The notes below the pieces were generated by a model. The model was given only the letters and a program-made list of their open reading frames with translations, made no database searches and was not told the DNA's origin. A stretch of 64,000 bases of DNA from Phenylobacterium aquaticum (GTDB taxonomy: Bacteria > Pseudomonadota > Alphaproteobacteria > Caulobacterales > Caulobacteraceae): contig CANCJJ010000005.1 in NCBI GenBank assembly GCA_947378305.1, forward strand, positions 1 through 64,000, given 5' to 3'. The translations under genes and the position numbers were made by a program. Positions 1 to 64,000 of this stretch are shown piece after piece. Within the stretch, counting starts at the first letter, position 1, and every line of letters starts with the position of its first letter.

Positions 1-2
1 CT

Positions 3-1004
3 GAGGTCATGGAGATGATGAAGCGGGCCGGAGAGGGGACGCTAAACTGCCGGTTCCCGATCCTTCATGCCCGGGGCAATAATTCCGAACCCCAGTTCGG
101 ACGGACGAGCTTGCGGGCCAGGGGAACCTCGAACCACGGGTTGATCTTCTTCGAAAATACCCGGTTTTCCAGTGAAGCCCTGCATGACCTTAAGGCCTTT
201 GACACCGTGATTGCCGGGTCCACATGGAATGGCGATGTGCTGCGGGCGCTTGGGGTTGAGAATGTCCGGGATAACATCCAGGGCGTTGAGATCGGCCTGT
301 TTCACCCTGGCCCCAGCCGGGACCTCTTCCCGGGCCGTTTCGTTATTTTTTCCGGGGGAAAGCTCGAATTCCGCAAGGGGCAGGATCTTGTTGTCGCTGC
401 TGTCGCCGCCTTCCGCCAGCGCCATCCCGAAACCCTGCTTATGACCTCCTGGAACAATTACTGGCCGCGTAGCGCTGGCGTCACGCGGCTCAAGGCCTCG
501 CCCTATCTCAAAGCCGAGATTGAGCTGGATGTGCGGGGCAAGCTCGCGATTGATCGCTGGCTGTCAGAGAACGGCATTCCGCCAGAGGACTCGCTCATCC
601 TGCCGGACATTCCCAATGGGCAAATGCCCCAGATCCTGCGGGAGGCGGACGTGGCCATCTTCCCGAACCGCTGCGAAGGCGGGACAAATCTGGTGGCCAT
701 GGAGGCCCTGGCCTGTGGAGTTCCCTGCCTGGTCTCCGCCAATACTGGCCATATGGACCTTTTGAACGCCGGAGCGGGGATTGCCCTCACGCAGCAGGGC
801 ACCGTGGCGAGCCTGGGTCCTGACGACGGCACCGAAGGTTGGGGTGAATCCTCTGTCGAGGAGATTGTCGAAGGGCTGGAAACCGTCTGGCAGAAGCGTG
901 AGGCGGCCCAGGCACAAGGCAAGGCCTCGGCCCTGGCCATGGAAAAACTCTCCTGGCGTCATCAGATAGATCAGCTCATGGATTATGTTGGCATACTCAA
1001 ATAA
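3..1004 (+). CDS. Glycosyltransferase (GT-B fold, GT4-like), 5' end outside window
   Basis: Transfers a sugar from a nucleotide-sugar donor, probably in surface polysaccharide synthesis. The open frame runs to the left edge without a stop, and the part before the linker (about 100 residues from the ATG at 9) is too short for a complete N-terminal Rossmann domain, so the true start probably lies upstream. The C-terminal donor domain is clear: FSGGKLEFRKGQDL near residue 114 (the usual G-x-K/R-KG stretch) and EGGTNLVAMEALACGVP near 223, the acidic nucleotide-sugar site. A methyltransferase follows after 27 bases on the same strand. The acceptor and sugar cannot be read from the sequence. Confidence 0.8.
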   Translation, partial: EVMEMMKRAGEGTLNCRFPILHARGNNSEPQFGRTSLRARGTSNHGLIFFENTRFSSEALHDLKAFDTVIAGSTWNGDVLRALGVENVRDNIQGVEIGLFHPGPSRDLFPGRFVIFSGGKLEFRKGQDLVVAAVAAFRQRHPETLLMTSWNNYWPRSAGVTRLKASPYLKAEIELDVRGKLAIDRWLSENGIPPEDSLILPDIPNGQMPQILREADVAIFPNRCEGGTNLVAMEALACGVPCLVSANTGHMDLLNAGAGIALTQQGTVASLGPDDGTEGWGESSVEEIVEGLETVWQKREAAQAQGKASALAMEKLSWRHQIDQLMDYVGILK

Positions 1005-1031
1005 TCGGCAAAGACGGGCGGGGACACGACC

Positions 1032-1829
1032 ATGAGCGATTATAAAAAGTCTCTCATCCAGATCAGCAATATCATTGCCGCAAACAATCGCGACATTGTC
1101 GGACACATAATTGAAACCCGGCGGGTCGAACTCTCCGGGCTGGTGCAGAAGCACCTGAAAAACACCGTCGCCCATGGGCCGCTGACGGGTCTCATCATGT
1201 CGGAAAGAACCCACTGGAGTGCGTCTGACAAGGCGGCCATGTTGCTGGGCTTGTATGAGGCCGAAGTCGTCCAGCTCATTCAGTCCCTGAGCGGGAAATA
1301 TTCAACCTTTATCGATGTGGGTGCCGGGGAGGGCAATTACGCCGCCGGAATGCTCGTGGGTAAACACTTCGCAAAAACAATTTGTTATGAACTCACGGAC
1401 ACGGGACGTGAGGTTATCGCCGACGTTGCCCGGCTCAACGGGATTGGCGGTGAACTCGACATCCGGGGGGCTGCGGACAAGGGGTTCTATCTGGAGCTAA
1501 CGGACGTCCCGCCAGAGGAATGCCTCGTCCTGATCGATGTCGAAGGCCATGAGTTCACCCTCATGGACGAGGCCTTTTTTGCGCATTTTTCGAAGTCGGA
1601 CATCATTGTCGAACTTCACGACTTCATGGTGGAAAACGGCAAGGCCAAGCTTGAGCAACTGATTGCCGACGCATCGGAAACCCACACCTACCGGGCCGTC
1701 ACCACCGGACCGCGCGATCCATCAAAATTCCAGGAGCTTCGCATGCTGTCCGACACGGATCGCTGGTTGATTTGCTCCGAGGGCCGTCCCCGGCTGATGG
1801 TCTGGCTGCACTTCCAGCCCCGCACCTGA
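1032..1829 (+). CDS. Class I SAM-dependent methyltransferase, FkbM-like
   Basis: A 265-residue soluble protein. FIDVGAGEGNYAAG (residues 93-106) is a typical SAM-binding motif I, and LVLIDVEGHEFTLM followed by IIVELHD resembles the acidic motif of FkbM-type methyltransferases, which often methylate sugars. It lies 27 bases after the glycosyltransferase, so the pair may be cotranscribed and the substrate may be a glycan; this is inference. The gene ends 11 bases from the stop of the convergent efflux pump gene. Confidence 0.7.
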   Translation: MSDYKKSLIQISNIIAANNRDIVGHIIETRRVELSGLVQKHLKNTVAHGPLTGLIMSERTHWSASDKAAMLLGLYEAEVVQLIQSLSGKYSTFIDVGAGEGNYAAGMLVGKHFAKTICYELTDTGREVIADVARLNGIGGELDIRGAADKGFYLELTDVPPEECLVLIDVEGHEFTLMDEAFFAHFSKSDIIVELHDFMVENGKAKLEQLIADASETHTYRAVTTGPRDPSKFQELRMLSDTDRWLICSEGRPRLMVWLHFQPRT

Positions 1830-1840
1830 GCGGTTCCCGG

Positions 1841-3367
1841 TTAGTCGGCGTGAACCTCGATCTTTTCCATCCGGATTGCCGGGGCCGGGCGCAGGATCAG
1901 GATCAGGGGAATGAGCAATAGGGTCAGCAGGGTCATCCAGCTGAAGACATCCACATATCCGATCATGGCCGCCTGACGCGTCACCTCGCCATTCAGGGCC
2001 ATCAGTCCGCCCGGGGTGGAGGGATCAAGCGCCTTGGGCAGAGTGAAACGGAGCAAGGGGTTCGAGGTATCAATCTGTCCTGCCAGAACACTGTGGGCCA
2101 GGGCCCCGTCGCGAATGACCATGGCCTGAACCAAGGAAATGCCGACACTCGATCCCAGGCTGCGGGCCATGGTCGAGACAATCGTGCCCTCGACCCGGTG
2201 AGAGGCATCCAGTGTGGCGTAGGAAAGCGTGCTCAGGGGCGCGAAGAGCAGGCCCACCCCAAGCCCTTGAATAAATCCACTCATGACAATCGGGTTGGCG
2301 GTCATGGAGAGGTCGAACTGGGCCATCATCCACAGGGCGCAAATGCAACCCGTCAGGCCAAACAGTAGAACCAGTCTCGCGCCCATGCGGCTGACCAGCA
2401 GAGGCACCAGCAGGAAGGATACCAGTGAGCCCAGGCCCCGGCTCATGCTGGCCGTGCCACTTTGCATGGCTGAATATCCCAGCAGGTTCTGCATGAAGGA
2501 CGGGATGAGGGCGGTCGTTGAGAAGAGAAGCACACCCACAAAAAAGCCGAATATGGTCGTCCCGATAAAGTTGCGGTCCTTGGCCAGGTCGCGATGGAAA
2601 AACGGATGTTCTGCGGTGGCCGTCTGAACAATGAAGACCCAGAGTCCCCCAATGGCCAGCGCCGTCTCAATCCAGATTTCGGGAGATTCAAACCAGTCCC
2701 GCCCCGGGCCCCTGTCCAGCATGACCTGGAGCCCGACGACAAAGGAGACCAGGGCCGTGAAGCCGATGAAGTCAAAGGGTCTCTGTCGCCCGCCCAGATC
2801 CCGGGCCATGAAGGTGAGGATCCCCAGAACGGCGAGGATTCCGATGGGCAGGTTGATGAAGAACACCCAGCGCCAGTTGAGATGTTCGGTGATCCAGCCG
2901 CCGAGGGAGGGTCCGGCAATTGGCCCCAATATGACCGCCGCGCTCCAGACACTCATGACAACGGGTATCAGGCGCTGGGGATAGAGGTCCAGCATGACCG
3001 ATTGCGAGAGGGGCATAAGGGCCGCCCCCGCCAGGCCTTGTAATAGTCGGAAGGCCACCATTTCGGGCACGGAGGTGGCAATGCCGCAGAGCATGGAGGC
3101 GGCCGTAAAGCCAATGATCGAAAACAGCAGCATCCGTTTGCGGCCGATCTTCATCGACAGCCAGCCGGACAAGGGCGTCATGACGGCTGTGGCCAGAATG
3201 TAGGAGGTCAGGACCCAGGTAATCTGATCCTGGGACGCCTGGAGACTGCCCTGCATGTGGGGCAGGGCGACATTGGCAATGGTGCTGTCCAGGGTATTCA
3301 TCAGGGTGGCCAGCATCAGGGCCCCGGTGATGGGGATCCTGTTCTCAATGTCCTTGGCGGAAGCCAC
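1841..3367 (-). CDS. emrB: DHA2-family MFS multidrug efflux pump (EmrB-like)
   Basis: Proton-driven inner-membrane exporter of 508 residues, the usual length for 14-helix DHA2 pumps. Conserved loop motif A is visible as GWLSMKIGRKR near residue 68, and the N-terminus reads ALMLATLMNTLDSTIANVALP, typical of EmrB/QacA proteins (motif D1). The start is GTG, preceded by AAGGGA. It is the third gene of a leftward operon after an EmrA-like adaptor and a NodT-type channel, 21 bases behind the channel gene, so a complete tripartite export system is encoded here. The exported compound is not evident. Confidence 0.9.
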   Translation of the reverse strand: MASAKDIENRIPITGALMLATLMNTLDSTIANVALPHMQGSLQASQDQITWVLTSYILATAVMTPLSGWLSMKIGRKRMLLFSIIGFTAASMLCGIATSVPEMVAFRLLQGLAGAALMPLSQSVMLDLYPQRLIPVVMSVWSAAVILGPIAGPSLGGWITEHLNWRWVFFINLPIGILAVLGILTFMARDLGGRQRPFDFIGFTALVSFVVGLQVMLDRGPGRDWFESPEIWIETALAIGGLWVFIVQTATAEHPFFHRDLAKDRNFIGTTIFGFFVGVLLFSTTALIPSFMQNLLGYSAMQSGTASMSRGLGSLVSFLLVPLLVSRMGARLVLLFGLTGCICALWMMAQFDLSMTANPIVMSGFIQGLGVGLLFAPLSTLSYATLDASHRVEGTIVSTMARSLGSSVGISLVQAMVIRDGALAHSVLAGQIDTSNPLLRFTLPKALDPSTPGGLMALNGEVTRQAAMIGYVDVFSWMTLLTLLLIPLILILRPAPAIRMEKIEVHAD

Positions 3368-3388
3368 GCTTTTGTCCCTTCCCAGGCT

Positions 3389-4879
3389 CTAGAGCCCGCG
3401 CCAGTCGGCGGCGGTGGCGGTATAGAGGGAGACCATGTCTGACAAGCGCCGAGACTCCGCCGTGGCCTTGGTGTCCTGGATCAGGCTGACTTGCCGCTGG
3501 GCCTCAATGACATTCATCCGGGTGGCGCTGCCAAGCCTCTGTCCTGTTGTGGCCTGGTCAACCCCGCCCTCTGCCAGTAGGGTCTCGCGATCCACGAGCA
3601 TGAGGGCTGTCTGGTCAGACTTAAGGGCACTCAGGAGGTCGGCGACCTGACCAAAGGCTGCGAGCACCGTCTGCTGGTATCTCGCACCGGCGGCTCTCAG
3701 GTCGGCTTGCGCCCCCTTCGTCCGGGCTTTTCTGACGCCAGAATCCAGGACGGGGGCGGTCAGATTGCCCAGGAGGGTCCAGCCGGTGCCATCATAATTG
3801 AACAGGGTCTGAGGCTTTAGTGCAGCCTGGGTCAGGTCTGCAGTAAGCTGGATGTCTGGATACTGGTTGGCTAGGCTTACGCCCACAGCCGCCGTTGCCG
3901 CATGCAGGTCGGCCTCAGCCGCAAGGATGTCCGGCCTGTGGCGAACCAGGTCTGAAGGCAGGCTGACCGGGATGTCCGTCGGGACCTTCAGGCTGGCCAG
4001 GCTAAAGGTCGGTGGTGTCCAGCTTGCAGGAGATTGTCCGGCAAGTATCGCCAGACGGTGGCGAGACGCAGCGATGTCGCGCTCCAGGCCCGGAAGCTGA
4101 TCTTCATCGAGGGTCATCTGGAAGATTGCCCGGTTGACCGAAGGCTGGACCTCTTTGCCAAGCGCCTTGGCCTGACGCATCATTTCCACCAGGCTTCGAT
4201 CGCTGGCGACTAGGGCCTTCACAGCGTCGATCTGGGCCTGAAGCCGGGCGATTTTTATGGCTTCCAGCGCAACATTGCCGGTCAGGGCGAGCTTGGCCGC
4301 GTCCGCCTGATGGCCAGCCCTCTCTGCCCGGGCCCGGTAGTCCTCGGCTGAACGGCGACCGCCCCCAAAGACATCCAGGTCGTACCGGGCCATAGCGCCC
4401 ACCGAATAAAGGGAGAAGGTATGATTGGGGAATCCGGACAGGCCAAAGGCCTGGCTGTTGAAACGCTGGTTCTCAAGTCTGCCGCTCGCGTCGAGACGAG
4501 GGCCCCGTGCGCCGTCGGCGGCGTCACCTTCGGCCTGAGCCTTTTCCAGGCGCGCCTGTATTTCAGCAATGCTGGGATTGTTCGACAGGGCCAGCCGGAT
4601 GGTAGCGTCAAGCTCGGGAGATCCAAAGGCCTGCCACCAGGGGCCTGAAGCGGGAAGGTCTGCCACCAGATGCACACCGGAAGGCGCGCGCTCGCCCTCC
4701 AAGGCATAGGCCTGTGCCGTCCGACCCGTGGGCGACTTGGGGGGCTTGAAATCGGGTCCGAGCGATGTGCATCCCGTCAGGACAAGTGCGGCAGCCAGGG
4801 GGATGAGCCGCCAGCCGACTGACCCACGCGTCTCAGCCGAGCGAAGGGCAACAGGGGTCCTGCTCATGTCCCGAACCAT
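3389..4879 (-). CDS. NodT-family outer-membrane efflux lipoprotein
   Basis: TolC-like outer-membrane channel of the tripartite pump. The frame is open up to 4969, but the ATG at 4879 follows directly on the TAG stop of the adaptor gene (4881-4883) and has an AGGAC stretch upstream; ATG at 4867 is an alternative. A lipobox LVLTGC follows a hydrophobic signal, so the mature protein should be lipid-anchored. LGPDFKPPKSP just after it is typical of NodT/OprM proteins, and two repeats of long helical OEP segments fill the rest (about 496 residues). Gene order adaptor-channel-pump is common for EmrAB systems with a dedicated channel. Confidence 0.88.
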   Translation of the reverse strand: MVRDMSRTPVALRSAETRGSVGWRLIPLAAALVLTGCTSLGPDFKPPKSPTGRTAQAYALEGERAPSGVHLVADLPASGPWWQAFGSPELDATIRLALSNNPSIAEIQARLEKAQAEGDAADGARGPRLDASGRLENQRFNSQAFGLSGFPNHTFSLYSVGAMARYDLDVFGGGRRSAEDYRARAERAGHQADAAKLALTGNVALEAIKIARLQAQIDAVKALVASDRSLVEMMRQAKALGKEVQPSVNRAIFQMTLDEDQLPGLERDIAASRHRLAILAGQSPASWTPPTFSLASLKVPTDIPVSLPSDLVRHRPDILAAEADLHAATAAVGVSLANQYPDIQLTADLTQAALKPQTLFNYDGTGWTLLGNLTAPVLDSGVRKARTKGAQADLRAAGARYQQTVLAAFGQVADLLSALKSDQTALMLVDRETLLAEGGVDQATTGQRLGSATRMNVIEAQRQVSLIQDTKATAESRRLSDMVSLYTATAADWRGL

Positions 4880-4880
4880 T

Positions 4881-5972
4881 CTAGCTTCGTCCTGCCTGGG
4901 GGCGGACATCGACCTTGACCCGGGCCGAAAGTCCGGCGCGCGCGGCCATGCCAGGGGGCGGAGAGTCAAAGGCTATGCGGACCTGAAGGCGCTGGGTGAC
5001 CTTGACCCAGTTGCCGGTCGCATTCTGGGCGGGCAGGGGCGAGAAGGCCGATCCGGTCCCGGGGGCAAAACTGGCCACATGCCCCTTGAGGTCTCCGCCG
5101 GGAAAGGCATCAATATGGATCAGCACCGGCTGGCCCACACGCATTTTTGCAACCTGGTCTTCCTTGAAATTCGCCTCGATCCAGGGTTCCCCGGACAGAA
5201 GCCAGAAGGCCGGCTGAGAGGCGTTCAGATAGGCTCCCACCGGGAGCTGATCGACCCGGGCGACCACGCCGTCTGACGGGGCTATGATTTCTGAATAGGA
5301 GGAATTCAACTGGGCACGGTCCAGCTGGGCCTTGGCCAGAAGGACGGAGGGTGCTTGGTCGGCAAGGTCCGGATTGCCACCGAGGGCGGCCAGGGCCGAG
5401 GCAACTTGCTGCTGGGCGGCGGCCAGTTGTTGTTTGGCCTGCTGGGCGGCATGAACGGCCTGGTCATATTGCTGATCCGAGGCCAGACCCGCCGCCAGCA
5501 ACTTCTTCTGACGTTCGGCTTCTGAATTGGCAAAGCTAAGGGTTTCTTCCGCGGCGGCCAAATTTGCGGTTTCGCGACGATAGGTGGCGCGCTGTTGGGC
5601 CACGGCCAGTTCAGCACTGGCCAATTGCGCATTTGCTGCGGTGAGTCCGACGGCCAGATCACGGGCATCAAGCCGGAACAGAACCTGGCCCTGTTTGACC
5701 AGCTGGTTTTCCTGAACCTTGATCTCCACCACCCGGCCACTGATCGAGGGCGCGACGGCGGTCCGGGCGATCTGGACATAGGCATTTTCGGTGGATTGAG
5801 ACTTTCCACTGTTCAGGATTAGGAATGCGACCAGGGCAACTATGGCAACTGGGCCTGCAATCATGATGCGCCAGCGCCAGCGCATCATCGTACTGTCCCG
5901 TCGATCTGTGGCCTTGGGCTCGACATCCGTCACGCTAGTTCCCCCTCCGGCTTCGATCACATGGGCAGACAA
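4881..5972 (-). CDS. emrA: HlyD/EmrA-type membrane fusion protein
   Basis: Periplasmic adaptor linking the pump to the outer-membrane channel. One membrane helix at about residues 35-54 anchors the N-terminus. APSISGRVVEIKVQENQLVKQG (from residue 74) is the first half of the lipoyl/barrel-sandwich domain. A long Ala/Gln-rich coiled coil spans about 110-210, followed by the second lipoyl half (APSDGVVARVDQLPVGAYL) and the beta-barrel. Length 363 is normal for EmrA. It is the first gene of the operon; a promoter with a dyad repeat lies upstream (6023-6083). No regulator gene is adjacent. Confidence 0.9.
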   Translation of the reverse strand: MSAHVIEAGGGTSVTDVEPKATDRRDSTMMRWRWRIMIAGPVAIVALVAFLILNSGKSQSTENAYVQIARTAVAPSISGRVVEIKVQENQLVKQGQVLFRLDARDLAVGLTAANAQLASAELAVAQQRATYRRETANLAAAEETLSFANSEAERQKKLLAAGLASDQQYDQAVHAAQQAKQQLAAAQQQVASALAALGGNPDLADQAPSVLLAKAQLDRAQLNSSYSEIIAPSDGVVARVDQLPVGAYLNASQPAFWLLSGEPWIEANFKEDQVAKMRVGQPVLIHIDAFPGGDLKGHVASFAPGTGSAFSPLPAQNATGNWVKVTQRLQVRIAFDSPPPGMAARAGLSARVKVDVRPQAGRS

Positions 5973-6022
5973 AGAGTCCTGCCCAGTCGCGGAGCCAACC
6001 TGCTCATTAACTTTCGGTCCGG

Positions 6023-6050
6023 TCTATAGGCACCCCGGGGGCCATGACAA
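6023..6050 (-). promoter_or_regulatory. Predicted sigma-70-type promoter of the efflux operon
   Basis: On the minus strand TTGTCA (6050-6045) and TATAGA (6028-6023) are separated by 16 bases and lie about 50 bases before the emrA start. The spacer contains the palindrome CCCCGGGG. The octamer GACTTGTC overlapping the -35 region is repeated in inverted form (GACAAGTC) at 6083-6076 just upstream, which could be an operator for an unlinked repressor or activator. Confidence 0.55.
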
Positions 6051-6094
6051 GTCGCATGGCAGCCTGCAACGTCATGACTTGTCCGTCGGGTCGA

Positions 6095-6388
6095 TCAGGA
6101 CTGGTGCTCTGCCCGGTAGGCCGCGATGGCCTCCTTGGTCACATTGCGCGGATAGCAGAGGGGCGCAGACTTGTACCCCTGACTGTAGGCGCTCTTGCGA
6201 TCGCAGGCCTTCCCTTCCTTGTTCAGGCTGTAGGGGCAGGGACATCCGCGACGATATTTTGCGATGGAGTCTCGGACGATCGTTGCCTTGATCCCGTCAT
6301 CCGCGCGGGATTCTGTTTTCGCGCTACAGCCCGCAGCGAGCAGCGCCAGGGTAATTACAGCTGCATGACGTAAGCTTGATGTGCCCAT
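6095..6388 (-). CDS. Small Cys-rich lipoprotein of unknown function
   Basis: A 97-residue protein starting at ATG 6388, preceded by GGGAGT at good spacing; the frame is open further upstream but without comparable signals. Hydrophobic stretch and lipobox LLAAGC put the lipidated Cys at residue 21. The mature part has four more cysteines in CPCPY (49-53), a Cys at 62 and PLCYP (76-80), with RKSAYS between them; the pattern looks like a small conserved family I cannot name. The cysteines could form disulfides in the periplasm. It is monocistronic, divergent from a serine hydrolase gene. Function unknown. Confidence 0.7.
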   Translation of the reverse strand: MGTSSLRHAAVITLALLAAGCSAKTESRADDGIKATIVRDSIAKYRRGCPCPYSLNKEGKACDRKSAYSQGYKSAPLCYPRNVTKEAIAAYRAEHQS

Positions 6389-6689
6389 TCGACTTACTCC
6401 CACAATCCTCACCGTGCCATTCCGGCATCTTTTCTCAAAAGTAGGTATTCTGAAGCGATCAGAACCTCTGGATTTGTCAACGTCTTTCTTGGCTGGGGTC
6501 ATGGTTGGAAAGCTGGATCCTGCCTCGAAAAACGTCGAACTCTCAAGACTGAGATTCCTCAATTTATCGGGATAGGTGAAATTTCCTAACAAACTTTTCC
6601 CGGATCGGGCGGACGGCTTTTTGAAGTAGGCACCCTTGACATCTCGTGCGCTCTCCAGCCTCTCTGGGCGAATAAATGGGGGAAACATC
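6389..6689. other. Divergent intergenic region, 301 bases
   Basis: Separates the small lipoprotein (leftward) from the serine hydrolase (rightward) and must hold both promoters. A TTGACA at 6636-6641 points rightward, but I see no convincing -10 box at 16-18 bases from it. On the minus strand another TTGACA occurs near 6480, again without a clear -10. No gene is visible. Confidence 0.5.
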
Positions 6690-7856
6690 ATGCGTAAACT
6701 GGCATGTCTGTTGGCGGGACTAAGTCTGATTGGCGGCGGCGCTGCGGCCCAGCAGGCCCTGACCCCGGGAACCCCCAGCATCCTGGTCTGGTCTCCTCAG
6801 CAGCAAAGCGATTGGTACCGGTCCATTGAGTCCGTCTATCACGTAAACACCATTCATCGCGGCGACCGGGTCGAGGCCATGCTCCCCGCCGCGCAGTCCA
6901 TGGCGACGACCTTCACCCATGACGGACGGTCTTGGTCTGTCGATGACTATATGCAGACATACAAGGTCTCTGGCCTTCTGGTCCTGAAGGACGGGAAGGT
7001 TCTGCTGGAACGCTATGGCCTGGGGCGAAAGCCCACGGATCGCTGGACCTCGTTTTCCGTTGCCAAGTCCGTGACCTCAACCCTGGTCGGGGCGGCCATC
7101 AAGGATGGCAAGATCAAGAGTCTCAATGCCCATGTTACTGACTATGTCCCCGAGCTTAAGGGGTCAGGCTATGAGGGCGTTACGGTCCGCCAACTTCTGA
7201 TGATGAGTTCCGGGGTTCGCTGGAATGAGGACTATGCCGATCCAAATTCCGATGTCTCGCAGGCTGGCCTGACCCGTGCGGACGACAAGGCTGGGGTCAA
7301 TCCCATGGTCAGCTACATGCGCAAACTGCCCAGGGCCAGGGTGCCGGGATCGACCTTCAACTACAATACCGGTGAAACCGACCTGGTCGGGATTATGGTT
7401 TCCAAAGCCGTTGGCAAATCACTTGCCGACTATGCGTCTGAGAAAATCTGGAAACCCTATGGCATGGAACAGGATGCCATCTGGATGACCGATACCTCAG
7501 GCCAGGAGCGGGGCGGATGCTGTATCTCCATGACCCTGCGGGATTACGGGCGGGTCGGCCAGTTCATCCTGGATGGCGGCAAGGCCCAGGGTAAGGCCAT
7601 ACTTCCTGCCGACTGGGTGGCCCAGGCCACGTCCAAGCAGATTGACAATGGTGGTCCGGGGTACGGCTATTTCTGGTGGATGCTGCCAGGTGAAGACTAT
7701 CAGGCCGTGGGAATCTTTGGCCAGTCCATCACCACCTTCCGCAAGGACCGGGTGATAATCGTCATCAATTCAGCCTGGCCCCAGGCGACTGGGAAGAAGC
7801 TGAATATGGAGCGGGCAGCCTTTGTCGCCGCCCTGCACGCCGCAGCGGTCCAGTAG
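6690..7856 (+). CDS. Exported serine hydrolase, beta-lactamase class C/NylB-like
   Basis: A 388-residue serine hydrolase of the penicillin-binding/class C fold. The start ATG 6690 follows GGGGGA and gives a signal peptide (MRKLACLLAGLSLIGGGAAA, likely cleaved near residue 20), so it acts in the periplasm. The SxxK nucleophile motif is SVAK (Ser123, Lys126), and FNYNTGETD (223-231) provides the conserved Tyr225. SSGVRWNEDYADPNSD is typical of the 6-aminohexanoate-dimer hydrolase (NylB)/EstB branch, so an amide or ester substrate is more likely than a beta-lactam antibiotic. A cyclase-family hydrolase gene follows 20 bases downstream. Confidence 0.85.
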   Translation: MRKLACLLAGLSLIGGGAAAQQALTPGTPSILVWSPQQQSDWYRSIESVYHVNTIHRGDRVEAMLPAAQSMATTFTHDGRSWSVDDYMQTYKVSGLLVLKDGKVLLERYGLGRKPTDRWTSFSVAKSVTSTLVGAAIKDGKIKSLNAHVTDYVPELKGSGYEGVTVRQLLMMSSGVRWNEDYADPNSDVSQAGLTRADDKAGVNPMVSYMRKLPRARVPGSTFNYNTGETDLVGIMVSKAVGKSLADYASEKIWKPYGMEQDAIWMTDTSGQERGGCCISMTLRDYGRVGQFILDGGKAQGKAILPADWVAQATSKQIDNGGPGYGYFWWMLPGEDYQAVGIFGQSITTFRKDRVIIVINSAWPQATGKKLNMERAAFVAALHAAAVQ

Positions 7857-7876
7857 ATCCAGAGGGGGGTAGGCCA

Positions 7877-8671
7877 ATGGCACGTCGGTATGTGGATCTG
7901 TCCGTCCCCATTGAGGCAGACATTGAGTCCGACCCTCCGGGGTCGGAACCCAAGATCCGCTATATTCGCCATGAGGAGTCCTGGAAGGGCCTGGCCGCTT
8001 CCTTTCCAGGCCTGACCCGGGAAGACCTGCCCGACGGTCAAGGATGGGCCGTGGAAGTCCTACAGCTTTCCACCCATAATGGCACGCATATGGACGCGCC
8101 CTGGCACTTCCATGCCACTCAGGACGAAGCTCTGATTGCGGGCGGTCGCCGGGCAGAAACGATTGACGAACTGCCGTTGGACTGGTGCCAGAGGCCCGGT
8201 GTCAAGCTGGACTTCCGCCATTTCGCTGACGGCTATGTCGTCACCCGTGCCGATGTCGAAGCTGAACTAAAGCGCATTAATTATAGTCTTCAAGAATATG
8301 ATATTGTTGTCATAAATACGTCTGCGGGCGGGAAGTATGGCCAGCCGGGCTATGTGGCCTCGGGCTGCGGGATGGGCCGGGAGGCGACCCTCTATCTCGC
8401 CGAATGCGGGGTCAAGATTGTCGGCACCGACGGCTGGTCCTGGGATGCCCCCTTCGTGCATACCGCCAAACGCTGGGCCGAGACCCGCGACCCGGCGATC
8501 ATCTGGGAGGGCCACAAGGCGGGCCGGGAGATTGGGTATTACCAGATCGAAAAACTGGCCAACCTGGATCAACTGCCGGCCTTCGGGTTCGAGATTTCCT
8601 GCTTCCCGGTAAAGATCAAGGCGGCGGGTGCCGGATGGATTCGGGCCGTGGCCATTTTTGAGGACGCCTGA
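7877..8671 (+). CDS. Cyclase-family (kynurenine formamidase-like) metal hydrolase
   Basis: A 264-residue cytoplasmic protein of the cyclase/KynB family (PF04199). The signature HNGTHMDAPWH at residues 67-77 supplies the metal ligands (His67, His71, Asp73) as known for the family. Members hydrolyse formamides or cyclic amides and imides; the exact substrate cannot be told. It follows the serine hydrolase after 20 bases and precedes an acyl-CoA ligase by 101 bases, which fits a catabolic set where an amide or lactone is opened and the acid is activated with CoA. Confidence 0.83.
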   Translation: MARRYVDLSVPIEADIESDPPGSEPKIRYIRHEESWKGLAASFPGLTREDLPDGQGWAVEVLQLSTHNGTHMDAPWHFHATQDEALIAGGRRAETIDELPLDWCQRPGVKLDFRHFADGYVVTRADVEAELKRINYSLQEYDIVVINTSAGGKYGQPGYVASGCGMGREATLYLAECGVKIVGTDGWSWDAPFVHTAKRWAETRDPAIIWEGHKAGREIGYYQIEKLANLDQLPAFGFEISCFPVKIKAAGAGWIRAVAIFEDA

Positions 8672-8772
8672 CCCGACTTTGCGGCCAGGCCCTCTTGCTT
8701 TTATCGACCGTGCGTTCAAACCTGACCGCCGCAAAATGACACGCCTGAACGGGCGGCATGTGGGAGGCGACA

Positions 8773-10377
8773 ATGGGCTGGAATTTCGGCGATATCATGG
8801 ATGCAGTCGGCCCGAATGTGCCGCCTGAGGCCCCGGCCTTCATACACGGCGCGCGGATCATCAACTGGGGTGAGGCCAACCGGATCACCAATAATCTGGC
8901 CCGGGCCCTGATCGCCAGGGGCGCGCAGCCGGGCGACAAGATCGCCATCTACATGCGCAACCGTCCGGAATACCTGCTCAGCGTGGCCGCTGGATGGAAG
9001 GCCCGACTGACCCATGTGAATGTCAATTATCGCTACACCCCCGAAGAGGTCTGGTACATTTTCGACAATTCCGATGCCCAGACGGTGGTCTATGCGTCGG
9101 AGTTCCGCGAGGCGGTCGAACAAATCCGGCCGCGCCTGCCCAAGGTAAAGTCCTGGATCGAGGTCGGGGCTGAGGGGGACATTGCCGCCTTTGCCGAAGA
9201 CTTCGACACCCTGGCCCAGGAGGGGAATGGCGCGCCCCTGGAGATCGCGCGGTCCGGGGATGACCAGTTCTTCATCTATACCGGCGGGACCACGGGCATG
9301 CCTAAGGGCGTCATGTGGGCGCATCACGACCTGCGGGAGATTACCCTTCAGGGCGCGCGCAAGCTGGGACCGGTTCCCGAAACCCTGGAGGCGCTTGCGG
9401 CCTTCACGCGACAGGTCGGGGCGGGCAGTCGCATCCTGCCGGCACCGCCGCTCATGCACGGCACGGGCCTGCTGACCTCCATGGGCGTCATGATGGGCGG
9501 CGGCTGCGTGATTACCCTGGAAGGGGCCAATTTCGATGCGGTTGAACTGCTCACCGCCATTGATCGCCACAAGCCCCAGACCCTGGTCGTGGTGGGGGAT
9601 TCCTTCGGCAAGCCCCTGCTCAATGCCCTGAATGCCGCCCCTGGCACCTATGATGTCTCCAGCATAGTCGGGATCGTCTCGTCCGGCGTCATGTGGAGCC
9701 TGGAGGTCAAGCGCGGGCTCCTGGAACACATGCCGGGGGCCATGCTGAACGATGGTTTCTCATCCTCCGAAGCCCTGGGCATGGGCGCGTCGGTCATGAC
9801 CAAGGACTCCGAAGTCCAGACGGCCAAGTTCATGCTGGGCGAACGCTGCCGGGTATTTGATGAAAACGACCAGCCTGTCGAGCCGGGCTCCGGAAAGTCC
9901 GGCATGGTGGCAATCGGTCCGCCGAACCCTGTGGGCTATTACAAGGACGAGGAGAAGTCCGGCCGCACCTTCCGGGTCATCGGGGGCGTGCGGTATTCCA
10001 TCCCGGGGGACTGGTGCATCGTCGAGCCGGATGGCAGCCTGACCCTCCTGGGGCGGGGAAGTGCCTGCATCAATACGGCTGGCGAAAAGGTGTTTCCGGA
10101 GGAGGTCGAAGAGGCTCTCAAGACCCATCCCAGCGTCGAGGATGCCCTAGTCGTCGGCCTGCCTGACGAGAAATGGGGGCAGTCTGTCACCGGCGTCGTC
10201 CGTCTGGCACCCGGTGCCGTGCTGGAAGAAGATGTCCTGCGCGCCCACGTTCGCAAGGCCCTGGCGGGCTACAAAACGCCCAAGCGCATTTTTGCCACGG
10301 CGGACACCTTCCGGTCCAGTAATGGCAAGGCAGATTATCCGGCGGCCCGGCGGGTGGCGGAATCGGCCCTGGGCTAG
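8773..10377 (+). CDS. AMP-forming acyl-CoA synthetase
   Basis: Activates a carboxylic acid to its CoA thioester through an acyl-adenylate. The P-loop FIYTGGTTGMPKG lies near residue 165, the C-terminal hinge region reads LLGRGSACINTAGEKVFPEEVEEAL, and the catalytic Lys is probably in SSNGKADYP near the end. I chose ATG 8773 (after GGAGGCGA) rather than the ATG at 8758; this gives 534 residues. A thioesterase-like gene starts five bases behind the stop. The substrate is unknown; sequence style resembles fatty or aromatic acyl-CoA ligases of actinobacterial FadD3/FadD19 type, a tentative impression. Confidence 0.87.
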   Translation: MGWNFGDIMDAVGPNVPPEAPAFIHGARIINWGEANRITNNLARALIARGAQPGDKIAIYMRNRPEYLLSVAAGWKARLTHVNVNYRYTPEEVWYIFDNSDAQTVVYASEFREAVEQIRPRLPKVKSWIEVGAEGDIAAFAEDFDTLAQEGNGAPLEIARSGDDQFFIYTGGTTGMPKGVMWAHHDLREITLQGARKLGPVPETLEALAAFTRQVGAGSRILPAPPLMHGTGLLTSMGVMMGGGCVITLEGANFDAVELLTAIDRHKPQTLVVVGDSFGKPLLNALNAAPGTYDVSSIVGIVSSGVMWSLEVKRGLLEHMPGAMLNDGFSSSEALGMGASVMTKDSEVQTAKFMLGERCRVFDENDQPVEPGSGKSGMVAIGPPNPVGYYKDEEKSGRTFRVIGGVRYSIPGDWCIVEPDGSLTLLGRGSACINTAGEKVFPEEVEEALKTHPSVEDALVVGLPDEKWGQSVTGVVRLAPGAVLEEDVLRAHVRKALAGYKTPKRIFATADTFRSSNGKADYPAARRVAESALG

Positions 10378-10382
10378 ACGGC

Positions 10383-11177
10383 TTGAAAATCACGCCCTTT
10401 AGCGAACTCTTGACTGGCATGGTCGAGACGGCCACCGGTCATTCCGTCGACCTGCCTGCCGACTGGCTTCAGGGCCGGACAGCCTATGGTGGGCTCACCG
10501 CCTCGCTCTGCGTTGAATCAGCCCTTAGGCATGCGCCAGACCTTCCCCCGCTCAGGTCTGCCCAGTTCGCCCTGGTGGGTCCGGCAGGCGGACTTGTCCA
10601 TCTGTCGCCAGAGGTGGTGCGACGCGGCAAGTCCAGCGTGGTGGTCTCGGTCAATCTGGATGGCGAGGCAGGACCCGCGGCCCGGTCTCTGCTGACCTTC
10701 GGGGCAAGTCGTCCGTCCCTGGTGGACTATTCGGCCATGCCAGCCCCCGCCGTGCCTCCGCCAGGCGATTGCCCGAGCTTCTTCAACCCTGATACCGCCC
10801 CGTCCTTTGCCCGGCATTTCGATGTTCGCCGGGCCGGTGGGCAGAAAGTCTATTCGCCGGACAGTCTGCCGGAACTTCTGGTCTGGATTCGTCATGGGGA
10901 CGCGGCGGCCCGCTCGGGCCTGACCGGCCTTATTGCTCTGGCCGACGCCTTGCCTCCGCCCGTTCTGGTCCTGTTTTCGAAACCCGGTCCCTTCAGCACC
11001 ATGACCTGGTCCATCGACCTGGCCGTTGATGCGCCCGCAAGCGCCAGTGGCTGGTGGCTTGTTCATAGCCAGGCCCAGGCCGCTGCCACCGGCTATTCGA
11101 CCCAATCCATGACAATCTGGGATGACCAGGGAGGGTTTGTCCTCGCCGCCCGCCAGACCGTGGCTATTTTTGTCTAG
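10383..11177 (+). CDS. TesB-like acyl-CoA thioesterase (double hotdog)
   Basis: A 264-residue protein with N-terminal ADWLQGRTAYGGLTASL and the later DLAVDAP and QSMTIWDDQGGFVLAARQTVAIF stretch, the arrangement of TesB-like double-hotdog thioesterases, where the last part is the C-terminal hotdog ending. The likely start is TTG at 10383, five bases after the ligase gene; ATG at 10419 is possible. Coupling to an acyl-CoA ligase suggests it releases or edits the CoA ester made by its neighbour. The 3' end overlaps the stop of the convergent PepSY gene by four bases. Confidence 0.75.
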   Translation: MKITPFSELLTGMVETATGHSVDLPADWLQGRTAYGGLTASLCVESALRHAPDLPPLRSAQFALVGPAGGLVHLSPEVVRRGKSSVVVSVNLDGEAGPAARSLLTFGASRPSLVDYSAMPAPAVPPPGDCPSFFNPDTAPSFARHFDVRRAGGQKVYSPDSLPELLVWIRHGDAAARSGLTGLIALADALPPPVLVLFSKPGPFSTMTWSIDLAVDAPASASGWWLVHSQAQAAATGYSTQSMTIWDDQGGFVLAARQTVAIFV

Positions 11178-12553
11178 GCCTGGGCGTTTCGCGGGGCAGT
11201 TAGTCCAAGCCAGTTGCGAATGACTGGCACCCTCCGGAGCACCAGTCTCTCAACCAGGCCCACCAGGATCATTGAGGCTCCCAGCACGGGCAAAAGAAGG
11301 CCAAGGACAATCAAGGCCACCGCCATGCCGCGCGCGGCAGGTTCGCTGGTCAGGCGCTCCGGGGCACCAAGCTGACCCTCTGGTCGACGTCGCCACCACA
11401 AGACCCAGCTACTCACGGACAGGGTAACGAGACCAAGGGCGGTCAGGGCCCCCAGGGCCTGATTGAGGGGGCCGAACAACTGACCTTCATGGGCTGCAAT
11501 GCCAAAGGCTATGGCCTTGTCGATGGGATGTTTGGCCGCAAAACCATCCTGTCCAATGACCTCAGCTGTTACAGGGTCAAGACTGAGGGTCACGCGACGG
11601 GGCCGGTTCTGGGTCTCTGATCTGAGGGTCCACTGGCGCTTGCTCTGCCAGCTCGTGTTTTTCGAGGGGGCGACAATCGACACGGGTGGCGGAAGGTTCA
11701 GGCTGCGTGCCCGCAGGACAAGTCGATCCAGATCCGGTCTGGTCATGGACATGGATGTGCCCATGGCCATCCGCCCCATGTGATCAGCGTGGGCATCACT
11801 GAGCTCGCTGGACCGTGACTGGGTCCATTCCTGCTGGCGACCATCGGTCGCCGTCATCCGCCGAACCTCCTTGAATCCCGCGTTCCAGACCGTGGTCCAG
11901 GGCAGTCCCGTAATCAGCAGGAACAGGGCCAGGCTGGAAATCCAGACTCCGGTGACGGCATGCAGGTCTCGCCAGACAATCCGCCCACCCAGGTCGAGCC
12001 TTGGCCAGACGGTTCCGCCCAACCCCTGTGCGCCTCGGGGCCACCAGAGGACAAGGCCGGTCACGATCATGACAATCGCCCACCCGGCACCAAGTTCGAC
12101 CAGTATGGACCCAGCCTGGCCCATCAAGAGCTCACCATGCACCGTCTTGACGATTTCCATCGGGGCGTCCGAGGGCGTCTGGACCTTCATGATCTGGCCC
12201 GTCCCAGGGTGGACCATGACCAGGAAATCAGAGTCTGACGTCGAAATCGTCACCCGCGCGGCATCTGTCGGGTCCGGACGAACCTCAATCGACTTGAAGC
12301 GCGCCCCGGGTCTGGCCCGGACGGCGGCGTCCACCTGCTGGTTGACCGTCAGGCGGGGTCCCTCAATGTACAGATGGTTGTAGGGGCGGTCCAGCCAGGA
12401 CTCCACCTGGGGCTTGAAGAGATAGATCGTCCCCGTAATCGACAGAACAATCACAATGGGCGCGCAAAAGAGCCCGGCGTAGAAATGCCAGCGCCAGATT
12501 GCGCGACGAGTCAGGATGGCCTTGCGGGCGGATGACTTTGTGGCGATTTTCAT
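11174..12553 (-). CDS. PepSY-associated TM helix protein (iron/metal reductase-like)
   Basis: A 459-residue inner-membrane protein. AIWRWHFYAGLFCAPIVIVLSITGTIYLF near residue 18 is the first PepSY_TM helix; further helices lie around residues 140-170, 190-215 and two near the C-terminus (about 365-390 and 410-440), with PepSY-like periplasmic parts between. Conserved His residues in and next to the helices are typical of haem-binding ferric or cupric reductase-type members, which are often encoded beside TonB receptors. Here it follows such a receptor after four bases, so a role in handling the imported metal or siderophore is likely but not proven. Confidence 0.85.
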   Translation of the reverse strand: MKIATKSSARKAILTRRAIWRWHFYAGLFCAPIVIVLSITGTIYLFKPQVESWLDRPYNHLYIEGPRLTVNQQVDAAVRARPGARFKSIEVRPDPTDAARVTISTSDSDFLVMVHPGTGQIMKVQTPSDAPMEIVKTVHGELLMGQAGSILVELGAGWAIVMIVTGLVLWWPRGAQGLGGTVWPRLDLGGRIVWRDLHAVTGVWISSLALFLLITGLPWTTVWNAGFKEVRRMTATDGRQQEWTQSRSSELSDAHADHMGRMAMGTSMSMTRPDLDRLVLRARSLNLPPPVSIVAPSKNTSWQSKRQWTLRSETQNRPRRVTLSLDPVTAEVIGQDGFAAKHPIDKAIAFGIAAHEGQLFGPLNQALGALTALGLVTLSVSSWVLWWRRRPEGQLGAPERLTSEPAARGMAVALIVLGLLLPVLGASMILVGLVERLVLRRVPVIRNWLGLTAPRNAQA

Positions 12554-12557
12554 GAGC

Positions 12558-14837
12558 CTACCACCGAGATTTCAGGTCAATAATGAACGACCTCTGGGGC
12601 AGGGGGTGGGCCACATAGGCCTGGTCATTGAAGAGGTTGTCGACGCCCACGCCGAGCTCGGCCTGTTCGCTTAACTTGACGGTGATGCGCCCATCGACGG
12701 TGAAATATTCACTCTGAAAACCATATGCATCGCCCCGGGACAGACCAAAAAGATCCGAATTCGGTCGGGTCGCATAGCGCCAGCCCAGGGATGCTCGCAT
12801 GCGGTCGGTCAGGCGGTATCTTAGATTTCCGTTTGACCTCCACCGGGGAATTCTCGGAAATTGAACACCTTCAGCAGCCGGGGCCGAGGTATTTTTGACC
12901 GTCTGGGCATCCATCCAGGAAACATTGCCGTCAATGTCCAGTCCATCCATTAGAAGGTCCCGTGCCTCCAGGATGAGTTCCATCCCAAATTGCCGGACTA
13001 GATCGACATTCTTGTATGAGGACACCACGTTTCCATAAGCATTCAGCCCATTGAAACTGAAGATTGAGTCCTCCACGTCCTGAAAGAAGAAGCTCCCGGT
13101 CGACCGTATCGGGCCAAAGTCGTGACGAAGGATCAGGTTGATATCTTTTGATTTTTCCGGGCGAAGATTGGGATCGAAGCTCTGGGGATCGATCTGCTGG
13201 CTGACATCGTCAATCCGGCCCTGAAAGAGCTCGCCAACCGTCGGGTATCTCGTGGCCAGGCCCAGGCTGAGTTGGGCTGTCCACCCCTCTGCCAGGGGAC
13301 CTTGTAAGCTGAACTTGGGGCTGATTGAACTCTGGGATCGACTTGCATAAGCGGCATCAAGACGTCGGCCACTCAATGGCTTTGCGAGCCCGCCATCGAA
13401 GGCTCGCCAGTCCTCAAATCGCAGGCCTGCCGTCAGGCTGTATCCATCACCAAGGTCTATGCGGTCCTCAGCAAACACCCCCAAGAGGCGCGTCTTACCG
13501 TATGAGGCACTTGAGAAAATTGGTGTTCTGCCATCCTTCCAGTTTGCAGATGCATAGGTGTCCTGGTCGGTCTCGTAGAGGTTTGCGCTCAGGCCCAGGG
13601 CGAAGTCATGCCTTGAGATCTCGCGGCTCAGGGTCAGATCAGAGGTCCACCAACCGGGCTGTCGCCCCAGGGTTTGAAGTCCGACCCCATTGCTGGCACC
13701 GGTCAGGTAGTCCTTTGAGGTTCGCGTGTCCTGGCGACCGATCCAGTAACGGGAAAGGTTGAACCGTGTCTCCCAGTCCGCCATTTTGCCGTCGGCCTTG
13801 AGGCCCAGCAGGTATTCTGCACGCTGGGTAAGCGACATGTTGAGCCCTGCCGCCGTCCAGGTTTTCCCGCCAAAACTCACCTTGCCCTGGGCGATTGAGG
13901 TCCCTGACCCGTCCTTCATGAAGGTTCGGGTATCTGTCAGGTCCTGATCCGTCATCCAGATGGATCCAATTGCCTCTACTGACCAGCCGCTGGCATAGTC
14001 GACTCCGGCACGCAGACGCAGTTGATCCTGAATCACGTGGACGGGTGAGGCGGCTCCAAAGACAGGTGTTGCGAGTCTTGGGTCCACAAAGGGCCCGGTG
14101 ACAGGGGTGCCACCTCCGCTGGACGGCGTCAGAAGGGTGTAAGTCATGGGTTGGCCGATGTTTTCGAAATGGCGAAAGCCCGCCCTCATGTGGAAGGGCG
14201 ATGTGTTTGGCCGCCAGGAAAAGCCCCCCTCGGCGCTAAATCCGGAAAAGGCCTCGTCAATTCCGTATTCCCGAAAAGGCATGATCATGGACTGGGTCTG
14301 GGCATAGACCTCGTTCCGGTCTGGTGCGCGCGTGGTCACGGAGATGACCCCGCCCATGGAATTGCCGCCGTAGCGCGCTGAGTAGGGGCCATAGACAAGG
14401 TCGAATTGCCTAACCTCTGCCGGACCCACAAGGTTCCATTTCGGCGGATAGTCATAACGGTTGCCCAGGAAGTTTGAGACAACAAACCCATCTACCAGAA
14501 CAAGGGTCCGGGCACTCTGAACCGTATTGGCCCCGCGAAGCGCGACAACGGCATTGTCATCGCCAGCAAACCTCTTCCGGACAAAAAAGTTCGGCGCATA
14601 TTTCATCAAGTCTTCGACGTTCAGGGCGTTAATCGCCTGAAATTCAGTTTCGCCTAGGGAAACAGACAGTCCCCGTGGCTGAACCGTAATCGGGTGATCG
14701 CCCTGGCCGACAATCAGGATTTCGCTGAGATGGGCAGGCTCCGAAGCGGCCTGGGCATGGGCAAGGCTGGGCAAGAGGCTGGTTAGGGCCAGCAGGCAGG
14801 CTGGCTGCATGCGGCCAGCAAAAGGCTTGGCGGACAT
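12558..14837 (-). CDS. TonB-dependent outer-membrane receptor
   Basis: A 759-residue TonB-dependent transporter: signal peptide ending near SLAHAQA (about residue 30), plug domain with ALRGANTVQSARTLVLVDGF and YGPYSARYGGNSMGGVISV, then a beta-barrel ending in Trp (LKSRW). It is the middle gene of a DUF2946-receptor-PepSY operon (62 and 4 base gaps). Such neighbours are usual for iron- or copper-linked receptors, but nothing in the sequence names the ligand. No Fur- or Zur-like box is evident upstream. Confidence 0.9.
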   Translation of the reverse strand: MSAKPFAGRMQPACLLALTSLLPSLAHAQAASEPAHLSEILIVGQGDHPITVQPRGLSVSLGETEFQAINALNVEDLMKYAPNFFVRKRFAGDDNAVVALRGANTVQSARTLVLVDGFVVSNFLGNRYDYPPKWNLVGPAEVRQFDLVYGPYSARYGGNSMGGVISVTTRAPDRNEVYAQTQSMIMPFREYGIDEAFSGFSAEGGFSWRPNTSPFHMRAGFRHFENIGQPMTYTLLTPSSGGGTPVTGPFVDPRLATPVFGAASPVHVIQDQLRLRAGVDYASGWSVEAIGSIWMTDQDLTDTRTFMKDGSGTSIAQGKVSFGGKTWTAAGLNMSLTQRAEYLLGLKADGKMADWETRFNLSRYWIGRQDTRTSKDYLTGASNGVGLQTLGRQPGWWTSDLTLSREISRHDFALGLSANLYETDQDTYASANWKDGRTPIFSSASYGKTRLLGVFAEDRIDLGDGYSLTAGLRFEDWRAFDGGLAKPLSGRRLDAAYASRSQSSISPKFSLQGPLAEGWTAQLSLGLATRYPTVGELFQGRIDDVSQQIDPQSFDPNLRPEKSKDINLILRHDFGPIRSTGSFFFQDVEDSIFSFNGLNAYGNVVSSYKNVDLVRQFGMELILEARDLLMDGLDIDGNVSWMDAQTVKNTSAPAAEGVQFPRIPRWRSNGNLRYRLTDRMRASLGWRYATRPNSDLFGLSRGDAYGFQSEYFTVDGRITVKLSEQAELGVGVDNLFNDQAYVAHPLPQRSFIIDLKSRW

Positions 14838-14899
14838 CTGAGTTCCAATCGAATGAGCAAGGTCTCCAACCCCTGGCAGGGGGTCAGGTTCGGGCTTGA

Positions 14900-15340
14900 T
14901 CAGACGGTGGTCGGAGGGCCGGTCGTATAGGGCGGTGGTGCCGCAAGTCCCAGGCCGGGGCGCTGGCTAGGGGTCGAGGCATGGGCCGACATGGCCTGGG
15001 CATAGGTGACGGGTTGGGTCGGAGGCAGGGCGTCAGGCCAGGCAAGACCGTGACCGGAAGCTGCAAAGGCACACGGATGAGACCGCCCCGAATCTGATGG
15101 GTTCGGGCTCTTTTTCGGCCCGTGATCCTGGTCCGATGCTGCAACGCCTGGGTGTCCAGTCGGATCTAGCTGGACCGTCTGGGCACCGGTTCCCGTACAA
15201 ATCACCAGACTGGTGCCCTGGCCCGCTGAGCCCGCCACCATGAAGCCCGAGGGCAGCATGAGACGCATGACCAGGGCCAGCAGGGCAAGCATGAGCCCCG
15301 CCTCCCGACCCGTCCGCGCCCATGTTTCATTCCTGCTCAT
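14900..15340 (-). CDS. DUF2946 family protein
   Basis: A 146-residue protein with one N-terminal membrane segment (LMLALLALVMRLMLPSGFMV) and a periplasmic part with LVICTGTG, several His residues and a PCAFAA segment, the features of DUF2946. Family members are often encoded next to copper or iron TonB receptors and have conserved Cys/His residues that could bind metal; the role is not established. It is the first gene of the operon with the receptor and the PepSY protein and is divergent from the S10 peptidase gene (112-base gap). Confidence 0.75.
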   Translation of the reverse strand: MSRNETWARTGREAGLMLALLALVMRLMLPSGFMVAGSAGQGTSLVICTGTGAQTVQLDPTGHPGVAASDQDHGPKKSPNPSDSGRSHPCAFAASGHGLAWPDALPPTQPVTYAQAMSAHASTPSQRPGLGLAAPPPYTTGPPTTV

Positions 15341-15452
15341 CTGGCTGTCGGTATCTCAATCCGGAGCAGGTGTCCATTTACGAGCCTGCGTCGGTAGGGT
15401 TTGCGATAGCCCCCGGATTTTGCCAAGGTGCCCAGGAACCTGGAGATGCTTG

Positions 15453-16952
15453 ATGCGACCAATCTTGAGTGCGATTCTTGTCCCGCTTGCCCTGCTGATC
15501 TCTGGCCCGGTTTTGGCTGAAACAGCCGCAAAGCCCGCTGAACCGGTCAGTGAGAAGGTCGATCTCCCGGCCTTTCCGGCTGACGCCTCCGTCCATCAGT
15601 CGATCCGGCTTGGCGCAAAGACCCTGAACTATACCGCCACTGTCGGCTCCCTGCCGGTGCGCGACGAGAAGGGCAAGAAGATCGCCGAGGTCGTTTATAC
15701 CGCCTATGTCCTGGACGGCCCGCGTTCGCCGGACCGGCCTATCACCTTCGCCTTCAATGGGGGGCCAGGTGCCGCCTCGGTCTATCTCAATCTGGGCGCA
15801 ATCGGTCCCAAGCGCATTCAGTTTGGGGCCCAGGGAAACTCGGCCTCTGACCCGGCCCGGTTACTGGACAATCAGGGCACCTGGCTGGACTTCACGGACA
15901 TGGTCTTCATTGACCCGGTCGGAACCGGCTATTCCCGCAGCCTGGTGGATGATGCGGAAACCAAGAAGCGGTTCTTCCAGGTCAAGCCGGATGTCGAATA
16001 TCTGTCCCGGATCGTCTTTGACTGGCTGGTCAAATCCGAACGCATGGCCTCGCCGAAATACATTGTGGGCGAAAGCTATGGTGGCTATCGCGCCCCGGCC
16101 ATTGCCCGCTTCCTTCAGAGCCAGCTTGGCGTCGCGCCGTCGGGTGTTGTGATGGTCTCGCCCTTCCTCGATGCCCGCACCGGTGTGGGCGACGACATTT
16201 CCCCCATGCCCTGGATCGTCAATCTGCCCTCCATGGCTGCGGCCCATTATGAACGCCAGGGCAAGACCCTCAGCCCGGACCTGCTGGCCGAGGTCGAGAC
16301 CTATGCCCGGGGAGATTTCGCCGTTGATCTGATGAAGGGCCGTTCTGACCCTGCGGCACTGGCTCGCCTCATTGACAAGGTGACCCAATATTCGGGCCTT
16401 GATCCGGCCCTGGTGCGCCGCATGGGCGGGCGGGTGGATGCTTCCACCTTCTTGCGCGAGCTCTATCGGGAGCAGGGCAAGATCGCGAGCATCTATGACT
16501 CCAATGTCACCACCTACGACCCCTTCCCTTGGTCCGGCTATCAGCGGGCGGGCGACCCCATCCTGGACGCCATCATCGCGCCCACCACCAGTGCCATGGT
16601 GGAATTCATAACCCACACGGTGGGCTGGAAGGTCGAAGGCCGGTTCAATGCCTTGTCGGATGCGGTCAATCGCGCTTGGGAGCCCAACTGGTATACCAGC
16701 GTGGAATCCGTCACGGACTTGCGCCAGGCTGTGGCGGCCGATCCCCGGCTCAAGGTCTTGATCGTGCATGGGTATGACGATCTGAGCTGCCCCTATTTCG
16801 CCTCGCGCCTCATCGTCGATCAGATGCCGGTCATGGGCGATCCGGGGCGGGTGAAGTTGAACCTCTATCCCGGTGGCCACATGTTCTATTCGCGTCCCGA
16901 CAGCCAGGCCCGTTTCCGCCGGGATGTCATGTCACTCTTTGGCCAGCCCTGA
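15453..16952 (+). CDS. Exported S10-family serine carboxypeptidase
   Basis: Cleaves C-terminal residues from peptides, in the periplasm. ATG 15453 (GGAG upstream) opens a signal peptide MRPILSAILVPLALLISGPVLA; starting upstream would bury it. Family S10 marks are complete: FNGGPGAASV (101-110, oxyanion region), GESYGG with nucleophile Ser208, the Asp in HGYDDLSCPY (442/443) and His476 in GGHMF. Length 499 is usual. An acyl-CoA ligase gene follows after 30 bases; no functional link is obvious. Confidence 0.9.
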   Translation: MRPILSAILVPLALLISGPVLAETAAKPAEPVSEKVDLPAFPADASVHQSIRLGAKTLNYTATVGSLPVRDEKGKKIAEVVYTAYVLDGPRSPDRPITFAFNGGPGAASVYLNLGAIGPKRIQFGAQGNSASDPARLLDNQGTWLDFTDMVFIDPVGTGYSRSLVDDAETKKRFFQVKPDVEYLSRIVFDWLVKSERMASPKYIVGESYGGYRAPAIARFLQSQLGVAPSGVVMVSPFLDARTGVGDDISPMPWIVNLPSMAAAHYERQGKTLSPDLLAEVETYARGDFAVDLMKGRSDPAALARLIDKVTQYSGLDPALVRRMGGRVDASTFLRELYREQGKIASIYDSNVTTYDPFPWSGYQRAGDPILDAIIAPTTSAMVEFITHTVGWKVEGRFNALSDAVNRAWEPNWYTSVESVTDLRQAVAADPRLKVLIVHGYDDLSCPYFASRLIVDQMPVMGDPGRVKLNLYPGGHMFYSRPDSQARFRRDVMSLFGQP

Positions 16953-16982
16953 CCGACACATAACGCTCTAAGGAATGCACAC

Positions 16983-18731
16983 ATGACCACCACGGACCTG
17001 CCCGCCGGCTGGCCAGCCATGAGCATTGATCAGGCCCACGCGGCCCTGACTGCGCCCGGAACACCCTTCGAAATGGAGGATGTGATGATCCGGGGTGTCG
17101 CCACCCGGGCCTGGAAAAACCTGCCGCCGTCCCTTCGGTCGGTGGTGGAAATGTCCCGCGCCCATGGAGATCGTATCTTCCTGGTCTATGAGGATGAGCG
17201 CGTCAGCTTCGAGGCGTTTCACCGGGCCGTGGCCGCCCTTGCCCACCAGTTGCAGGCCGATGGCATAGGCAAGGGCGACCGGGTTGCGGTCATCATGCGC
17301 AATCTGCCTGAGTGGGTCGTGGCCTTCTATGCCGGGGCCTCATTGGGCGCCATTGTGACGCCCCTGAATGCTTGGTGGACCGGGCCGGAGCTGGAATACG
17401 GCCTGACGGATTCCGGAACCAAGGTCGTGCTCATGGATGCCGAACGCTATGAGCGCCTGAGCGAGCATCTGCCAAACTGTGCGGACCTGACGAAAATCTA
17501 TGTCAGCCGGGTGACCGACGAGATTGCCCATCCCATGGTCACCAAACTCGAAGACGTGATCGGCAGCCCCGTGGCCTGGGCGAGCCTTCCCGATCAGGCC
17601 CTGCCCGCGGTGGATATCCTGCCGGACGATGATGCGACCATTTTCTACACCTCCGGGACAACGGGACGACCCAAGGGGGCTCTGGCGACCCAGAGGGGTG
17701 TGAACTCCAACATTCTGAGTGCAGCCTGCGCCGGAGCCCGCGCCTTTCTGCGTCGTGGCGAAATGCCGCCTGCGCCCGATCCGACGGGTCCCCAGAGGGC
17801 CAGCCTTCTCTCCGTGCCCTTCTTCCATGTGACCGGGTGTTTCGCCGTCCTGAACCCGTCCCTGGCGAGCGGAGCCAAGCTGGTCATGATGCATCGCTGG
17901 GATGTGGTCCGGGCCTTTGAGCTGATCGAGCGCGAACGGATCCAGCTTGCAGGCGGCGTGCCGACCATTGCCTGGCAGCTGATCGAGCATCCCTTGCGGG
18001 AAAAATACGACCTCTCCTCGCTGGAAAGCGTGTCCTATGGCGGGGCCCCGTCGGCCCCAGAGCTTGTGCGCAAGATCCGCGAAACCTTCCCCAAGTCCGC
18101 TCCCGGAAATGGCTGGGGCATGACCGAGACCTGCGCGACGGTAACCACCCATGGCGGTGAAGACTATGCCAACCGTCCCGACAGCTGCGGCCCCGCTGTT
18201 CCTGTGGCCGCGCTGCAAATTCGCGATCCTGCGGACGGGGTTACAATTCTTGAGCCGGGCCAGGTCGGCGAGCTGTGGGCCAGCGGCCCGATGGTTGTGA
18301 AGGCCTACTGGAACAAGCCGGAAGCGACGGCCCAGACCTTCGTCGAGGGCTGGGTGCGGACTGGCGATCTGGCGCGTCTGGACGAAGAAGGCTTCTGCTT
18401 CATCATCGACCGGGCCAAGGACATGCTGATCCGGGGTGGTGAGAACATCTACTGCATTGAGGTCGAGAACGTTCTCTATGATCACCCGGCGATCATGGAC
18501 GCAGCCCTGGTCGGAATACCGCACCGGACCCTGGGCGAGGAGCCCGGGGCTGTGGTGACCCTTAAACCCGGCGCGGAGGCCTCCGAGGCCGAGCTAAGGG
18601 CTCACGTCGCCGAGCGACTTGCGGCCTTCAAGGTGCCGGTCAAGATCAAGTTCTGGCATGAGACCCTCCCGCGGAATCCCAATGGCAAGATCCTCAAGAA
18701 CGAGCTGAAAAAGCTGTTTGAAGAGTCCTGA
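16983..18731 (+). CDS. AMP-forming long-chain acyl-CoA synthetase-like ligase
   Basis: A 582-residue adenylate-forming ligase. IFYTSGTTGRPKGAL near residue 219 is the P-loop, GWGMTETCATVTTHGGEDY is the A5 motif, VRTGDLARLDEEGFCFIIDRAKDMLIRGGENIYCIEVE covers A7/A8 and PRNPNGKILKNELK carries the catalytic Lys. Probably activates fatty or other hydrophobic acids. It differs clearly from the ligase at 8773, so they are not a recent duplication. The TlyA gene begins three bases behind its stop, so both may share a transcript. Confidence 0.88.
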   Translation: MTTTDLPAGWPAMSIDQAHAALTAPGTPFEMEDVMIRGVATRAWKNLPPSLRSVVEMSRAHGDRIFLVYEDERVSFEAFHRAVAALAHQLQADGIGKGDRVAVIMRNLPEWVVAFYAGASLGAIVTPLNAWWTGPELEYGLTDSGTKVVLMDAERYERLSEHLPNCADLTKIYVSRVTDEIAHPMVTKLEDVIGSPVAWASLPDQALPAVDILPDDDATIFYTSGTTGRPKGALATQRGVNSNILSAACAGARAFLRRGEMPPAPDPTGPQRASLLSVPFFHVTGCFAVLNPSLASGAKLVMMHRWDVVRAFELIERERIQLAGGVPTIAWQLIEHPLREKYDLSSLESVSYGGAPSAPELVRKIRETFPKSAPGNGWGMTETCATVTTHGGEDYANRPDSCGPAVPVAALQIRDPADGVTILEPGQVGELWASGPMVVKAYWNKPEATAQTFVEGWVRTGDLARLDEEGFCFIIDRAKDMLIRGGENIYCIEVENVLYDHPAIMDAALVGIPHRTLGEEPGAVVTLKPGAEASEAELRAHVAERLAAFKVPVKIKFWHETLPRNPNGKILKNELKKLFEES

Positions 18732-18734
18732 TCC

Positions 18735-19466
18735 ATGGGCCGCCTGCGGGCTGACAGCTTGCTGGTGGCGCGTGGCCTGATCGACAGCCGGTCCAGGGCC
18801 CGGGCGGCTATCGAGGCGGGCGGGGTCTTTGCCGCAGGACGGCGGGTAGCCAAGCCGTCGGAGTTGCTTGACGAGGACATCTCGCTGGATGTCCAGCCCG
18901 CCCATGACTTTGTCGGGCGCGGGGCGCTGAAGCTTCTGGGCGCGCCCGGGTTTGCCGAAGCGTCCCTGGACCAGGCCGTCGTGCTCGACCTGGGTGCATC
19001 GACCGGGGGCTTTACCGAGGTCTGCCTGCGACGGGGTGCGCGTCTGGTCTATGCGGTGGATGTGGGGCGAGAGCAGCTGCACAGCCGGCTTAAAGGTGAT
19101 CCCCGGGTGGTCAACCTGGAGGGTCGCGATGCCCGCAGTCTGACCTCGGAGGACCTGCCTGAGGCACCAGACCTCGTTGTCTGTGATGTCAGCTTCATCA
19201 GCCTGGCAAAGCTTCTGCCCATCCCCCTGTCCCTGGCGCGGACCGGGGCCTTGCTGTTTGTTTTGGTCAAGCCGCAGTTCGAGGTGGGACCAGGCGCTGT
19301 CGGCAAGGGGGGGATTGTTCGGGATGCCGACGCCCGGGCAGGAGCCCTGCAACAGGTTATCGACTTTCTGGAAGGATCGGGCTGGACGGTCCTGGCGTCT
19401 CAAGACGCCGTGATTGCAGGCGCGGACGGCAATCAGGAATATCTGGTTCAGGCGCGCAAGCTCTAG
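18735..19466 (+). CDS. tlyA: TlyA family rRNA (cytidine-2'-O)-methyltransferase
   Basis: A 243-residue protein with an N-terminal S4 RNA-binding domain (residues 1-60, RADSLLVARGLIDSRSRARA) and an FtsJ-type methyltransferase domain: SAM motif LDLGASTGGFTE near 84, VVCDVSFISL near 150 and LVKPQFEVG followed by GGIVRD. Known TlyA proteins 2'-O-methylate cytidines of 16S and/or 23S rRNA; the family was first described as haemolysin. RGALKL after the S4 domain is also typical. It is followed by another RNA methyltransferase gene after 64 bases. Confidence 0.9.
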   Translation: MGRLRADSLLVARGLIDSRSRARAAIEAGGVFAAGRRVAKPSELLDEDISLDVQPAHDFVGRGALKLLGAPGFAEASLDQAVVLDLGASTGGFTEVCLRRGARLVYAVDVGREQLHSRLKGDPRVVNLEGRDARSLTSEDLPEAPDLVVCDVSFISLAKLLPIPLSLARTGALLFVLVKPQFEVGPGAVGKGGIVRDADARAGALQQVIDFLEGSGWTVLASQDAVIAGADGNQEYLVQARKL

Positions 19467-19530
19467 AGCCCGTTCCCTTTCGCCGCGCGCACTGCCCTTT
19501 CTGGGGAATTTCCTGTAGACCGGGCAGATC

Positions 19531-20820
19531 ATGCGCAGTCCCCGACGTCCAGTTCGCCCAAAACCTCATGCTCCGGCCACCGAACTGGTGATCGAAAGCC
19601 TCGGCGGGGAAGGGGACGGGGTTGCTCATACCCAGGACGGCCGCGCGGTCCATGTGCCCTTTTCCCTGCCAGGTGAAAGGGTGCGGGTTGCCTCGGGCAA
19701 TGAAATCCTTCGCATAGAGGAAATCATCGAGCCCAGCCCCCAGAGGATTGCCCCGGTTTGCCAGCATTTCGGCGTGTGTGGCGGGTGCGCCCTCCAGCAT
19801 TGGGAGGCCAACGCCTATCTGGCCTGGAAGGTCGAGCGCCTGCGCGGCACACTGGCCCTGCAGCATCTGGACTGTGAAATTCTCGATCCGGTCGCGGCCC
19901 ATCCGGCGAGCCGTCGCCGACTGGCCCTCCATGCCCGGCGGGGCTCCCGCGACATGGTCCGCCTCGGGTTCAAGGAGCGCCGCTCCTGGACAGTTGTCGA
20001 TGTCGAGGCCTGTCCCGTGGCCGATCCCAGGCTGGAAAGGGCCTTTCCGGACCTTCGGCGCATGGCGGCCCCGCTGTTTGAACATCACAAGTCTGCCCCA
20101 ACCCTCCATGTCACCCTGACAGACGACGGCCTGGATATCGAAATCACCGGGGTCGAGGCGAAGTCCGGTGGTCTGTCAGCCGATGCCCGGACCGCTGTGG
20201 CCACCCTGGCCGCCCGGGCGAATTTCGCGCGGGTTACCCTGGATGGAGATGCCCTCTATCTGGCGCGCCAGCCCCGGGTTCGCATTGGACCGGCTGTTGT
20301 CTCCCTGCCGCCCGGAGCCTTTCTCCAGGCGACCATTCCAGCGCAGGAGGCGATGACCGCCTTCGTCGTCGAAAATGCCGCCGGGGCTGAGCGCATAGCT
20401 GACCTCTATTGCGGTATCGGAACCTTCACCTTTCCCCTGGCGACGATTGCGCCGGTCCTGGCGCTGGAAGCCTCGGCAGCAGCTGTGCGCGCCTTGAGCG
20501 CGGGCGTGGCTACAGCGCCAGGCTTGAAGGGCATTACCGCCGAAGCCCGCGACCTGACCCGGCGCCCGCTCCTGGTTCCTGAAATGAAGAAGATCGACCT
20601 GGTGGTTTTCGATCCCCCTCGCGCCGGGGCCGCCGAGCAATGCCTTGAGCTGGCGCGATCCAAGGTCGGCCGGGTGATTGGTGTGTCCTGCAATCCAGCC
20701 ACCTTTGCCCGGGATGCGCGCACCCTGGTGGACGCTGGATTTAAACTTGATCGCATCTTGCCCGTGGATCAGTTCCTCTGGTCGCCGCACCTGGAACTGG
20801 TCGGCGTCTTTACCCGCTGA
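19531..20820 (+). CDS. RlmD/RumA-like RNA (uracil-5)-methyltransferase
   Basis: Class I enzyme that methylates uracil-5 in RNA. An N-terminal TRAM-like segment (ELVIESLGGEGDGVA) is followed by cysteines of a [4Fe-4S] site (CQHFGVCGGCALQHW near residue 76, the fourth in EACPVADP). The catalytic domain has DLYCGIGTFTFPLA, FDPPRAGA and the nucleophile loop VSCNPATFARD. Length 429 fits RlmD-type enzymes. The exact target (23S rRNA or tRNA) cannot be told, so no symbol is assigned. Confidence 0.87.
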   Translation: MRSPRRPVRPKPHAPATELVIESLGGEGDGVAHTQDGRAVHVPFSLPGERVRVASGNEILRIEEIIEPSPQRIAPVCQHFGVCGGCALQHWEANAYLAWKVERLRGTLALQHLDCEILDPVAAHPASRRRLALHARRGSRDMVRLGFKERRSWTVVDVEACPVADPRLERAFPDLRRMAAPLFEHHKSAPTLHVTLTDDGLDIEITGVEAKSGGLSADARTAVATLAARANFARVTLDGDALYLARQPRVRIGPAVVSLPPGAFLQATIPAQEAMTAFVVENAAGAERIADLYCGIGTFTFPLATIAPVLALEASAAAVRALSAGVATAPGLKGITAEARDLTRRPLLVPEMKKIDLVVFDPPRAGAAEQCLELARSKVGRVIGVSCNPATFARDARTLVDAGFKLDRILPVDQFLWSPHLELVGVFTR

Positions 20821-20893
20821 TTACCCACAAGGGTCCTTGCATGTAGGCGAGGGTCCGGGCAGGTTCCCGCCGAATTCAAAAGGACTTCTGGCC

Positions 20894-22252
20894 ATGGCCA
20901 ATCTTGCGGCCGATCCTGCCCCCTGGCCCGTGCGACGGGACCTGAAGCTTCTATTTACCCTGGCCTGGCCGGTGGTGGTGTCGCGGCTGGGCATCATGAC
21001 CATGGGGTTGAGCGATACGGTTGCCGTGGGGCATTTCTCGCCCCAGCAACTCGGCTGGCAAGCCCTGGCCTGGTCGATCACCAGTGTCGTCCTGGGCGTT
21101 AGCCTGAACCTCATGGGCGGTGTTCAGGTCATGACCTCCCGCGCCATGGGGGAGGGTCGTCCCCGGGAGGCCGGGGCGGTGCTGCGTCGGGGCCTGTCCT
21201 ATGCCGTGATGATTGGCGGCCTGGCGGCGGTGGCGCAATTTGCCTTTGGCCCGGCGCTATTGCGGGCCTTCAGGCTGCCGGCAGACCTGACTGCCGGGGC
21301 AGAGCGACCTATCCAGATCCTGGCCATTTCCATGCCCTTCTTCGTCATGGGGGCTGCGGCCAGTTCCTGGCTTGAGGGTCTGGGCCGGACCCGAATCCCG
21401 GCCATCTTCATGTGGGTGGCTAACGGCATCAACCTCCTGGCCCTGTTCCTGCTGGTCCCCGGGACCTTTGGACTTCCTGCCATGGGTGCCGTCGGCGCAG
21501 CCTGGGCGACCCTGGCGGCGCGAGGGTTTCTGACCCTGGGCTTGCTGGTCTTCATCCTTCTCATGCCCGAGGCGCGTGACCTCGGCGTCTTTGAGCCTGC
21601 CCCGCGTGATCGTGCGGCCGAGACGGAGCAGAGGCGGGTGGGTTATGGGGCCGGGGCGTCAGGGTTTTTCGAGATCGCGGCCTTTGCCGGCATGAACATC
21701 ATTGCGGGCTGGCTGGGGGGTGTGTCGGTTGGAGTCTGGGCCATTGTGGTCAATGTCGTCTCCGTGGCCTTCATGGTGCCGCTCGGCCTGTCGACTGCGG
21801 CGTCTGTCCTTGTCGGACGGGCCTATGGTGCTGGAGACTTCACTGAGGTGCGTCGGGCGAGCCTTCTGGCCTATGGGCTTGCTGCCCTGTTTGGGGGCCT
21901 GATCGCCCTCCTGGTCTGGCCCGGCGCGAAGCTTGTCGCTTCTGCCTATACGATCGACCCGGCGACCCTCGCGCTGGCTGTACCCGCCATGGCCCTGGCC
22001 AGCGCCATGGTTCTGCCCGATGCCATTCAGGTCGTCGTTGCCCAGACCCTGCGCGCGCGCGGGGACGTCTGGATGCCCACGGCGACGCACTTTCTGAGCT
22101 ATGTCCTGGTCATGGCACCTCTGTCCTGGTGGCTGGCCATTCCGGCAGGCCTGGGCGTGAACGGCATTGTCCTGGGCGTCATCCTGGCGAGCCTGCTGTC
22201 CGCAGGGCTTCTCCTTGCCCGCTTTGCTTGGCTCTGGCGGCGAGCGGGTTAG
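20894..22252 (+). CDS. MATE-family efflux transporter
   Basis: Inner-membrane cation-coupled drug antiporter with about 12 helices in two halves; each half starts with the family-like pattern (FTLAWPVVVSRLGIMTMGLSDT, and GASGFFEIAAFAGMNIIAGW). ATG 20894 after AAAGGA gives 452 residues, the usual length; the longer upstream frame overlaps the previous gene and is unlikely. A strong terminator hairpin lies directly downstream (22271-22298). Confidence 0.9.
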   Translation: MANLAADPAPWPVRRDLKLLFTLAWPVVVSRLGIMTMGLSDTVAVGHFSPQQLGWQALAWSITSVVLGVSLNLMGGVQVMTSRAMGEGRPREAGAVLRRGLSYAVMIGGLAAVAQFAFGPALLRAFRLPADLTAGAERPIQILAISMPFFVMGAAASSWLEGLGRTRIPAIFMWVANGINLLALFLLVPGTFGLPAMGAVGAAWATLAARGFLTLGLLVFILLMPEARDLGVFEPAPRDRAAETEQRRVGYGAGASGFFEIAAFAGMNIIAGWLGGVSVGVWAIVVNVVSVAFMVPLGLSTAASVLVGRAYGAGDFTEVRRASLLAYGLAALFGGLIALLVWPGAKLVASAYTIDPATLALAVPAMALASAMVLPDAIQVVVAQTLRARGDVWMPTATHFLSYVLVMAPLSWWLAIPAGLGVNGIVLGVILASLLSAGLLLARFAWLWRRAG

Positions 22253-22270
22253 AGCCTGGATCGATCCGTT

Positions 22271-22298
22271 AGCCGGTTCCCGTCAATCGGAACCGGCT
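22271..22298 (+). terminator. Rho-independent terminator after the MATE gene
   Basis: Perfect 10-base-pair stem AGCCGGTTCC / GGAACCGGCT with an eight-base loop, followed by CTAGTTTT. It lies between two convergent genes, 18 bases after the MATE stop and directly next to the stop of the leftward gene, so it may work in both directions. Confidence 0.75.
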
Positions 22299-23201
22299 CT
22301 AGTTTTCGACGCCGAGGATCCAGCCTTCCTCGGCCTCCGCAACCGCGACCACGTCCTCAGGAACGGTCTTGGCCGGGGCAAAGGCAGCCCCAAGCTTTCC
22401 AGCCTCGTCCAGTTTGGCGAAGTGTTCGGCCGTCGTGCGCACCTGGGCCTGGTCCTTGACCTCTCCCGGAGCCAACTGGATCTTGAACAGCGAGGGGTAG
22501 ACCTCCGCCACCACAACATCGACACCGGCCAAATCGGCCTCGGTGAGGGTCTTGAACCCTGTCTCAAACGGCCAGGCCTTGAGAGCATCGCCTCTTGGGA
22601 GCTTCAGGCGACGCACGGCCGGAATCCCCATAATCGCCTGCCCCCCCACGGAGCCGTTATAGTAGAGCTTCCAGATCGAGGCCGCGCCCTTGGCGGCAAG
22701 GTCGGCATGGCGATATTCCGGCAGGTCATCGGGACCATGATCGCGGGTCTTTTTGGGTTGCAGGGTTGTCAGGGTGTCCTTGGGCGGACAGCCCCAGAAG
22801 GGAAAGGGGCCTCCGGTCATGCGGCGGTTGATCTCTGAGCCAACCCCGAACCGGTTATTGGTATTGTCCGCCTTGTCCTTGACCATCTTGTCGAGCTGAT
22901 CCCAGGCTGCCCGCCAGGCAGGCTCCGTGCTCAGGTTCAGGGCCTTGGCAAATCCGCGCGGAAACCCGAGGGGGAAATCAAAGCCGACAAGGGCCCGCTC
23001 AGACCGCTTCTTGAAGTCTTCCAGCAGGCTGGCCAGCTTCTTTTCCGCTTCGGCCCGGGTCGGGAGATTGAAGCTCTCGAAGGTCAGACGAAAGCGCACA
23101 TCGCGCTTCATGACCCCGATCCAGATGGAGTCCGCCCCCGTTACGGGCTTGGCAGCCGCACTCCAGTCGACGATGACATAGGCATTGAACAGGCGTGACA
23201 C
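22299..23201 (-). CDS. Predicted RNase H-fold protein, DUF429-like
   Basis: A 300-residue protein I cannot assign firmly. AYVIVDWSAAAKP at the N-terminus (Asp12) and ALVGFDFPLGFPRG near residue 90 look like the acidic strands of DUF429-type RNase H-like proteins. VVVAEVYPSLFKIQ is a further family-like stretch. No signal peptide or membrane helix. It is divergent from the haloalkane dehalogenase gene across a 106-base gap. Homologues are sometimes labelled as cobalamin-related, which nothing here supports. Confidence 0.5.
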   Translation of the reverse strand: MSRLFNAYVIVDWSAAAKPVTGADSIWIGVMKRDVRFRLTFESFNLPTRAEAEKKLASLLEDFKKRSERALVGFDFPLGFPRGFAKALNLSTEPAWRAAWDQLDKMVKDKADNTNNRFGVGSEINRRMTGGPFPFWGCPPKDTLTTLQPKKTRDHGPDDLPEYRHADLAAKGAASIWKLYYNGSVGGQAIMGIPAVRRLKLPRGDALKAWPFETGFKTLTEADLAGVDVVVAEVYPSLFKIQLAPGEVKDQAQVRTTAEHFAKLDEAGKLGAAFAPAKTVPEDVVAVAEAEEGWILGVEN

Positions 23202-23239
23202 GGGCGGGCTCCGCTAGGGTAAGGCGTGCTTGTAGCGCC

Positions 23240-23257
23240 TTGGCTTGCAAGCGCCAA
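23240..23257. promoter_or_regulatory. Palindromic element in divergent promoter region
   Basis: TTGGCTTGCAAGCGCCAA is a near-perfect dyad (outer arms TTGGC/GCCAA, inner GCTTGCAAGC) about 50 bases before the dehalogenase start and 40 before the DUF429-like start. It could be an operator for either gene. No known consensus was matched. Confidence 0.35.
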
Positions 23258-23307
23258 CGACCTAGAGGTTCAAATTCCAGGTTCCTTCCCCAAAATGGAG
23301 TCCTTTT

Positions 23308-24207
23308 GTGATCCAGGCCCTTCGTACGCCCGACGCCCGCTTCGCCGACCTGCCAGATTTTCCCTACACGCCCCACTATATCGACGATCTGGCGGGGTAT
23401 GAGGGCTTGAGATGCGCTTATATCGACGAAGGTCAGGGCGACCGGACCTTTCTGTGCCTTCATGGGGAGCCAAGCTGGAGCTTTCTATATCGTCGAATGA
23501 TCCCGCATTTCCTGGCCAGTGGCGCGCGGATAGTGGCCCCGGACCTGTTTGGGTTTGGGCGGTCGGACAAGCCTGTCGACGATGCGGTCTATGGATTTCA
23601 TTTTCACCGCAACATGATCCTGCGGCTGGTGGAACGTCTGGACCTTCTCAATATTACCCTGGTGGTTCAGGACTGGGGCGGTCTTATCGGCCTGACCCTG
23701 CCTGTCGACGCTGGCTTTAAGCAGCGGCTGTCTCGTTTGCTGGTCATGAATACGACCCTGGCGGTCGGCGCGAGCCCGAGCCCGGGTTTCGATGCCTGGC
23801 GGGCCTATGCCAAGCTTAATCCCGATCTGAATGTCGGGGCCTTGATGGGGCGGGGAACGCCTTATCTCTCGGCGGCAGAGATCTCGGCCTATGACGCGCC
23901 CTATCCCGACCAGACCTATAAGGCCGGAGCGCGGGCCTTCCCCGAACGTGTCATGACTCATCCTGACATGGAGGGCGTGACCGAGAGCCTAGCTGCCGTC
24001 GAGTTCTGGTCAAATCAGTGGAACGGGCCAGCCTTCATGGCCGTAGGCGGAGCGGATATGGTTCTGGGGCCGCCGGTCATGGACATTCTCCACGGGCAAA
24101 TTCGGGGCTGTTCAAAGCCCATGCTGATCCCGGAAGGCGGGCACTTCCTGCAGGAATGGGGCGACCCGATTGCTCAGGCCGCCCTGGCCTATTTCGGGGA
24201 TGTCTAG
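23308..24207 (+). CDS. Haloalkane dehalogenase, DhlA-like (HLD-I)
   Basis: Hydrolyses carbon-halogen bonds of haloalkanes to alcohol and halide. It is an alpha/beta hydrolase of 299 residues with the complete DhlA-type site: oxyanion HGEPSWS (52-58), nucleophile Asp122 in VVQDWGG, halide-binding Trp123 and Trp164 (in GFDAWRAY), acid Asp250 (GGADMVLGP) and base His279 (GGHFLQEWG). SAYDAPYPDQTYKAGARAFP is also closely DhlA-like. The start is GTG 23308 with GGAG upstream. The 3' end overlaps the convergent oxidoreductase by four bases. Activity on a real halogenated substrate is likely but untested. Confidence 0.88.
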   Translation: MIQALRTPDARFADLPDFPYTPHYIDDLAGYEGLRCAYIDEGQGDRTFLCLHGEPSWSFLYRRMIPHFLASGARIVAPDLFGFGRSDKPVDDAVYGFHFHRNMILRLVERLDLLNITLVVQDWGGLIGLTLPVDAGFKQRLSRLLVMNTTLAVGASPSPGFDAWRAYAKLNPDLNVGALMGRGTPYLSAAEISAYDAPYPDQTYKAGARAFPERVMTHPDMEGVTESLAAVEFWSNQWNGPAFMAVGGADMVLGPPVMDILHGQIRGCSKPMLIPEGGHFLQEWGDPIAQAALAYFGDV

Positions 24208-25208
24208 CTCAGCTTGACGAGCATCTTGCCGAAGTTTTCGCCAGAAAACAGGCCGATGAAGGCGTCGGGGGCGGTCTCAATGCCTTCGCGCACGGTCTGA
24301 CGCCATTTCAGCTTTCCGGCCTTGTGCCACTCCGCCAGGTCCTTGATGAAGGCGGGCATCATGTCCCAGTGGTTGGAGACGATAAAGCCTTCCAGCCGCA
24401 GGTTCTTGCCGATGATCTGGGCCATATTGCTGGGGCCGGGTACCGGGGTCGTGGCATTGTACTGGGAGATCATGCCGCAGATGGCAAAACGGGCGAAGGG
24501 GGAGGCCGCAGCGAGGGCAGCTTCCAGATGTTCTCCGCCGACGTTTTCGAAATAGACGTCAATGCCCTCGGGGGCAGCCGCCATGAGGTCGGCGGTCAGG
24601 GTCTTGGTCGCCTTGTAGTCTATGGCCACATCGACCCCGAGCTCCTCGGTCAGGAACTTCATCTTTTCCGGACCCCCGGCCGAGGCGATGACCTTGTGGC
24701 CCTTGAGCTTGGCAATCTGGCAAACCAGCGAGCCGACAGCCCCGGCGGCTCCGGAAACAAACACCACATCGCCAGGCTTCAGGGCGGCAATTCGCAGCAG
24801 GCCCGCATAGGCGGTCAGACCCGGCATACCAGCGACGCCCAGAAAAGCTTCGGAGGGCAGGCCCTGTGTGTCCAGTTTCTGGACCGTGCTCGCGGGCGCG
24901 TTGAAGGCTTCACGCCAGCCATTCCCAGATTGCACCAGGTCACCGACCGTCAGGGATGGATCGTTCGAGGCTATGACCTCCCCGATCGCACCGCCCTGGA
25001 GGACTTCGCCAATCTGGAAGGGCGGGGTGTAGCTCTTCACGTCGTTCATGCGGCCGCGCATGTAGGGATCAACGGTCATCCAGGTATTTCGAACCTGAAC
25101 CTCACCGGGCCCCGGCGCAGGAAGGTCGACACTGACCATCTCGAAATTTTCATGGGTGGGCAGCCCTGAAGGGCGGGACTTCAGGCGGATTTCGCGGGAT
25201 TTGGTCAT
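24204..25208 (-). CDS. NADP-dependent MDR oxidoreductase (CurA/leukotriene B4 dehydrogenase-like)
   Basis: Zinc-independent medium-chain reductase of 334 residues, reducing enones or similar activated double bonds with NADPH. The N-terminus (REIRLKSRPSGLPTHENFEM) and WMTVDPYMRGRM are typical of the CurA/prostaglandin-reductase group, and the dinucleotide loop is GAAGAVGSLVCQIAKLKG near residue 143. There are no zinc-ligand cysteines. It is convergent with the dehalogenase; expression appears independent. Confidence 0.9.
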   Translation of the reverse strand: MTKSREIRLKSRPSGLPTHENFEMVSVDLPAPGPGEVQVRNTWMTVDPYMRGRMNDVKSYTPPFQIGEVLQGGAIGEVIASNDPSLTVGDLVQSGNGWREAFNAPASTVQKLDTQGLPSEAFLGVAGMPGLTAYAGLLRIAALKPGDVVFVSGAAGAVGSLVCQIAKLKGHKVIASAGGPEKMKFLTEELGVDVAIDYKATKTLTADLMAAAPEGIDVYFENVGGEHLEAALAAASPFARFAICGMISQYNATTPVPGPSNMAQIIGKNLRLEGFIVSNHWDMMPAFIKDLAEWHKAGKLKWRQTVREGIETAPDAFIGLFSGENFGKMLVKLS

Positions 25209-25329
25209 GGGGCTTCCTCCAGGGGTGGTCGGACAACAAGCTTAAGCTTCATCCTGTTATGGTGTCCCGGTGTAGCCTCGAAGCCTCGCGGATGCTAGGC
25301 GCGGTGAGGTTAAAGGTTTGGAGCAGGTC

Positions 25330-26247
25330 ATGGCCGAAATTCTGCGGGGCGGGGTGATTGGGGCAGGGGTTTTTGGCGGCTATCACGCGCGCCAGTATGC
25401 CAATGCCGCAGGAGCCTGCCTGGAAGCCGTTTACGATCCTGTCGGCGACCGAGCCTCGGTCCTGGCCCAGCAATTTGGTGGCCGGGGTTTTACCGATCTT
25501 GAGGCCTTTCTGGCCGAGGTTGATGTGGTGACCGTGGCCTCACCGCCTGGACTTCATGCACAAGGCGCCCTGGCGGCGCTTGGGGCGGGCAAGTCAGTCT
25601 ATGTTGAAAAGCCGCTTGCCGTCAGTCTGGCAGATGCCGACCGGATCATCGCCGCAGCTAGGCGGCAGTCTCTTGTCCTGGCCTGCGGCCATCAGGAAAG
25701 ACTTGTGTTCCAGGCCATTGGGCTTTTTGGCCTGCCCCAGGCTCCCATCCGGCTGGAAGCGGTACGTCACGGCCCGCCCTCGGAGCGAAGCCTGGATGTC
25801 TCGGTCGTGCTGGACCTGATGATCCATGATCTCGACCTTGCCCTGTCCCTGACCGGGGCCGATGCCATAACAGCGGAAGCCGAGGGCGTGCGCGACTATA
25901 GCGGTGGCTGGGACCACGTGACGGCAGACGTCAGTTTCAGTACCGGATTCAGCGCCGTCTTCGATGCATCCCGCATGGCCCCTGAGCGCAAGCGCACCAT
26001 GAAGCTGGTCTATCCGTCAGGCGAGCTTGAAATCGACTTTTTGACCCGGGCCTTTCGCAATACGACGGGTTTTGACCTCAATCCCGATTTTGCCGACACT
26101 CCGGCGGCGCGCGACCCGCTTGGGGCCAGTATTGCCGGGTTTCTGGCGTGTGTGCGCGGAGAGGTCAGCCGCCCCGTGGTCACAGGCGAAGAAGCCGCCC
26201 AAGCCCTTGATCTGGCGCTTGCCATCGAGCAAGCCTTGGAAACCTGA
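25330..26247 (+). CDS. Gfo/Idh/MocA-family oxidoreductase
   Basis: NAD(P)-dependent dehydrogenase of about 305 residues, usually acting on sugars or inositols. Rossmann motif GVIGAGVFGGYHARQYA at the N-terminus, VEKPLAVSLADAD near residue 95 with the family's Lys in EKP, and the C-terminal sheet domain after GPPSERSLDVSVVLDLMIHDLDL, which carries the conserved Asp-x-x-x-His-like catalytic part. ATG 25330 has GGAG ten bases upstream. Substrate unknown. Confidence 0.85.
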   Translation: MAEILRGGVIGAGVFGGYHARQYANAAGACLEAVYDPVGDRASVLAQQFGGRGFTDLEAFLAEVDVVTVASPPGLHAQGALAALGAGKSVYVEKPLAVSLADADRIIAAARRQSLVLACGHQERLVFQAIGLFGLPQAPIRLEAVRHGPPSERSLDVSVVLDLMIHDLDLALSLTGADAITAEAEGVRDYSGGWDHVTADVSFSTGFSAVFDASRMAPERKRTMKLVYPSGELEIDFLTRAFRNTTGFDLNPDFADTPAARDPLGASIAGFLACVRGEVSRPVVTGEEAAQALDLALAIEQALET

Positions 26248-26294
26248 AGGCTAAGACCCTATCTTCCGGACAACCCTTGCTAGGAGCCCAGTCC

Positions 26295-26786
26295 ATGACC
26301 AACGCTTATGATTTCAGTTTCACGACCATTGACGGCCTGCCCATGCCGCTGAGCGATCTGAAGGGAAAGGCTATTCTCGTGGTCAATACCGCCTCGAAAT
26401 GCGGTCTCACGCCGCAATACGAGGGTCTGGAGACGCTCTACAGCAAGTATAAGGATCAGGGGCTTGTCGTCCTGGGTGTGCCTTGCAACCAGTTCATGGG
26501 CCAGGAACCGGGTTCTGAAGCTGACATCAAGACTTTCTGTGAAACCCGGTTCGGCGTGGATTTTCCACTGACCTCAAAGGCAGACGTGAAGGGCGGCACG
26601 GCGCATCCGTTTTATAAATGGGCCCTGGACGTTCTCGGAGAGACCGCCGACCCCACCTGGAATTTTCACAAGATTCTGGTCGGCACCGATGGCGACCTGG
26701 TTACAGCCTTTGGGCCTCGCACAGACCCGCTGGATACCGATCTGGTGAAGACGGTTGAGACGACCCTATCCCACGCGAAGGGCTGA
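26295..26786 (+). CDS. Glutathione peroxidase (Cys type)
   Basis: Thiol peroxidase that reduces hydroperoxides; bacterial Cys-type members often use thioredoxin. NTASKCGLTPQYEGLE places the peroxidatic Cys at 36, VPCNQFMGQEPG holds Gln66 and TWNFHKIL the conserved Trp and Asn, completing the tetrad. ATG 26295 follows AGGAG; length 163 is typical. It is followed after eight bases by the TPR/O-GlcNAc transferase gene. Confidence 0.92.
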   Translation: MTNAYDFSFTTIDGLPMPLSDLKGKAILVVNTASKCGLTPQYEGLETLYSKYKDQGLVVLGVPCNQFMGQEPGSEADIKTFCETRFGVDFPLTSKADVKGGTAHPFYKWALDVLGETADPTWNFHKILVGTDGDLVTAFGPRTDPLDTDLVKTVETTLSHAKG

Positions 26787-26794
26787 TCTCGTCC

Positions 26795-28693
26795 ATGGGC
26801 TCGGGGGCTTCGAATATAGACGTTTCAAAGGCCTTCGATGAGGCTGTGCAGTTGCATCAGGCGGGTAAGCTTGATGACGCGGCGCGGGCCTATGGGGCGA
26901 TTTTGACCAGCCACCCGGGCCATGTGGGGGCACCCTATAATCTTGGCCTGATCGAGCGCGGGCGGGGGAAACCTGACCTGGCCCTGAAGATCTGGGCGGA
27001 CGTCGTGACACGGTCGCCGCGGGAGGCTCATGTTCATCTGGCCATATCCCGAACCTGCCGCAGTCTGGGACGTCATCAGCAATCCCTGGAAGCAGCGGAC
27101 ATGGCCCTGAAGGTCCGGCCCGATGACCCGGATGCGCTTCTCTGTCAGGGCAATGCCTTGCGGAGTCTGGGGGACGTTCAGAAGGCCCTGAAGAGCTTCG
27201 ACAAGGCCATTGCGGCTCGGCCGGACTATGCTCTGGCCTGGGCCAATCGCGGCCATACCTTGTCCAGCCTGCGTGAACATGAAGGTGCGGTGGAGGCCTA
27301 TCGTAAGGCGCGTAAGGCCGATCCCTCCATGAAGGATGTGGTCGGAGCCCTGCTGGCCGACCAGCTTCGGATTTGTGACTGGGACGGTATCGAAGCGGGC
27401 AGTCTTGAAATCACCGAGAGGATTCGCCAGGGCGAAAATGTCGATCTGCCCTTTAGCTTTCTGGGTCATTCTCGGTCGGCCATGGACCAGCTGGCCTGCG
27501 CCAAGGTTCACCTGCGCGATCGTTTTCCCAGTCCCTTCCCCCCCACCTGGACAGGTCAGGGCTATGACCATGAGCGCATAAGGGTGGCCTATGTCTCTTC
27601 AGACTTGAGATCCCATGCCGTTGGCCATCTCATGGCAGGGCTGTTTGAGCAGCATGACCGGACCCGCTTTGAGTGGCACGCCTATTCCCTGCCGCCCACG
27701 ACCACGGATCCAGTGCGGAGCCGCATAAGCGCGGCCTTTGATCATTTTCATGATGTGTCAGGCTGGAGTGACCTGAAGATTGCCCAGCACATTCGTGACG
27801 CAGAAATCGACATTGCGGTCGACCTGAATGGCTTTACGACCCACTGCCACCCAGAGATTTTTGCCCGCCGATGCGCGCCCATTCAGATCAATTATCTAGG
27901 ATTTCCCGCAACCATGGGCAGCGGGTTTACAGACTATATTCTGGGCGATGCGACGGTCACGCCCGTCGGGCTGGAAGCCGCCTATAGCGAGAAGATCATC
28001 CGGCTGCCCTTCAGCTATCAGGTGAACGATTCCAAGCGCCCCATCGCGCCTGAAACCCCCACCCGGGCCGAGGCAGGGCTGCCGGAAACGGGCTTTGTCT
28101 TTTGCTGTTTCAATGCCAGCTACAAGATCGAACCCAGCATATTCGATATCTGGATGCGCTTGCTTAAGCAGGTGCCGGGGTCTGTTCTGTGGCTCTACAA
28201 GCCGAAGGAGGCGGTGGAAGGCAATCTGCTCGCCGAGGCAGCTCGCCGGGGCATATCAGCAGACAGGCTCGTCTTTGCATCGCCCTTGCCACTGGACAAG
28301 CACCTGGCGCGCCAGAGACTGGCGGACCTGTTTCTGGACACCTTGCCCTACAATGCCCACACCACGGCCAGCGATGCTCTTTGGGCTGGCCTGCCCCTGC
28401 TCACCTGCATGGGGGAAACCTTTGCCTCAAGGGTGGCGGCCAGCATTCTGCGGGCGGCGGGGCTTCCCGAGTTGGTGACGGAAACGCTTGAAGACTATGA
28501 GGCTCAGGCCCTTCGTCTGGCCCGTGATCCCCTTGCCCTGGGTGAACTGCGGAAAAAGACCGAAATGCAGCGGGATATCTGTCCCTTGTTTGATACCGCT
28601 CAGTCGGCCCGGCACCTAGAACAGGCCTATCTGACCGCCTGGCGGCGCTGGCGGGCCGGGCTCAAGCCGATTGCCTTCGATGTGGTGCCCTGA
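26795..28693 (+). CDS. TPR protein with SPINDLY/OGT-type glycosyltransferase domain (GT41)
   Basis: A 632-residue cytoplasmic protein. The first 190 residues are TPR repeats (HQAGKLDDAARAYGAILTSHPGHVGAPYNLGLIERGRG and following). From about 260 the GT41 catalytic part begins: RIRVAYVSSDLRSHAVGHLMAG, INYLGFPATMGSGFTDYILGD, FNASYKIEPSIFDIWMRLLKQVPGSVLWL, and DTLPYNAHTTASDALWAGLPLLTCMGETFASRVAAS. It should transfer a sugar from a UDP or GDP donor to protein Ser/Thr. In this group of bacteria such enzymes have been linked to protein (for example flagellin) glycosylation, but no target gene is nearby. Confidence 0.87.
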   Translation: MGSGASNIDVSKAFDEAVQLHQAGKLDDAARAYGAILTSHPGHVGAPYNLGLIERGRGKPDLALKIWADVVTRSPREAHVHLAISRTCRSLGRHQQSLEAADMALKVRPDDPDALLCQGNALRSLGDVQKALKSFDKAIAARPDYALAWANRGHTLSSLREHEGAVEAYRKARKADPSMKDVVGALLADQLRICDWDGIEAGSLEITERIRQGENVDLPFSFLGHSRSAMDQLACAKVHLRDRFPSPFPPTWTGQGYDHERIRVAYVSSDLRSHAVGHLMAGLFEQHDRTRFEWHAYSLPPTTTDPVRSRISAAFDHFHDVSGWSDLKIAQHIRDAEIDIAVDLNGFTTHCHPEIFARRCAPIQINYLGFPATMGSGFTDYILGDATVTPVGLEAAYSEKIIRLPFSYQVNDSKRPIAPETPTRAEAGLPETGFVFCCFNASYKIEPSIFDIWMRLLKQVPGSVLWLYKPKEAVEGNLLAEAARRGISADRLVFASPLPLDKHLARQRLADLFLDTLPYNAHTTASDALWAGLPLLTCMGETFASRVAASILRAAGLPELVTETLEDYEAQALRLARDPLALGELRKKTEMQRDICPLFDTAQSARHLEQAYLTAWRRWRAGLKPIAFDVVP

Positions 28694-28696
28694 GGT

Positions 28697-29992
28697 CTAG
28701 TCTTCCAGAATTCGACTGTTTTTACGGGTGTCGGGCAGGACGAGATAGACCAGCAAGGACCCGAGAATGACAAGGGTCACATAGGTAAAGAACCAGGTTT
28801 CATGGCCGGTCTGTTTGAAGCCAAGGGCGATGAATTCCGCTGTGCCACCGAAGAGGGCATTGGCCAGGGAATAGGGCAGTGACACACCAAGGGCACGGAC
28901 TTCGGTTGGAAACAGCTCTGCTTTTACGACCGCATTCACGGCCGTATAGCCGCTGACGACCAGCAGAGCCCCCGTCACCAGGATCAGGGCGGTGGCGACA
29001 TCCCGGGTATGGGATAGGGCTGACAACACGGGCCAGGTCATGGCGGCCCCCAGGACACCGAAGGCGATCAGCAGGGGGCGGCGACCAATCCGGTCGGAGA
29101 GTCCACCCACAAGGGGCTGGGCCAGCATGAAGATGAACATGGCCCCGGCGGTAATCAGGCTGGCCTGGTCCTTCGAGAAGCCGGACGTATTGGCGAGGAA
29201 CTTCTGGATGTAGGTGCCGAAGGTATAATAGCCAAGCGTTCCCCCGGCCGTCAGGCCCATGACCAGAAGGCTTTGTCGGGGGTGCTGTCGCAGGAGATCC
29301 CAGGTCGTCATTCGTACCCTGGATCGTGCCAGGAATGAGGGGGTCTCCTTCATGTCCCGTCTCAGCCAAAACACGGCAAGGGCGAGGGCTCCGCCAATGA
29401 AAAACGGAATGCGCCAGCCCCAGGCCTGCATGTCCTCTGGTGACATCACCCGTCCCAATATCAGGAACAGGCCAAGGGACAGAAGCTGGCCCGTCATCAG
29501 GGTGCCGTAGAAGACTCCGGACCAGAAGCCGCGGTCTTGGCGTCCGGCCATTTCGGACATGTAGGTCGCACTGGTCCCGTATTCGCCGCCCATGCTGATG
29601 CCCTGGAGGATCCGGGCCAGGACGAGGATTATGGGCGCGGCCAGTCCTATGGTTGCGTAACCAGGGCAAAGGGCAATGGCCAGGGAGCCCAGGCACATGA
29701 GCCAGACCGAGGCAATCATGGCTGCCCGCCGTCCGACCCGGTCGCCATAGAGTCCCATGAGCCAGGCTCCCAGGGGACGGAAGAAGAACCCGACCGCATA
29801 GACCGCCGCTGAACTCAGCAGTTGGGCGGTCTGATCTCCAGCTGGAAAGAAGACCTTGGCGAAATAGAGGGCAAAGGCGGCATAGCTGAACCAGTCGAAG
29901 CATTCGACCATATTCCCGGCCGAGGCTCCCATGATGGAAGCCAGTCTCTGACCGGGTTTGAGCTCAGGTTCTCGGGTCGTATCCGACGTCAT
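28697..29992 (-). CDS. MFS transporter, metabolite:H+ symporter (KgtP/ProP-like)
   Basis: A 431-residue inner-membrane symporter with 12 predicted helices. ASIMGASAGNMVECFDWFSYAAFALYFAKVFFP at the start and RPLGAWLMGLYGDRVGRRAAM (motif A) are typical of the metabolite:H+ symporter family, which imports dicarboxylates such as 2-oxoglutarate or compatible solutes. Substrate not certain. It is convergent with the TPR gene (stops three bases apart) and divergent from the LanC-like gene. Confidence 0.87.
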   Translation of the reverse strand: MTSDTTREPELKPGQRLASIMGASAGNMVECFDWFSYAAFALYFAKVFFPAGDQTAQLLSSAAVYAVGFFFRPLGAWLMGLYGDRVGRRAAMIASVWLMCLGSLAIALCPGYATIGLAAPIILVLARILQGISMGGEYGTSATYMSEMAGRQDRGFWSGVFYGTLMTGQLLSLGLFLILGRVMSPEDMQAWGWRIPFFIGGALALAVFWLRRDMKETPSFLARSRVRMTTWDLLRQHPRQSLLVMGLTAGGTLGYYTFGTYIQKFLANTSGFSKDQASLITAGAMFIFMLAQPLVGGLSDRIGRRPLLIAFGVLGAAMTWPVLSALSHTRDVATALILVTGALLVVSGYTAVNAVVKAELFPTEVRALGVSLPYSLANALFGGTAEFIALGFKQTGHETWFFTYVTLVILGSLLVYLVLPDTRKNSRILED

Positions 29993-30126
29993 TTTCCCCC
30001 CGGAATATCCCGTTAATGAGACAGGGTTTTTAAAGCCTTTTCAATGGGGACTTGACCCAGACCGCGAGGACAGCCTCTTTAGGTCGATCAATCGAGCCCT
30101 GGAAAACAGGCTGTCGGGAGGCAAGC

Positions 30127-31428
30127 ATGACCACGCATTTGGCATCCGTCCACGAGGCCATGGCCTTTATTCGCGCCCAAGGCCTGGGAGATGAGCCGCG
30201 CTGGCGGCGGACCGATGAGGCGGATTCCGGTGCAGATTACACGCTCTATCGGGGGTCCTGCGGCGTGATCCTGCTGCTGCTGGAACTGAATGCCAGCGGT
30301 CAGGACGCAAAGGCCCTGGCTGAAGCCGAAGCGGCAGGGGAGGCAGTTATGGCCTATCTCGAGCGCAAGGACTGGCTGTCTGTCAGTCCGTCTACCGGCT
30401 GGCCCGGCTATGCCTTTACCTTGAGTGAACTGGCCCGGGCCTCAGGCCGCGAGGATTTTCGGCATGCTGCAGCGCGGTGTCTGGAGCGTCTGATGGCCCA
30501 GGCCAAGCCGCTTGGCCGCGGGCTGGGCTGGATCGAACCCATGCCCTTCTCCGACATTACCGGATTTACCGGCGACCGTGAGATCTACGACCAGTCCGTG
30601 GGCGCGGCGGGGGCTGCCCTGGTCCTGCTATACGCCCACGAGGCTGGGCTACATCCCAAGGCTCTGGACTGGGCGAAGGCGGTTTGTGAGCGGCTTCTCG
30701 AAGTCGCCGAGCCCGATGCCGATGGCCTGCGCTGGCGCTTGATGTCCGACATGCCCTTTCCCTTCACCGCGCCGAACTTCGCCCATGGCGGTGCTGGCGT
30801 CGGCTATCTCATGGCGCAGATGTTCCGGGCAACCGGAGAGACCCCTTACCTCCATGCGGCCAAGGAAGCGGCGCGCTATACGATGAGCCGGTCTCATTCC
30901 GTTGGGGGAGGGCGGCTGGTCTGTCATTCCGAGGAGTCCCCCCGACCCATGTTCTATCTGGGGGCCTGCCATGGACCGGCAGGGACTGGGCGGTTGCTGC
31001 TGGAACTCCATGACCTGACGGGGGAGGCCCGGTGGCTGGAGGATGCCCGCGCCCTGGTTCAAGGCCTCCTCGACATGGGGGCTCCGGAAATCCGCTCCAA
31101 GGGATACTGGAACAATTTCGGCCAGTGCTGTGGCGATGCGGGCGTCGGTGAATTTGCCTTGCTTATGGCCGCGCGGACCGGCGATGACGCCTATCTGGAT
31201 CTTGCCCGCCGGTGCGCCACCGTGGTGCTGGATCACTCTGACCTTCAGGACGGTCAGCGGCTCTGGAGACACGCCGAGCACAGGGAGCGGGGCGATTTCC
31301 TCCAGGCCCAGACGGGCTATATGCAGGGGGCGGCCGGAATTGCCAGTTTCCTGCTGCATCTGGCCACCACGGAGGCTGGAAATCCCGTCAAGATCGCCAT
31401 GCCGGACTGGCCGAAAATGAAGCCGTGA
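30127..31428 (+). CDS. Solitary LanC-like protein
   Basis: A 433-residue protein of the lanthionine-synthetase-C alpha/alpha-barrel type. ATG 30127 follows GGGAGG. Repeated G-x-x-G helix-start motifs span the chain: YRGSCGVIL (41), DQSVGAAGAAL (155), NFAHGGAGVGYL (218, His220), GACHGPAGTG (279, Cys281-His282), GQCCGDAGVGEF (332, Cys334-Cys335) and GYMQGAAGIASF (398). In LanC/LANCL the zinc ligands are a Cys in the motif corresponding to ACHG and a Cys-His in the next one; here that second pair reads Cys-Cys. No lanthipeptide precursor, dehydratase or exporter is encoded nearby, so a role in lantibiotic synthesis is unlikely. Function unknown. Confidence 0.8.
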   Translation: MTTHLASVHEAMAFIRAQGLGDEPRWRRTDEADSGADYTLYRGSCGVILLLLELNASGQDAKALAEAEAAGEAVMAYLERKDWLSVSPSTGWPGYAFTLSELARASGREDFRHAAARCLERLMAQAKPLGRGLGWIEPMPFSDITGFTGDREIYDQSVGAAGAALVLLYAHEAGLHPKALDWAKAVCERLLEVAEPDADGLRWRLMSDMPFPFTAPNFAHGGAGVGYLMAQMFRATGETPYLHAAKEAARYTMSRSHSVGGGRLVCHSEESPRPMFYLGACHGPAGTGRLLLELHDLTGEARWLEDARALVQGLLDMGAPEIRSKGYWNNFGQCCGDAGVGEFALLMAARTGDDAYLDLARRCATVVLDHSDLQDGQRLWRHAEHRERGDFLQAQTGYMQGAAGIASFLLHLATTEAGNPVKIAMPDWPKMKP

Positions 31429-31509
31429 TCCGGACAATCGACGCGAGGGACTTCCAAGCGGGCCTTGCGACCGCTAGGTAAGTCCCCCTGATGATCTGGA
31501 GGCCTTCCC

Positions 31510-33246
31510 ATGACCCGCAATCCTGATGGAACCTGGGACAAATCCCGCCTTCCCAGCCGGCATGTGACGGAAGGGCCCGCGCGGGCACCTCACCGGTCAT
31601 ATTATTACGCCATGGGTCTGGGGTCTCGCGAGATTGCCCAGCCCTTTGTTGGCGTGGCCTCCTGCTGGAATGAGGCGGCACCCTGTAATACGGCCCTGAT
31701 GCGTCAGGCCCATGCGGTCTCCGAAGGCGTCAAGAAGGCTGGAGCCACACCCCGTGAATTCTGCACCATCACGGTGACAGACGGCATTGCCATGGGCCAT
31801 GAGGGCATGCGCTCCTCCCTGGTCAGCCGGGACTTGATCGCCGACTCTGTCGAGCTGACAATGCGGGGACATGGGTATGACGCCCTGGTCGGGCTCGCAG
31901 GGTGTGACAAGTCGCTGCCGGGGATGATGATGGCCATGTTGCGCCTCAATGTCCCGTCAGTCTTTCTTTACGGCGGCTCGATCCTGCCAGGCAGCTGGCA
32001 GGGCAAGGACGTCACCGTCGTTGATGTGTTCGAAGGCGTGGGCATGCATTCTGCCGGCAAGATGAGCCTGGAAGACCTCTGCTCGCTCGAGCAACACGCC
32101 TGTCCCTCGGACGGTGCCTGTGGTGGCCAGTTCACGGCAAACACCATGGCCTGCGTTTCAGAGGCCATAGGTCTGGCCCTGCCCCTGTCTGCGGCCTTGC
32201 CCGCGCCCTATCTGAGCCGGGATGCCTATGCCGTTGCCTCGGGCGAGGCGGTGGTGCGGTTGATCGAAACCAATCTTCGCCCGCGCGACATTGTGACCCG
32301 CAAGTCCTTTGAGAACGCTGCAGCGGTGGTTGCCGCAACCGGCGGCTCAACCAATGGGGGACTACACCTCCCGGCCATGGCCCATGAGTGCGGGATTGAT
32401 TTCACCCTGCGGGATTTTGCCGAGATTGCCCTGCGCACGCCCCATATTGCCGATCTCAAGCCAGGTGGCCGGTTCGTGGCCAAGGACATGGGTGAGGCGG
32501 GGGGCATGCCCATGCTTCTGAAGACCTTGCTGGAAGGCGGCTATATCCACGGCGACTGCATGACCGTGACCGGCAAGACGATTGCTGAAAACCTCAAGGA
32601 CGTTGTCTGGCGCGATGACCAGGAGGTGATTCGTCCGGTCAGTAATCCCCTGTCACCTACGGGCGGCGTTGTGGGTCTCTGGGGCTCGCTGGCACCGGAC
32701 GGGGCGATTGTTAAGGTTGCCGGCATGACCTCCCATCGGTCCCATCGTGGTCCTGCGCGGGTCTTTGATGGCGAGCAGGCCTGTTTTGACGCGGTTGAGG
32801 CCGGCAATTACGAGGACGGAGACGTTCTGGTGATCAGATATGAGGGCGCGCGCGGCGGTCCGGGCATGCGGGAAATGCTGTCGACGACGGCGGCCCTGTC
32901 CGGCCAGGGACGTGGCGACAAGGTGGCCCTGGTGACAGATGGCCGATTCTCCGGGGGGACCCGGGGGCTCTGCATCGGTCATGTGGGCCCGGAAGCCCAG
33001 CTCGGCGGCCCCATTGCCCTGGTTCGGGACGGGGACATCATCTCCATTGATGCCGACTCAGGCACGCTCGACCTGGAGGTTGATCCCATTGAGTTGGAGA
33101 CTCGCCGCAAGCACTGGGAACCCAAGGTGACAAACTACGGGTCCGGGGCCTTGTGGAAATACGCCCAGATCGTCGGCGCGGCCCACAAGGGCGCAGTCAC
33201 GCATCCCGGCATGGCCGGCGAACGTCACGTCTATGCAGACCTCTAG
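31510..33246 (+). CDS. ilvD: Dihydroxy-acid dehydratase (IlvD/Edd family)
   Basis: Dehydrates 2,3-dihydroxy acids in valine, leucine and isoleucine synthesis. Three cluster cysteines are visible: Cys59 (AAPCN), Cys132 (GCDKSLPG) and Cys204 (GACGGQFTANTM), the set seen in [2Fe-2S] enzymes. GYDALVGLAGCDK and SDGACGGQFTAN point to IlvD rather than phosphogluconate dehydratase. Length 578 is near that of the short IlvD form. Sugar-acid dehydratases of the same family (for example arabonate dehydratase) remain possible. Two hairpins follow the gene. Confidence 0.85.
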   Translation: MTRNPDGTWDKSRLPSRHVTEGPARAPHRSYYYAMGLGSREIAQPFVGVASCWNEAAPCNTALMRQAHAVSEGVKKAGATPREFCTITVTDGIAMGHEGMRSSLVSRDLIADSVELTMRGHGYDALVGLAGCDKSLPGMMMAMLRLNVPSVFLYGGSILPGSWQGKDVTVVDVFEGVGMHSAGKMSLEDLCSLEQHACPSDGACGGQFTANTMACVSEAIGLALPLSAALPAPYLSRDAYAVASGEAVVRLIETNLRPRDIVTRKSFENAAAVVAATGGSTNGGLHLPAMAHECGIDFTLRDFAEIALRTPHIADLKPGGRFVAKDMGEAGGMPMLLKTLLEGGYIHGDCMTVTGKTIAENLKDVVWRDDQEVIRPVSNPLSPTGGVVGLWGSLAPDGAIVKVAGMTSHRSHRGPARVFDGEQACFDAVEAGNYEDGDVLVIRYEGARGGPGMREMLSTTAALSGQGRGDKVALVTDGRFSGGTRGLCIGHVGPEAQLGGPIALVRDGDIISIDADSGTLDLEVDPIELETRRKHWEPKVTNYGSGALWKYAQIVGAAHKGAVTHPGMAGERHVYADL

Positions 33247-33257
33247 GCTGACCTGAC

Positions 33258-33284
33258 CGCAATCGCCATGAGGTGGCGATTGCG
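33258..33284 (+). terminator. Strong hairpin after ilvD
   Basis: Perfect 11-base-pair stem CGCAATCGCCA / TGGCGATTGCG with loop TGAGG, 12 bases behind the ilvD stop. No T tract follows, so it may act as a 3'-end stabiliser or with the second hairpin as a bidirectional terminator between convergent genes. Confidence 0.5.
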
Positions 33285-33293
33285 AGGCTTGGA

Positions 33294-33315
33294 GGGGCTC
33301 ACGCTATGGAGCCCC
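33294..33315 (-). terminator. Second hairpin between convergent genes
   Basis: GGGGCTC / GAGCCCC stem with an eight-base loop. It lies 12 bases from the stop of the leftward MarR-like gene and probably ends its transcript, although the following bases on the minus strand are not T-rich. Confidence 0.4.
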
Positions 33316-33326
33316 GCCTCAAGAGA

Positions 33327-33623
33327 TCACTGAACGATCGTGCTGATCGTATTGACGAATTTCGGCTTGATCCGGTGGAGTTTCCGTCGGCGATCCGTCG
33401 TGTCAGATACGATGGTGATCACGCCAATGGTTTCCAGGTTCCTCAGGCAATTGTTCACCGAGGCCGGCGAGAATCGCGAACTGCGGATGATGTCGTTGGA
33501 CGACGGTGCACCCAGCTTGTTGATGAGCAACAGGACCTCGAGCTCGAGGGTCATGGTCTTGATCCCGAGTTCGGTTTCGATCTGCCTCATTTTGGCAATT
33601 GGATCGTTCAATTTATGCTCCAT
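33327..33623 (-). CDS. Small MarR-like winged-helix DNA-binding protein
   Basis: A 98-residue protein whose central part TLELEVLLLINKLGAPSSNDIIRSSRFSPASVNNCLRNLETIGVITIVSDTTDRRRKLHRI is a winged helix: SSNDIIRSSRFSPASVNNCLRNL is the helix-turn-helix and the Asp/Arg-rich hairpin is the wing, as in MarR proteins. It lacks the long dimerisation helices of full MarR proteins (about 140 residues) but has a short N-terminal helix. The ribosome site before ATG 33623 is weak. It opens into a long AT-rich gene-free region that may carry its operator. Target unknown. Confidence 0.65.
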   Translation of the reverse strand: MEHKLNDPIAKMRQIETELGIKTMTLELEVLLLINKLGAPSSNDIIRSSRFSPASVNNCLRNLETIGVITIVSDTTDRRRKLHRIKPKFVNTISTIVQ

Positions 33624-34062
33624 TTGCGAACGTCTAATTTATTGTAGTGCTCATATGCTATAATTCACCAGGATTGCACGCGAAACATTGACTTAAGGTA
33701 ATTTTGTTAAACGCAATTCATATTGATGTAACAATCAATTAAACGCTTTTATATTAGCAGCGCGGATTGCGTAGGTCGGTGCAAGATCCAGTTTCTCATG
33801 TCGCGGTGTCGCCCAGCTATTTTCGATTGATAGCTTCCTCGATTTTTCCGTGCTCATGAAAATATGATCGAGTTTCTGCTAGCTTGAGTTTTTAGATTAG
33901 TCTTTAAAAATAAGGGGATGTGAGCATACTGATACAAGCAAAGGCTTTTTATGCCCGGATTCATGGGAGGTTTGACGCTTGACGCAGACAGTAATGCAAC
34001 TAAACACCTCCCACCCTCCGCGGTGGCCCCGCTGCAAAATTCACCGGATTTGAATCAAAAAC
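33624..34062. other. AT-rich gene-free region, 439 bases
   Basis: The longest non-coding stretch in the window and clearly AT-richer than its surroundings (the line 33661-33720 counts 21 G/C in 60). It must hold the divergent promoters of the MarR-like gene and the ArsR-rhodanese gene. Visible structures: the inverted repeat ATTGAT-6 bases-ATCAAT (33722-33739), CTCGAT/ATCGAG arms (33838-33872), TTTTTA/TAAAAA arms (33889-33910) and tandem TTGACG at 33972 and 33979, the second 16 bases before TAAACA. No convincing gene or known RNA was recognised. Confidence 0.55.
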
Positions 34063-34713
34063 GTGATTTTTCCGACCGAAAGCCTCGAAAACCTGATTAT
34101 GGACGGCGTCGCAGATGTCGGTAAGGCGCTTGCGAGTCCTATTCGGCTGCGGGTTATTCGCCTCTTGAGCCAAAGCGAGCGGTCTGTGGAGGGGTTGGCG
34201 GCCAGCCTTGATATTTCCGTTGCAAATCTCTCCCAGCATCTTCAAGTCCTGAAACGTTCGGGCTTCCTGAATTCCCGTCGCGACGGTCGTCGGGTGTATT
34301 ACCAGGTCAGCAATCGCGGCGTCATGGTTGTGTCCCTGGCCTTGGCGAAATGGGCCGAGGGCCGGTCGGATGTGGGGTCCTCGTTATACAGCTTCATGGC
34401 GAAGTCGACCCCGATCAGCCGAGCTGAACTTGTCGAAGGGCTAAAGGTCGGCAAAATCACCGTGATTGATGTTCGTCACCCGGAAGAGTTCGCGGTGGAT
34501 TGCGTCCCTGGGGCCATTAATATTCCATCCCATGAGCTGGAGCGTCGTGTGGGCGAAGTGCCTGCTGACCGTGACGTCGTCATTTGCGGCCAGGGTCTCT
34601 ATAGCCCTGATGCCTCCCAGGCCCTGTCGATGCTATCGGGCCTCAAACTGAACCTGCGCTATCTGGACGGCGGCTATATGGCCTGGTGCGCAGGCGTCGC
34701 TGACGACGCCTAG
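34063..34713 (+). CDS. ArsR-family regulator fused to a rhodanese domain
   Basis: A 216-residue two-domain protein. Residues 15-100 are an ArsR-type winged helix (LASPIRLRVIRLLSQSERSVEGLAASLDISVANLSQHLQVLKRSGFL). Residues 118-216 are a rhodanese domain (KITVIDVRHPEEFAVDCVPGAINIP, then DVVICGQGLYSPDASQAL, then YLDGGYMAW) with the expected active-site Cys at 175. The usual loop CxxGxxS/R is altered to CGQGLYS. ArsR-rhodanese fusions are thought to sense persulfides or redox stress. Start GTG 34063; ATG 34099 is possible. The stop overlaps the convergent hspQ stop. Confidence 0.8.
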   Translation: MIFPTESLENLIMDGVADVGKALASPIRLRVIRLLSQSERSVEGLAASLDISVANLSQHLQVLKRSGFLNSRRDGRRVYYQVSNRGVMVVSLALAKWAEGRSDVGSSLYSFMAKSTPISRAELVEGLKVGKITVIDVRHPEEFAVDCVPGAINIPSHELERRVGEVPADRDVVICGQGLYSPDASQALSMLSGLKLNLRYLDGGYMAWCAGVADDA

Positions 34714-35081
34714 TGGCTGACGCGTGGCTTCAGGGTGTAGTGGCCTGAATTAAACGACTCAAAAATGAGCTGTGCTTGCGGGTGTCCGACCGGCTCGCCG
34801 GTTTCGTCGGCGAGAAGGTTCTGCTCCGAGACATAGGCCACATAGGCATTGTCATCGTTCTCGGCCAGCAGGTGATAAAACGGCTGATCCTTCCTTGGGC
34901 GAACATGCTCGGGAATGGAGAGCCACCATTCCTCGGTATTCGAGAAGGTCGGATCCACGTCAAAAATCACGCCGCGGAAGGAAAAGACGCGGTGCCTTAC
35001 CACGTCACCGATCGCGAACTTGGCCTCACGTGCCTGGTCCAGAGCCTTGGGACGGCTCGAATTGTCTTTCTGTATGCCCAT
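34710..35081 (-). CDS. hspQ: Heat shock protein HspQ (hemimethylated DNA-binding family)
   Basis: A 123-residue protein with the single YccV/HspQ domain: KFAIGDVVRHRVFSFRGVIFDVDPTFSNTEEWW, then KDQPFYHLLAENDDNAYVAYVSEQNL. HspQ acts as a specificity factor for Lon protease and binds hemimethylated DNA in vitro, as known from enterobacteria. An N-terminal extension of about 20 residues (KDNSSRPKALDQAR) precedes the domain. No convincing sigma-32 promoter was found upstream. Confidence 0.9.
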   Translation of the reverse strand: MGIQKDNSSRPKALDQAREAKFAIGDVVRHRVFSFRGVIFDVDPTFSNTEEWWLSIPEHVRPRKDQPFYHLLAENDDNAYVAYVSEQNLLADETGEPVGHPQAQLIFESFNSGHYTLKPRVSH

Positions 35082-35248
35082 GGACTCAGTTCTAGCACAC
35101 CGGCTTCAAGGTCGGGGAGCCCCAAGACGGCGATCGGCGTTATTTATCAAGGCCGGGACTGTAAGGCACCTTTCAGCGGACCACGCCTTCGGCTAGGGTA
35201 GGTCCAAGTGGTGTGCTGATTTCGGCACCCGATAGGACAGGTTGGTCC

Positions 35249-36355
35249 ATGCCTCAGGCGCCGCGCGCGCCCCGCCCCGAATCCGGTGGCCGGGAAGTCT
35301 TGAAGTCAGACGTGCCATGTTATGGCGCGCTCGACCTTGGAACGAATAATTGCCGACTGTTGATTGCGACGCCCGCGGGTAAGGGGTTTCGGGTGATCGA
35401 TGCCTATTCCCGGATTGTTCGGCTCGGGGAGGGGTTATCCCAGACCGGACGCTTGTCCGAAGTCGCCATGGATCGCGCCGTTGCGGCCCTCAAGGTCAGT
35501 GCGGAAAAAGTCCGCCGCCGTCGTGTGGTCAAGCTGCGGGCCATAGCGACCCAGGCCTGTCGCTCCGCTGAAAATGGCGCGGAATTCATCAACCGGGTTG
35601 AGCAGGAAACCGGGCTCAGGCTTGAGATCATTCAGCCCCGTGAGGAGGCCTTGCTGTCCGTCGCCGGGTGCATGAACCTGTTTGACAGGACGACGGAGGC
35701 CGCTCTTGTGGTCGATGTCGGCGGTGGCTCGACGGAATTGTCATGGGTTGATCTGAGCGGCAATGAACTGGAGCCCCACGCGGGTCCGTTCTCTGCTGAG
35801 CGCCTGCCGGTGCGCGCCTGGCTCTCGATTCCCCTGGGTGTCGTGACCCTCGCCGAGGCCTTCCCGGAAGGTCTGGAGCCAACCGCGGTCTGGTACCGAA
35901 AGATGGTCGAGCATTTTAAGCGCGGTCTGGCAGAGTTTCGCGGGGCGGATGCCTTCCAGGACGTTTTTAAGCGGGACGAAGCCCATATCATTGGCACGTC
36001 CGGGGCGATTACCAGTCTGGCCGGGGTGCATCTACAGCTTGACCGTTATGATCGCAGCCAAATTGACGGCCTCTGGATGAGCCGGGCATCCTGTGAGGCG
36101 GCCGCTGATGCGCTCCTTGCATTATCCCTGGATCAGCGCGCAGCGCAGCCCTGCATCGGGCCTGATCGCGCTGACCTGGTCCTGGCTGGAGCGGCCATTC
36201 TCCAGGCTGTCCAGGAGGTCTGGCCCAGCTCGCGCCTGCGGGTTGCCGACAGGGGCCTGCGGGAAGGTATCCTGATGTCGTTGATGTCAGGTCGCAATCG
36301 TCGTCGCCGTCGTCGCAGGTCGACCAACCGTCCGGGGAAAGACCCTTCGTCATGA
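35249..36355 (+). CDS. ppx: Ppx/GppA-family exopolyphosphatase or pppGpp phosphatase
   Basis: A 368-residue actin-like ATPase-fold phosphatase: YGALDLGTNNCRLLIATP (phosphate 1 loop), VVDVGGGSTELSWVD (phosphate 2 loop), and IIGTSGAITSLAGVHL. It hydrolyses polyphosphate and/or pppGpp. It is shorter than the E. coli proteins and matches the short alphaproteobacterial form without the C-terminal HD-like domain. A run of arginines (RNRRRRRRRS) near the C-terminus is unusual. ATG 35249 is preferred to GTG 35213. The stop overlaps the start of rlmE by four bases, so the two are translationally coupled. Confidence 0.87.
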   Translation: MPQAPRAPRPESGGREVLKSDVPCYGALDLGTNNCRLLIATPAGKGFRVIDAYSRIVRLGEGLSQTGRLSEVAMDRAVAALKVSAEKVRRRRVVKLRAIATQACRSAENGAEFINRVEQETGLRLEIIQPREEALLSVAGCMNLFDRTTEAALVVDVGGGSTELSWVDLSGNELEPHAGPFSAERLPVRAWLSIPLGVVTLAEAFPEGLEPTAVWYRKMVEHFKRGLAEFRGADAFQDVFKRDEAHIIGTSGAITSLAGVHLQLDRYDRSQIDGLWMSRASCEAAADALLALSLDQRAAQPCIGPDRADLVLAGAAILQAVQEVWPSSRLRVADRGLREGILMSLMSGRNRRRRRRRSTNRPGKDPSS

Positions 36356-37059
36356 CTGAGCCGCCCAGAAAAAAAATGGTCCGCCCGCCCACGGGGGGCA
36401 GTGAAGAAGGCCGGGGCAAGCCAGCACGGCTAAAGACCGCGCGCATGCGCACCCCCTCATCCCAGGCCTGGCTCTCGCGCCAGGTCAATGATCCCTTCGC
36501 CGCAAAGGCGCGCGCCCATGGCTATCGGAGCCGCGCGGCCTACAAACTGACCGAGATTGACGACCGGCTTAACCTGCTGAAGCCGGGGGTTCGGGTCATA
36601 GATCTGGGGGCTGCCCCGGGGGGCTGGACCCAGGTTGCAATCGAACGCGGGGTGGCCAGCGTGGTGGGGGTCGACCTGCTGCCCGTCGATCCCCTGCCGC
36701 CAGCCCAGATCATCGAGATGGACTTCACCGACCCGGCCTGTGGCCCTCTGCTGATCGAGATGCTGGGCGGTCCGCCGGACATCGTCCTGTCCGACATGGC
36801 CCCCAACACGGTCGGCCACCGCAAGACGGACCACCTTCGGATCATGGGACTGATCGAAATCGGCGTGGATTTTGCCATCAGCGTACTGAAGCCGGGTGGG
36901 GCCTTTGTGGCAAAGGCCTTCCAGGGCGGTGAGACCTCCGTGGTCATTGCGACCCTGAAGCACCACTTCACCGAGGTGAAAAACATGAAACCCAAGGCCA
37001 GTCGGGCGGACTCTTCTGAGACCTATCTGGTCGCCACAGGCTTCAAGGGACGAAATTAG
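36352..37059 (+). CDS. rlmE: 23S rRNA 2'-O-ribose U2552 methyltransferase RlmE (FtsJ/RrmJ)
   Basis: Methylates the 2'-O of U2552 in the 23S A-loop late in 50S assembly. SAM motif VIDLGAAPGGWTQ (83-95) and the K-D-K-E tetrad are present: Lys65 (YRSRAAYKL), Asp148 (SDMAPN), Lys188 (AKAFQGGE) and Glu223 (SSETYLVA). A basic N-terminal tail of about 35 residues precedes the core. It starts within the ppx stop (ATGA), a common pairing in this lineage. Confidence 0.93.
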   Translation: MTEPPRKKMVRPPTGGSEEGRGKPARLKTARMRTPSSQAWLSRQVNDPFAAKARAHGYRSRAAYKLTEIDDRLNLLKPGVRVIDLGAAPGGWTQVAIERGVASVVGVDLLPVDPLPPAQIIEMDFTDPACGPLLIEMLGGPPDIVLSDMAPNTVGHRKTDHLRIMGLIEIGVDFAISVLKPGGAFVAKAFQGGETSVVIATLKHHFTEVKNMKPKASRADSSETYLVATGFKGRN

Positions 37060-37111
37060 TCGGGCCGGGATCAAGGGAAGCCTTGCCCCACCCCCCTGCC
37101 TGCCTTTATAG

Positions 37112-38596
<1,485 letters not shown>

Positions 38597-38601
38597 GTCC
38601 A

Positions 38602-39000
38602 ATGCAGGTCGTCTACGAACTCAAGTTTCTCGGTGTGGCGGTGGTGATCGGTCTGGTCCAGCTGCTCTGGGCCGCCGGAGCCGCCCGGCGGCAACAGGAC
38701 CTGAAATGGGCCGCAGGGCCGCGCGATGAGGTTATGCCCATTACAGGCGTTGCGGCGCGTCTCGACCGGGCCCTGAAGAACTTTCTGGAGACCTTCCCGC
38801 TTTTTGCTGCGGCTGTTCTGGTGGCCTGTCTGACGGAAAAGCTGGGCCCGCTCACTGCCTGGGGCTCCGCCCTCTACGTGATTGGCCGCGCCCTTTATGT
38901 GCCGGTCTATGCCGCAGGCATCCCCATGCTCCGCAGCCTGATCTGGTCGGTCAGCCTTGCAGGAATTTTCATGGTCGTGGCGGCGATCTTCCTTGCGTGA
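38602..39000 (+). CDS. MAPEG-family membrane protein
   Basis: A 132-residue protein with four membrane helices (about residues 8-26, 58-80, 84-102, 108-130). RLDRALKNFLETFPLFAAAVLVA and GSALYVIGRALYVPVYAAGIPMLRSLIW are the typical MAPEG helix 2 and 3 signatures. The bacterial small members have no assigned substrate; the family includes microsomal glutathione transferases. It sits five bases after guaB, and its end overlaps the start of rsmB by eight bases. Confidence 0.85.
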   Translation: MQVVYELKFLGVAVVIGLVQLLWAAGAARRQQDLKWAAGPRDEVMPITGVAARLDRALKNFLETFPLFAAAVLVACLTEKLGPLTAWGSALYVIGRALYVPVYAAGIPMLRSLIWSVSLAGIFMVVAAIFLA

Positions 39001-40279
39001 CGGTGGACGGTTAACCGCAGCCATCGAGGTCCTCACCGACGTCGAGACCCGTCACCGGCCTGTCCGGATGGCCCTGAAGACCTGGGGCGAGTCCGCGCGC
39101 TATGCCGGGTCCAAGGATCGCGCCAGCGTGGCCGGACTGGCGCTCGACGCCCTGCGGCGACGGCGCTCGCTCGCCTGGCAGATGGGCGATGACAGTCCCC
39201 GCGCCGCCGTCCTTGCCGTGCTCCATTTCCAGTGGGGCTGGTCGCTTGAACGTGTGGCCGAGGCCGTTGCTGAGGAGTTTCATGGCCACGGTCCCTTGTC
39301 AGAGGCCGAAACGGCGGCCCTGACGAGCCCCAGGGACTTGTCCGGTGCGCCCGACAGCGTTCGCGCCGATGTCCCGCAATGGCTCGAAGCCTCCTTCCAG
39401 CGCATCTATGGCTCCCGCATGGTGGAAGAAGGCCAGGCCCTGGCTGCGCGGGCCCCCATCGACCTGCGGATCAATACCTTAAAGGCGGACCGGGAACGGG
39501 GACTCAAGGCCACCGCACCCCTCAATGCCCATCCCCTCGATCTCTTGCCCAATGCCCTGCGCATTGAGCCCCCCGCTGCCGAGGCGCGGGCCGGGTCGGT
39601 GGAATCCATTCCCGCCTTCTCCAAGGGCTGGTTCGAGGTCCAGGATCTTGGGTCCCAGATTGCCGCAGCCTGTGCCGGAAACGTGCGGGGCGCGCAGGTT
39701 CTGGACCTCTGTGCCGGGGGCGGGGGAAAGACCCTGGCCCTGGCCGCCGCCATGGGCAATACCGGCCAGATCTATGCCTATGACAGCGAAGCCCGTCGTC
39801 TGGCCGATACCATTCGCCGGGGTGACCGTGCAGGGGTGCGCAACCTTCAGATTCGCTCGCCCGTTCATGGAGATGCCCTTCAGGGACTTGAAGGCCGCAT
39901 GGACGTGGTCTTCATCGATGCGCCCTGTTCCGGCTCCGGGGCCTGGCGTCGGCATCCCGACACCAAATGGCGGCTGAGTGCGGAAAATTTCGAGCGTCGT
40001 CAGGCTGATCAGGACGCCGTGCTCGACCTGGGCGCGGCCTATGCAAAGGTGGGCGGGCGGCTCATCTATGTCACCTGTTCGGTCCTGCCGGAGGAAGACG
40101 AAGATCGCGTCACAGCCTTCCTCGCCCGGCGTCCCGACTATATCGTCAGGCCTGCGACCGATGATCCGGCCCTGGCAGGTTTCCTGACGTCTGAAGGCTA
40201 TCTGCGACTAACCCCGGCCTCGGCGGGTACGGACGGCTTCTTTGTCGCCGTGCTTGAGCGAACGGCACAACCGAACTGA
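38993..40279 (+). CDS. rsmB: RsmB-family 16S rRNA (cytosine-5) methyltransferase
   Basis: A 428-residue m5C methyltransferase. The first 140 residues are helical and NusB-like, as in RsmB. The catalytic part has [16 protein letters not shown] (SAM), [18 protein letters not shown] (motif IV Cys) and [12 protein letters not shown] (motif VI Cys). The frame is open to an ATG at 38957, but the TTG at 38993, giving [14 protein letters not shown], overlaps the MAPEG gene by only eight bases and matches the usual N-terminus. It sits between guaB and guaA. Confidence 0.87.
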
Positions 40280-40289
40280 AAGGCTGAAT

Positions 40290-41852
40290 ATGGCTAGCCA
40301 GCCCACCCATGAGCGGGTCCTGATCGTCGACTTTGGCAGCCAGGTCACCCAGTTGATCGCCCGGCGACTGCGCGAAAGCGGCGTCTATTGCGAAATCCAC
40401 CCCTACGACAAGATCGAGGCCATGCTGGACGCCTTCGCGCCCCGGGCGGTCATCTTGTCCGGCGGGCCCGCCAGTGCCCATGAGGACGAGAGCCCTGCGG
40501 TCACGCCCCGGGTCTTTGAGTTGGGCGTTCCCGTTCTGGGGATTTGCTATGGCGAAATGACCCTCTGCGCCCAGCTGGGCGGACGTGTGGAAAGCGGCCA
40601 TGCCCGCGAGTTCGGTCGCGCCGAGATCCGCATCGAGCGAGAGAGCCCGCTTCTGGCCGGCCTGGGGGATGTGGGGGACCGCGAAAGCGTCTGGATGAGC
40701 CATGGCGACAAGATCACCGCCGTGCCGCTTGGCTTTGACGTCGTGGCCTCCTCGGAGGGCAGTCCCTATGCCGTAATTGCCGATGAAGGCCGGCGTTTCT
40801 ATGGCATCCAGTTCCACCCCGAGGTTGCCCATACCCCGCGCGGGGCCCTGATCCTGCGCAACTTCACCCACAAGATTGCCGGGCTGACCGGCGACTGGAC
40901 CATGGCCTCTTTCCGTCAGGAAATGGTGGCAAAAATCCGGGATCAGGTCGGCGAGGGCCGGGTGATCTGCGGGCTCTCCGGCGGCGTGGATTCCTCGGTG
41001 GCGGCGGTTCTGATCCATGAGGCCATTGGCGACCAGCTAACCTGCGTCTTCGTCGATACCGGCCTCCTGCGCCATAATGAAGCCGAGCAGGTCGTGACCA
41101 TGTTCCGCGACCATTACAACATCCCTCTGGTCCATGTTGAGGCCGGGGACTTGTTCCTGGGCGAGCTGGCCGGAGTGTCCGACCCGGAGACCAAGCGCAA
41201 GACCATCGGCCGCCTGTTTATCGAGGTCTTCGATCGCGAGGCCGCAAAGATCGAGGGGGCAGCCTTCCTGGCCCAGGGCACCCTCTATCCCGACGTCATT
41301 GAAAGCGTCTCGGCCCGGGGCGGCCCCTCGGCCGTCATCAAGAGCCACCACAATGTGGGCGGCCTTCCGGACTATATGAAGCTCAAACTGGTCGAGCCCC
41401 TGCGCGAACTGTTTAAGGATGAGGTGCGGGTCTTGGGCGTCGAGCTGGGCCTTCCGCCCCAGTTTGTGGGACGCCACCCCTTCCCGGGGCCGGGCCTGGC
41501 CATCCGCATACCCGGCGAAATCACTCGCGAAAAAGTCGCCGTCCTGCAAAAGGCCGACGCCATCTATCTTGAGGAGATCCGCAAGGCTGGCCTCTATGAC
41601 CAGATCTGGCAGGCCTTCGCCGTGCTCCTGCCGGTCAAGACGGTGGGCGTCATGGGCGATGCCCGGACCTATGAAGACGTCCTGGCCCTGCGCGCGGTCA
41701 CCTCAACCGACGGCATGACCGCCGACTTCTTCGAATTCCCCTGGGCAGTCCTGGGTCGCTGTGCGACGCGGATCATCAACGAGGTGAGGGGGGTCAACCG
41801 GGTTGTCTATGACGTGACCAGCAAGCCGCCTGGCACGATTGAGTGGGAGTAA
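40290..41852 (+). CDS. guaA: GMP synthase (glutamine-hydrolysing)
   Basis: Amidates XMP to GMP. The N-terminal class I glutaminase has [10 protein letters not shown] with nucleophile Cys86 and [12 protein letters not shown] with the catalytic His and Glu. The ATP-pyrophosphatase domain has the PP-loop [13 protein letters not shown], and the C-terminal dimerisation domain ends in the conserved [11 protein letters not shown] 40290 follows AAAGG; length 520 is typical. The next gene, very AT-rich, begins 24 bases behind the stop. Confidence 0.97.
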
Positions 41853-41876
41853 CCTATTCCAGGTTATCGCTTAAGG

Positions 41877-43292
41877 ATGAAAAAATTATCATTAATTTTA
41901 ATTTTATTTTTGGCATCATGCAATAATAGCAGCGGTGGTGCTAATATAGACCAACCAGTAACGCCCTTAGTCAAAGTCGAGACGCTTGAAACGACAGCTC
42001 AAGTGAATCTGGGTCAATTTGATCTTAATTCCGATTCGAATTATTTTGGGACAGATGAAGTTTGGTTCAACTTATTATCTTCTGGAGAAATTAACGGTGA
42101 CGGAAACGATGATCTGGTTGTAGGATTAATGAGAATTGATTACAATAAAAATCCAAGCGGTGCAATTACACCGGTTATTTTAATGTTTGATAATTCAAAT
42201 TTTAAATTTCAGACGGATAAACAGATCCAAAGTGTCTTGAGCAAAAATCAACATCCACGTCAGGCTGCGATAACTGATATCGATGGGGATGGAAGGTCAG
42301 ATATATTTATAGCTGATCATGGATATGATGATGCACCTTATGGAGCTCAGAACACACTTCTGCTGAATAAAAATTCTGGTTTTGTTAATGCGACGAATAT
42401 GTTGCCACAATATTCAGATTATTCTCATGGAATTATCATCGATGACTTCGATATAAACGGAAGAAAAGATATACTTGTTATAAATAATTTTCTTACCTCT
42501 GACACCAAATGCAATTTAGTCCCTGGCTTCAATGATTGTGGAGATTCTAGTGGCAAGCGAGTGATGGAGAGCTACGTCTTATTTAATGAGGTAAAATTAA
42601 GGCAAGGTACATTTAGTCTTTCAAAATTTAATGACATTAATTTTACGTCTACCGATAATTTAATTGATAATAGACTTACTGTAGGATCTTCATCTGATTT
42701 CAATAAAGATGGCGTGCCTGATTTGGTTGTAGCCGACAATTCAAAGATAAAAATTTTAGAGTCAGATGGTGTTGCTAAATACAAACCGTCTATTTTATTT
42801 TATCCGAGCGACGATTTTAAAAAATTCTGTGGGTCAAATCCGTTACCCTATTCCTATATTTCTACACAGGATTTGAATGCCGATGGGGTTAATGAAATTA
42901 TTGCCTCCTATTCATGTAGTTGGAATTATAACGAATTTCAGGTTTTAAGGAAAAATAATGAAGCCTGGAAAGATGTGACAAGTGACTATTTCTCTGATCA
43001 GTCCATTAATCGGAAAAATCAAGATGGCTGGTGTTATAAAATAATTTTTGAAGACTTGGATCTAGATGGAAAAAAAGACTTAATTTGTAACTCTGGTCGC
43101 GGTTTTGGTTGGGAGACGAATAACGTAATTTGGATGAACACCTCCGGGAAATTTGTTTATAAAGATCTTCAGTTTGTCAATCGTCGATCATCGGGTTGGC
43201 ACACACCAGTGACACTAAATAGTCATCGTTACATTATTGGTTTAGTCAAATCTGGCTCCAAGGTTGATGTTGTCGGATGGAAAATTCGTTAA
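41877..43292 (+). CDS. AT-rich FG-GAP/VCBS-repeat lipoprotein, probably acquired
   Basis: A 471-residue predicted lipoprotein: MKKLSLILILFLASC gives a signal with lipobox LASC (Cys15) and Asn at +2. Six calcium-binding-type loops D-x-D/N-x-D/N-G-x-x-D lie at residues 72-80, 134-142, 190-198, 274-282, 332-340 and 393-402, spaced mostly 56-62 residues apart, so the fold is probably an integrin-like beta-propeller of six or seven blades. Base composition differs sharply from everything around it (19 and 17 G/C in two 60-base lines checked), and AT-ending codons dominate. AAGG precedes the ATG closely. It has its own terminator. Function unknown; surface binding or adhesion is possible. Confidence 0.8.
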   Translation: MKKLSLILILFLASCNNSSGGANIDQPVTPLVKVETLETTAQVNLGQFDLNSDSNYFGTDEVWFNLLSSGEINGDGNDDLVVGLMRIDYNKNPSGAITPVILMFDNSNFKFQTDKQIQSVLSKNQHPRQAAITDIDGDGRSDIFIADHGYDDAPYGAQNTLLLNKNSGFVNATNMLPQYSDYSHGIIIDDFDINGRKDILVINNFLTSDTKCNLVPGFNDCGDSSGKRVMESYVLFNEVKLRQGTFSLSKFNDINFTSTDNLIDNRLTVGSSSDFNKDGVPDLVVADNSKIKILESDGVAKYKPSILFYPSDDFKKFCGSNPLPYSYISTQDLNADGVNEIIASYSCSWNYNEFQVLRKNNEAWKDVTSDYFSDQSINRKNQDGWCYKIIFEDLDLDGKKDLICNSGRGFGWETNNVIWMNTSGKFVYKDLQFVNRRSSGWHTPVTLNSHRYIIGLVKSGSKVDVVGWKIR

Positions 43293-43296
43293 ATTT

Positions 43297-43316
43297 ATTT
43301 CGAAACGAAATTTTTA
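43297..43316 (+). terminator. Terminator of the FG-GAP lipoprotein gene
   Basis: ATTTCG / CGAAAT stem with an AAA loop followed by TTTTTATC, five bases behind the stop codon. The AT-rich stem matches the composition of the gene, not of the host, suggesting it came with the gene. Confidence 0.6.
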
Positions 43317-43449
43317 TCTATTGGGTACCGGCATGGATTTTCGACCCGTCCCTCAAATGCCTCCCTCGCTCTCCACCACCAGAATCATAGCCTCGCGCAT
43401 TCTTCCCGGACCGATTGAACCCCAATCCCTCCGCTTGTAGGCTCTGCCC

Positions 43450-44106
43450 ATGTACCGTCCCGCCCAATTCAGTTCCGACGATCCTCAGGTCGCCATTGAC
43501 CTCATGCGCGCCCATCCGTTTGCGAGCCTGATCTCGGTGGATGAAGCGGGCGGCCCGGTCGTTAGTCACTTGCCCCTGCACTGGCAGGCACCGTCCGGGA
43601 CTGGACCGGGCGGAGTGGGCGGGACATGGGGGCACTTGCTGGGCCATCTCGCCCGGGCCAATCCCCACGCGGACCTGCTGCAAAACCGTCCGCGCGCCCT
43701 GGTCACCTTTATGGGGCCACACGCCTTTATGTCGCCCCGGGTCTATCCGGACCTCATGCGGGTTCCGACCTGGAATTACCTGGCCGTTCACTGCGAAGTC
43801 GAGGCGACGATTCTGGACGACCCCGCCGACAAGGACGCCCTGCTCAAGTACCTGATCGCCGACCATGATCCGGCCTATGCCGACCAGTGGCGCAGCCTGC
43901 CCAAGGACTATTCGGCGAGGATGCTCCAGGGGATTGTCGCCTTCTCTCTGGACATCATCAGCCTGGAGTGCACAGCAAAGCTCAACCAGCACCGGCCCGA
44001 AGCCCGTACTGGCATGCTGGAAGCCTACGACCAAGGCACCCCCGATGCCCGCGCCCTGGCGGACTGGATGCGTAGGCTGGGCGACGATCCACAGGACAAA
44101 CCATGA
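43450..44106 (+). CDS. PaiB-family FMN-binding negative transcriptional regulator
   Basis: A 218-residue protein of the FMN-binding split-barrel PaiB group: MYRPAQFSSDDPQVAIDLMRAHPFASLI at the start, PLHWQ, LLGHLARANPH, FMGPHAFMSPRVY and VPTWNYLAVHCEVEA, then FSLDIISLECTAKLNQHRP near the end. PaiB of Bacillus represses sporulation and protease genes; most homologues are uncharacterised and may be flavin- or heme-binding enzymes. It overlaps the ArsC-like gene by four bases (ATGA). Confidence 0.87.
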   Translation: MYRPAQFSSDDPQVAIDLMRAHPFASLISVDEAGGPVVSHLPLHWQAPSGTGPGGVGGTWGHLLGHLARANPHADLLQNRPRALVTFMGPHAFMSPRVYPDLMRVPTWNYLAVHCEVEATILDDPADKDALLKYLIADHDPAYADQWRSLPKDYSARMLQGIVAFSLDIISLECTAKLNQHRPEARTGMLEAYDQGTPDARALADWMRRLGDDPQDKP

Positions 44107-44450
44107 CCCTTGTCGTCTACGGCATCCCCAATTGCGACACGGTCAAGAAGGCCAAGACCTGGCTCGATGGGCGGGGTCTGGGGTTTGCGTTTCATGACTA
44201 CCGACAGGCCGGCGTTGATGCCGGGCAACTGGCCAGGTGGTGCGACGTCTTGGGCTGGGAGGCTGTGTTGAACCGGTCGGGCACCACCTTCCGCAAGCTG
44301 TCCGAAGCAGAGCGGACCGGGCTGAATCAGGCCCGCGCCGTGGCCCTGATGATCGCCCAGCCCGCCATGATCAAACGTCCCATCGTTGAATATGACAGGG
44401 GCCTGCTTGTTGGCTTCAAGCCCGACCAGTGGGCGACCGCCTTGGTCTAG
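44103..44450 (+). CDS. ArsC/Spx-family thioredoxin-fold protein (YffB-like)
   Basis: A 115-residue protein. VYGIPNCDTVKKAKTWLDGRG holds a single N-terminal Cys11 without the second Cys of thioredoxins, and MIKRPIVEYDRGLLVGF holds the Arg-Pro stretch of the ArsC family (KRP). This matches YffB-type proteins, glutathione-dependent reductases of uncertain substrate. It is cotranscribed with the PaiB-like gene and convergent with the TonB receptor (four-base overlap). Confidence 0.87.
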   Translation: MTLVVYGIPNCDTVKKAKTWLDGRGLGFAFHDYRQAGVDAGQLARWCDVLGWEAVLNRSGTTFRKLSEAERTGLNQARAVALMIAQPAMIKRPIVEYDRGLLVGFKPDQWATALV

Positions 44451-46516
44451 AAGCTGTAGGCTGCGCCAACGCGCAGGGATCGGCCGGGCAGGGGCGCGAC
44501 ATCCTTCAGGAATGAGGTGTGTTCCCGGGCCGTGGCATTGGTCAGGTTGTGGGCGTCGGCAAACAGCTTGAACTTGGAGTGGGAAACGGGCTTCCAGCTC
44601 AGGGTCGCATTCAGCAGGGTATAGCTGTCGGTCGGTAGCTCATAGTCGGCCACCCGGTCCTGCTTGCCCACATGGCGCACCTCGATCTTGCCGTTGAAGG
44701 TGTCCCCCTCCCAGGCCAGGGCGCTGGTTACGGCATAGGAGGGAATGCGCGCGGGTATGCCCAGATCGGTCTCGCCATGCACATAATCTGCCGAGGCGGA
44801 CAGGATCAGCAGGCCCTGGTCGGTCTGCCACAGGTCGCGGTGCCCCTCGAATTCCATGCCGTAGAAGGTGGCTCCGGTCTGGGTATAGCGGAAGACGGGC
44901 AGGCCCGCTTCCGTCTGGCCCGTGGGGCTTTCCTCGATATAGCCGTCATAGACCGCGCTATAGACGTGCACCTCGGCCCGGCCCTTGTCCGGGGTATAGC
45001 GGAAGGTTGCCTCAAGGGAGGTGACGGTTTCCGAGCTGAAATGAGGATTGCCGAGTTCATAGCTGGACGTCCCGCCATGGGGGCCATCGGCATAGAGCTC
45101 GGATTCTGTCGGAGCCCGTCCGTTCTGGGACAGGGACAGGGCATAGAAGACATGGTCCATCGGCTTCCAGAACAGGCCCGCCGAGGCCGAGATATTGGTG
45201 AAATCCTGCTGGTGCGGGGTTGTGGCCCAGTTGATCCCGGCGGCCTTCGCGGCGGCGCTGGAGGGGCGGCCCGCCAGCTTGGCACTGACCGTGTGATGAT
45301 CGAGCCTCAGGCCGGTATCCAGCCCCCAGGTGTCGAAGTCCCAGCGCTGGAGGGTAAAGATACCTTCCTCCCGGATATCCACCGAGGGGATAAAGGCCTC
45401 TGCCCCCAGGGCCTCCAGACTGCGGCTCAGGACCTGGAGACCTACCGCACCCTTGTGGTCGCCGGGGGCCTTCTGGACCAGATCGAGCCTGCCCTCGGCT
45501 CCGTTAGACAGGAAACGGGTCCCTACGGCTCCCGTGGCCACCTCGATCTCGCGGTGCTGATAATCGGCATAGCCCACCGAGCCCTTGATCTTTTCGAAGG
45601 GTCCGAAGTCGACATCCTTGGCCCCGCGAAGGTCCCAGCGGGTCTGTTTCAGCTCGATCTGCACCTGATCCTGACCGTTGCCCGCCTCGACCAGCTGGGC
45701 ATAGGGCACGCCATAGGTGCTGTTGGTCTGCTTGGCGGACAGGCCGACAAAGCCGCCGTCCTCCGCCACATAGGACACCCCGGCCCCATAGGCATCCATG
45801 GTGACGGCAGCGTTCTTGACCTGTCGGTCGGGCGCGGCCAGCACGCCGTCCTGCCTGGCCCGCCGGTTCGAGACCGGGTTGGATGGAACATCATAGTTTT
45901 CCGAGGTGCGGTGCACGCCGTCGGTGGCAAAGACAATGGGACCAAAGCCAAACTTGGTCCCGCCGGAAATCGACTGGCCCTGATCGGCGGTATTGTAGGT
46001 GGCCGACAATCGCCCCTCCAGGTTTGTTGCCCGGGAGGTCGGCACCCGCTCATCCAGCACATTGACCACCCCGCCAATTCCCGATCCGCCATAGGCCAGG
46101 GTGGACGGGCCGCGCAGGACCTCGATCCGGCTGGCTTCGCCGGGGTCTGAGGCCACGGCATGATCCGGAGACAGGGAGCTGGCATCCACCAGGCCCACGC
46201 CATTTTGCAGAATCAGGACCCGGGGTCCCGACAGGCCGCGAATGACGGGGCGGCTGGCCCCGGGACCAAAAAAGGTCGACCTCAGCCCCGGCATGCCGTT
46301 CAGCACATCCCCAAGCCCGGCCGGGGGCAGGGTATCCAGCTGTTCGCGGCTGATCACGTCTATGCTCGTCGTGGCACTGTTCACCGAAACCGCATAGGGC
46401 GCCGCGGTGACGACGACTTCGGACACCTCATGCGGATTAATCTCCGCTGCCCGGGCACCCGTCAAGGACAGGACAGACACAGACGTGGCCGTCATAAGCA
46501 GGGATGTCAGGCGCAT
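44447..46516 (-). CDS. znuD: ZnuD-type TonB-dependent zinc receptor
   Basis: A 689-residue outer-membrane receptor. ATG 46516 (GGAG upstream) opens the signal MRLTSLLMTATSVSVLSLTGARA. The plug segment FGPGASRPVIRGLSGPRVLILQNGVG followed by DASSLSPDHAVASDPGEASRIEVLRGPSTLAYGGSGIGGVVNV is close to the ZnuD signature known from Neisseria and other proteobacteria. The barrel ends in the aromatic SF. A Zur-like box lies inside the promoter (46551-46567), which supports zinc-dependent control. The frame extends to 46567, but that would run through the box. Confidence 0.85.
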   Translation of the reverse strand: MRLTSLLMTATSVSVLSLTGARAAEINPHEVSEVVVTAAPYAVSVNSATTSIDVISREQLDTLPPAGLGDVLNGMPGLRSTFFGPGASRPVIRGLSGPRVLILQNGVGLVDASSLSPDHAVASDPGEASRIEVLRGPSTLAYGGSGIGGVVNVLDERVPTSRATNLEGRLSATYNTADQGQSISGGTKFGFGPIVFATDGVHRTSENYDVPSNPVSNRRARQDGVLAAPDRQVKNAAVTMDAYGAGVSYVAEDGGFVGLSAKQTNSTYGVPYAQLVEAGNGQDQVQIELKQTRWDLRGAKDVDFGPFEKIKGSVGYADYQHREIEVATGAVGTRFLSNGAEGRLDLVQKAPGDHKGAVGLQVLSRSLEALGAEAFIPSVDIREEGIFTLQRWDFDTWGLDTGLRLDHHTVSAKLAGRPSSAAAKAAGINWATTPHQQDFTNISASAGLFWKPMDHVFYALSLSQNGRAPTESELYADGPHGGTSSYELGNPHFSSETVTSLEATFRYTPDKGRAEVHVYSAVYDGYIEESPTGQTEAGLPVFRYTQTGATFYGMEFEGHRDLWQTDQGLLILSASADYVHGETDLGIPARIPSYAVTSALAWEGDTFNGKIEVRHVGKQDRVADYELPTDSYTLLNATLSWKPVSHSKFKLFADAHNLTNATAREHTSFLKDVAPLPGRSLRVGAAYSF

Positions 46517-46545
46517 GAACGAGTCTCCGGAGGCGTGCTGCCGAC

Positions 46546-46574
46546 CCAATATGTTATAACATAACATTCATCAA
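46546..46574 (-). promoter_or_regulatory. Promoter of the ZnuD-like gene with Zur-like box in the spacer
   Basis: On the minus strand TTGATG (46574-46569) and TATTGG (46551-46546) are 17 bases apart. The spacer and its edge hold the near-palindrome ATGTTATAACATAACAT (46551-46567 on the plus strand), which fits the enterobacterial Zur consensus GTTATAnTATAAC with one mismatch. Binding by Zur here would cover both promoter elements. The start codon is about 30 bases downstream. Confidence 0.65.
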
Positions 46575-46705
46575 GACCGAGGCACGGTCTGACATGGCGA
46601 CGAGCAAAAAAAACGCCAGCAGCTGCATCCAAAGGCAGGGCGAGGGGGCTCTTAGTCTACAAATGGTGCAATTGTGGACCATGCGATCCGACAATGGAGA
46701 CCCTT

Positions 46706-47068
46706 ATGGAAATTCTAATACCGATTACCTTTTTCATCATGATTGGGGCCATCGTTCTGGTGCCGCAATATCTGCGTACCCAAGAGCGCATGCGCACCCG
46801 TGCACTTTTGAAGGCAGCCATTGAGGCTGGCCAGCAACTCACGCCAGAGATGATCAATGCCCTTTCAATCCCAAAGGAAGGCGGGTTCCGTCTGACGGCG
46901 GACGCCAGCCTGCTCATTGGCCTCCTGCTCCTTGCATCGGCCATCGGATCCTTCTGTCTGTCGCGTGTCTTGAACGTGGATGCCCTGATGGGGGCGTCTG
47001 CAATGCCTGCCTGTCTTGGCCTGGCCTTCCTCGGCATGTTTTTCTACCTGCGGAAGAAGACGGCCTGA
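46706..47068 (+). CDS. DUF6249-like membrane protein
   Basis: A 120-residue protein with an N-terminal helix (ILIPITFFIMIGAIVLVPQYL), a conserved amphipathic part (RTQERMRTRALLKAAIEAGQQLTPEMINAL) and two C-terminal helices (about 68-88 and 95-115). The middle part is typical of the DUF6249 family, often found next to ECF sigma factors. ATG 46706 has GGAG upstream; the ATG at 46694 is less likely. The sigma factor gene follows after 15 bases. Role unknown, perhaps part of the sigma control. Confidence 0.7.
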   Translation: MEILIPITFFIMIGAIVLVPQYLRTQERMRTRALLKAAIEAGQQLTPEMINALSIPKEGGFRLTADASLLIGLLLLASAIGSFCLSRVLNVDALMGASAMPACLGLAFLGMFFYLRKKTA

Positions 47069-47083
47069 CCGAGGCCCGCAGAC

Positions 47084-47662
47084 ATGTTTCCAAACCGTGC
47101 TGATCTTCGATCGGACCTTCCGGACCATGGGCTTGCGCTCCTGGCGGCCGGTGGAGATCGCACGGCCTTTGGCCATCTGGTTCGACGTCACGGGGCCCAG
47201 GTTCGCCTGATCCTGCGGCGCATGGGGGCGGACCTCGCCCGGGCGGATGATGTGGCTCAGGAGGCCTTCATCGCCGCATTCAGAGCCATTGCCGATTTCA
47301 GGGGGGAAACCAGCTTCCCGGGCTGGATTCGCGCCATAGCCATCCGCAAGTACCTGCGGTTCCTCAAGAGCGAGCAAAGATGGGCACAGGTCTCCGCTGA
47401 AGCGGCCCTTGATGCTGGTCGCGCTATCCTCCCTGACCCCGACCCGGGCCTCAGGCGCGATCTCGATCAGGCGCTTCAGGCCTTGTCAGAGATGGAGCGG
47501 ATCAGTGTCACCCTCTGCCACGGGGCAGGCTTCTCCCACAAGGAGGCTGCCACGGCCTTGAACCTTCCGGTCGGCACGGTGAAATCTCATGTTAAACGCG
47601 GTCTGGACAAGCTCCGGGCCAGACTTGCCCCGGACTCCCTCACGCTTCGGAAGGTTGGATAG
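47084..47662 (+). CDS. ECF-type RNA polymerase sigma factor
   Basis: A 192-residue sigma-70 family protein with region 2 (AFGHLVRRHGAQVRLILRRMGADLARADDVAQEAFIAAFRAIADFRGETSFPGWIRAIAIRKY) and region 4 (ALQALSEMERISVTLCHGAGFSHKEAATALNLPVGTVKSHVKRGLDKLRARL), no region 1 or 3. It lies between two small membrane-protein genes, the usual setting for ECF factors held by a membrane anti-sigma protein. I could not read an auto-regulated promoter motif upstream. Confidence 0.88.
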   Translation: MFPNRADLRSDLPDHGLALLAAGGDRTAFGHLVRRHGAQVRLILRRMGADLARADDVAQEAFIAAFRAIADFRGETSFPGWIRAIAIRKYLRFLKSEQRWAQVSAEAALDAGRAILPDPDPGLRRDLDQALQALSEMERISVTLCHGAGFSHKEAATALNLPVGTVKSHVKRGLDKLRARLAPDSLTLRKVG

Positions 47663-47666
47663 CCTC

Positions 47667-48032
47667 ATGTCTGATTTCAATTTTGAGCGCGACCTCGAAG
47701 CCCGGTTTGCCGCTCCCAGTGAGTTCGGTGATGAATTGGTCTTTGCCGAACAGGTCCTGCGCAGGCTGGACCGGGCCCATTTCATACGGAATCTGATCCA
47801 GACCCTTGCCCTGCTGCTTCCGGCTGGCCTTGTGGCGTGGCAGTCCCGGGGCCTGATCGGTCAGGGCCTTCGGGCTATCTCCGCCTTTGATCGCCATCTG
47901 GCCTCAAGCTGGGAGCAGGTCTTGCAGGCGACCAAGCTCCTGGCCGCGCCCCCAACGGAAGCCTGGTATATTCTCGGCGCGGGCGTGGTTAGCCTCATCC
48001 TGCTGAAGAATTGGATCTTCGAGGCGACCTGA
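47667..48032 (+). CDS. Small membrane protein, possible anti-sigma partner
   Basis: A 122-residue protein with an N-terminal cytoplasmic part of about 45 residues (MSDFNFERDLEARFAAPSEFGDELVFAEQVLRRLDR), a helix near 45-62, a periplasmic loop and a second helix near 100-116. It starts four bases after the sigma stop and has no recognised domain; the acidic N-terminus and position are those of small anti-sigma factors. The assignment rests on context only. ATG 47667 lies within a frame open from 47589 inside the sigma gene. Confidence 0.6.
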   Translation: MSDFNFERDLEARFAAPSEFGDELVFAEQVLRRLDRAHFIRNLIQTLALLLPAGLVAWQSRGLIGQGLRAISAFDRHLASSWEQVLQATKLLAAPPTEAWYILGAGVVSLILLKNWIFEAT

Positions 48033-48174
48033 CCTGCGCCTCGCCATGGTTCGGCCATGCTTGCCGGGCAAGACTGCATTTGCATGTGGACTGACCGGGA
48101 CCGTTGCGGCGGAAGGCGCGTCACTATAGGTTCCGCCTCAGTTATCACCTGCGCCCCAGCCCGGAGTTTTCAAA

Positions 48175-48942
48175 GTGGTCGATGTCTTCGAAGAGGTTGA
48201 GGAACAGCTACGTTCCGACCACTACAGGAAACTTGCCCTTAAAACCCTGCCGTGGGTCGGGGGAGCCATTGCCGCTGTCCTGCTGGCGGTCGGTGGATGG
48301 CAGGGCTATGGCGTCTATCAGACCAAGACGGCCGCCAAGGCCTCGGAGGCCTATGCCCTGGGGCTGGAGGCCTTTGAACAGGGCCGGACGGCCGAGGCCC
48401 AGACCCGCTTTCTCGAGGTCTCCAAGTCGCCTTCCGTGGTCTACAAGGCCCTGGCACTTCAGCATCTGGGCGGGCTCAAGCTCACCGACCGTGACGTGAC
48501 CGGCGCGGTCAGCCTGTTCGACCAGTCGGCCAAGGTGGCTCCGGACCTGATCATCGGGGATGCGGCCCGGCTGAAGTCAGTTTATGCCCTGCTGGACACG
48601 GCACCGCTAAAGGACATTCAGGCCCGTCTCGATCCCCTGCTCAAGGACGGCCATCCCTATCGTACCGAAGCCCGCGAGGCCCTGGCCTTTGCCAAGATCA
48701 TGGCCGGCGACTTCAAGGGCGCGCGCGGAGATTTTGTCGTGGTCTCCCTGTCGCCCGACGCCCAGCAGGGCGCGCGCACGCGGGCAAATGCCGCCATGGC
48801 CTTGATTGACTCCGGCTCAGCTAAGTCGGTTCCTGCCATCGTCAAGGCGACCCTTGCCTTGCCTGCGCCTACACCCATGGCCCCCGGCAGTGCCGTTCCC
48901 GGGCTCATGGCCCAGCCACCCCAGGGTCCCGAGGGCCAATGA
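48175..48942 (+). CDS. YfgM-like tetratricopeptide membrane protein
   Basis: A 255-residue protein with one membrane helix at about residues 29-45 (LPWVGGAIAAVLLAVGG) and a TPR-like periplasmic domain (ASEAYALGLEAFEQGRTAEAQTRFLEV; AREALAFAKIMAGDFKGARGDF). The layout (short cytoplasmic N-terminus, helix, TPR) is that of YfgM, a SecYEG-associated periplasmic chaperone partner in E. coli. As there, it is followed directly by bamB (four-base overlap) and der. The C-terminus is Pro-rich. GTG start. A TATAGG box near 48124 may be its -10 element. Confidence 0.8.
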   Translation: MVDVFEEVEEQLRSDHYRKLALKTLPWVGGAIAAVLLAVGGWQGYGVYQTKTAAKASEAYALGLEAFEQGRTAEAQTRFLEVSKSPSVVYKALALQHLGGLKLTDRDVTGAVSLFDQSAKVAPDLIIGDAARLKSVYALLDTAPLKDIQARLDPLLKDGHPYRTEAREALAFAKIMAGDFKGARGDFVVVSLSPDAQQGARTRANAAMALIDSGSAKSVPAIVKATLALPAPTPMAPGSAVPGLMAQPPQGPEGQ

Positions 48943-50381
48943 ACCTGATGCGCCAATCTGGCTTTATCGCTCTTCTGCTTGCCGTTTCGGTGGGCGCGAG
49001 TGGATGTGCGACCTTCAAGCGGACCTTCCACGCACCGACCAAGTCGGCCAAGGAAACCGCCGCTCAGGGCGAGCGCATTTCCATCGTGGCCTTTGACGAC
49101 ACGGTTACTCCGGCTGAGGGCCTGAAGGGGGCGGATTTCTTCCTGCCCGATGCCCAGGCCGTGACCCAATGGTCCCTCCCCGGGGGCACGCTGGAACAGT
49201 CCATGGGCAATATTCAGGCGGGCGGAAAACTGTCCATTGCCTGGAAGAAGGGCTTTGGTGCCAAGTCGGGCTCTGTTTCGCACGTCACGGCCCCGCCCGT
49301 GGTCGCCGACGGCAAGATCTATGTCATGGATGGTCAGGTGGCCATCTCGGCCCTGAACGCCAAGACCGGTGCCTTGATCTGGAAGCGGAACCTGCATCCG
49401 AAAAAGAAGGCAGAGGCCCAGGCTTTCGGGGGCGGTCTCGCCCTAGCTGACGGCAAGCTCGTGGTCTCGTCCGGCTTCCGTTTTGTGGCGGAACTGAATG
49501 CGGATACCGGCAAGATGCTCTGGCAAACCAATACCGAGCAACCGGTTCACGCCGCGCCCACCATTGCGGGCGGGCGTATCTTCGTCGTGGCGGTCGACAA
49601 TACCCTGCTGACCTTTGACCTGGCCACAGGGGCAGAGGGCTGGACCTATCAGGCCCTCTCTGAGCCCGCGCGGATTCTTGGGGCCTCCAGTCCCGCCGTG
49701 TCCGGGGACACCGTTGTGGCCAGCTTTGGGTCTGGCGAACTGGTCGCGCTGCGGACCTCCAACGGAAACGATCTCTGGAACGGGGCCCTGTCCCGGGCCA
49801 GCCGGACCAATGCCCTGTCTGAAATTCGGGATATTCCGGGCCGCCCCGTCATCTATCAGGGCGATGTCTTTGCCATCAGCCATTCCGGTGTCTTTGCCGC
49901 CACAGATTTGCGTACCGGACAGGTGCGCTGGAACCTGCCTTTGACGGGCATTACCTCGCCCCTGCCGGCAGGGGATGTTGTCTATGTCATCGACAAGGCC
50001 GGGAAGGTTTACTGTATTGCCCGTGAAACCGGCCAAGCTTACTGGATTCAGGACCTGGGCGAGGGGCGTGCCAAGAAGACTGGCCTCACTCTGCCAAGTT
50101 TTGGCAAGGCCAAGCCTGCCAAGGCCGCCGTGGAAAAACGGGATGCGGACGGGAAGCTAAGGGCCAAAAAGATTGTCCGCCCGATCTGGTCGAGTCCGGT
50201 TCTGGCCAATGGCAAACTGATCACAGCCTCAGACACCGGGGAAATGGTCGTCATCAATGCCAAGACGGGCATTGTCGAGCGGTCCATCAAGCTGGGCCAG
50301 GCTGTCACCATTGCGCCAATTGGCGTTGATGGAACACTTTATGTCGTGACCGATGAGGCCCAACTCATCGCCTTGCGTTAG
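48939..50381 (+). CDS. bamB: BamB-like outer-membrane assembly lipoprotein
   Basis: A 480-residue PQQ-type eight-bladed propeller. Signal and lipobox GASGC (Cys23) mark a lipoprotein, and repeated blades such as [43 protein letters not shown] and [15 protein letters not shown] are typical. BamB supports BamA in folding outer-membrane proteins. It is longer than the E. coli protein (392), with insertions such as a basic loop after residue 380 ([22 protein letters not shown]). It overlaps the YfgM-like gene by four bases and precedes der by 13 bases. Confidence 0.9.
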
Positions 50382-50394
50382 GGATGGTGGGAAT

Positions 50395-51984
50395 ATGCCG
50401 CTCAGGCTGGCAATCGTCGGACGCCCAAATGTCGGCAAGTCGACCCTGTTCAATCGACTGGCAGGAAAGAAGCTTGCCATTGTCGATGACCGGCCCGGGG
50501 TCACCCGTGACCGTCGCTTTGGGGTGGGCCAACTCGGCGACCTCGAACTTGAGCTGATCGACACGGCGGGCTTTGAGGACGTCACCGATGACAGTCTGGA
50601 AGCGCGCATGCGGGCCCAGACCGAACTGGCCATTGATGAATGCGATGTGGCCCTCTTCGTCGTGGATGCCCGTGAGGGTGTCACCCCCATGGACGAGGTC
50701 TTTGCCGAGATCCTTCGCAAGAAGGACAAGCCCGTGGTCCTCGCGGCCAACAAGGCTGAAGGCAAGAAGGGCGACGATGGAGTCAATGAAGCCTTCCGCC
50801 TCGGCCTGGGCGAACCCATCGCCATTTCTGCTGAACACGGCGAGGGCATGGCCGACCTCTTTACGGCCCTGGTCGGCTATTCCGATGAGATGGAAATCGT
50901 CGACGGCGAATTGGCCGAAAAGCCTGTCAGAATTGCCATTGTTGGACGCCCGAATGCGGGCAAATCGACGCTGATCAACAAGCTGATCGGCGAAGACCGC
51001 CTGCTCACTGGCCCCGAGGCCGGGATTACGCGAGACGCCATTCCGGTCGATTGGGACTTTGATGGCCGTCCCATCCGCCTGGTCGATACTGCAGGCCTTC
51101 GTCGCAAGGCCAAGGTCCAGGAGACCCTGGAGCGGCTTTCAACCGCAGACTCCATTCGAGCCATCACCTTTGCCGAGGTGGTCATCCTGGTCATGGATGC
51201 GACCCACCCGCTTGAAATTCAGGATCTGCAGATTGCCGACCTTGTCGAGCGCGAGGGCCGGGGACTGGTCTTTGTCCTGGCGAAATGGGACCTGATCGAA
51301 GACCCCCAGGCCAAGCTTGTCGAGATTACCGAGGAACTGAGCCGGCTCCTGCCGCAGGTGCGCGGTACACCCATGATTGCCCTGTCTGCTGAAACCGGCC
51401 GGAATCTCGACCGCCTCATGCCGGCGGTCTTCAAGGTGCATGAGGACTGGGCCACCAAGGTCAAGACCCGCGACCTGAATGACTGGCTCGCCATGGCCAT
51501 TCAGCGACATCCGCCCCCGTCTGTCGGGGGGCGTCGGATCAAGCCGAAATACATGGCCCAGACCAAGGCCCGGCCACCGACCTTTGTCATGTTTGCCAGC
51601 CGTGCCGATCAATTGCCGGAACATTACCGCCGCTATCTGGTTCACTCCCTGCGAGAGAGTTTTGAACTGCCTGGCGTACCCATCCGGCTTACCGTCCGGT
51701 CAAACAAAAATCCCTTTGCCGAGGGCGAGGCCAAGAGCGGGTCTTCGAGCGACAAACCTAGGCCGAACCGGAACAAGGCCAAGACCGGTCTGGCCACAAA
51801 AACCCGCACGGAGGCTGCGGCCAAGGCCAAGGCGGGTGCCGTCGGCAAGCCCAAACGCGCCTCTGTCCCCAAGCCCAAGCAGGTCGGCACCCCCAAGGGT
51901 CGGGCCGCCAAGGCTGCGCGGCCGGGGGTCAAGCCTAAGCGGGCGACCCGGACCCTTGCCGCCATGCCGAAAACACGACGTTAG
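50395..51984 (+). CDS. der: Ribosome-assembly GTPase Der (EngA), with long basic tail
   Basis: Two consecutive GTPase domains: G1 of the first GRPNVGKST (9-17), DDRPGVTRD and DTAGFED; second GRPNAGKST with [10 protein letters not shown]; then the KH-like C-terminal domain (residues about 350-440). It works in 50S assembly. The core ends near residue 440; a Lys/Ala/Pro/Thr-rich, histone-H1-like tail of about 85 residues follows (for example [12 protein letters not shown]). The last 50 bases overlap the 3' end of the convergent SDR gene. ATG 50395; length 529 is above the usual 440-490. Confidence 0.93.
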
Positions 51985-52696
51985 TCGCAGGCAGGCCCGG
52001 ATGGCTCTGGGCCAGCTCGACCATCATGGGGCCGATTTCTGAAGGATCGGGCAGGGTGCTGGGATCTTCTCCCGGCATGGCCTCGGCCCGCATCTTGGTG
52101 CGCATGGCATTCGGGTCCACGAGTATGGCGCGGACGCTTGTGCTTTCCATCTCATCTGCCCAGGTGCGGACTAGATGTTCCATGGCCGCCTTGGACACCC
52201 CATAGACCCCCCAGAAGGCCTTGGGGCGGGCAACGCGCCCGGTCGTCACGAAGATGGCCCGTCCGGTAGGCGCGGCCTTCAGCAGGGGCTCCATGGACCG
52301 GATAAGCCGAAAGGTTGCGGTGGCATTAATGGTCATGACCCGGTCCCAGAGGGCGGGCTCTATATGGCTGACCGGGGTGATCGCCCCCAGGACGGCCCCG
52401 CAGTGGACCAGAATGTCCAGCCGACCGAAACGCTGGAAGATCGCCAGACCGAGTTGGTCAAGTCCATCGGGCTCTGCGAGGTCCATTGGCACGAGGGTGG
52501 CACTCTGACCGGTCGCGGCCTTGATCTCGTCATCCAGGGATTCCAGACCGCCCTGGGTTCGGGCTGTGGCGATGATGTGGGCACCGGCCTTGGCGAGGGC
52601 GAGGGCGGTTGCTCGGCCGATGCCCCGGCTTGCGCCGGTAACAAGGGCGATCTTGCCGGAGAGGGGCAGGGCGGTCGGGGATGGCGTGTCGTTCAT
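51935..52696 (-). CDS. SDR-family NAD(P)-dependent oxidoreductase
   Basis: A 253-residue short-chain dehydrogenase. TGASRGIG (20-27) binds the cofactor, VHCGAVLG replaces the usual NNAG, and Tyr165-x3-Lys169 (YGVSK) is the active site. The usual Ser two strands before is Thr (VTTGR, 151-153). Substrate unknown. It is the last gene of the leftward dnaB-purF operon, nine bases after the transporter gene, and its C-terminal coding end overlaps der by 50 bases. Confidence 0.87.
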
Positions 52697-52705
52697 GGGC
52701 CCTCT

Positions 52706-53719
52706 CTAGACCGTTGATCCTGCCGCGTCAGCCCCCGTCTGGGAGCGCTCGGCGTACCTCTGGGCAATCAGGGTGCAGGCCATGAGCTGGATCTGGTGAA
52801 AGATCATGATGGGCAGGAGCATCATCCCAAGGCTTGCGCCGGGGAAGAGGACGCTGGCCATGGGTACGCCGCTGGCGAGGCTTTTCTTGGACCCACAGAA
52901 GACGATGGTGATCTCATCTTCCTTGCTGAAGCCCAGGCTGCGGGCGGCGGTTACGGTGGCAAGCAGGACCAGGACCAGGAGGGTTCCGCAAATCAGCAGG
53001 AGCTGCAAGAGCTCAGGTGCGCCCGTTCTCTGCCAGAACCCGCTGACGACGGCCTGAGAAAAGGCGGAATAGACGACGAGCAGGATCGAACCCCGGTCCA
53101 CCAGGGCCAGCATCTTGCCATTGCGGATTACCCAGGGGCCTATCCACTGGTGCAGGACCTGCCCGGCCAGGAACGGGGCCAGGAGTTGCAGGCCGATGGA
53201 CTCCAACCCGTGCAGGGAGATTCCGCCGCCCTGGGTCTGGAGCAAGATCCCCGCCATGATGGGGGTCAGGAACATGCCGAGCAGGTTTGAGGCTGTGGCG
53301 GCGGCGACCGTGGCAGCAACATTGCCCCGGGCAATGGAGGTAAAGCCAATGGACGACTGGATGGTCGAGGGCAGGCAACCCAGATAGATCAGCCCGGGCA
53401 CCAGGCCCGCCGGAATGATCCAGGCCGGAAGCCGGGTCATGCCGATGCACAGGAGCGGAAACAGAACAAAAGTTGAGCCCAGCACCACCAGGTGCAGCCG
53501 CCAGTGCAGAATACCCTTCAGGACGGCGGAACGTGAGAGCCGTGCGCCATGCAGGAAGAAGAGCAGGCCTATGCCCAGCTTTGTGGCCGTGCTGACGATC
53601 GGAGCCGCCATGCCCTGGGCGGGCAGGACGGAGGCCAGGACGACCATACCCACAATCAGCAGAATGTAGGTGTCGGGCTTCAGGCGCTTTAGCCAGCCCG
53701 GCCTTGCGCCTGTCGTCAC
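52706..53719 (-). CDS. SBF-like bile acid:sodium symporter family transporter
   Basis: A 337-residue inner-membrane protein with ten helices. GLLFFLHGARLSRSAV, PAWIIPAGLVPGLIYLGCLPSTIQSSIGFTSIARGNVAAT and VFCGSKKSLASGVPMASVLFP are typical of the SBF-like branch (PF13593, YfeH-type). The substrate of this branch is unsettled. It overlaps purF by four bases. Confidence 0.87.
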   Translation of the reverse strand: MTTGARPGWLKRLKPDTYILLIVGMVVLASVLPAQGMAAPIVSTATKLGIGLLFFLHGARLSRSAVLKGILHWRLHLVVLGSTFVLFPLLCIGMTRLPAWIIPAGLVPGLIYLGCLPSTIQSSIGFTSIARGNVAATVAAATASNLLGMFLTPIMAGILLQTQGGGISLHGLESIGLQLLAPFLAGQVLHQWIGPWVIRNGKMLALVDRGSILLVVYSAFSQAVVSGFWQRTGAPELLQLLLICGTLLVLVLLATVTAARSLGFSKEDEITIVFCGSKKSLASGVPMASVLFPGASLGMMLLPIMIFHQIQLMACTLIAQRYAERSQTGADAAGSTV

Positions 53720-55200
53720 GAGTCGACCAGGAAGGACAATTGACGATCGGATTGCTCGTTGCGCCCCTCGGCGATTTCACGATCCACCAGCCGGGTGGGA
53801 TAGTCGCCCGTGAAATAGTGATCGGTGAACTGGGGATCTGCCGGATTTCTGGGCTCTGAATTCATGGCCCAGTAGAGGCCGTCTATGGACAGATAGCCCA
53901 TGGAATCGACGTTCAGAATCTTGGCGATCTCTTCAACAGAGTTGTTCGCGGCCAGGAGCTTGTCCCGGTCCGGCATGTCTATGCCGTAGAAGTCCGGCCA
54001 CATGATGGGCGGGGACGCGGAGCGCAGATGGACCTCGGAGGCCCCCGCTTCACGCACCATGCGGACCACGCGCATGGAATTGGTCCCCCGGACGATGGAG
54101 TCGTCAATCAGCATGACGCGCTTGCCCGCCAGGACTGAACGGTTCGGCGAGAGCTTCATGCGAACGCCGGTTTCCCTTGCCCCCTGGGTCGGCTGGATGA
54201 AGGTCCGGCCAACATAGTGGTTACGAATAATGCCCATTTCGAAGGGCACACCCGTCTCTTGGGCATAGCCCAGGGCGGCCGGGACGCCTGAGTCCGGCAC
54301 AGGGACGATGACATCGACTTCGGCATGGCACTCCTGGGCCAGACGTCGGCCCATTCGCTTGCGAACATCATAGACAGACCGACCATTCACCACGCTGTCT
54401 GGACGGGCGAAATAGACATATTCGAAGATACAGGGCCGGGCGCGGGCGGCCGGGAAGGGCCGTAGGCTGGTCACCCCGTCCTGGTCGATGACGATCATCT
54501 CGCCATGTTCAACATCCCGGACAAACTGGGCACCGATCATGTCCAGGGCGCAGGTTTCTGACGCCAGAACCGCATGTCCATCCAGGTCCCCAAGGACCAG
54601 GGGACGGATCCCCAGGGGATCGCGCACGCCGATCAGCTTCTTGTTGGTCAGGGCAACGAGGGCATAGCCGCCCTCAATCTGGCTCAAGGCATCGATAAAC
54701 CGGTCCACGAACCGGTCGCGCCGAGAGCGGGCGATCAGGTGCAGTATGACTTCGGAATCCGACGTGGACTGGAAAATCCGTCCTTCAGCGACCAGTTCCT
54801 GCCGCAGGGTCAGGAAGTTGGTCAGATTGCCATTGTGCGCAATCGCAAGGCCGCCCGTATCCAGGTCGGCAAACATGGGCTGGACATTCCGGACGAAGCT
54901 GCCGCCCGCCGTCGAATAGCGTGTATGGCCAATGGCGCACTGGCCGGGCAGGCGATCCATCAGGTCCGAGCCCGCAAAGGCATCGCCGACATAGCCCATA
55001 TGGCGTTCCGTGTGGAACCCGACCCCGTCAAACGTGGCGATGCCGCAGGCTTCCTGTCCCCGATGCTGGAGGGCGTGCAGGCCAAGGGCTGTGATCGCGG
55101 CGGCATCGCCAACATCGAACACCCCGAAAACCCCACACTCTAGCCGGGGGGTATCATCCTCCGGATCTCGTTGCCGCCATCGATCGGGAGGGGTGTTCAA
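53716..55200 (-). CDS. purF: Amidophosphoribosyltransferase PurF
   Basis: Commits PRPP to purine synthesis by forming phosphoribosylamine from glutamine. LECGVFGVF places the N-terminal nucleophile Cys at 22, so a propeptide of 21 residues must be removed, as in the Bacillus-type enzyme. GHTRYSTAG and HNGNLTN are glutaminase motifs; VMLIDDSIVRGTN is the PRPP site. Length 494 is normal. It overlaps cvpA and the transporter gene by four bases each; cvpA-purF is a classic pair. Confidence 0.96.
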   Translation of the reverse strand: MNTPPDRWRQRDPEDDTPRLECGVFGVFDVGDAAAITALGLHALQHRGQEACGIATFDGVGFHTERHMGYVGDAFAGSDLMDRLPGQCAIGHTRYSTAGGSFVRNVQPMFADLDTGGLAIAHNGNLTNFLTLRQELVAEGRIFQSTSDSEVILHLIARSRRDRFVDRFIDALSQIEGGYALVALTNKKLIGVRDPLGIRPLVLGDLDGHAVLASETCALDMIGAQFVRDVEHGEMIVIDQDGVTSLRPFPAARARPCIFEYVYFARPDSVVNGRSVYDVRKRMGRRLAQECHAEVDVIVPVPDSGVPAALGYAQETGVPFEMGIIRNHYVGRTFIQPTQGARETGVRMKLSPNRSVLAGKRVMLIDDSIVRGTNSMRVVRMVREAGASEVHLRSASPPIMWPDFYGIDMPDRDKLLAANNSVEEIAKILNVDSMGYLSIDGLYWAMNSEPRNPADPQFTDHYFTGDYPTRLVDREIAEGRNEQSDRQLSFLVDS

Positions 55201-55817
55201 CGCGATTTCTCCACGAGGTCGTCAATCGAGTTTCGATTACCGGCGTCATAGCCCCGGTTGTGTCGGCTGTCACCCTTTCGCGAAGGAGGATCTTCTGCAA
55301 TCGCCCGTCCGAGCGAGGGGGTCAGCTTGCTTGCCATGTCCAATCCCTTTGGGGCCACCGCCTTCAGGACAGACCCCGCCGCCGTCGTCATCGGAAAGAA
55401 GAGCGATCCTTGCAGCCATCGCGGCATGAACCGGTCAGGGGTCGCAGCCAAGAAGACCAGATTGCAAATGCCCAGAAACACAAAGGCCCGTGCCAGGCCG
55501 AAGCCCAGGCCTATTGTGCGGTCGAGAATGCTCAGGGCCGTAATCTGACGCACGCCGCCCGTAAGGCCGGAGCCCAGCAGGCGCAGGCCCAGATAGATCA
55601 GAATAAACACAAGAATGACGGCTACTGCGGTCCCGGCCCACGACGGATGGATCATGTGCCGGGCCAGGGGGCCGGAAAATCGCAGCCCATATATTGTCCC
55701 GAGCACGCCGCCCACAAAGGCCAGGACCGAGACCATCTCCCGAATGGCCCCTTGATAGAACCCGATCCCCGCCGACAGAAGAAGTATGCCTAGAACAATC
55801 AGGTCAAACCAGATCAT
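55197..55817 (-). CDS. cvpA: CvpA family membrane protein
   Basis: A 206-residue protein with four membrane helices (MIWFDLIVLGILLLSAGIGFYQG; EMVSVLAFVGGVLGTIYG; GTAVAVILVFILIYLGLRLL; GLGFGLARAFVFLGICNLVFLA), the CvpA layout. The C-terminal 60 residues are polar and end with basic residues. CvpA proteins are linked to envelope stress and colicin V production. ATG 55817 overlaps the radA stop (ATGA). Placed directly before purF as in many proteobacteria. Confidence 0.9.
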   Translation of the reverse strand: MIWFDLIVLGILLLSAGIGFYQGAIREMVSVLAFVGGVLGTIYGLRFSGPLARHMIHPSWAGTAVAVILVFILIYLGLRLLGSGLTGGVRQITALSILDRTIGLGFGLARAFVFLGICNLVFLAATPDRFMPRWLQGSLFFPMTTAAGSVLKAVAPKGLDMASKLTPSLGRAIAEDPPSRKGDSRHNRGYDAGNRNSIDDLVEKSR

Positions 55818-57187
55818 GACGACAGGTCCCAATTGCCGCCGCCAATGCGGGCAATGGCATCGGCCAGTCTAAGCACGCCATTCAAGTGCAAGGGCCCACC
55901 TTCCGCATCCTTGGGGGCCAGGGCCTGCCGGAACCCCAGTTTTGCGGCTTCCTTCAGGCGGGAGTCCATCCGACTGACCGGTCGGACATCCCCTGACAGG
56001 CTGACCTCGCCGAAGACCACACAGTCCTGGGGCAGGGCCACATCGAGGGCCGAGGAGGCGAGGGCAGCAGCGGCGGCCAGGTCGGCGGCAGGCTCATTAA
56101 TCCGCAAGCCGCCTGCGACATTCAGATAGACATCCCGATTGCCGAGGGCGAGACCACACCGGGATTCCAGGACTGCCAGAACCATGGCTAGACGCCCGCT
56201 GTCCCAGCCCACCACGGCCCGCCGCGGTGTTCCATAGGCCGACGGGGCCACCAGGGCCTGAAACTCGACCAGTACGGGGCGCGAGCCCTCAATCCCGGCA
56301 AAGACGGCGGCTCCAGCGGCGCGCTCCCCTGACGTGTCGAGAAACAAGGCTGAGGGGTTGCGGACCTCCCTCAGGCCGGAATCCGCCATTTCAAAGACCC
56401 CGATTTCGTCGGTCGCCCCAAAGCGGTTCTTGGCCCCCCGCAATATGCGGAAGGGGTACCCACGCTCACCTTCGAAGGCCAGGACCGCATCGACCATATG
56501 CTCAATGACCCGAGGCCCGGCAATGGTGCCCTCCTTGGTTACGTGACCTACAAGAATGATGGCCACGCCCTGCTTCTTGGCCAGACGGACCAGTTCTCCT
56601 GCCGCTGCCCGAACCTGGGTCACCGACCCGGGGCCAGCTTCATGGGCATCGCTCCAGAGGGTCTGGATGGAATCGATCACCACCAGATCTAACCGGGCGC
56701 GTTTGAGCCCGTCGACAATGTCGCGAAGGCTGGTCTCGGCGGCCAGCTGAACCGGGGCATCAGCCAAGCCCATCCGCTGGGCACGGCTGCGGACCTGTTC
56801 CACCGCTTCTTCACCGGAAATATAGGCGCAACTCGCCCCGCGTCTGGCGGCAGCCCCCACTACCTGCATGAGCAGGGTCGACTTGCCGACGCCCGGGTCT
56901 CCGCCCACCAGTATGGCCGAGCCAGGGACTACGCCCCCGCCGCAAACCCTGTCGAATTCCTCAATGCCGGTAATGATCCGCGGGGGCGGGGGCGTTTCCC
57001 CGGTCAGCCCCTCAAAGGCCAGTCCCCGCTGGCGAGAGGCCTTGGTCGGGGCCAGGGCTCCAGGCTGGCGCACCTGGGTTTCCTCCACCATGGTGTTCCA
57101 CGCACTGCAAGCCGGGCACTGACCCGCCCATTTGGACTGGGTCGCGCCGCAGGACTGGCAAACATAGACGGCACCGTCGCGGGCCAT
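55814..57187 (-). CDS. radA: DNA repair protein RadA (Sms)
   Basis: RecA-like ATPase that drives branch migration in recombination. N-terminal zinc finger Cys10-x2-Cys13...Cys24-x2-Cys27; Walker A GDPGVGKSTL; the RadA-specific KNRFG motif (GAKNRFGATDEIG) and a C-terminal Lon-like domain (NVAGGLRINEPAADLAAAAAL). Length 457 is typical. GGAG precedes the ATG by a few bases. Operon member between alr and cvpA. Confidence 0.95.
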   Translation of the reverse strand: MARDGAVYVCQSCGATQSKWAGQCPACSAWNTMVEETQVRQPGALAPTKASRQRGLAFEGLTGETPPPPRIITGIEEFDRVCGGGVVPGSAILVGGDPGVGKSTLLMQVVGAAARRGASCAYISGEEAVEQVRSRAQRMGLADAPVQLAAETSLRDIVDGLKRARLDLVVIDSIQTLWSDAHEAGPGSVTQVRAAAGELVRLAKKQGVAIILVGHVTKEGTIAGPRVIEHMVDAVLAFEGERGYPFRILRGAKNRFGATDEIGVFEMADSGLREVRNPSALFLDTSGERAAGAAVFAGIEGSRPVLVEFQALVAPSAYGTPRRAVVGWDSGRLAMVLAVLESRCGLALGNRDVYLNVAGGLRINEPAADLAAAAALASSALDVALPQDCVVFGEVSLSGDVRPVSRMDSRLKEAAKLGFRQALAPKDAEGGPLHLNGVLRLADAIARIGGGNWDLSS

Positions 57188-57217
57188 GGGGTCTCCTGAT
57201 TCGTCTTGGGGTGCAGT

Positions 57218-58324
57218 CTACCCCCGAAAGCCCACATAGACTCGCTTGGCGCGCGAACTCATTCTGACCAGGCATTCATGGGCCACGGTTCCAGCGGCGG
57301 CGGCCAGAAGGTCGATCTTGGCATTTGGGCCCATCAGCTCAACCCAGTCGCCAACCCGGACGGGCATGTCGCCAATCTCGAGGGCGATCAGATCCATATT
57401 CACCAGCAGCATGGGGCAGGGCTTGCCGTGAATCCACCCGAAGGCCTTGCCCCGCGCAGCCCTCAGCAGCCCGTCAGCATAGCCTGCGGCGACAATCGCC
57501 ACCCGGGCTGGTCGCGCCATTTTCAGATCCGATCCATAGCCCACGAATTCGCCAGCCGGAATCTCGCGAATGTCCAGGACCGGGGCCAGCAGGGTCGCCA
57601 CCGCTTCGAGCCGATCGTCCGGCACCTCTTCCGGCCCGCCGCCAAACAGGCTGACCCCGGGGCGCACCAGATCGAACTGAAAATCGTCACCTAAAAACGT
57701 GCCAGCGGACGCTGAGAGACTGCGTCGAATTCCCGGAAAAAGGCTCAACACCGATTGAAAACGGCGCAGTTGTATGGCGTTTCGAGGGTGGTTTGAGGCG
57801 TTTGCCGACCCCAGATGGCTCATAATGACCTCGGTTCTCAGCCCCCTGAGACCCTCCGGGTCCCTGGAAACCGCGTCCGTTTCCTCCAAAGTCAGCCCCT
57901 GCCGGTTCATTCCAGTGTCCACATGCAGGGCCACGGTGAGCAAGTCTCCCGATGTTTTGGCAAAGGCCTTCGCATCAGAAATTTGCGTCAAGGTGTTGAT
58001 AACAGGTGTGAGTTTCGACTTGGTGAACCGTTCGCCACTGTGTGCGGTAAAGCCATCCAAAACAAATATCTCAGCGGGACGCGTCGGTCCCAGCCCGCGC
58101 CGCAACCGCTCGCCTTCCCCAAGCCGGGCCACGAAAAACCGCCGGGCTCCCTCTGCCCAGAGCCGGATTGCAATCTTGGTGGCTCCAAGGCCGTACCCGT
58201 CGGCCTTGATAACCGGGGCAACTTCAACTCCGGAAACGCTTGTAAGCACAGTGTAATTTCGTGCCAGGGCATCCAGGTCGATAATCAAACGGGGGGCGAG
58301 CGGTTGAGGCATGAACGCTGCCAT
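57218..58324 (-). CDS. alr: Alanine racemase (PLP-dependent)
   Basis: Makes D-alanine for peptidoglycan. PLP Lys40 lies in PVIKADGYGLGA, and the C-terminal barrel has VRPGVSLFGG and FVGYGSDL, with AIVAAGYADGLLRA supplying the catalytic Tyr. Length 368 is usual. ATG 58324, or ATG 58312 (MPQPLAPRL), could be the start. A hairpin lies between it and dnaB. alr is in a leftward operon with dnaB and radA. Confidence 0.93.
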   Translation of the reverse strand: MAAFMPQPLAPRLIIDLDALARNYTVLTSVSGVEVAPVIKADGYGLGATKIAIRLWAEGARRFFVARLGEGERLRRGLGPTRPAEIFVLDGFTAHSGERFTKSKLTPVINTLTQISDAKAFAKTSGDLLTVALHVDTGMNRQGLTLEETDAVSRDPEGLRGLRTEVIMSHLGSANASNHPRNAIQLRRFQSVLSLFPGIRRSLSASAGTFLGDDFQFDLVRPGVSLFGGGPEEVPDDRLEAVATLLAPVLDIREIPAGEFVGYGSDLKMARPARVAIVAAGYADGLLRAARGKAFGWIHGKPCPMLLVNMDLIALEIGDMPVRVGDWVELMGPNAKIDLLAAAAGTVAHECLVRMSSRAKRVYVGFRG

Positions 58325-58346
58325 ACCGGGTCTGCTGTTGGAGGGC

Positions 58347-58366
58347 TAGAGGCTGACGAGCCTCTA
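58347..58366 (-). other. Hairpin covering the dnaB stop codon
   Basis: TAGAGGCTGACGAGCCTCTA forms a perfect eight-base-pair stem with a four-base loop; one arm includes the dnaB stop codon. There is no T tract behind it on the minus strand, so an RNA processing or attenuation role between dnaB and alr is more likely than full termination. Confidence 0.45.
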
Positions 58367-59854
58367 TCTGACCTCATAGCGGCTGGAATCCCGGGCGAGG
58401 TTCCCAAACTTGGTGATTTCCTCATTGAACGACAGTTTCACATTGCCGATCGGACCATGTCTCTGTTTTCCGATAATGATCTCGGCCAGACCCGCAACCT
58501 GGTCCATCTGTTCCTGCCAGGTCAAATGTTCGGGCGAACCCTCGCGGGGTTCCAGGCGGCTGAGATAATAGCTTTCCCGATAGATAAACATGACCATGTC
58601 CGCGTCCTGCTCGATCGAGCCGGATTCCCGCAGATCAGACAGTTGGGGTTTCTTGTCTTCCCGGTTTTCAACCTGACGAGATAGCTGGGCCAGGGCGATA
58701 ATGGGGACGGCCAGCTCCTTGGCCAAGGCCTTCAGGTTCTGAGTGATCATGGAGACTTCCTGGACGCGATTGTCGCTGCGGGCGTCGCCTCCGGTAACCA
58801 GCTGAAGGTAGTCTACAAATATGACGTCGAGGCCATGTTGTCGCTTCAAGCGGCGGGCCCTCGCGGCCAGCTTGGCCATGGTCAATCCACCCGTGGCGTC
58901 GATGTAGAGCGGGGCATCCTGGATTTCCAGGGCTGCATCCCGAACCCTTCCGAACTCCAAAGCATCGATCTCGCCCTTGCGAAGCCTGTCCCCGGAAACC
59001 CCGGAGACCTCCGCCAACAAGCGCATGGCCAGCTGTTCAGCGGACATTTCCAGCGAGAAAAAGGCCACAACGCCCCCGGACACCGTCTTTCGCGAGCCAT
59101 CCGGCTGCGGCTCCCAGGCGTAGTTCTTGGCGATATTGTAGGCGATGTTACAGGCCAGTGAGGTCTTGCCCATGGATGGCCGTGCGGCCAGGATCACTAG
59201 GTCAGATGGATGCAGGCCCCCGATCTTCTGGTCTAGGTCCATCAGGCCTGTCGAAACACCTGCCAGTCCACCCTCCCGGCCATGGGCTTCCGCCGCCATG
59301 GTGACGGCCCCATGGAGGGCTTCTGCAAACGGGACGAACCCTTGTGACGTGCCGCCGGTCTCTGCCAGGGCATAGAGCTGGGCTTCTGCGGCCTCGATCT
59401 GATCCCGGGCCGAGCGATCTTCTTCAGGAGCCTGGGCAGTTGTGGTGATGTCACCACCAATTCGGATGAGGTCTCGGCGCAAGGCGAGATCATAGACGGC
59501 CCGGGCATAGTCCGCCGCATGGGCGGCAGGGGGCGCGCGGTCCACCAGGTCGGCGAGATATCGCACGCCACCCAAGGCCTCAAAGGCTGAGTCCCGGCTG
59601 AATTGCTCTGCCAGCAGGATTGGCTCGGCGAGCTGTCCCTTCCGAATGTGTGTTTCGATGGCCCCATAGAGACGCTGATGGAAAGGTTCGTAGAAGTGCC
59701 TGGCCTGGAGATAGTCCCCAAGCCGCTCGAAGGCGGCATTGTCATAGAGGACGGCCCCCAGCAGGGCTTGCTCCGCCTCAACATTCGCAGGGGCGTGCGA
59801 GATGACCACGTCGGTCATGGGGGGAATAAGGTCAAAAATCGGAGCTATGGCCAT
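58364..59854 (-). CDS. dnaB: Replicative DNA helicase DnaB
   Basis: Hexameric 5'-3' helicase at the fork. The N-terminal DnaB domain (NVEAEQALLGAVLYDNAAFERL) is followed by the RecA-like domain with Walker A ARPSMGKTSLA, VIFVDYLQLV (Walker B) and LAQLSRQVENREDKKPQLSDLRESGSIEQDAD. Length 496 is normal. The start may be ATG 59854 (weak AGGG upstream) or ATG 59818 (MTDVVISHAPANVEA). It heads the leftward run dnaB-alr-radA-cvpA-purF. Confidence 0.95.
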   Translation of the reverse strand: MAIAPIFDLIPPMTDVVISHAPANVEAEQALLGAVLYDNAAFERLGDYLQARHFYEPFHQRLYGAIETHIRKGQLAEPILLAEQFSRDSAFEALGGVRYLADLVDRAPPAAHAADYARAVYDLALRRDLIRIGGDITTTAQAPEEDRSARDQIEAAEAQLYALAETGGTSQGFVPFAEALHGAVTMAAEAHGREGGLAGVSTGLMDLDQKIGGLHPSDLVILAARPSMGKTSLACNIAYNIAKNYAWEPQPDGSRKTVSGGVVAFFSLEMSAEQLAMRLLAEVSGVSGDRLRKGEIDALEFGRVRDAALEIQDAPLYIDATGGLTMAKLAARARRLKRQHGLDVIFVDYLQLVTGGDARSDNRVQEVSMITQNLKALAKELAVPIIALAQLSRQVENREDKKPQLSDLRESGSIEQDADMVMFIYRESYYLSRLEPREGSPEHLTWQEQMDQVAGLAEIIIGKQRHGPIGNVKLSFNEEITKFGNLARDSSRYEVR

Positions 59855-59973
59855 AACCCTAGGGTTATCCCAACGCGCCCGTCCGGGTCAGCCCCTGCGA
59901 GCGGCTGATACACAGGTTTGCCGGTGTCTTGTGGAGAACTCTGCGTTCGAGTCTCTTGGAACCAGACATAAAA

Positions 59974-60002
59974 ACGGCGCGGAACCAGAAGCTCCGCGCC
60001 GT
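59974..60002 (-). terminator. Rho-independent terminator of the 804-residue TonB receptor gene
   Basis: Perfect ten-base-pair stem ACGGCGCGGA / TCCGCGCCGT with a nine-base loop; on the minus strand it is followed by TTTT. It lies 22 bases behind the receptor stop and separates it from dnaB. Confidence 0.8.
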
Positions 60003-60024
60003 AATTAGATTTTAGATCAGGTCG

Positions 60025-62439
60025 TTACCACTTGTAGCTAAGACGACCATAAACATAGCGTCCGCCAAACCCGAAGGGCGAGAAGGAGCTGAAAGGTGCC
60101 GCTCCACTCGTGTTGAGGGTTTTCGGGATCTGACGTGTGTAGTTGTCAAACAGGTTGTCTGCTCCGACCGAAGCGATCAGGCCGACGGGGAGGGTATAGC
60201 GGGCCTCCAGATCGACGACCGCCTGTGCGCCCAGGTTGGCGTCTGCGCTGCCGTCCGCCAGGGTCCCGGGGGCCAACACATTGCCGTAGAAGGTGGTGCG
60301 AAGGGTTGCACCGAGGGCTTCACGGCTCCAGTCGCCCTGCAAGACCAGCTTGCGGGAAGGCGTGCTCTTTTCGAACCTCAAGGTCGCCTGACGCGCAAAC
60401 AGCGACACCGGGACTGGCAGGACAGAAGCGCCCGATTTCGGGGTCTTGGTCACGTCGAAGTTATTGACGTTCGCTGCAGCCGTAAGGTCGAAGTTGCCAG
60501 CGTTCTCCGCCAGGATCCGATAGCGGGCTACGACATCAACGCCGACGGTGTCTGTGTCGACGCCATTGATGAAGAAGCGAGCCGCGGAGGCACCATAAGG
60601 GGCCAGCAGGTCAAAAATGACCCGCGAGTTGGTCCCAACGGCGGCCGTGGCGCTGCCGGTCAGGGTCTCTGACAGAACGATCCGATCCTTCACCTTGATC
60701 TCATAGCCGTCCACGGTGAGTTCGAAGCGCCCCTTGTGATAGACAAAGCCAAGGGCGTAGTTCTCTGAGGTTTCGGCCTTCAGGGCTGTGCCGCCAAGGG
60801 CGCGACCAACGGAGCTGACAGACGGATAGGTCCCAGCTTCATAGGGAACGCCGTTGATGTAGAGGATCGAGGTGGCCGTGTAATACTGCTGTTGCAGGGA
60901 CGGTGCCCGGAAACCCGTTGAGGCCGAGGCCCGGATGGCAAAGGCGTTGTTCACGTCATAGCGCGCGGCAAGCTTGCCGGAGGTGTTTCCGCCAAAGTCG
61001 GAGTAGTCCTCGTAGCGGACCGCAGCATCCACCGAGAGCTTGGTCGTCAGATTGCCTTCGAGGTCGAGATAGACCCCAACATTGCTACGATTCACATCCA
61101 CGACATTTGCCGGGGTGAAGCCGGTAAAGCCCCGAGATCCCAGAGCCAGGGTCGTGAAGGGACCGCGGATGTAGGAGCCGGGCTCACCTGCACCGATCTG
61201 GAAGGACTCACGGCGCGCTTCGAGACCGAAGGCGACATTGAGCGGCTTGACCAAGCCAACCTCGAACCCTTGGCTGAAGTCGGCCCCAAAGACCACCTGG
61301 TCATAGGCAAGGGATCCGGCATTGAAACTGTGCGGCGACGTCGGGCCGAGGGACGGGTTCAGGGTATTGCTGACCCCAAACTCGATTTCGTTCTTGCCGT
61401 AAACGAGGTTGATGTCGGACTTGAAGCCGTAGAGTTCGCCCTTGACGCCAAGGCCAGCACTATTGTCCGAGGTCTTGGTCCCAATCAGGGGCAGATAGCC
61501 ATTGGGATAGACCGACAGAATGTTCTGGGTCGCATCGGTCGGCAGACGATAGGTCGCCGCCGAGGAGCCATCCCGGTGTTGGTAGCCATACCAGCCATAG
61601 GCTTGCCAGGTTTCATTAAGGTGGGTGCCCGCATTGGCATAGACCGCGACATCTGTGACGTCAGCGTCGCCAAAGCGCGAGGTGATCCGGGCCGGGGTGA
61701 CCCGGGGATCGGTGTCTGACCGGTTGGTATTGGCCCGGTCACGGTATTCTGCCGACAGGGTCAGAAACCCTTCGCCGGGCAGCTTCAGACCCTGCCAGCC
61801 TGCGACCGTGGTGGTCAGACCGTCCTGGATCTTCCGCTTGCCGCCATAAAAACCGTCAAAGCTCGTGAAATACTCGCCAACGGTGACGGAGAGGCCGCCG
61901 CCATGGTTGGCTTCACGCAGTCGCAGGTTCACGACGCCGGCAATGGCATCCGAGCCATATTGCGCTGAGGCTCCGTCGCGCAGGACTTCGATGCGGTCCA
62001 CGGCGGTTGAGGGAATGGCATTCAGGTCAACCGCAGCCGAACCCCGGCCGACAGAGCCATTGGTGTTGACCAGGGCTGTGACATGGCGCCGAGCGCCATT
62101 GACGAGGACCAGGGTCTGGTCAGGGCCTTGGCCGCGCAGTGTGGCGGGGCGAATGGCATCGGTGCCGTCGGTGTTCGAGGGGCGTGCGAATGTGATGGAG
62201 GGAACGGTCGCCGCGAGGGCGGTTGCCAGCTCCGTTGTGCCGCGCTGCTGCAGGGTCTGCGCAGAAATGACATCGACGGGGGCGAGACTTTCCAGCCGGG
62301 TGCGGCCCTCTGTGCGGGTGCCCGTGACCACCAGCTCTTCGACGACACTTGCAGGCTTTGCTGTTTCGGCGGCCAGGGCCGAAGTTCCCGACAGGGCCAC
62401 GAAGGACGCGGCCGATAAAAGGATGTGACGATAGTTCAT
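60025..62439 (-). CDS. TonB-dependent outer-membrane receptor
   Basis: An 804-residue receptor with signal peptide (MNYRHILLSAASFVALSGTSALA), plug ELVVTGTRTEGRTRLESLAPVDVISAQTL...RGQGPDQTLVLVNGARRH and LRDGASAQYGSDAIAGVVNLRL, and a barrel ending in SYKW. Length and the long surface loops are those of the large caulobacterial receptor group that imports diverse substrates; the ligand cannot be told. GAGGAG precedes the ATG. Monocistronic, between two terminators. Confidence 0.9.
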   Translation of the reverse strand: MNYRHILLSAASFVALSGTSALAAETAKPASVVEELVVTGTRTEGRTRLESLAPVDVISAQTLQQRGTTELATALAATVPSITFARPSNTDGTDAIRPATLRGQGPDQTLVLVNGARRHVTALVNTNGSVGRGSAAVDLNAIPSTAVDRIEVLRDGASAQYGSDAIAGVVNLRLREANHGGGLSVTVGEYFTSFDGFYGGKRKIQDGLTTTVAGWQGLKLPGEGFLTLSAEYRDRANTNRSDTDPRVTPARITSRFGDADVTDVAVYANAGTHLNETWQAYGWYGYQHRDGSSAATYRLPTDATQNILSVYPNGYLPLIGTKTSDNSAGLGVKGELYGFKSDINLVYGKNEIEFGVSNTLNPSLGPTSPHSFNAGSLAYDQVVFGADFSQGFEVGLVKPLNVAFGLEARRESFQIGAGEPGSYIRGPFTTLALGSRGFTGFTPANVVDVNRSNVGVYLDLEGNLTTKLSVDAAVRYEDYSDFGGNTSGKLAARYDVNNAFAIRASASTGFRAPSLQQQYYTATSILYINGVPYEAGTYPSVSSVGRALGGTALKAETSENYALGFVYHKGRFELTVDGYEIKVKDRIVLSETLTGSATAAVGTNSRVIFDLLAPYGASAARFFINGVDTDTVGVDVVARYRILAENAGNFDLTAAANVNNFDVTKTPKSGASVLPVPVSLFARQATLRFEKSTPSRKLVLQGDWSREALGATLRTTFYGNVLAPGTLADGSADANLGAQAVVDLEARYTLPVGLIASVGADNLFDNYTRQIPKTLNTSGAAPFSSFSPFGFGGRYVYGRLSYKW

Positions 62440-62612
62440 ATCTAGGTCTCCTCGAACAGTCGCCCATTAGGTCGGGCGCGTTGGGCGGGAAACTAGGGTG
62501 CCTCGGCAGTAATGGCTGTCACATTTCTGCAACATTTGCGGCTGTTGCGCCTAATTTATTAGCGTCTTCCTTTGAAGTAAGCTCAATTATTAGTCGTTTT
62601 GCCCAAGAAAAA

Positions 62613-62638
62613 GGGCGTGATCCTCTCGGACCACGCCC
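62613..62638 (-). terminator. Terminator of the rpsF-rpsR-rplI operon
   Basis: GGGCGTG / CACGCCC stem, extended by ATCC/GGA pairing in part, followed on the minus strand by TTTTTCTTG. It lies 27 bases after the rplI stop. Confidence 0.75.
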
Positions 62639-62665
62639 CCAAATTTATTGATCAGATGCCTCCGA

Positions 62666-63250
62666 TCAGGATTCGACGTAATCACCTTCGTGAGACCCGG
62701 CACCGCCCGCAAGCATGTCCTGAGCCGCTTCTTCCGCTGCAAGCCGGTCTTCTTCAAACTGGCTTTCGATGATGTTTTCACCGCGCGCCTGACGCTCGGC
62801 TTCGTCTTCACTGCGGGCAATGTTCAGAACCACACTCACCGCGACTTCAGCATGCAGACGCACCTTCACATCATGCAGGCCGAGGGTCTTGATGGGCTTG
62901 TCCAGGACAACCATCGAGCGTTCGATCTTGCCCCCGGCTGCATTGATGATGTCAGCGACATCACGTCCAGACACCGAACCGTAGAGTTGGCCGCTTTCGC
63001 CAGCCTGACGGATCAACATGTAACGGGTGCCGTCGAGCTTTTCCCCAGACTTGCCAGCCTGGTCCTTTGCCCGTTGGTTACGGGCCTCGATTTCAGCGCG
63101 CTGGGCCTCGAACACCTTCATGTTCCCGGCGTTCGCGCGAAGGGCCTTGTGAAGGGGCAGGAGATAGTTCCGGGCGTAGCCGTCTTTTACGACAACCACA
63201 TCGCCCAGGGCTCCACGGCCTTCAACGCGTTCAAGCAGAATGACTTTCAT
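62666..63250 (-). CDS. rplI: 50S ribosomal protein L9
   Basis: MKVILLERVEGRGALGDVVVVKDGYARNYLLP is the canonical L9 N-terminal domain, followed by the long connecting helix and the C-terminal domain. With 194 residues it exceeds the usual 149 by an acidic tail (about residues 150-194, with RSEDEAERQARGENI and GSHEGDY), typical of this alphaproteobacterial group. Last gene of the rpsF-rpsR-rplI operon, 13 bases after rpsR, with a terminator behind. Confidence 0.97.
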   Translation of the reverse strand: MKVILLERVEGRGALGDVVVVKDGYARNYLLPLHKALRANAGNMKVFEAQRAEIEARNQRAKDQAGKSGEKLDGTRYMLIRQAGESGQLYGSVSGRDVADIINAAGGKIERSMVVLDKPIKTLGLHDVKVRLHAEVAVSVVLNIARSEDEAERQARGENIIESQFEEDRLAAEEAAQDMLAGGAGSHEGDYVES

Positions 63251-63263
63251 GATCCGCGCTCCC

Positions 63264-63521
63264 TTACTTCACGACGTAGGGCAGCAGGGCCAGAAAGCGG
63301 GCGCGCTTGATGGCCTTGGCCAACTCGCGTTGCTTCTTTGCCGAGACTGCGGTGATGCGGGACGGAACGATCTTGCCGCGCTCGGAAATATAGCGCTGAA
63401 GCAGTTTGACGTCCTTGTAGTCGATCTTCGGTGAGCCCGCTCCGGAGAAGGGGCAAACCTTGCGGCGACGGAAGAAGGGGCGACGGGCACCGGCGGCTGC
63501 GGTGGAGGTTTCGTCAGTCAT
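63264..63521 (-). CDS. rpsR: 30S ribosomal protein S18
   Basis: An 85-residue protein with [13 protein letters not shown] and [50 protein letters not shown], the standard S18. Its partner S6 is encoded 17 bases upstream; the two bind 16S rRNA as a pair in the platform. Extra N-terminal residues ([14 protein letters not shown]) are usual in this group. Confidence 0.97.
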
Positions 63522-63538
63522 AATGATCCCTCCCTTTC

Positions 63539-63904
63539 CTAGTAGGTTTCTTCGCGGCGCGGTTCGCGCTCACGATCACGGTCGCGACGGGCGAGCACCG
63601 GGGACAGTTCCAGGTCGAGTTCCTCGACGCGGATTGTCAGAAAACGAAGCACATCTTCATTGATCGAAAGCTGACGTTCCATTTCCTTCATCGCGGCCGA
63701 CGGCGCGTCGATGGCGAGGAGGGAATAGTGGCCCTTCCGGTTCTTGTTGATGCGATAGGTCAGATTACGAAGACCCCAATATTCGATCTTGGCGACATTA
63801 CCGCCGAGTTCTTCAAGGGTGGTCTTGATCTGATCGTTCAGGGCTTCAGCCTGTTGCGGCGAGATGTCCTGCCGCGAAATAACAACGTGCTCGTAGAGCG
63901 CCAT
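63539..63904 (-). CDS. rpsF: 30S ribosomal protein S6
   Basis: A 121-residue S6: [88 protein letters not shown]. The start ATG 63904 follows AAAGGA; the frame is open to 63937, but that part is not S6-like. The C-terminus is charged ([13 protein letters not shown]). First gene of the operon. Confidence 0.97.
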
Positions 63905-63935
63905 GTGTCCTTTTCCCAATATGGAGGGCGGCGTC

Positions 63936-63959
63936 ATCCCTGGCGGGTAAACCAGGGAT
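63936..63959 (-). promoter_or_regulatory. Leader hairpin upstream of rpsF
   Basis: ATCCCTGG / CCAGGGAT, a perfect eight-base-pair stem; on the sense strand the loop reads TTTACCCG. It begins 32 bases before the rpsF start. Leaders of this operon in many bacteria carry a hairpin bound by the S6:S18 pair with a conserved CCG; the loop here contains CCG, so an autoregulatory element is plausible. Confidence 0.45.
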
Positions 63960-64000
63960 TACGATGGATCCGGCGCGAGGCGGACGAGAGGTTCCCGTCC

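Follow-up and report, generated by a model that had tools for sequence, protein, structure and literature searches.

An AT-rich gene for a predicted beta-propeller lipoprotein, of well-supported foreign origin, directly behind guaA in Phenylobacterium aquaticum

A single, very AT-rich gene for a predicted FG-GAP/VCBS beta-propeller lipoprotein lies directly behind guaA in the genome of Phenylobacterium aquaticum (2.34 Mb in 33 contigs). Its foreign origin, first proposed in the initial annotation of this DNA, is well supported, because its G+C content is the lowest sampled, the gene is absent behind guaA in all 31 genus relatives compared (eight of these stretches being short), and whole-genome searches returned no orthologue-grade match. 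The uptake was probably recent. The explanation we favour, and consider rather likely as a whole, is that a single gene of AT-rich bacterial origin was recently gained behind guaA and that its product would be a calcium-stabilised propeller lipoprotein of the cell surface. The stretch analysed, referred to as the window, comprises the first 64 kb of the 166-kb contig C5; its relevant features are listed in Table 1.

Table 1. Features of the window around the 3' end of guaA
Feature	Position	Strand	Basis
guaA (GMP synthase), host gene	40242..41852	+	ORF; relatives' proteins
AT-rich inserted stretch	41850..43322	.	maximum-likelihood two-border segmentation
Gap between guaA stop and propeller-gene start codon, 24 bases	41853..41876	+	sequence
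Predicted FG-GAP/VCBS beta-propeller lipoprotein gene	41877..43292	+	ORF, 471 aa; Pfam, loops, fold model
Putative lipobox LASC, residues 12-15	41910..41921	+	pattern match
Loop 1, EINGDGNDD, residues 71-79	42087..42113	+	motif scan
Loop 2, DIDGDGRSD, residues 134-142	42276..42302	+	motif scan
Loop 3, DFDINGRKD, residues 190-198	42444..42470	+	motif scan
Loop 4, DFNKDGVPD, residues 274-282	42696..42722	+	motif scan
Loop 5, DLNADGVNE, residues 332-340	42870..42896	+	motif scan
Loop 6, DLDLDGKKD, residues 393-401	43053..43079	+	motif scan
FMN_bind_2 gene, right-hand neighbour, composition host-like	43450..44106	+	family scan
ArsC-family gene	44103..44450	+	family scan; relatives' gene order

Base composition, borders and expression signals

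The sharp difference in composition that had been reported for the gene held against a sample of its genome. Its G+C content was 35.2% (29.9% at third codon positions), a value about 8 sd lower than the average of the 371 ORFs with 150 aa or more (61.7%, sd 3.2), and none of 430 ORFs of at least 100 aa had a lower value. These figures refer to a 504-kb genome sample, composed of the window and 22 stretches of 20 kb, in which ORFs were called mechanically. The next five lowest 1-kb places of the sample had 38-50% G+C; with such milder AT-rich places elsewhere, the propeller-gene stretch is thus the most extreme, not the sole odd one. A native gene of unusual composition was rejected as an explanation, given this lowest rank and the lack of a full-length match in any of 35 genus relatives. 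Segmentation gave support intervals of 41831-41871 for the left and 43317-43345 for the right border of the AT-rich stretch; as it puts the left border at 41850, this border is the guaA stop itself. Two other places of low G+C were noted: a second dip in the window (33252-34710, about 50%) with an unassigned short ORF and an ArsR/rhodanese gene, and an AT-rich (46%) frame at L080:18416-19999, a candidate acquired gene whose start looks SMC/AAA-type ATP-binding-like by eye.

The guaA protein was 83-93% identical to nearly full-length matches in genus relatives. ORF and stop positions confirmed that the propeller gene begins 24 bases past the guaA stop codon (TAA, 41850-41852). Of the span first given for it, 41877..43316, the start stood, whereas the ORF ends at 43292 and the extra bases correspond to a presumed terminator. 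That terminator, described as AT-rich and the gene's own, was not borne out: the hairpin behind the gene was no better than shuffles (z 0.19), and the terminator scan listed none there. The same scan listed no guaA terminator displaced to the right border. A second copy of the gene was not found in its own genome at E 1.

A scan for the sigma-70 consensus only listed no site between 41600 and the ATG, all listed sites falling inside the propeller gene. A hairpin (TAACCT/AGGTTA) that overlaps the guaA stop is without a T run. As no promoter-like site or terminator was seen between the two genes, the transcript would probably come, as the simplest source, from read-through out of guaA. Expression is uncertain because AAGG alone, abutting the ATG, precedes the gene as a ribosome-site candidate; it lies too near the start codon to make an effective ribosome site, and translation may therefore be weak or coupled to guaA.

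The predicted protein and its relatives

The protein is probably a lipid-anchored propeller lipoprotein: Pfam matches, loops, predicted fold and lipobox all agree with this reading, which goes back to the initial annotation. Both FG-GAP_3 (75.4 bits, cut-off 26.9) and FG-GAP (45.6 bits, cut-off 22.1) scored above the curated Pfam cut-offs. By pattern match, the N-terminal signal MKKLSLILILFLASC is that of a bacterial lipoprotein, with LASC as what we take to be the lipobox. The residue after its cysteine is asparagine, not aspartate; in E. coli, asparagine at this position would allow outer-membrane sorting. Six aspartate-rich loops are present, a count reached in none of 1000 shuffles, but their claimed regularity held only in part, since the spacings are uneven (63, 56, 84, 58 and 61 residues) and four of the six fit D-x-D/N-x-D/N-G-x-x-D exactly. 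From these motifs, calcium binding by the propeller loops and exposure at the surface appear probable.

Structure prediction gave a propeller fold at modest confidence (pTM 0.68, pLDDT 62; eight sequences in the alignment, 132 of 471 residues with pLDDT <50). The top Foldseek matches were fungal PVL-type lectins (2bwr, 4tqj), which ranked best at 14-17% sequence identity, and integrin alpha propellers (about 10-14% identity), together with the unrelated propellers of KICSTOR, Ski8, LGI1 and the nucleoporin Seh1. The fold leaves the function unfixed, because propellers are very common and unrelated ones are among these top matches. Candidates rejected on the way were NCBIfam XAC2610 (23.8 bits, under the cut-off of 35), Pfam PliI (19.2 bits, under the cut-off of 27), three chance-level sequence matches in the PDB and a phage/defence family suggested by a weak PHROGs match (E 0.043). 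In its Pfam matches, DxDxDG loops, signal and predicted propeller, the protein resembles the VCBS/FG-GAP superfamily (Pfam FG-GAP_3, FG-GAP); it stands apart as a single propeller on a lipobox, encoded by an AT-rich stray gene with no close relative found. A VCBS supercluster of beta-propellers is described by Pereira and Lupas 2021 (PMC8023676).

Relatives were sought at E 1e-3 in 60 genomes (the own genome, 35 of the genus and 24 of the order). Five of the 35 genus relatives matched partially, with 32-51% identity over 81-146 residues, and none of the 24 order relatives did. The matching genus proteins have 65-70% G+C and open frames of about 620-800 codons, and in them the same propeller precedes a set of RTX repeats. 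HemolysinCabind repeats were detected in each of the four proteins scanned, three from the genus plus L072; none were listed for the window protein at E up to 1 (Pfam). The genus proteins L002, L003 and L005, whose repeats are C-terminal in all three, can be aligned with the window protein over the whole propeller, including DxDGDGR.D.F.ADHGYD..P..GAQN; loop 2 opens this shared ADHGYD...GAQN stretch. Identity over the whole alignment was 26-29%, which makes the window protein too distant from the genus propellers for recent descent. As judged by sequence, it is related to the propeller-RTX family of the genus but has a lipobox and lacks RTX repeats. Genus FG-GAP proteins of other architectures (L143 to L148) are only weakly related to it; one of them, L143 (an ORF of 465 aa), was tried as a length match and rejected, being just 22-27% alike over parts. 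At its limit of E 1e-8, the FG-GAP_3 search of the genus was so strict that it missed the window gene itself, and it therefore carries no information on further FG-GAP genes of the own genome.

Neither a donor nor a close orthologue was found in the genus, order, class, phylum, plasmid, phage and viral-contig searches. At class level, one genome (L072) matched at E 1e-12, with 28% identity. The own genome alone matched in a phylum sample of 398 genomes at E 1e-20, and 369 genomes of a second class of the phylum gave no match; under E limits this strict, the class and phylum searches could overlook remote members of the family, though an orthologue should have been detected. A pattern scan of genome contigs with exact 8-residue words confirmed none of 32 stretches. 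The alignment-based contig scan gave at least 47 relatives among at least 589 stretches, the best E listed being 4e-16 at 28% identity.

The region behind guaA and routes of entry

Among 39 genus relatives, guaA was found in 36 at E 1e-100, and the region behind it was compared in 31. This comparison left out G006 (139 bases behind guaA) and G003, G017, G026 and G033 (partial guaA matches). No propeller gene was detected behind guaA in any of the 31 at E 1e-5, eight of these stretches being short (1.2-3.5 kb: G063, G015, G021, G008, G005, G001, G016 and G018). Content behind guaA varied widely between species. An arsC-like gene occurred 0.04-7.8 kb behind guaA in nine of the 31 relatives (where found on the stretch), and in eight of the nine relatives of the 46694 and 47084 genes came further on; the order guaA, arsC-like gene, 46694, 47084 is probably ancestral. 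None of the 31 relatives had a counterpart of the FMN_bind_2 gene behind guaA; elsewhere, two of 39 had matches to it, at just 30-33% identity.

Right behind guaA, eight of the 31 stretches carry a tyrosine integrase. Measured in seven cases, the distance from guaA to the start of the integrase frame was 119-303 bases; four of the enzymes are nearly identical (99-100%), and the one scanned has Phage_integrase with Arm-DNA-bind_3. Copies of the guaA end were searched in 13 genomes, including six of the eight integrase-bearing ones, and occurred further on at about 64.6 kb (G012), 82.6 kb (G023), 84.1 kb (G061), 120.9 kb (G025) and 230 kb (G011), distances being taken from listed coordinates; the pattern with two mismatches gives chance matches too, the reversed control yielding 0-2 per strand and genome. 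On account of these integrases and distant copies, the description of the guaA 3' end as an integration hot spot is right for the genus, and it agrees with the reported ICERspD18B. What appear to be large islands lie behind guaA at L048 (G023), L055 (G061), L060 (G012), L061 (G025) and L064 (G011). In G032, a second guaA copy (80% identity to the window guaA) occupies contig C9:1398-2945 and is followed after about 1 kb by a match to an integrase; this may be an island carrying its own guaA. The guaA islands were reportedly the subject of a study by Song in 2012; a full-text literature search for guaA together with FG-GAP found no paper.

For the route of entry, we give a little under an even chance to DNA that arrived by transformation, by transduction or from a gene-transfer agent and then recombined, illegitimately or homologously, with a generally permissive gap behind guaA. 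Consistent with this, the distance of the arsC-like gene from guaA ranges over 0.04-7.8 kb in the nine relatives that have it on the stretch, none of these nine carries an integrase of the tested family there, and the FMN_bind_2 neighbour likewise is without a counterpart behind guaA. However, no flanking homology or duplication was found, and a join exactly at the guaA stop would be expected from an island too.

That the gene is what remains of an island, as the initial annotation suggested, is possible, and uptake by the other route is at least as likely. A tyrosine integrase would have inserted the island at GAGTGGGA, and the integrase, the right site and other cargo would later have been deleted. 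Bases 41842-41849 of the window guaA read GAGTGGGA, an 8-bp sequence that is reported in PMC7775301 as the core of guaA-associated islands, ICERspD18B among them. The insert shares with these islands its position at the guaA 3' end as well as the core: its border lies at the guaA stop and the support interval covers the core. The integrases behind guaA in eight of 31 genus stretches and the guaA-end copies in five of 13 genomes also fit an island origin. Yet the insert consists of one AT-rich gene, without integrase, direct repeat or the junction of the genus islands. None of the PF00589 matches listed for the genome at E 1e-5 (at least three, on C1, C4 and C20) lies on contig C5, and tblastn with the genus guaA integrases, against the part of the window that follows guaA and three more 20-kb stretches of the contig, gave no match. 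A second copy of the guaA end was absent from the window with up to three mismatches and from its contig with up to two, in line with what had been reported for the window; one match with two mismatches lies elsewhere in the genome, on contig C3. The best match to the guaA end at the right border (7 bases, at most one mismatch) was rejected as chance, being reached by 150 of 500 shuffles.

The junctions point the same way. The window reads GAGTGGGAGTAACC, whereas all eight integrase-bearing relatives read GAGTGGGAATGAT, a junction also present in two more relatives without an integrase of the tested family and absent from the other 21. The integrase thus accompanies eight of ten GAGTGGGAATGAT-type junctions and none of 21 others (one-sided p 5.7e-6, a value inflated by kinship because four of the integrases are 99-100% alike, for a link that concerns one integrase family). 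With integrase, repeat and common junction missing, an island residue is possible rather than shown, while the hot spot and the border at the core stand. Elsewhere in the genome, one of the at least three integrase-family matches (L076:5378-6826, with an Arm-DNA-bind_3 domain) lies on a 33-kb contig with AT-rich patches and a frame around 14401-15725 that is TetR-type-regulator-like by eye; no guaA-type end was found on that contig.

The cargo of phages and plasmids typically includes small, compositionally odd lipoprotein genes, for example for surface exclusion. Such an origin is improbable here: a collection of 50,697 phage records gave no match at E 1e-4, a viral-contig scan with exact 8-residue words confirmed none of 11 stretches, plasmids returned just two distant matches (24-25% identity), and the PHROGs match stayed at E 0.043. 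Least probable is an assembly chimera in which DNA of an AT-rich organism was built into the contig. Although the genome is in 33 contigs and the species is represented here by this one assembly, host-like sequence flanks the gene on both sides, on a 166-kb contig (guaA to the left; to the right the arsC-like gene, the gene at 46694 and the sigma-like one, in the same order as in relatives), and a chimera would require two independent misjoins, one on either side of an intact ORF.

Proposed role and meaning

Under the favoured explanation, a single gene from an AT-rich bacterium would have entered the gap behind guaA, a site of repeated gain and loss of DNA in the genus, and would have stayed intact and in use, presumably expressed by read-through from guaA. 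Its product would be exported and lipid-anchored, and would fold as a calcium-stabilised, probably seven-bladed propeller. A ligand could bind to one face of the propeller, a glycan if the fungal PVL lectins are the model or a protein if integrin alpha is, and the gene product might act as a surface adhesin or receptor, a membrane-tethered counterpart of the genus propeller-RTX proteins. The best-supported prediction, and its most likely job, is to bind a ligand at the surface of the cell.

A more specific idea, that the gene is a minimal one-gene cargo unit which sits where an essential housekeeping gene ends, borrows its transcription and has kept no mobility genes, seems unlikely to us. If true, the cargo would be a tethered form of a normally secreted propeller, and the cell surface (attachment, phage or partner recognition) would be altered in one acquisition step. 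The kind of protein is ordinary and the kind of site already known, which makes this locus a worked example more than a surprise. It would represent a clean single-gene acquisition at an island hot spot of the organism's own genus, and would extend a propeller family, represented in the genus by proteins with RTX repeats, by a member that bears a lipobox instead.
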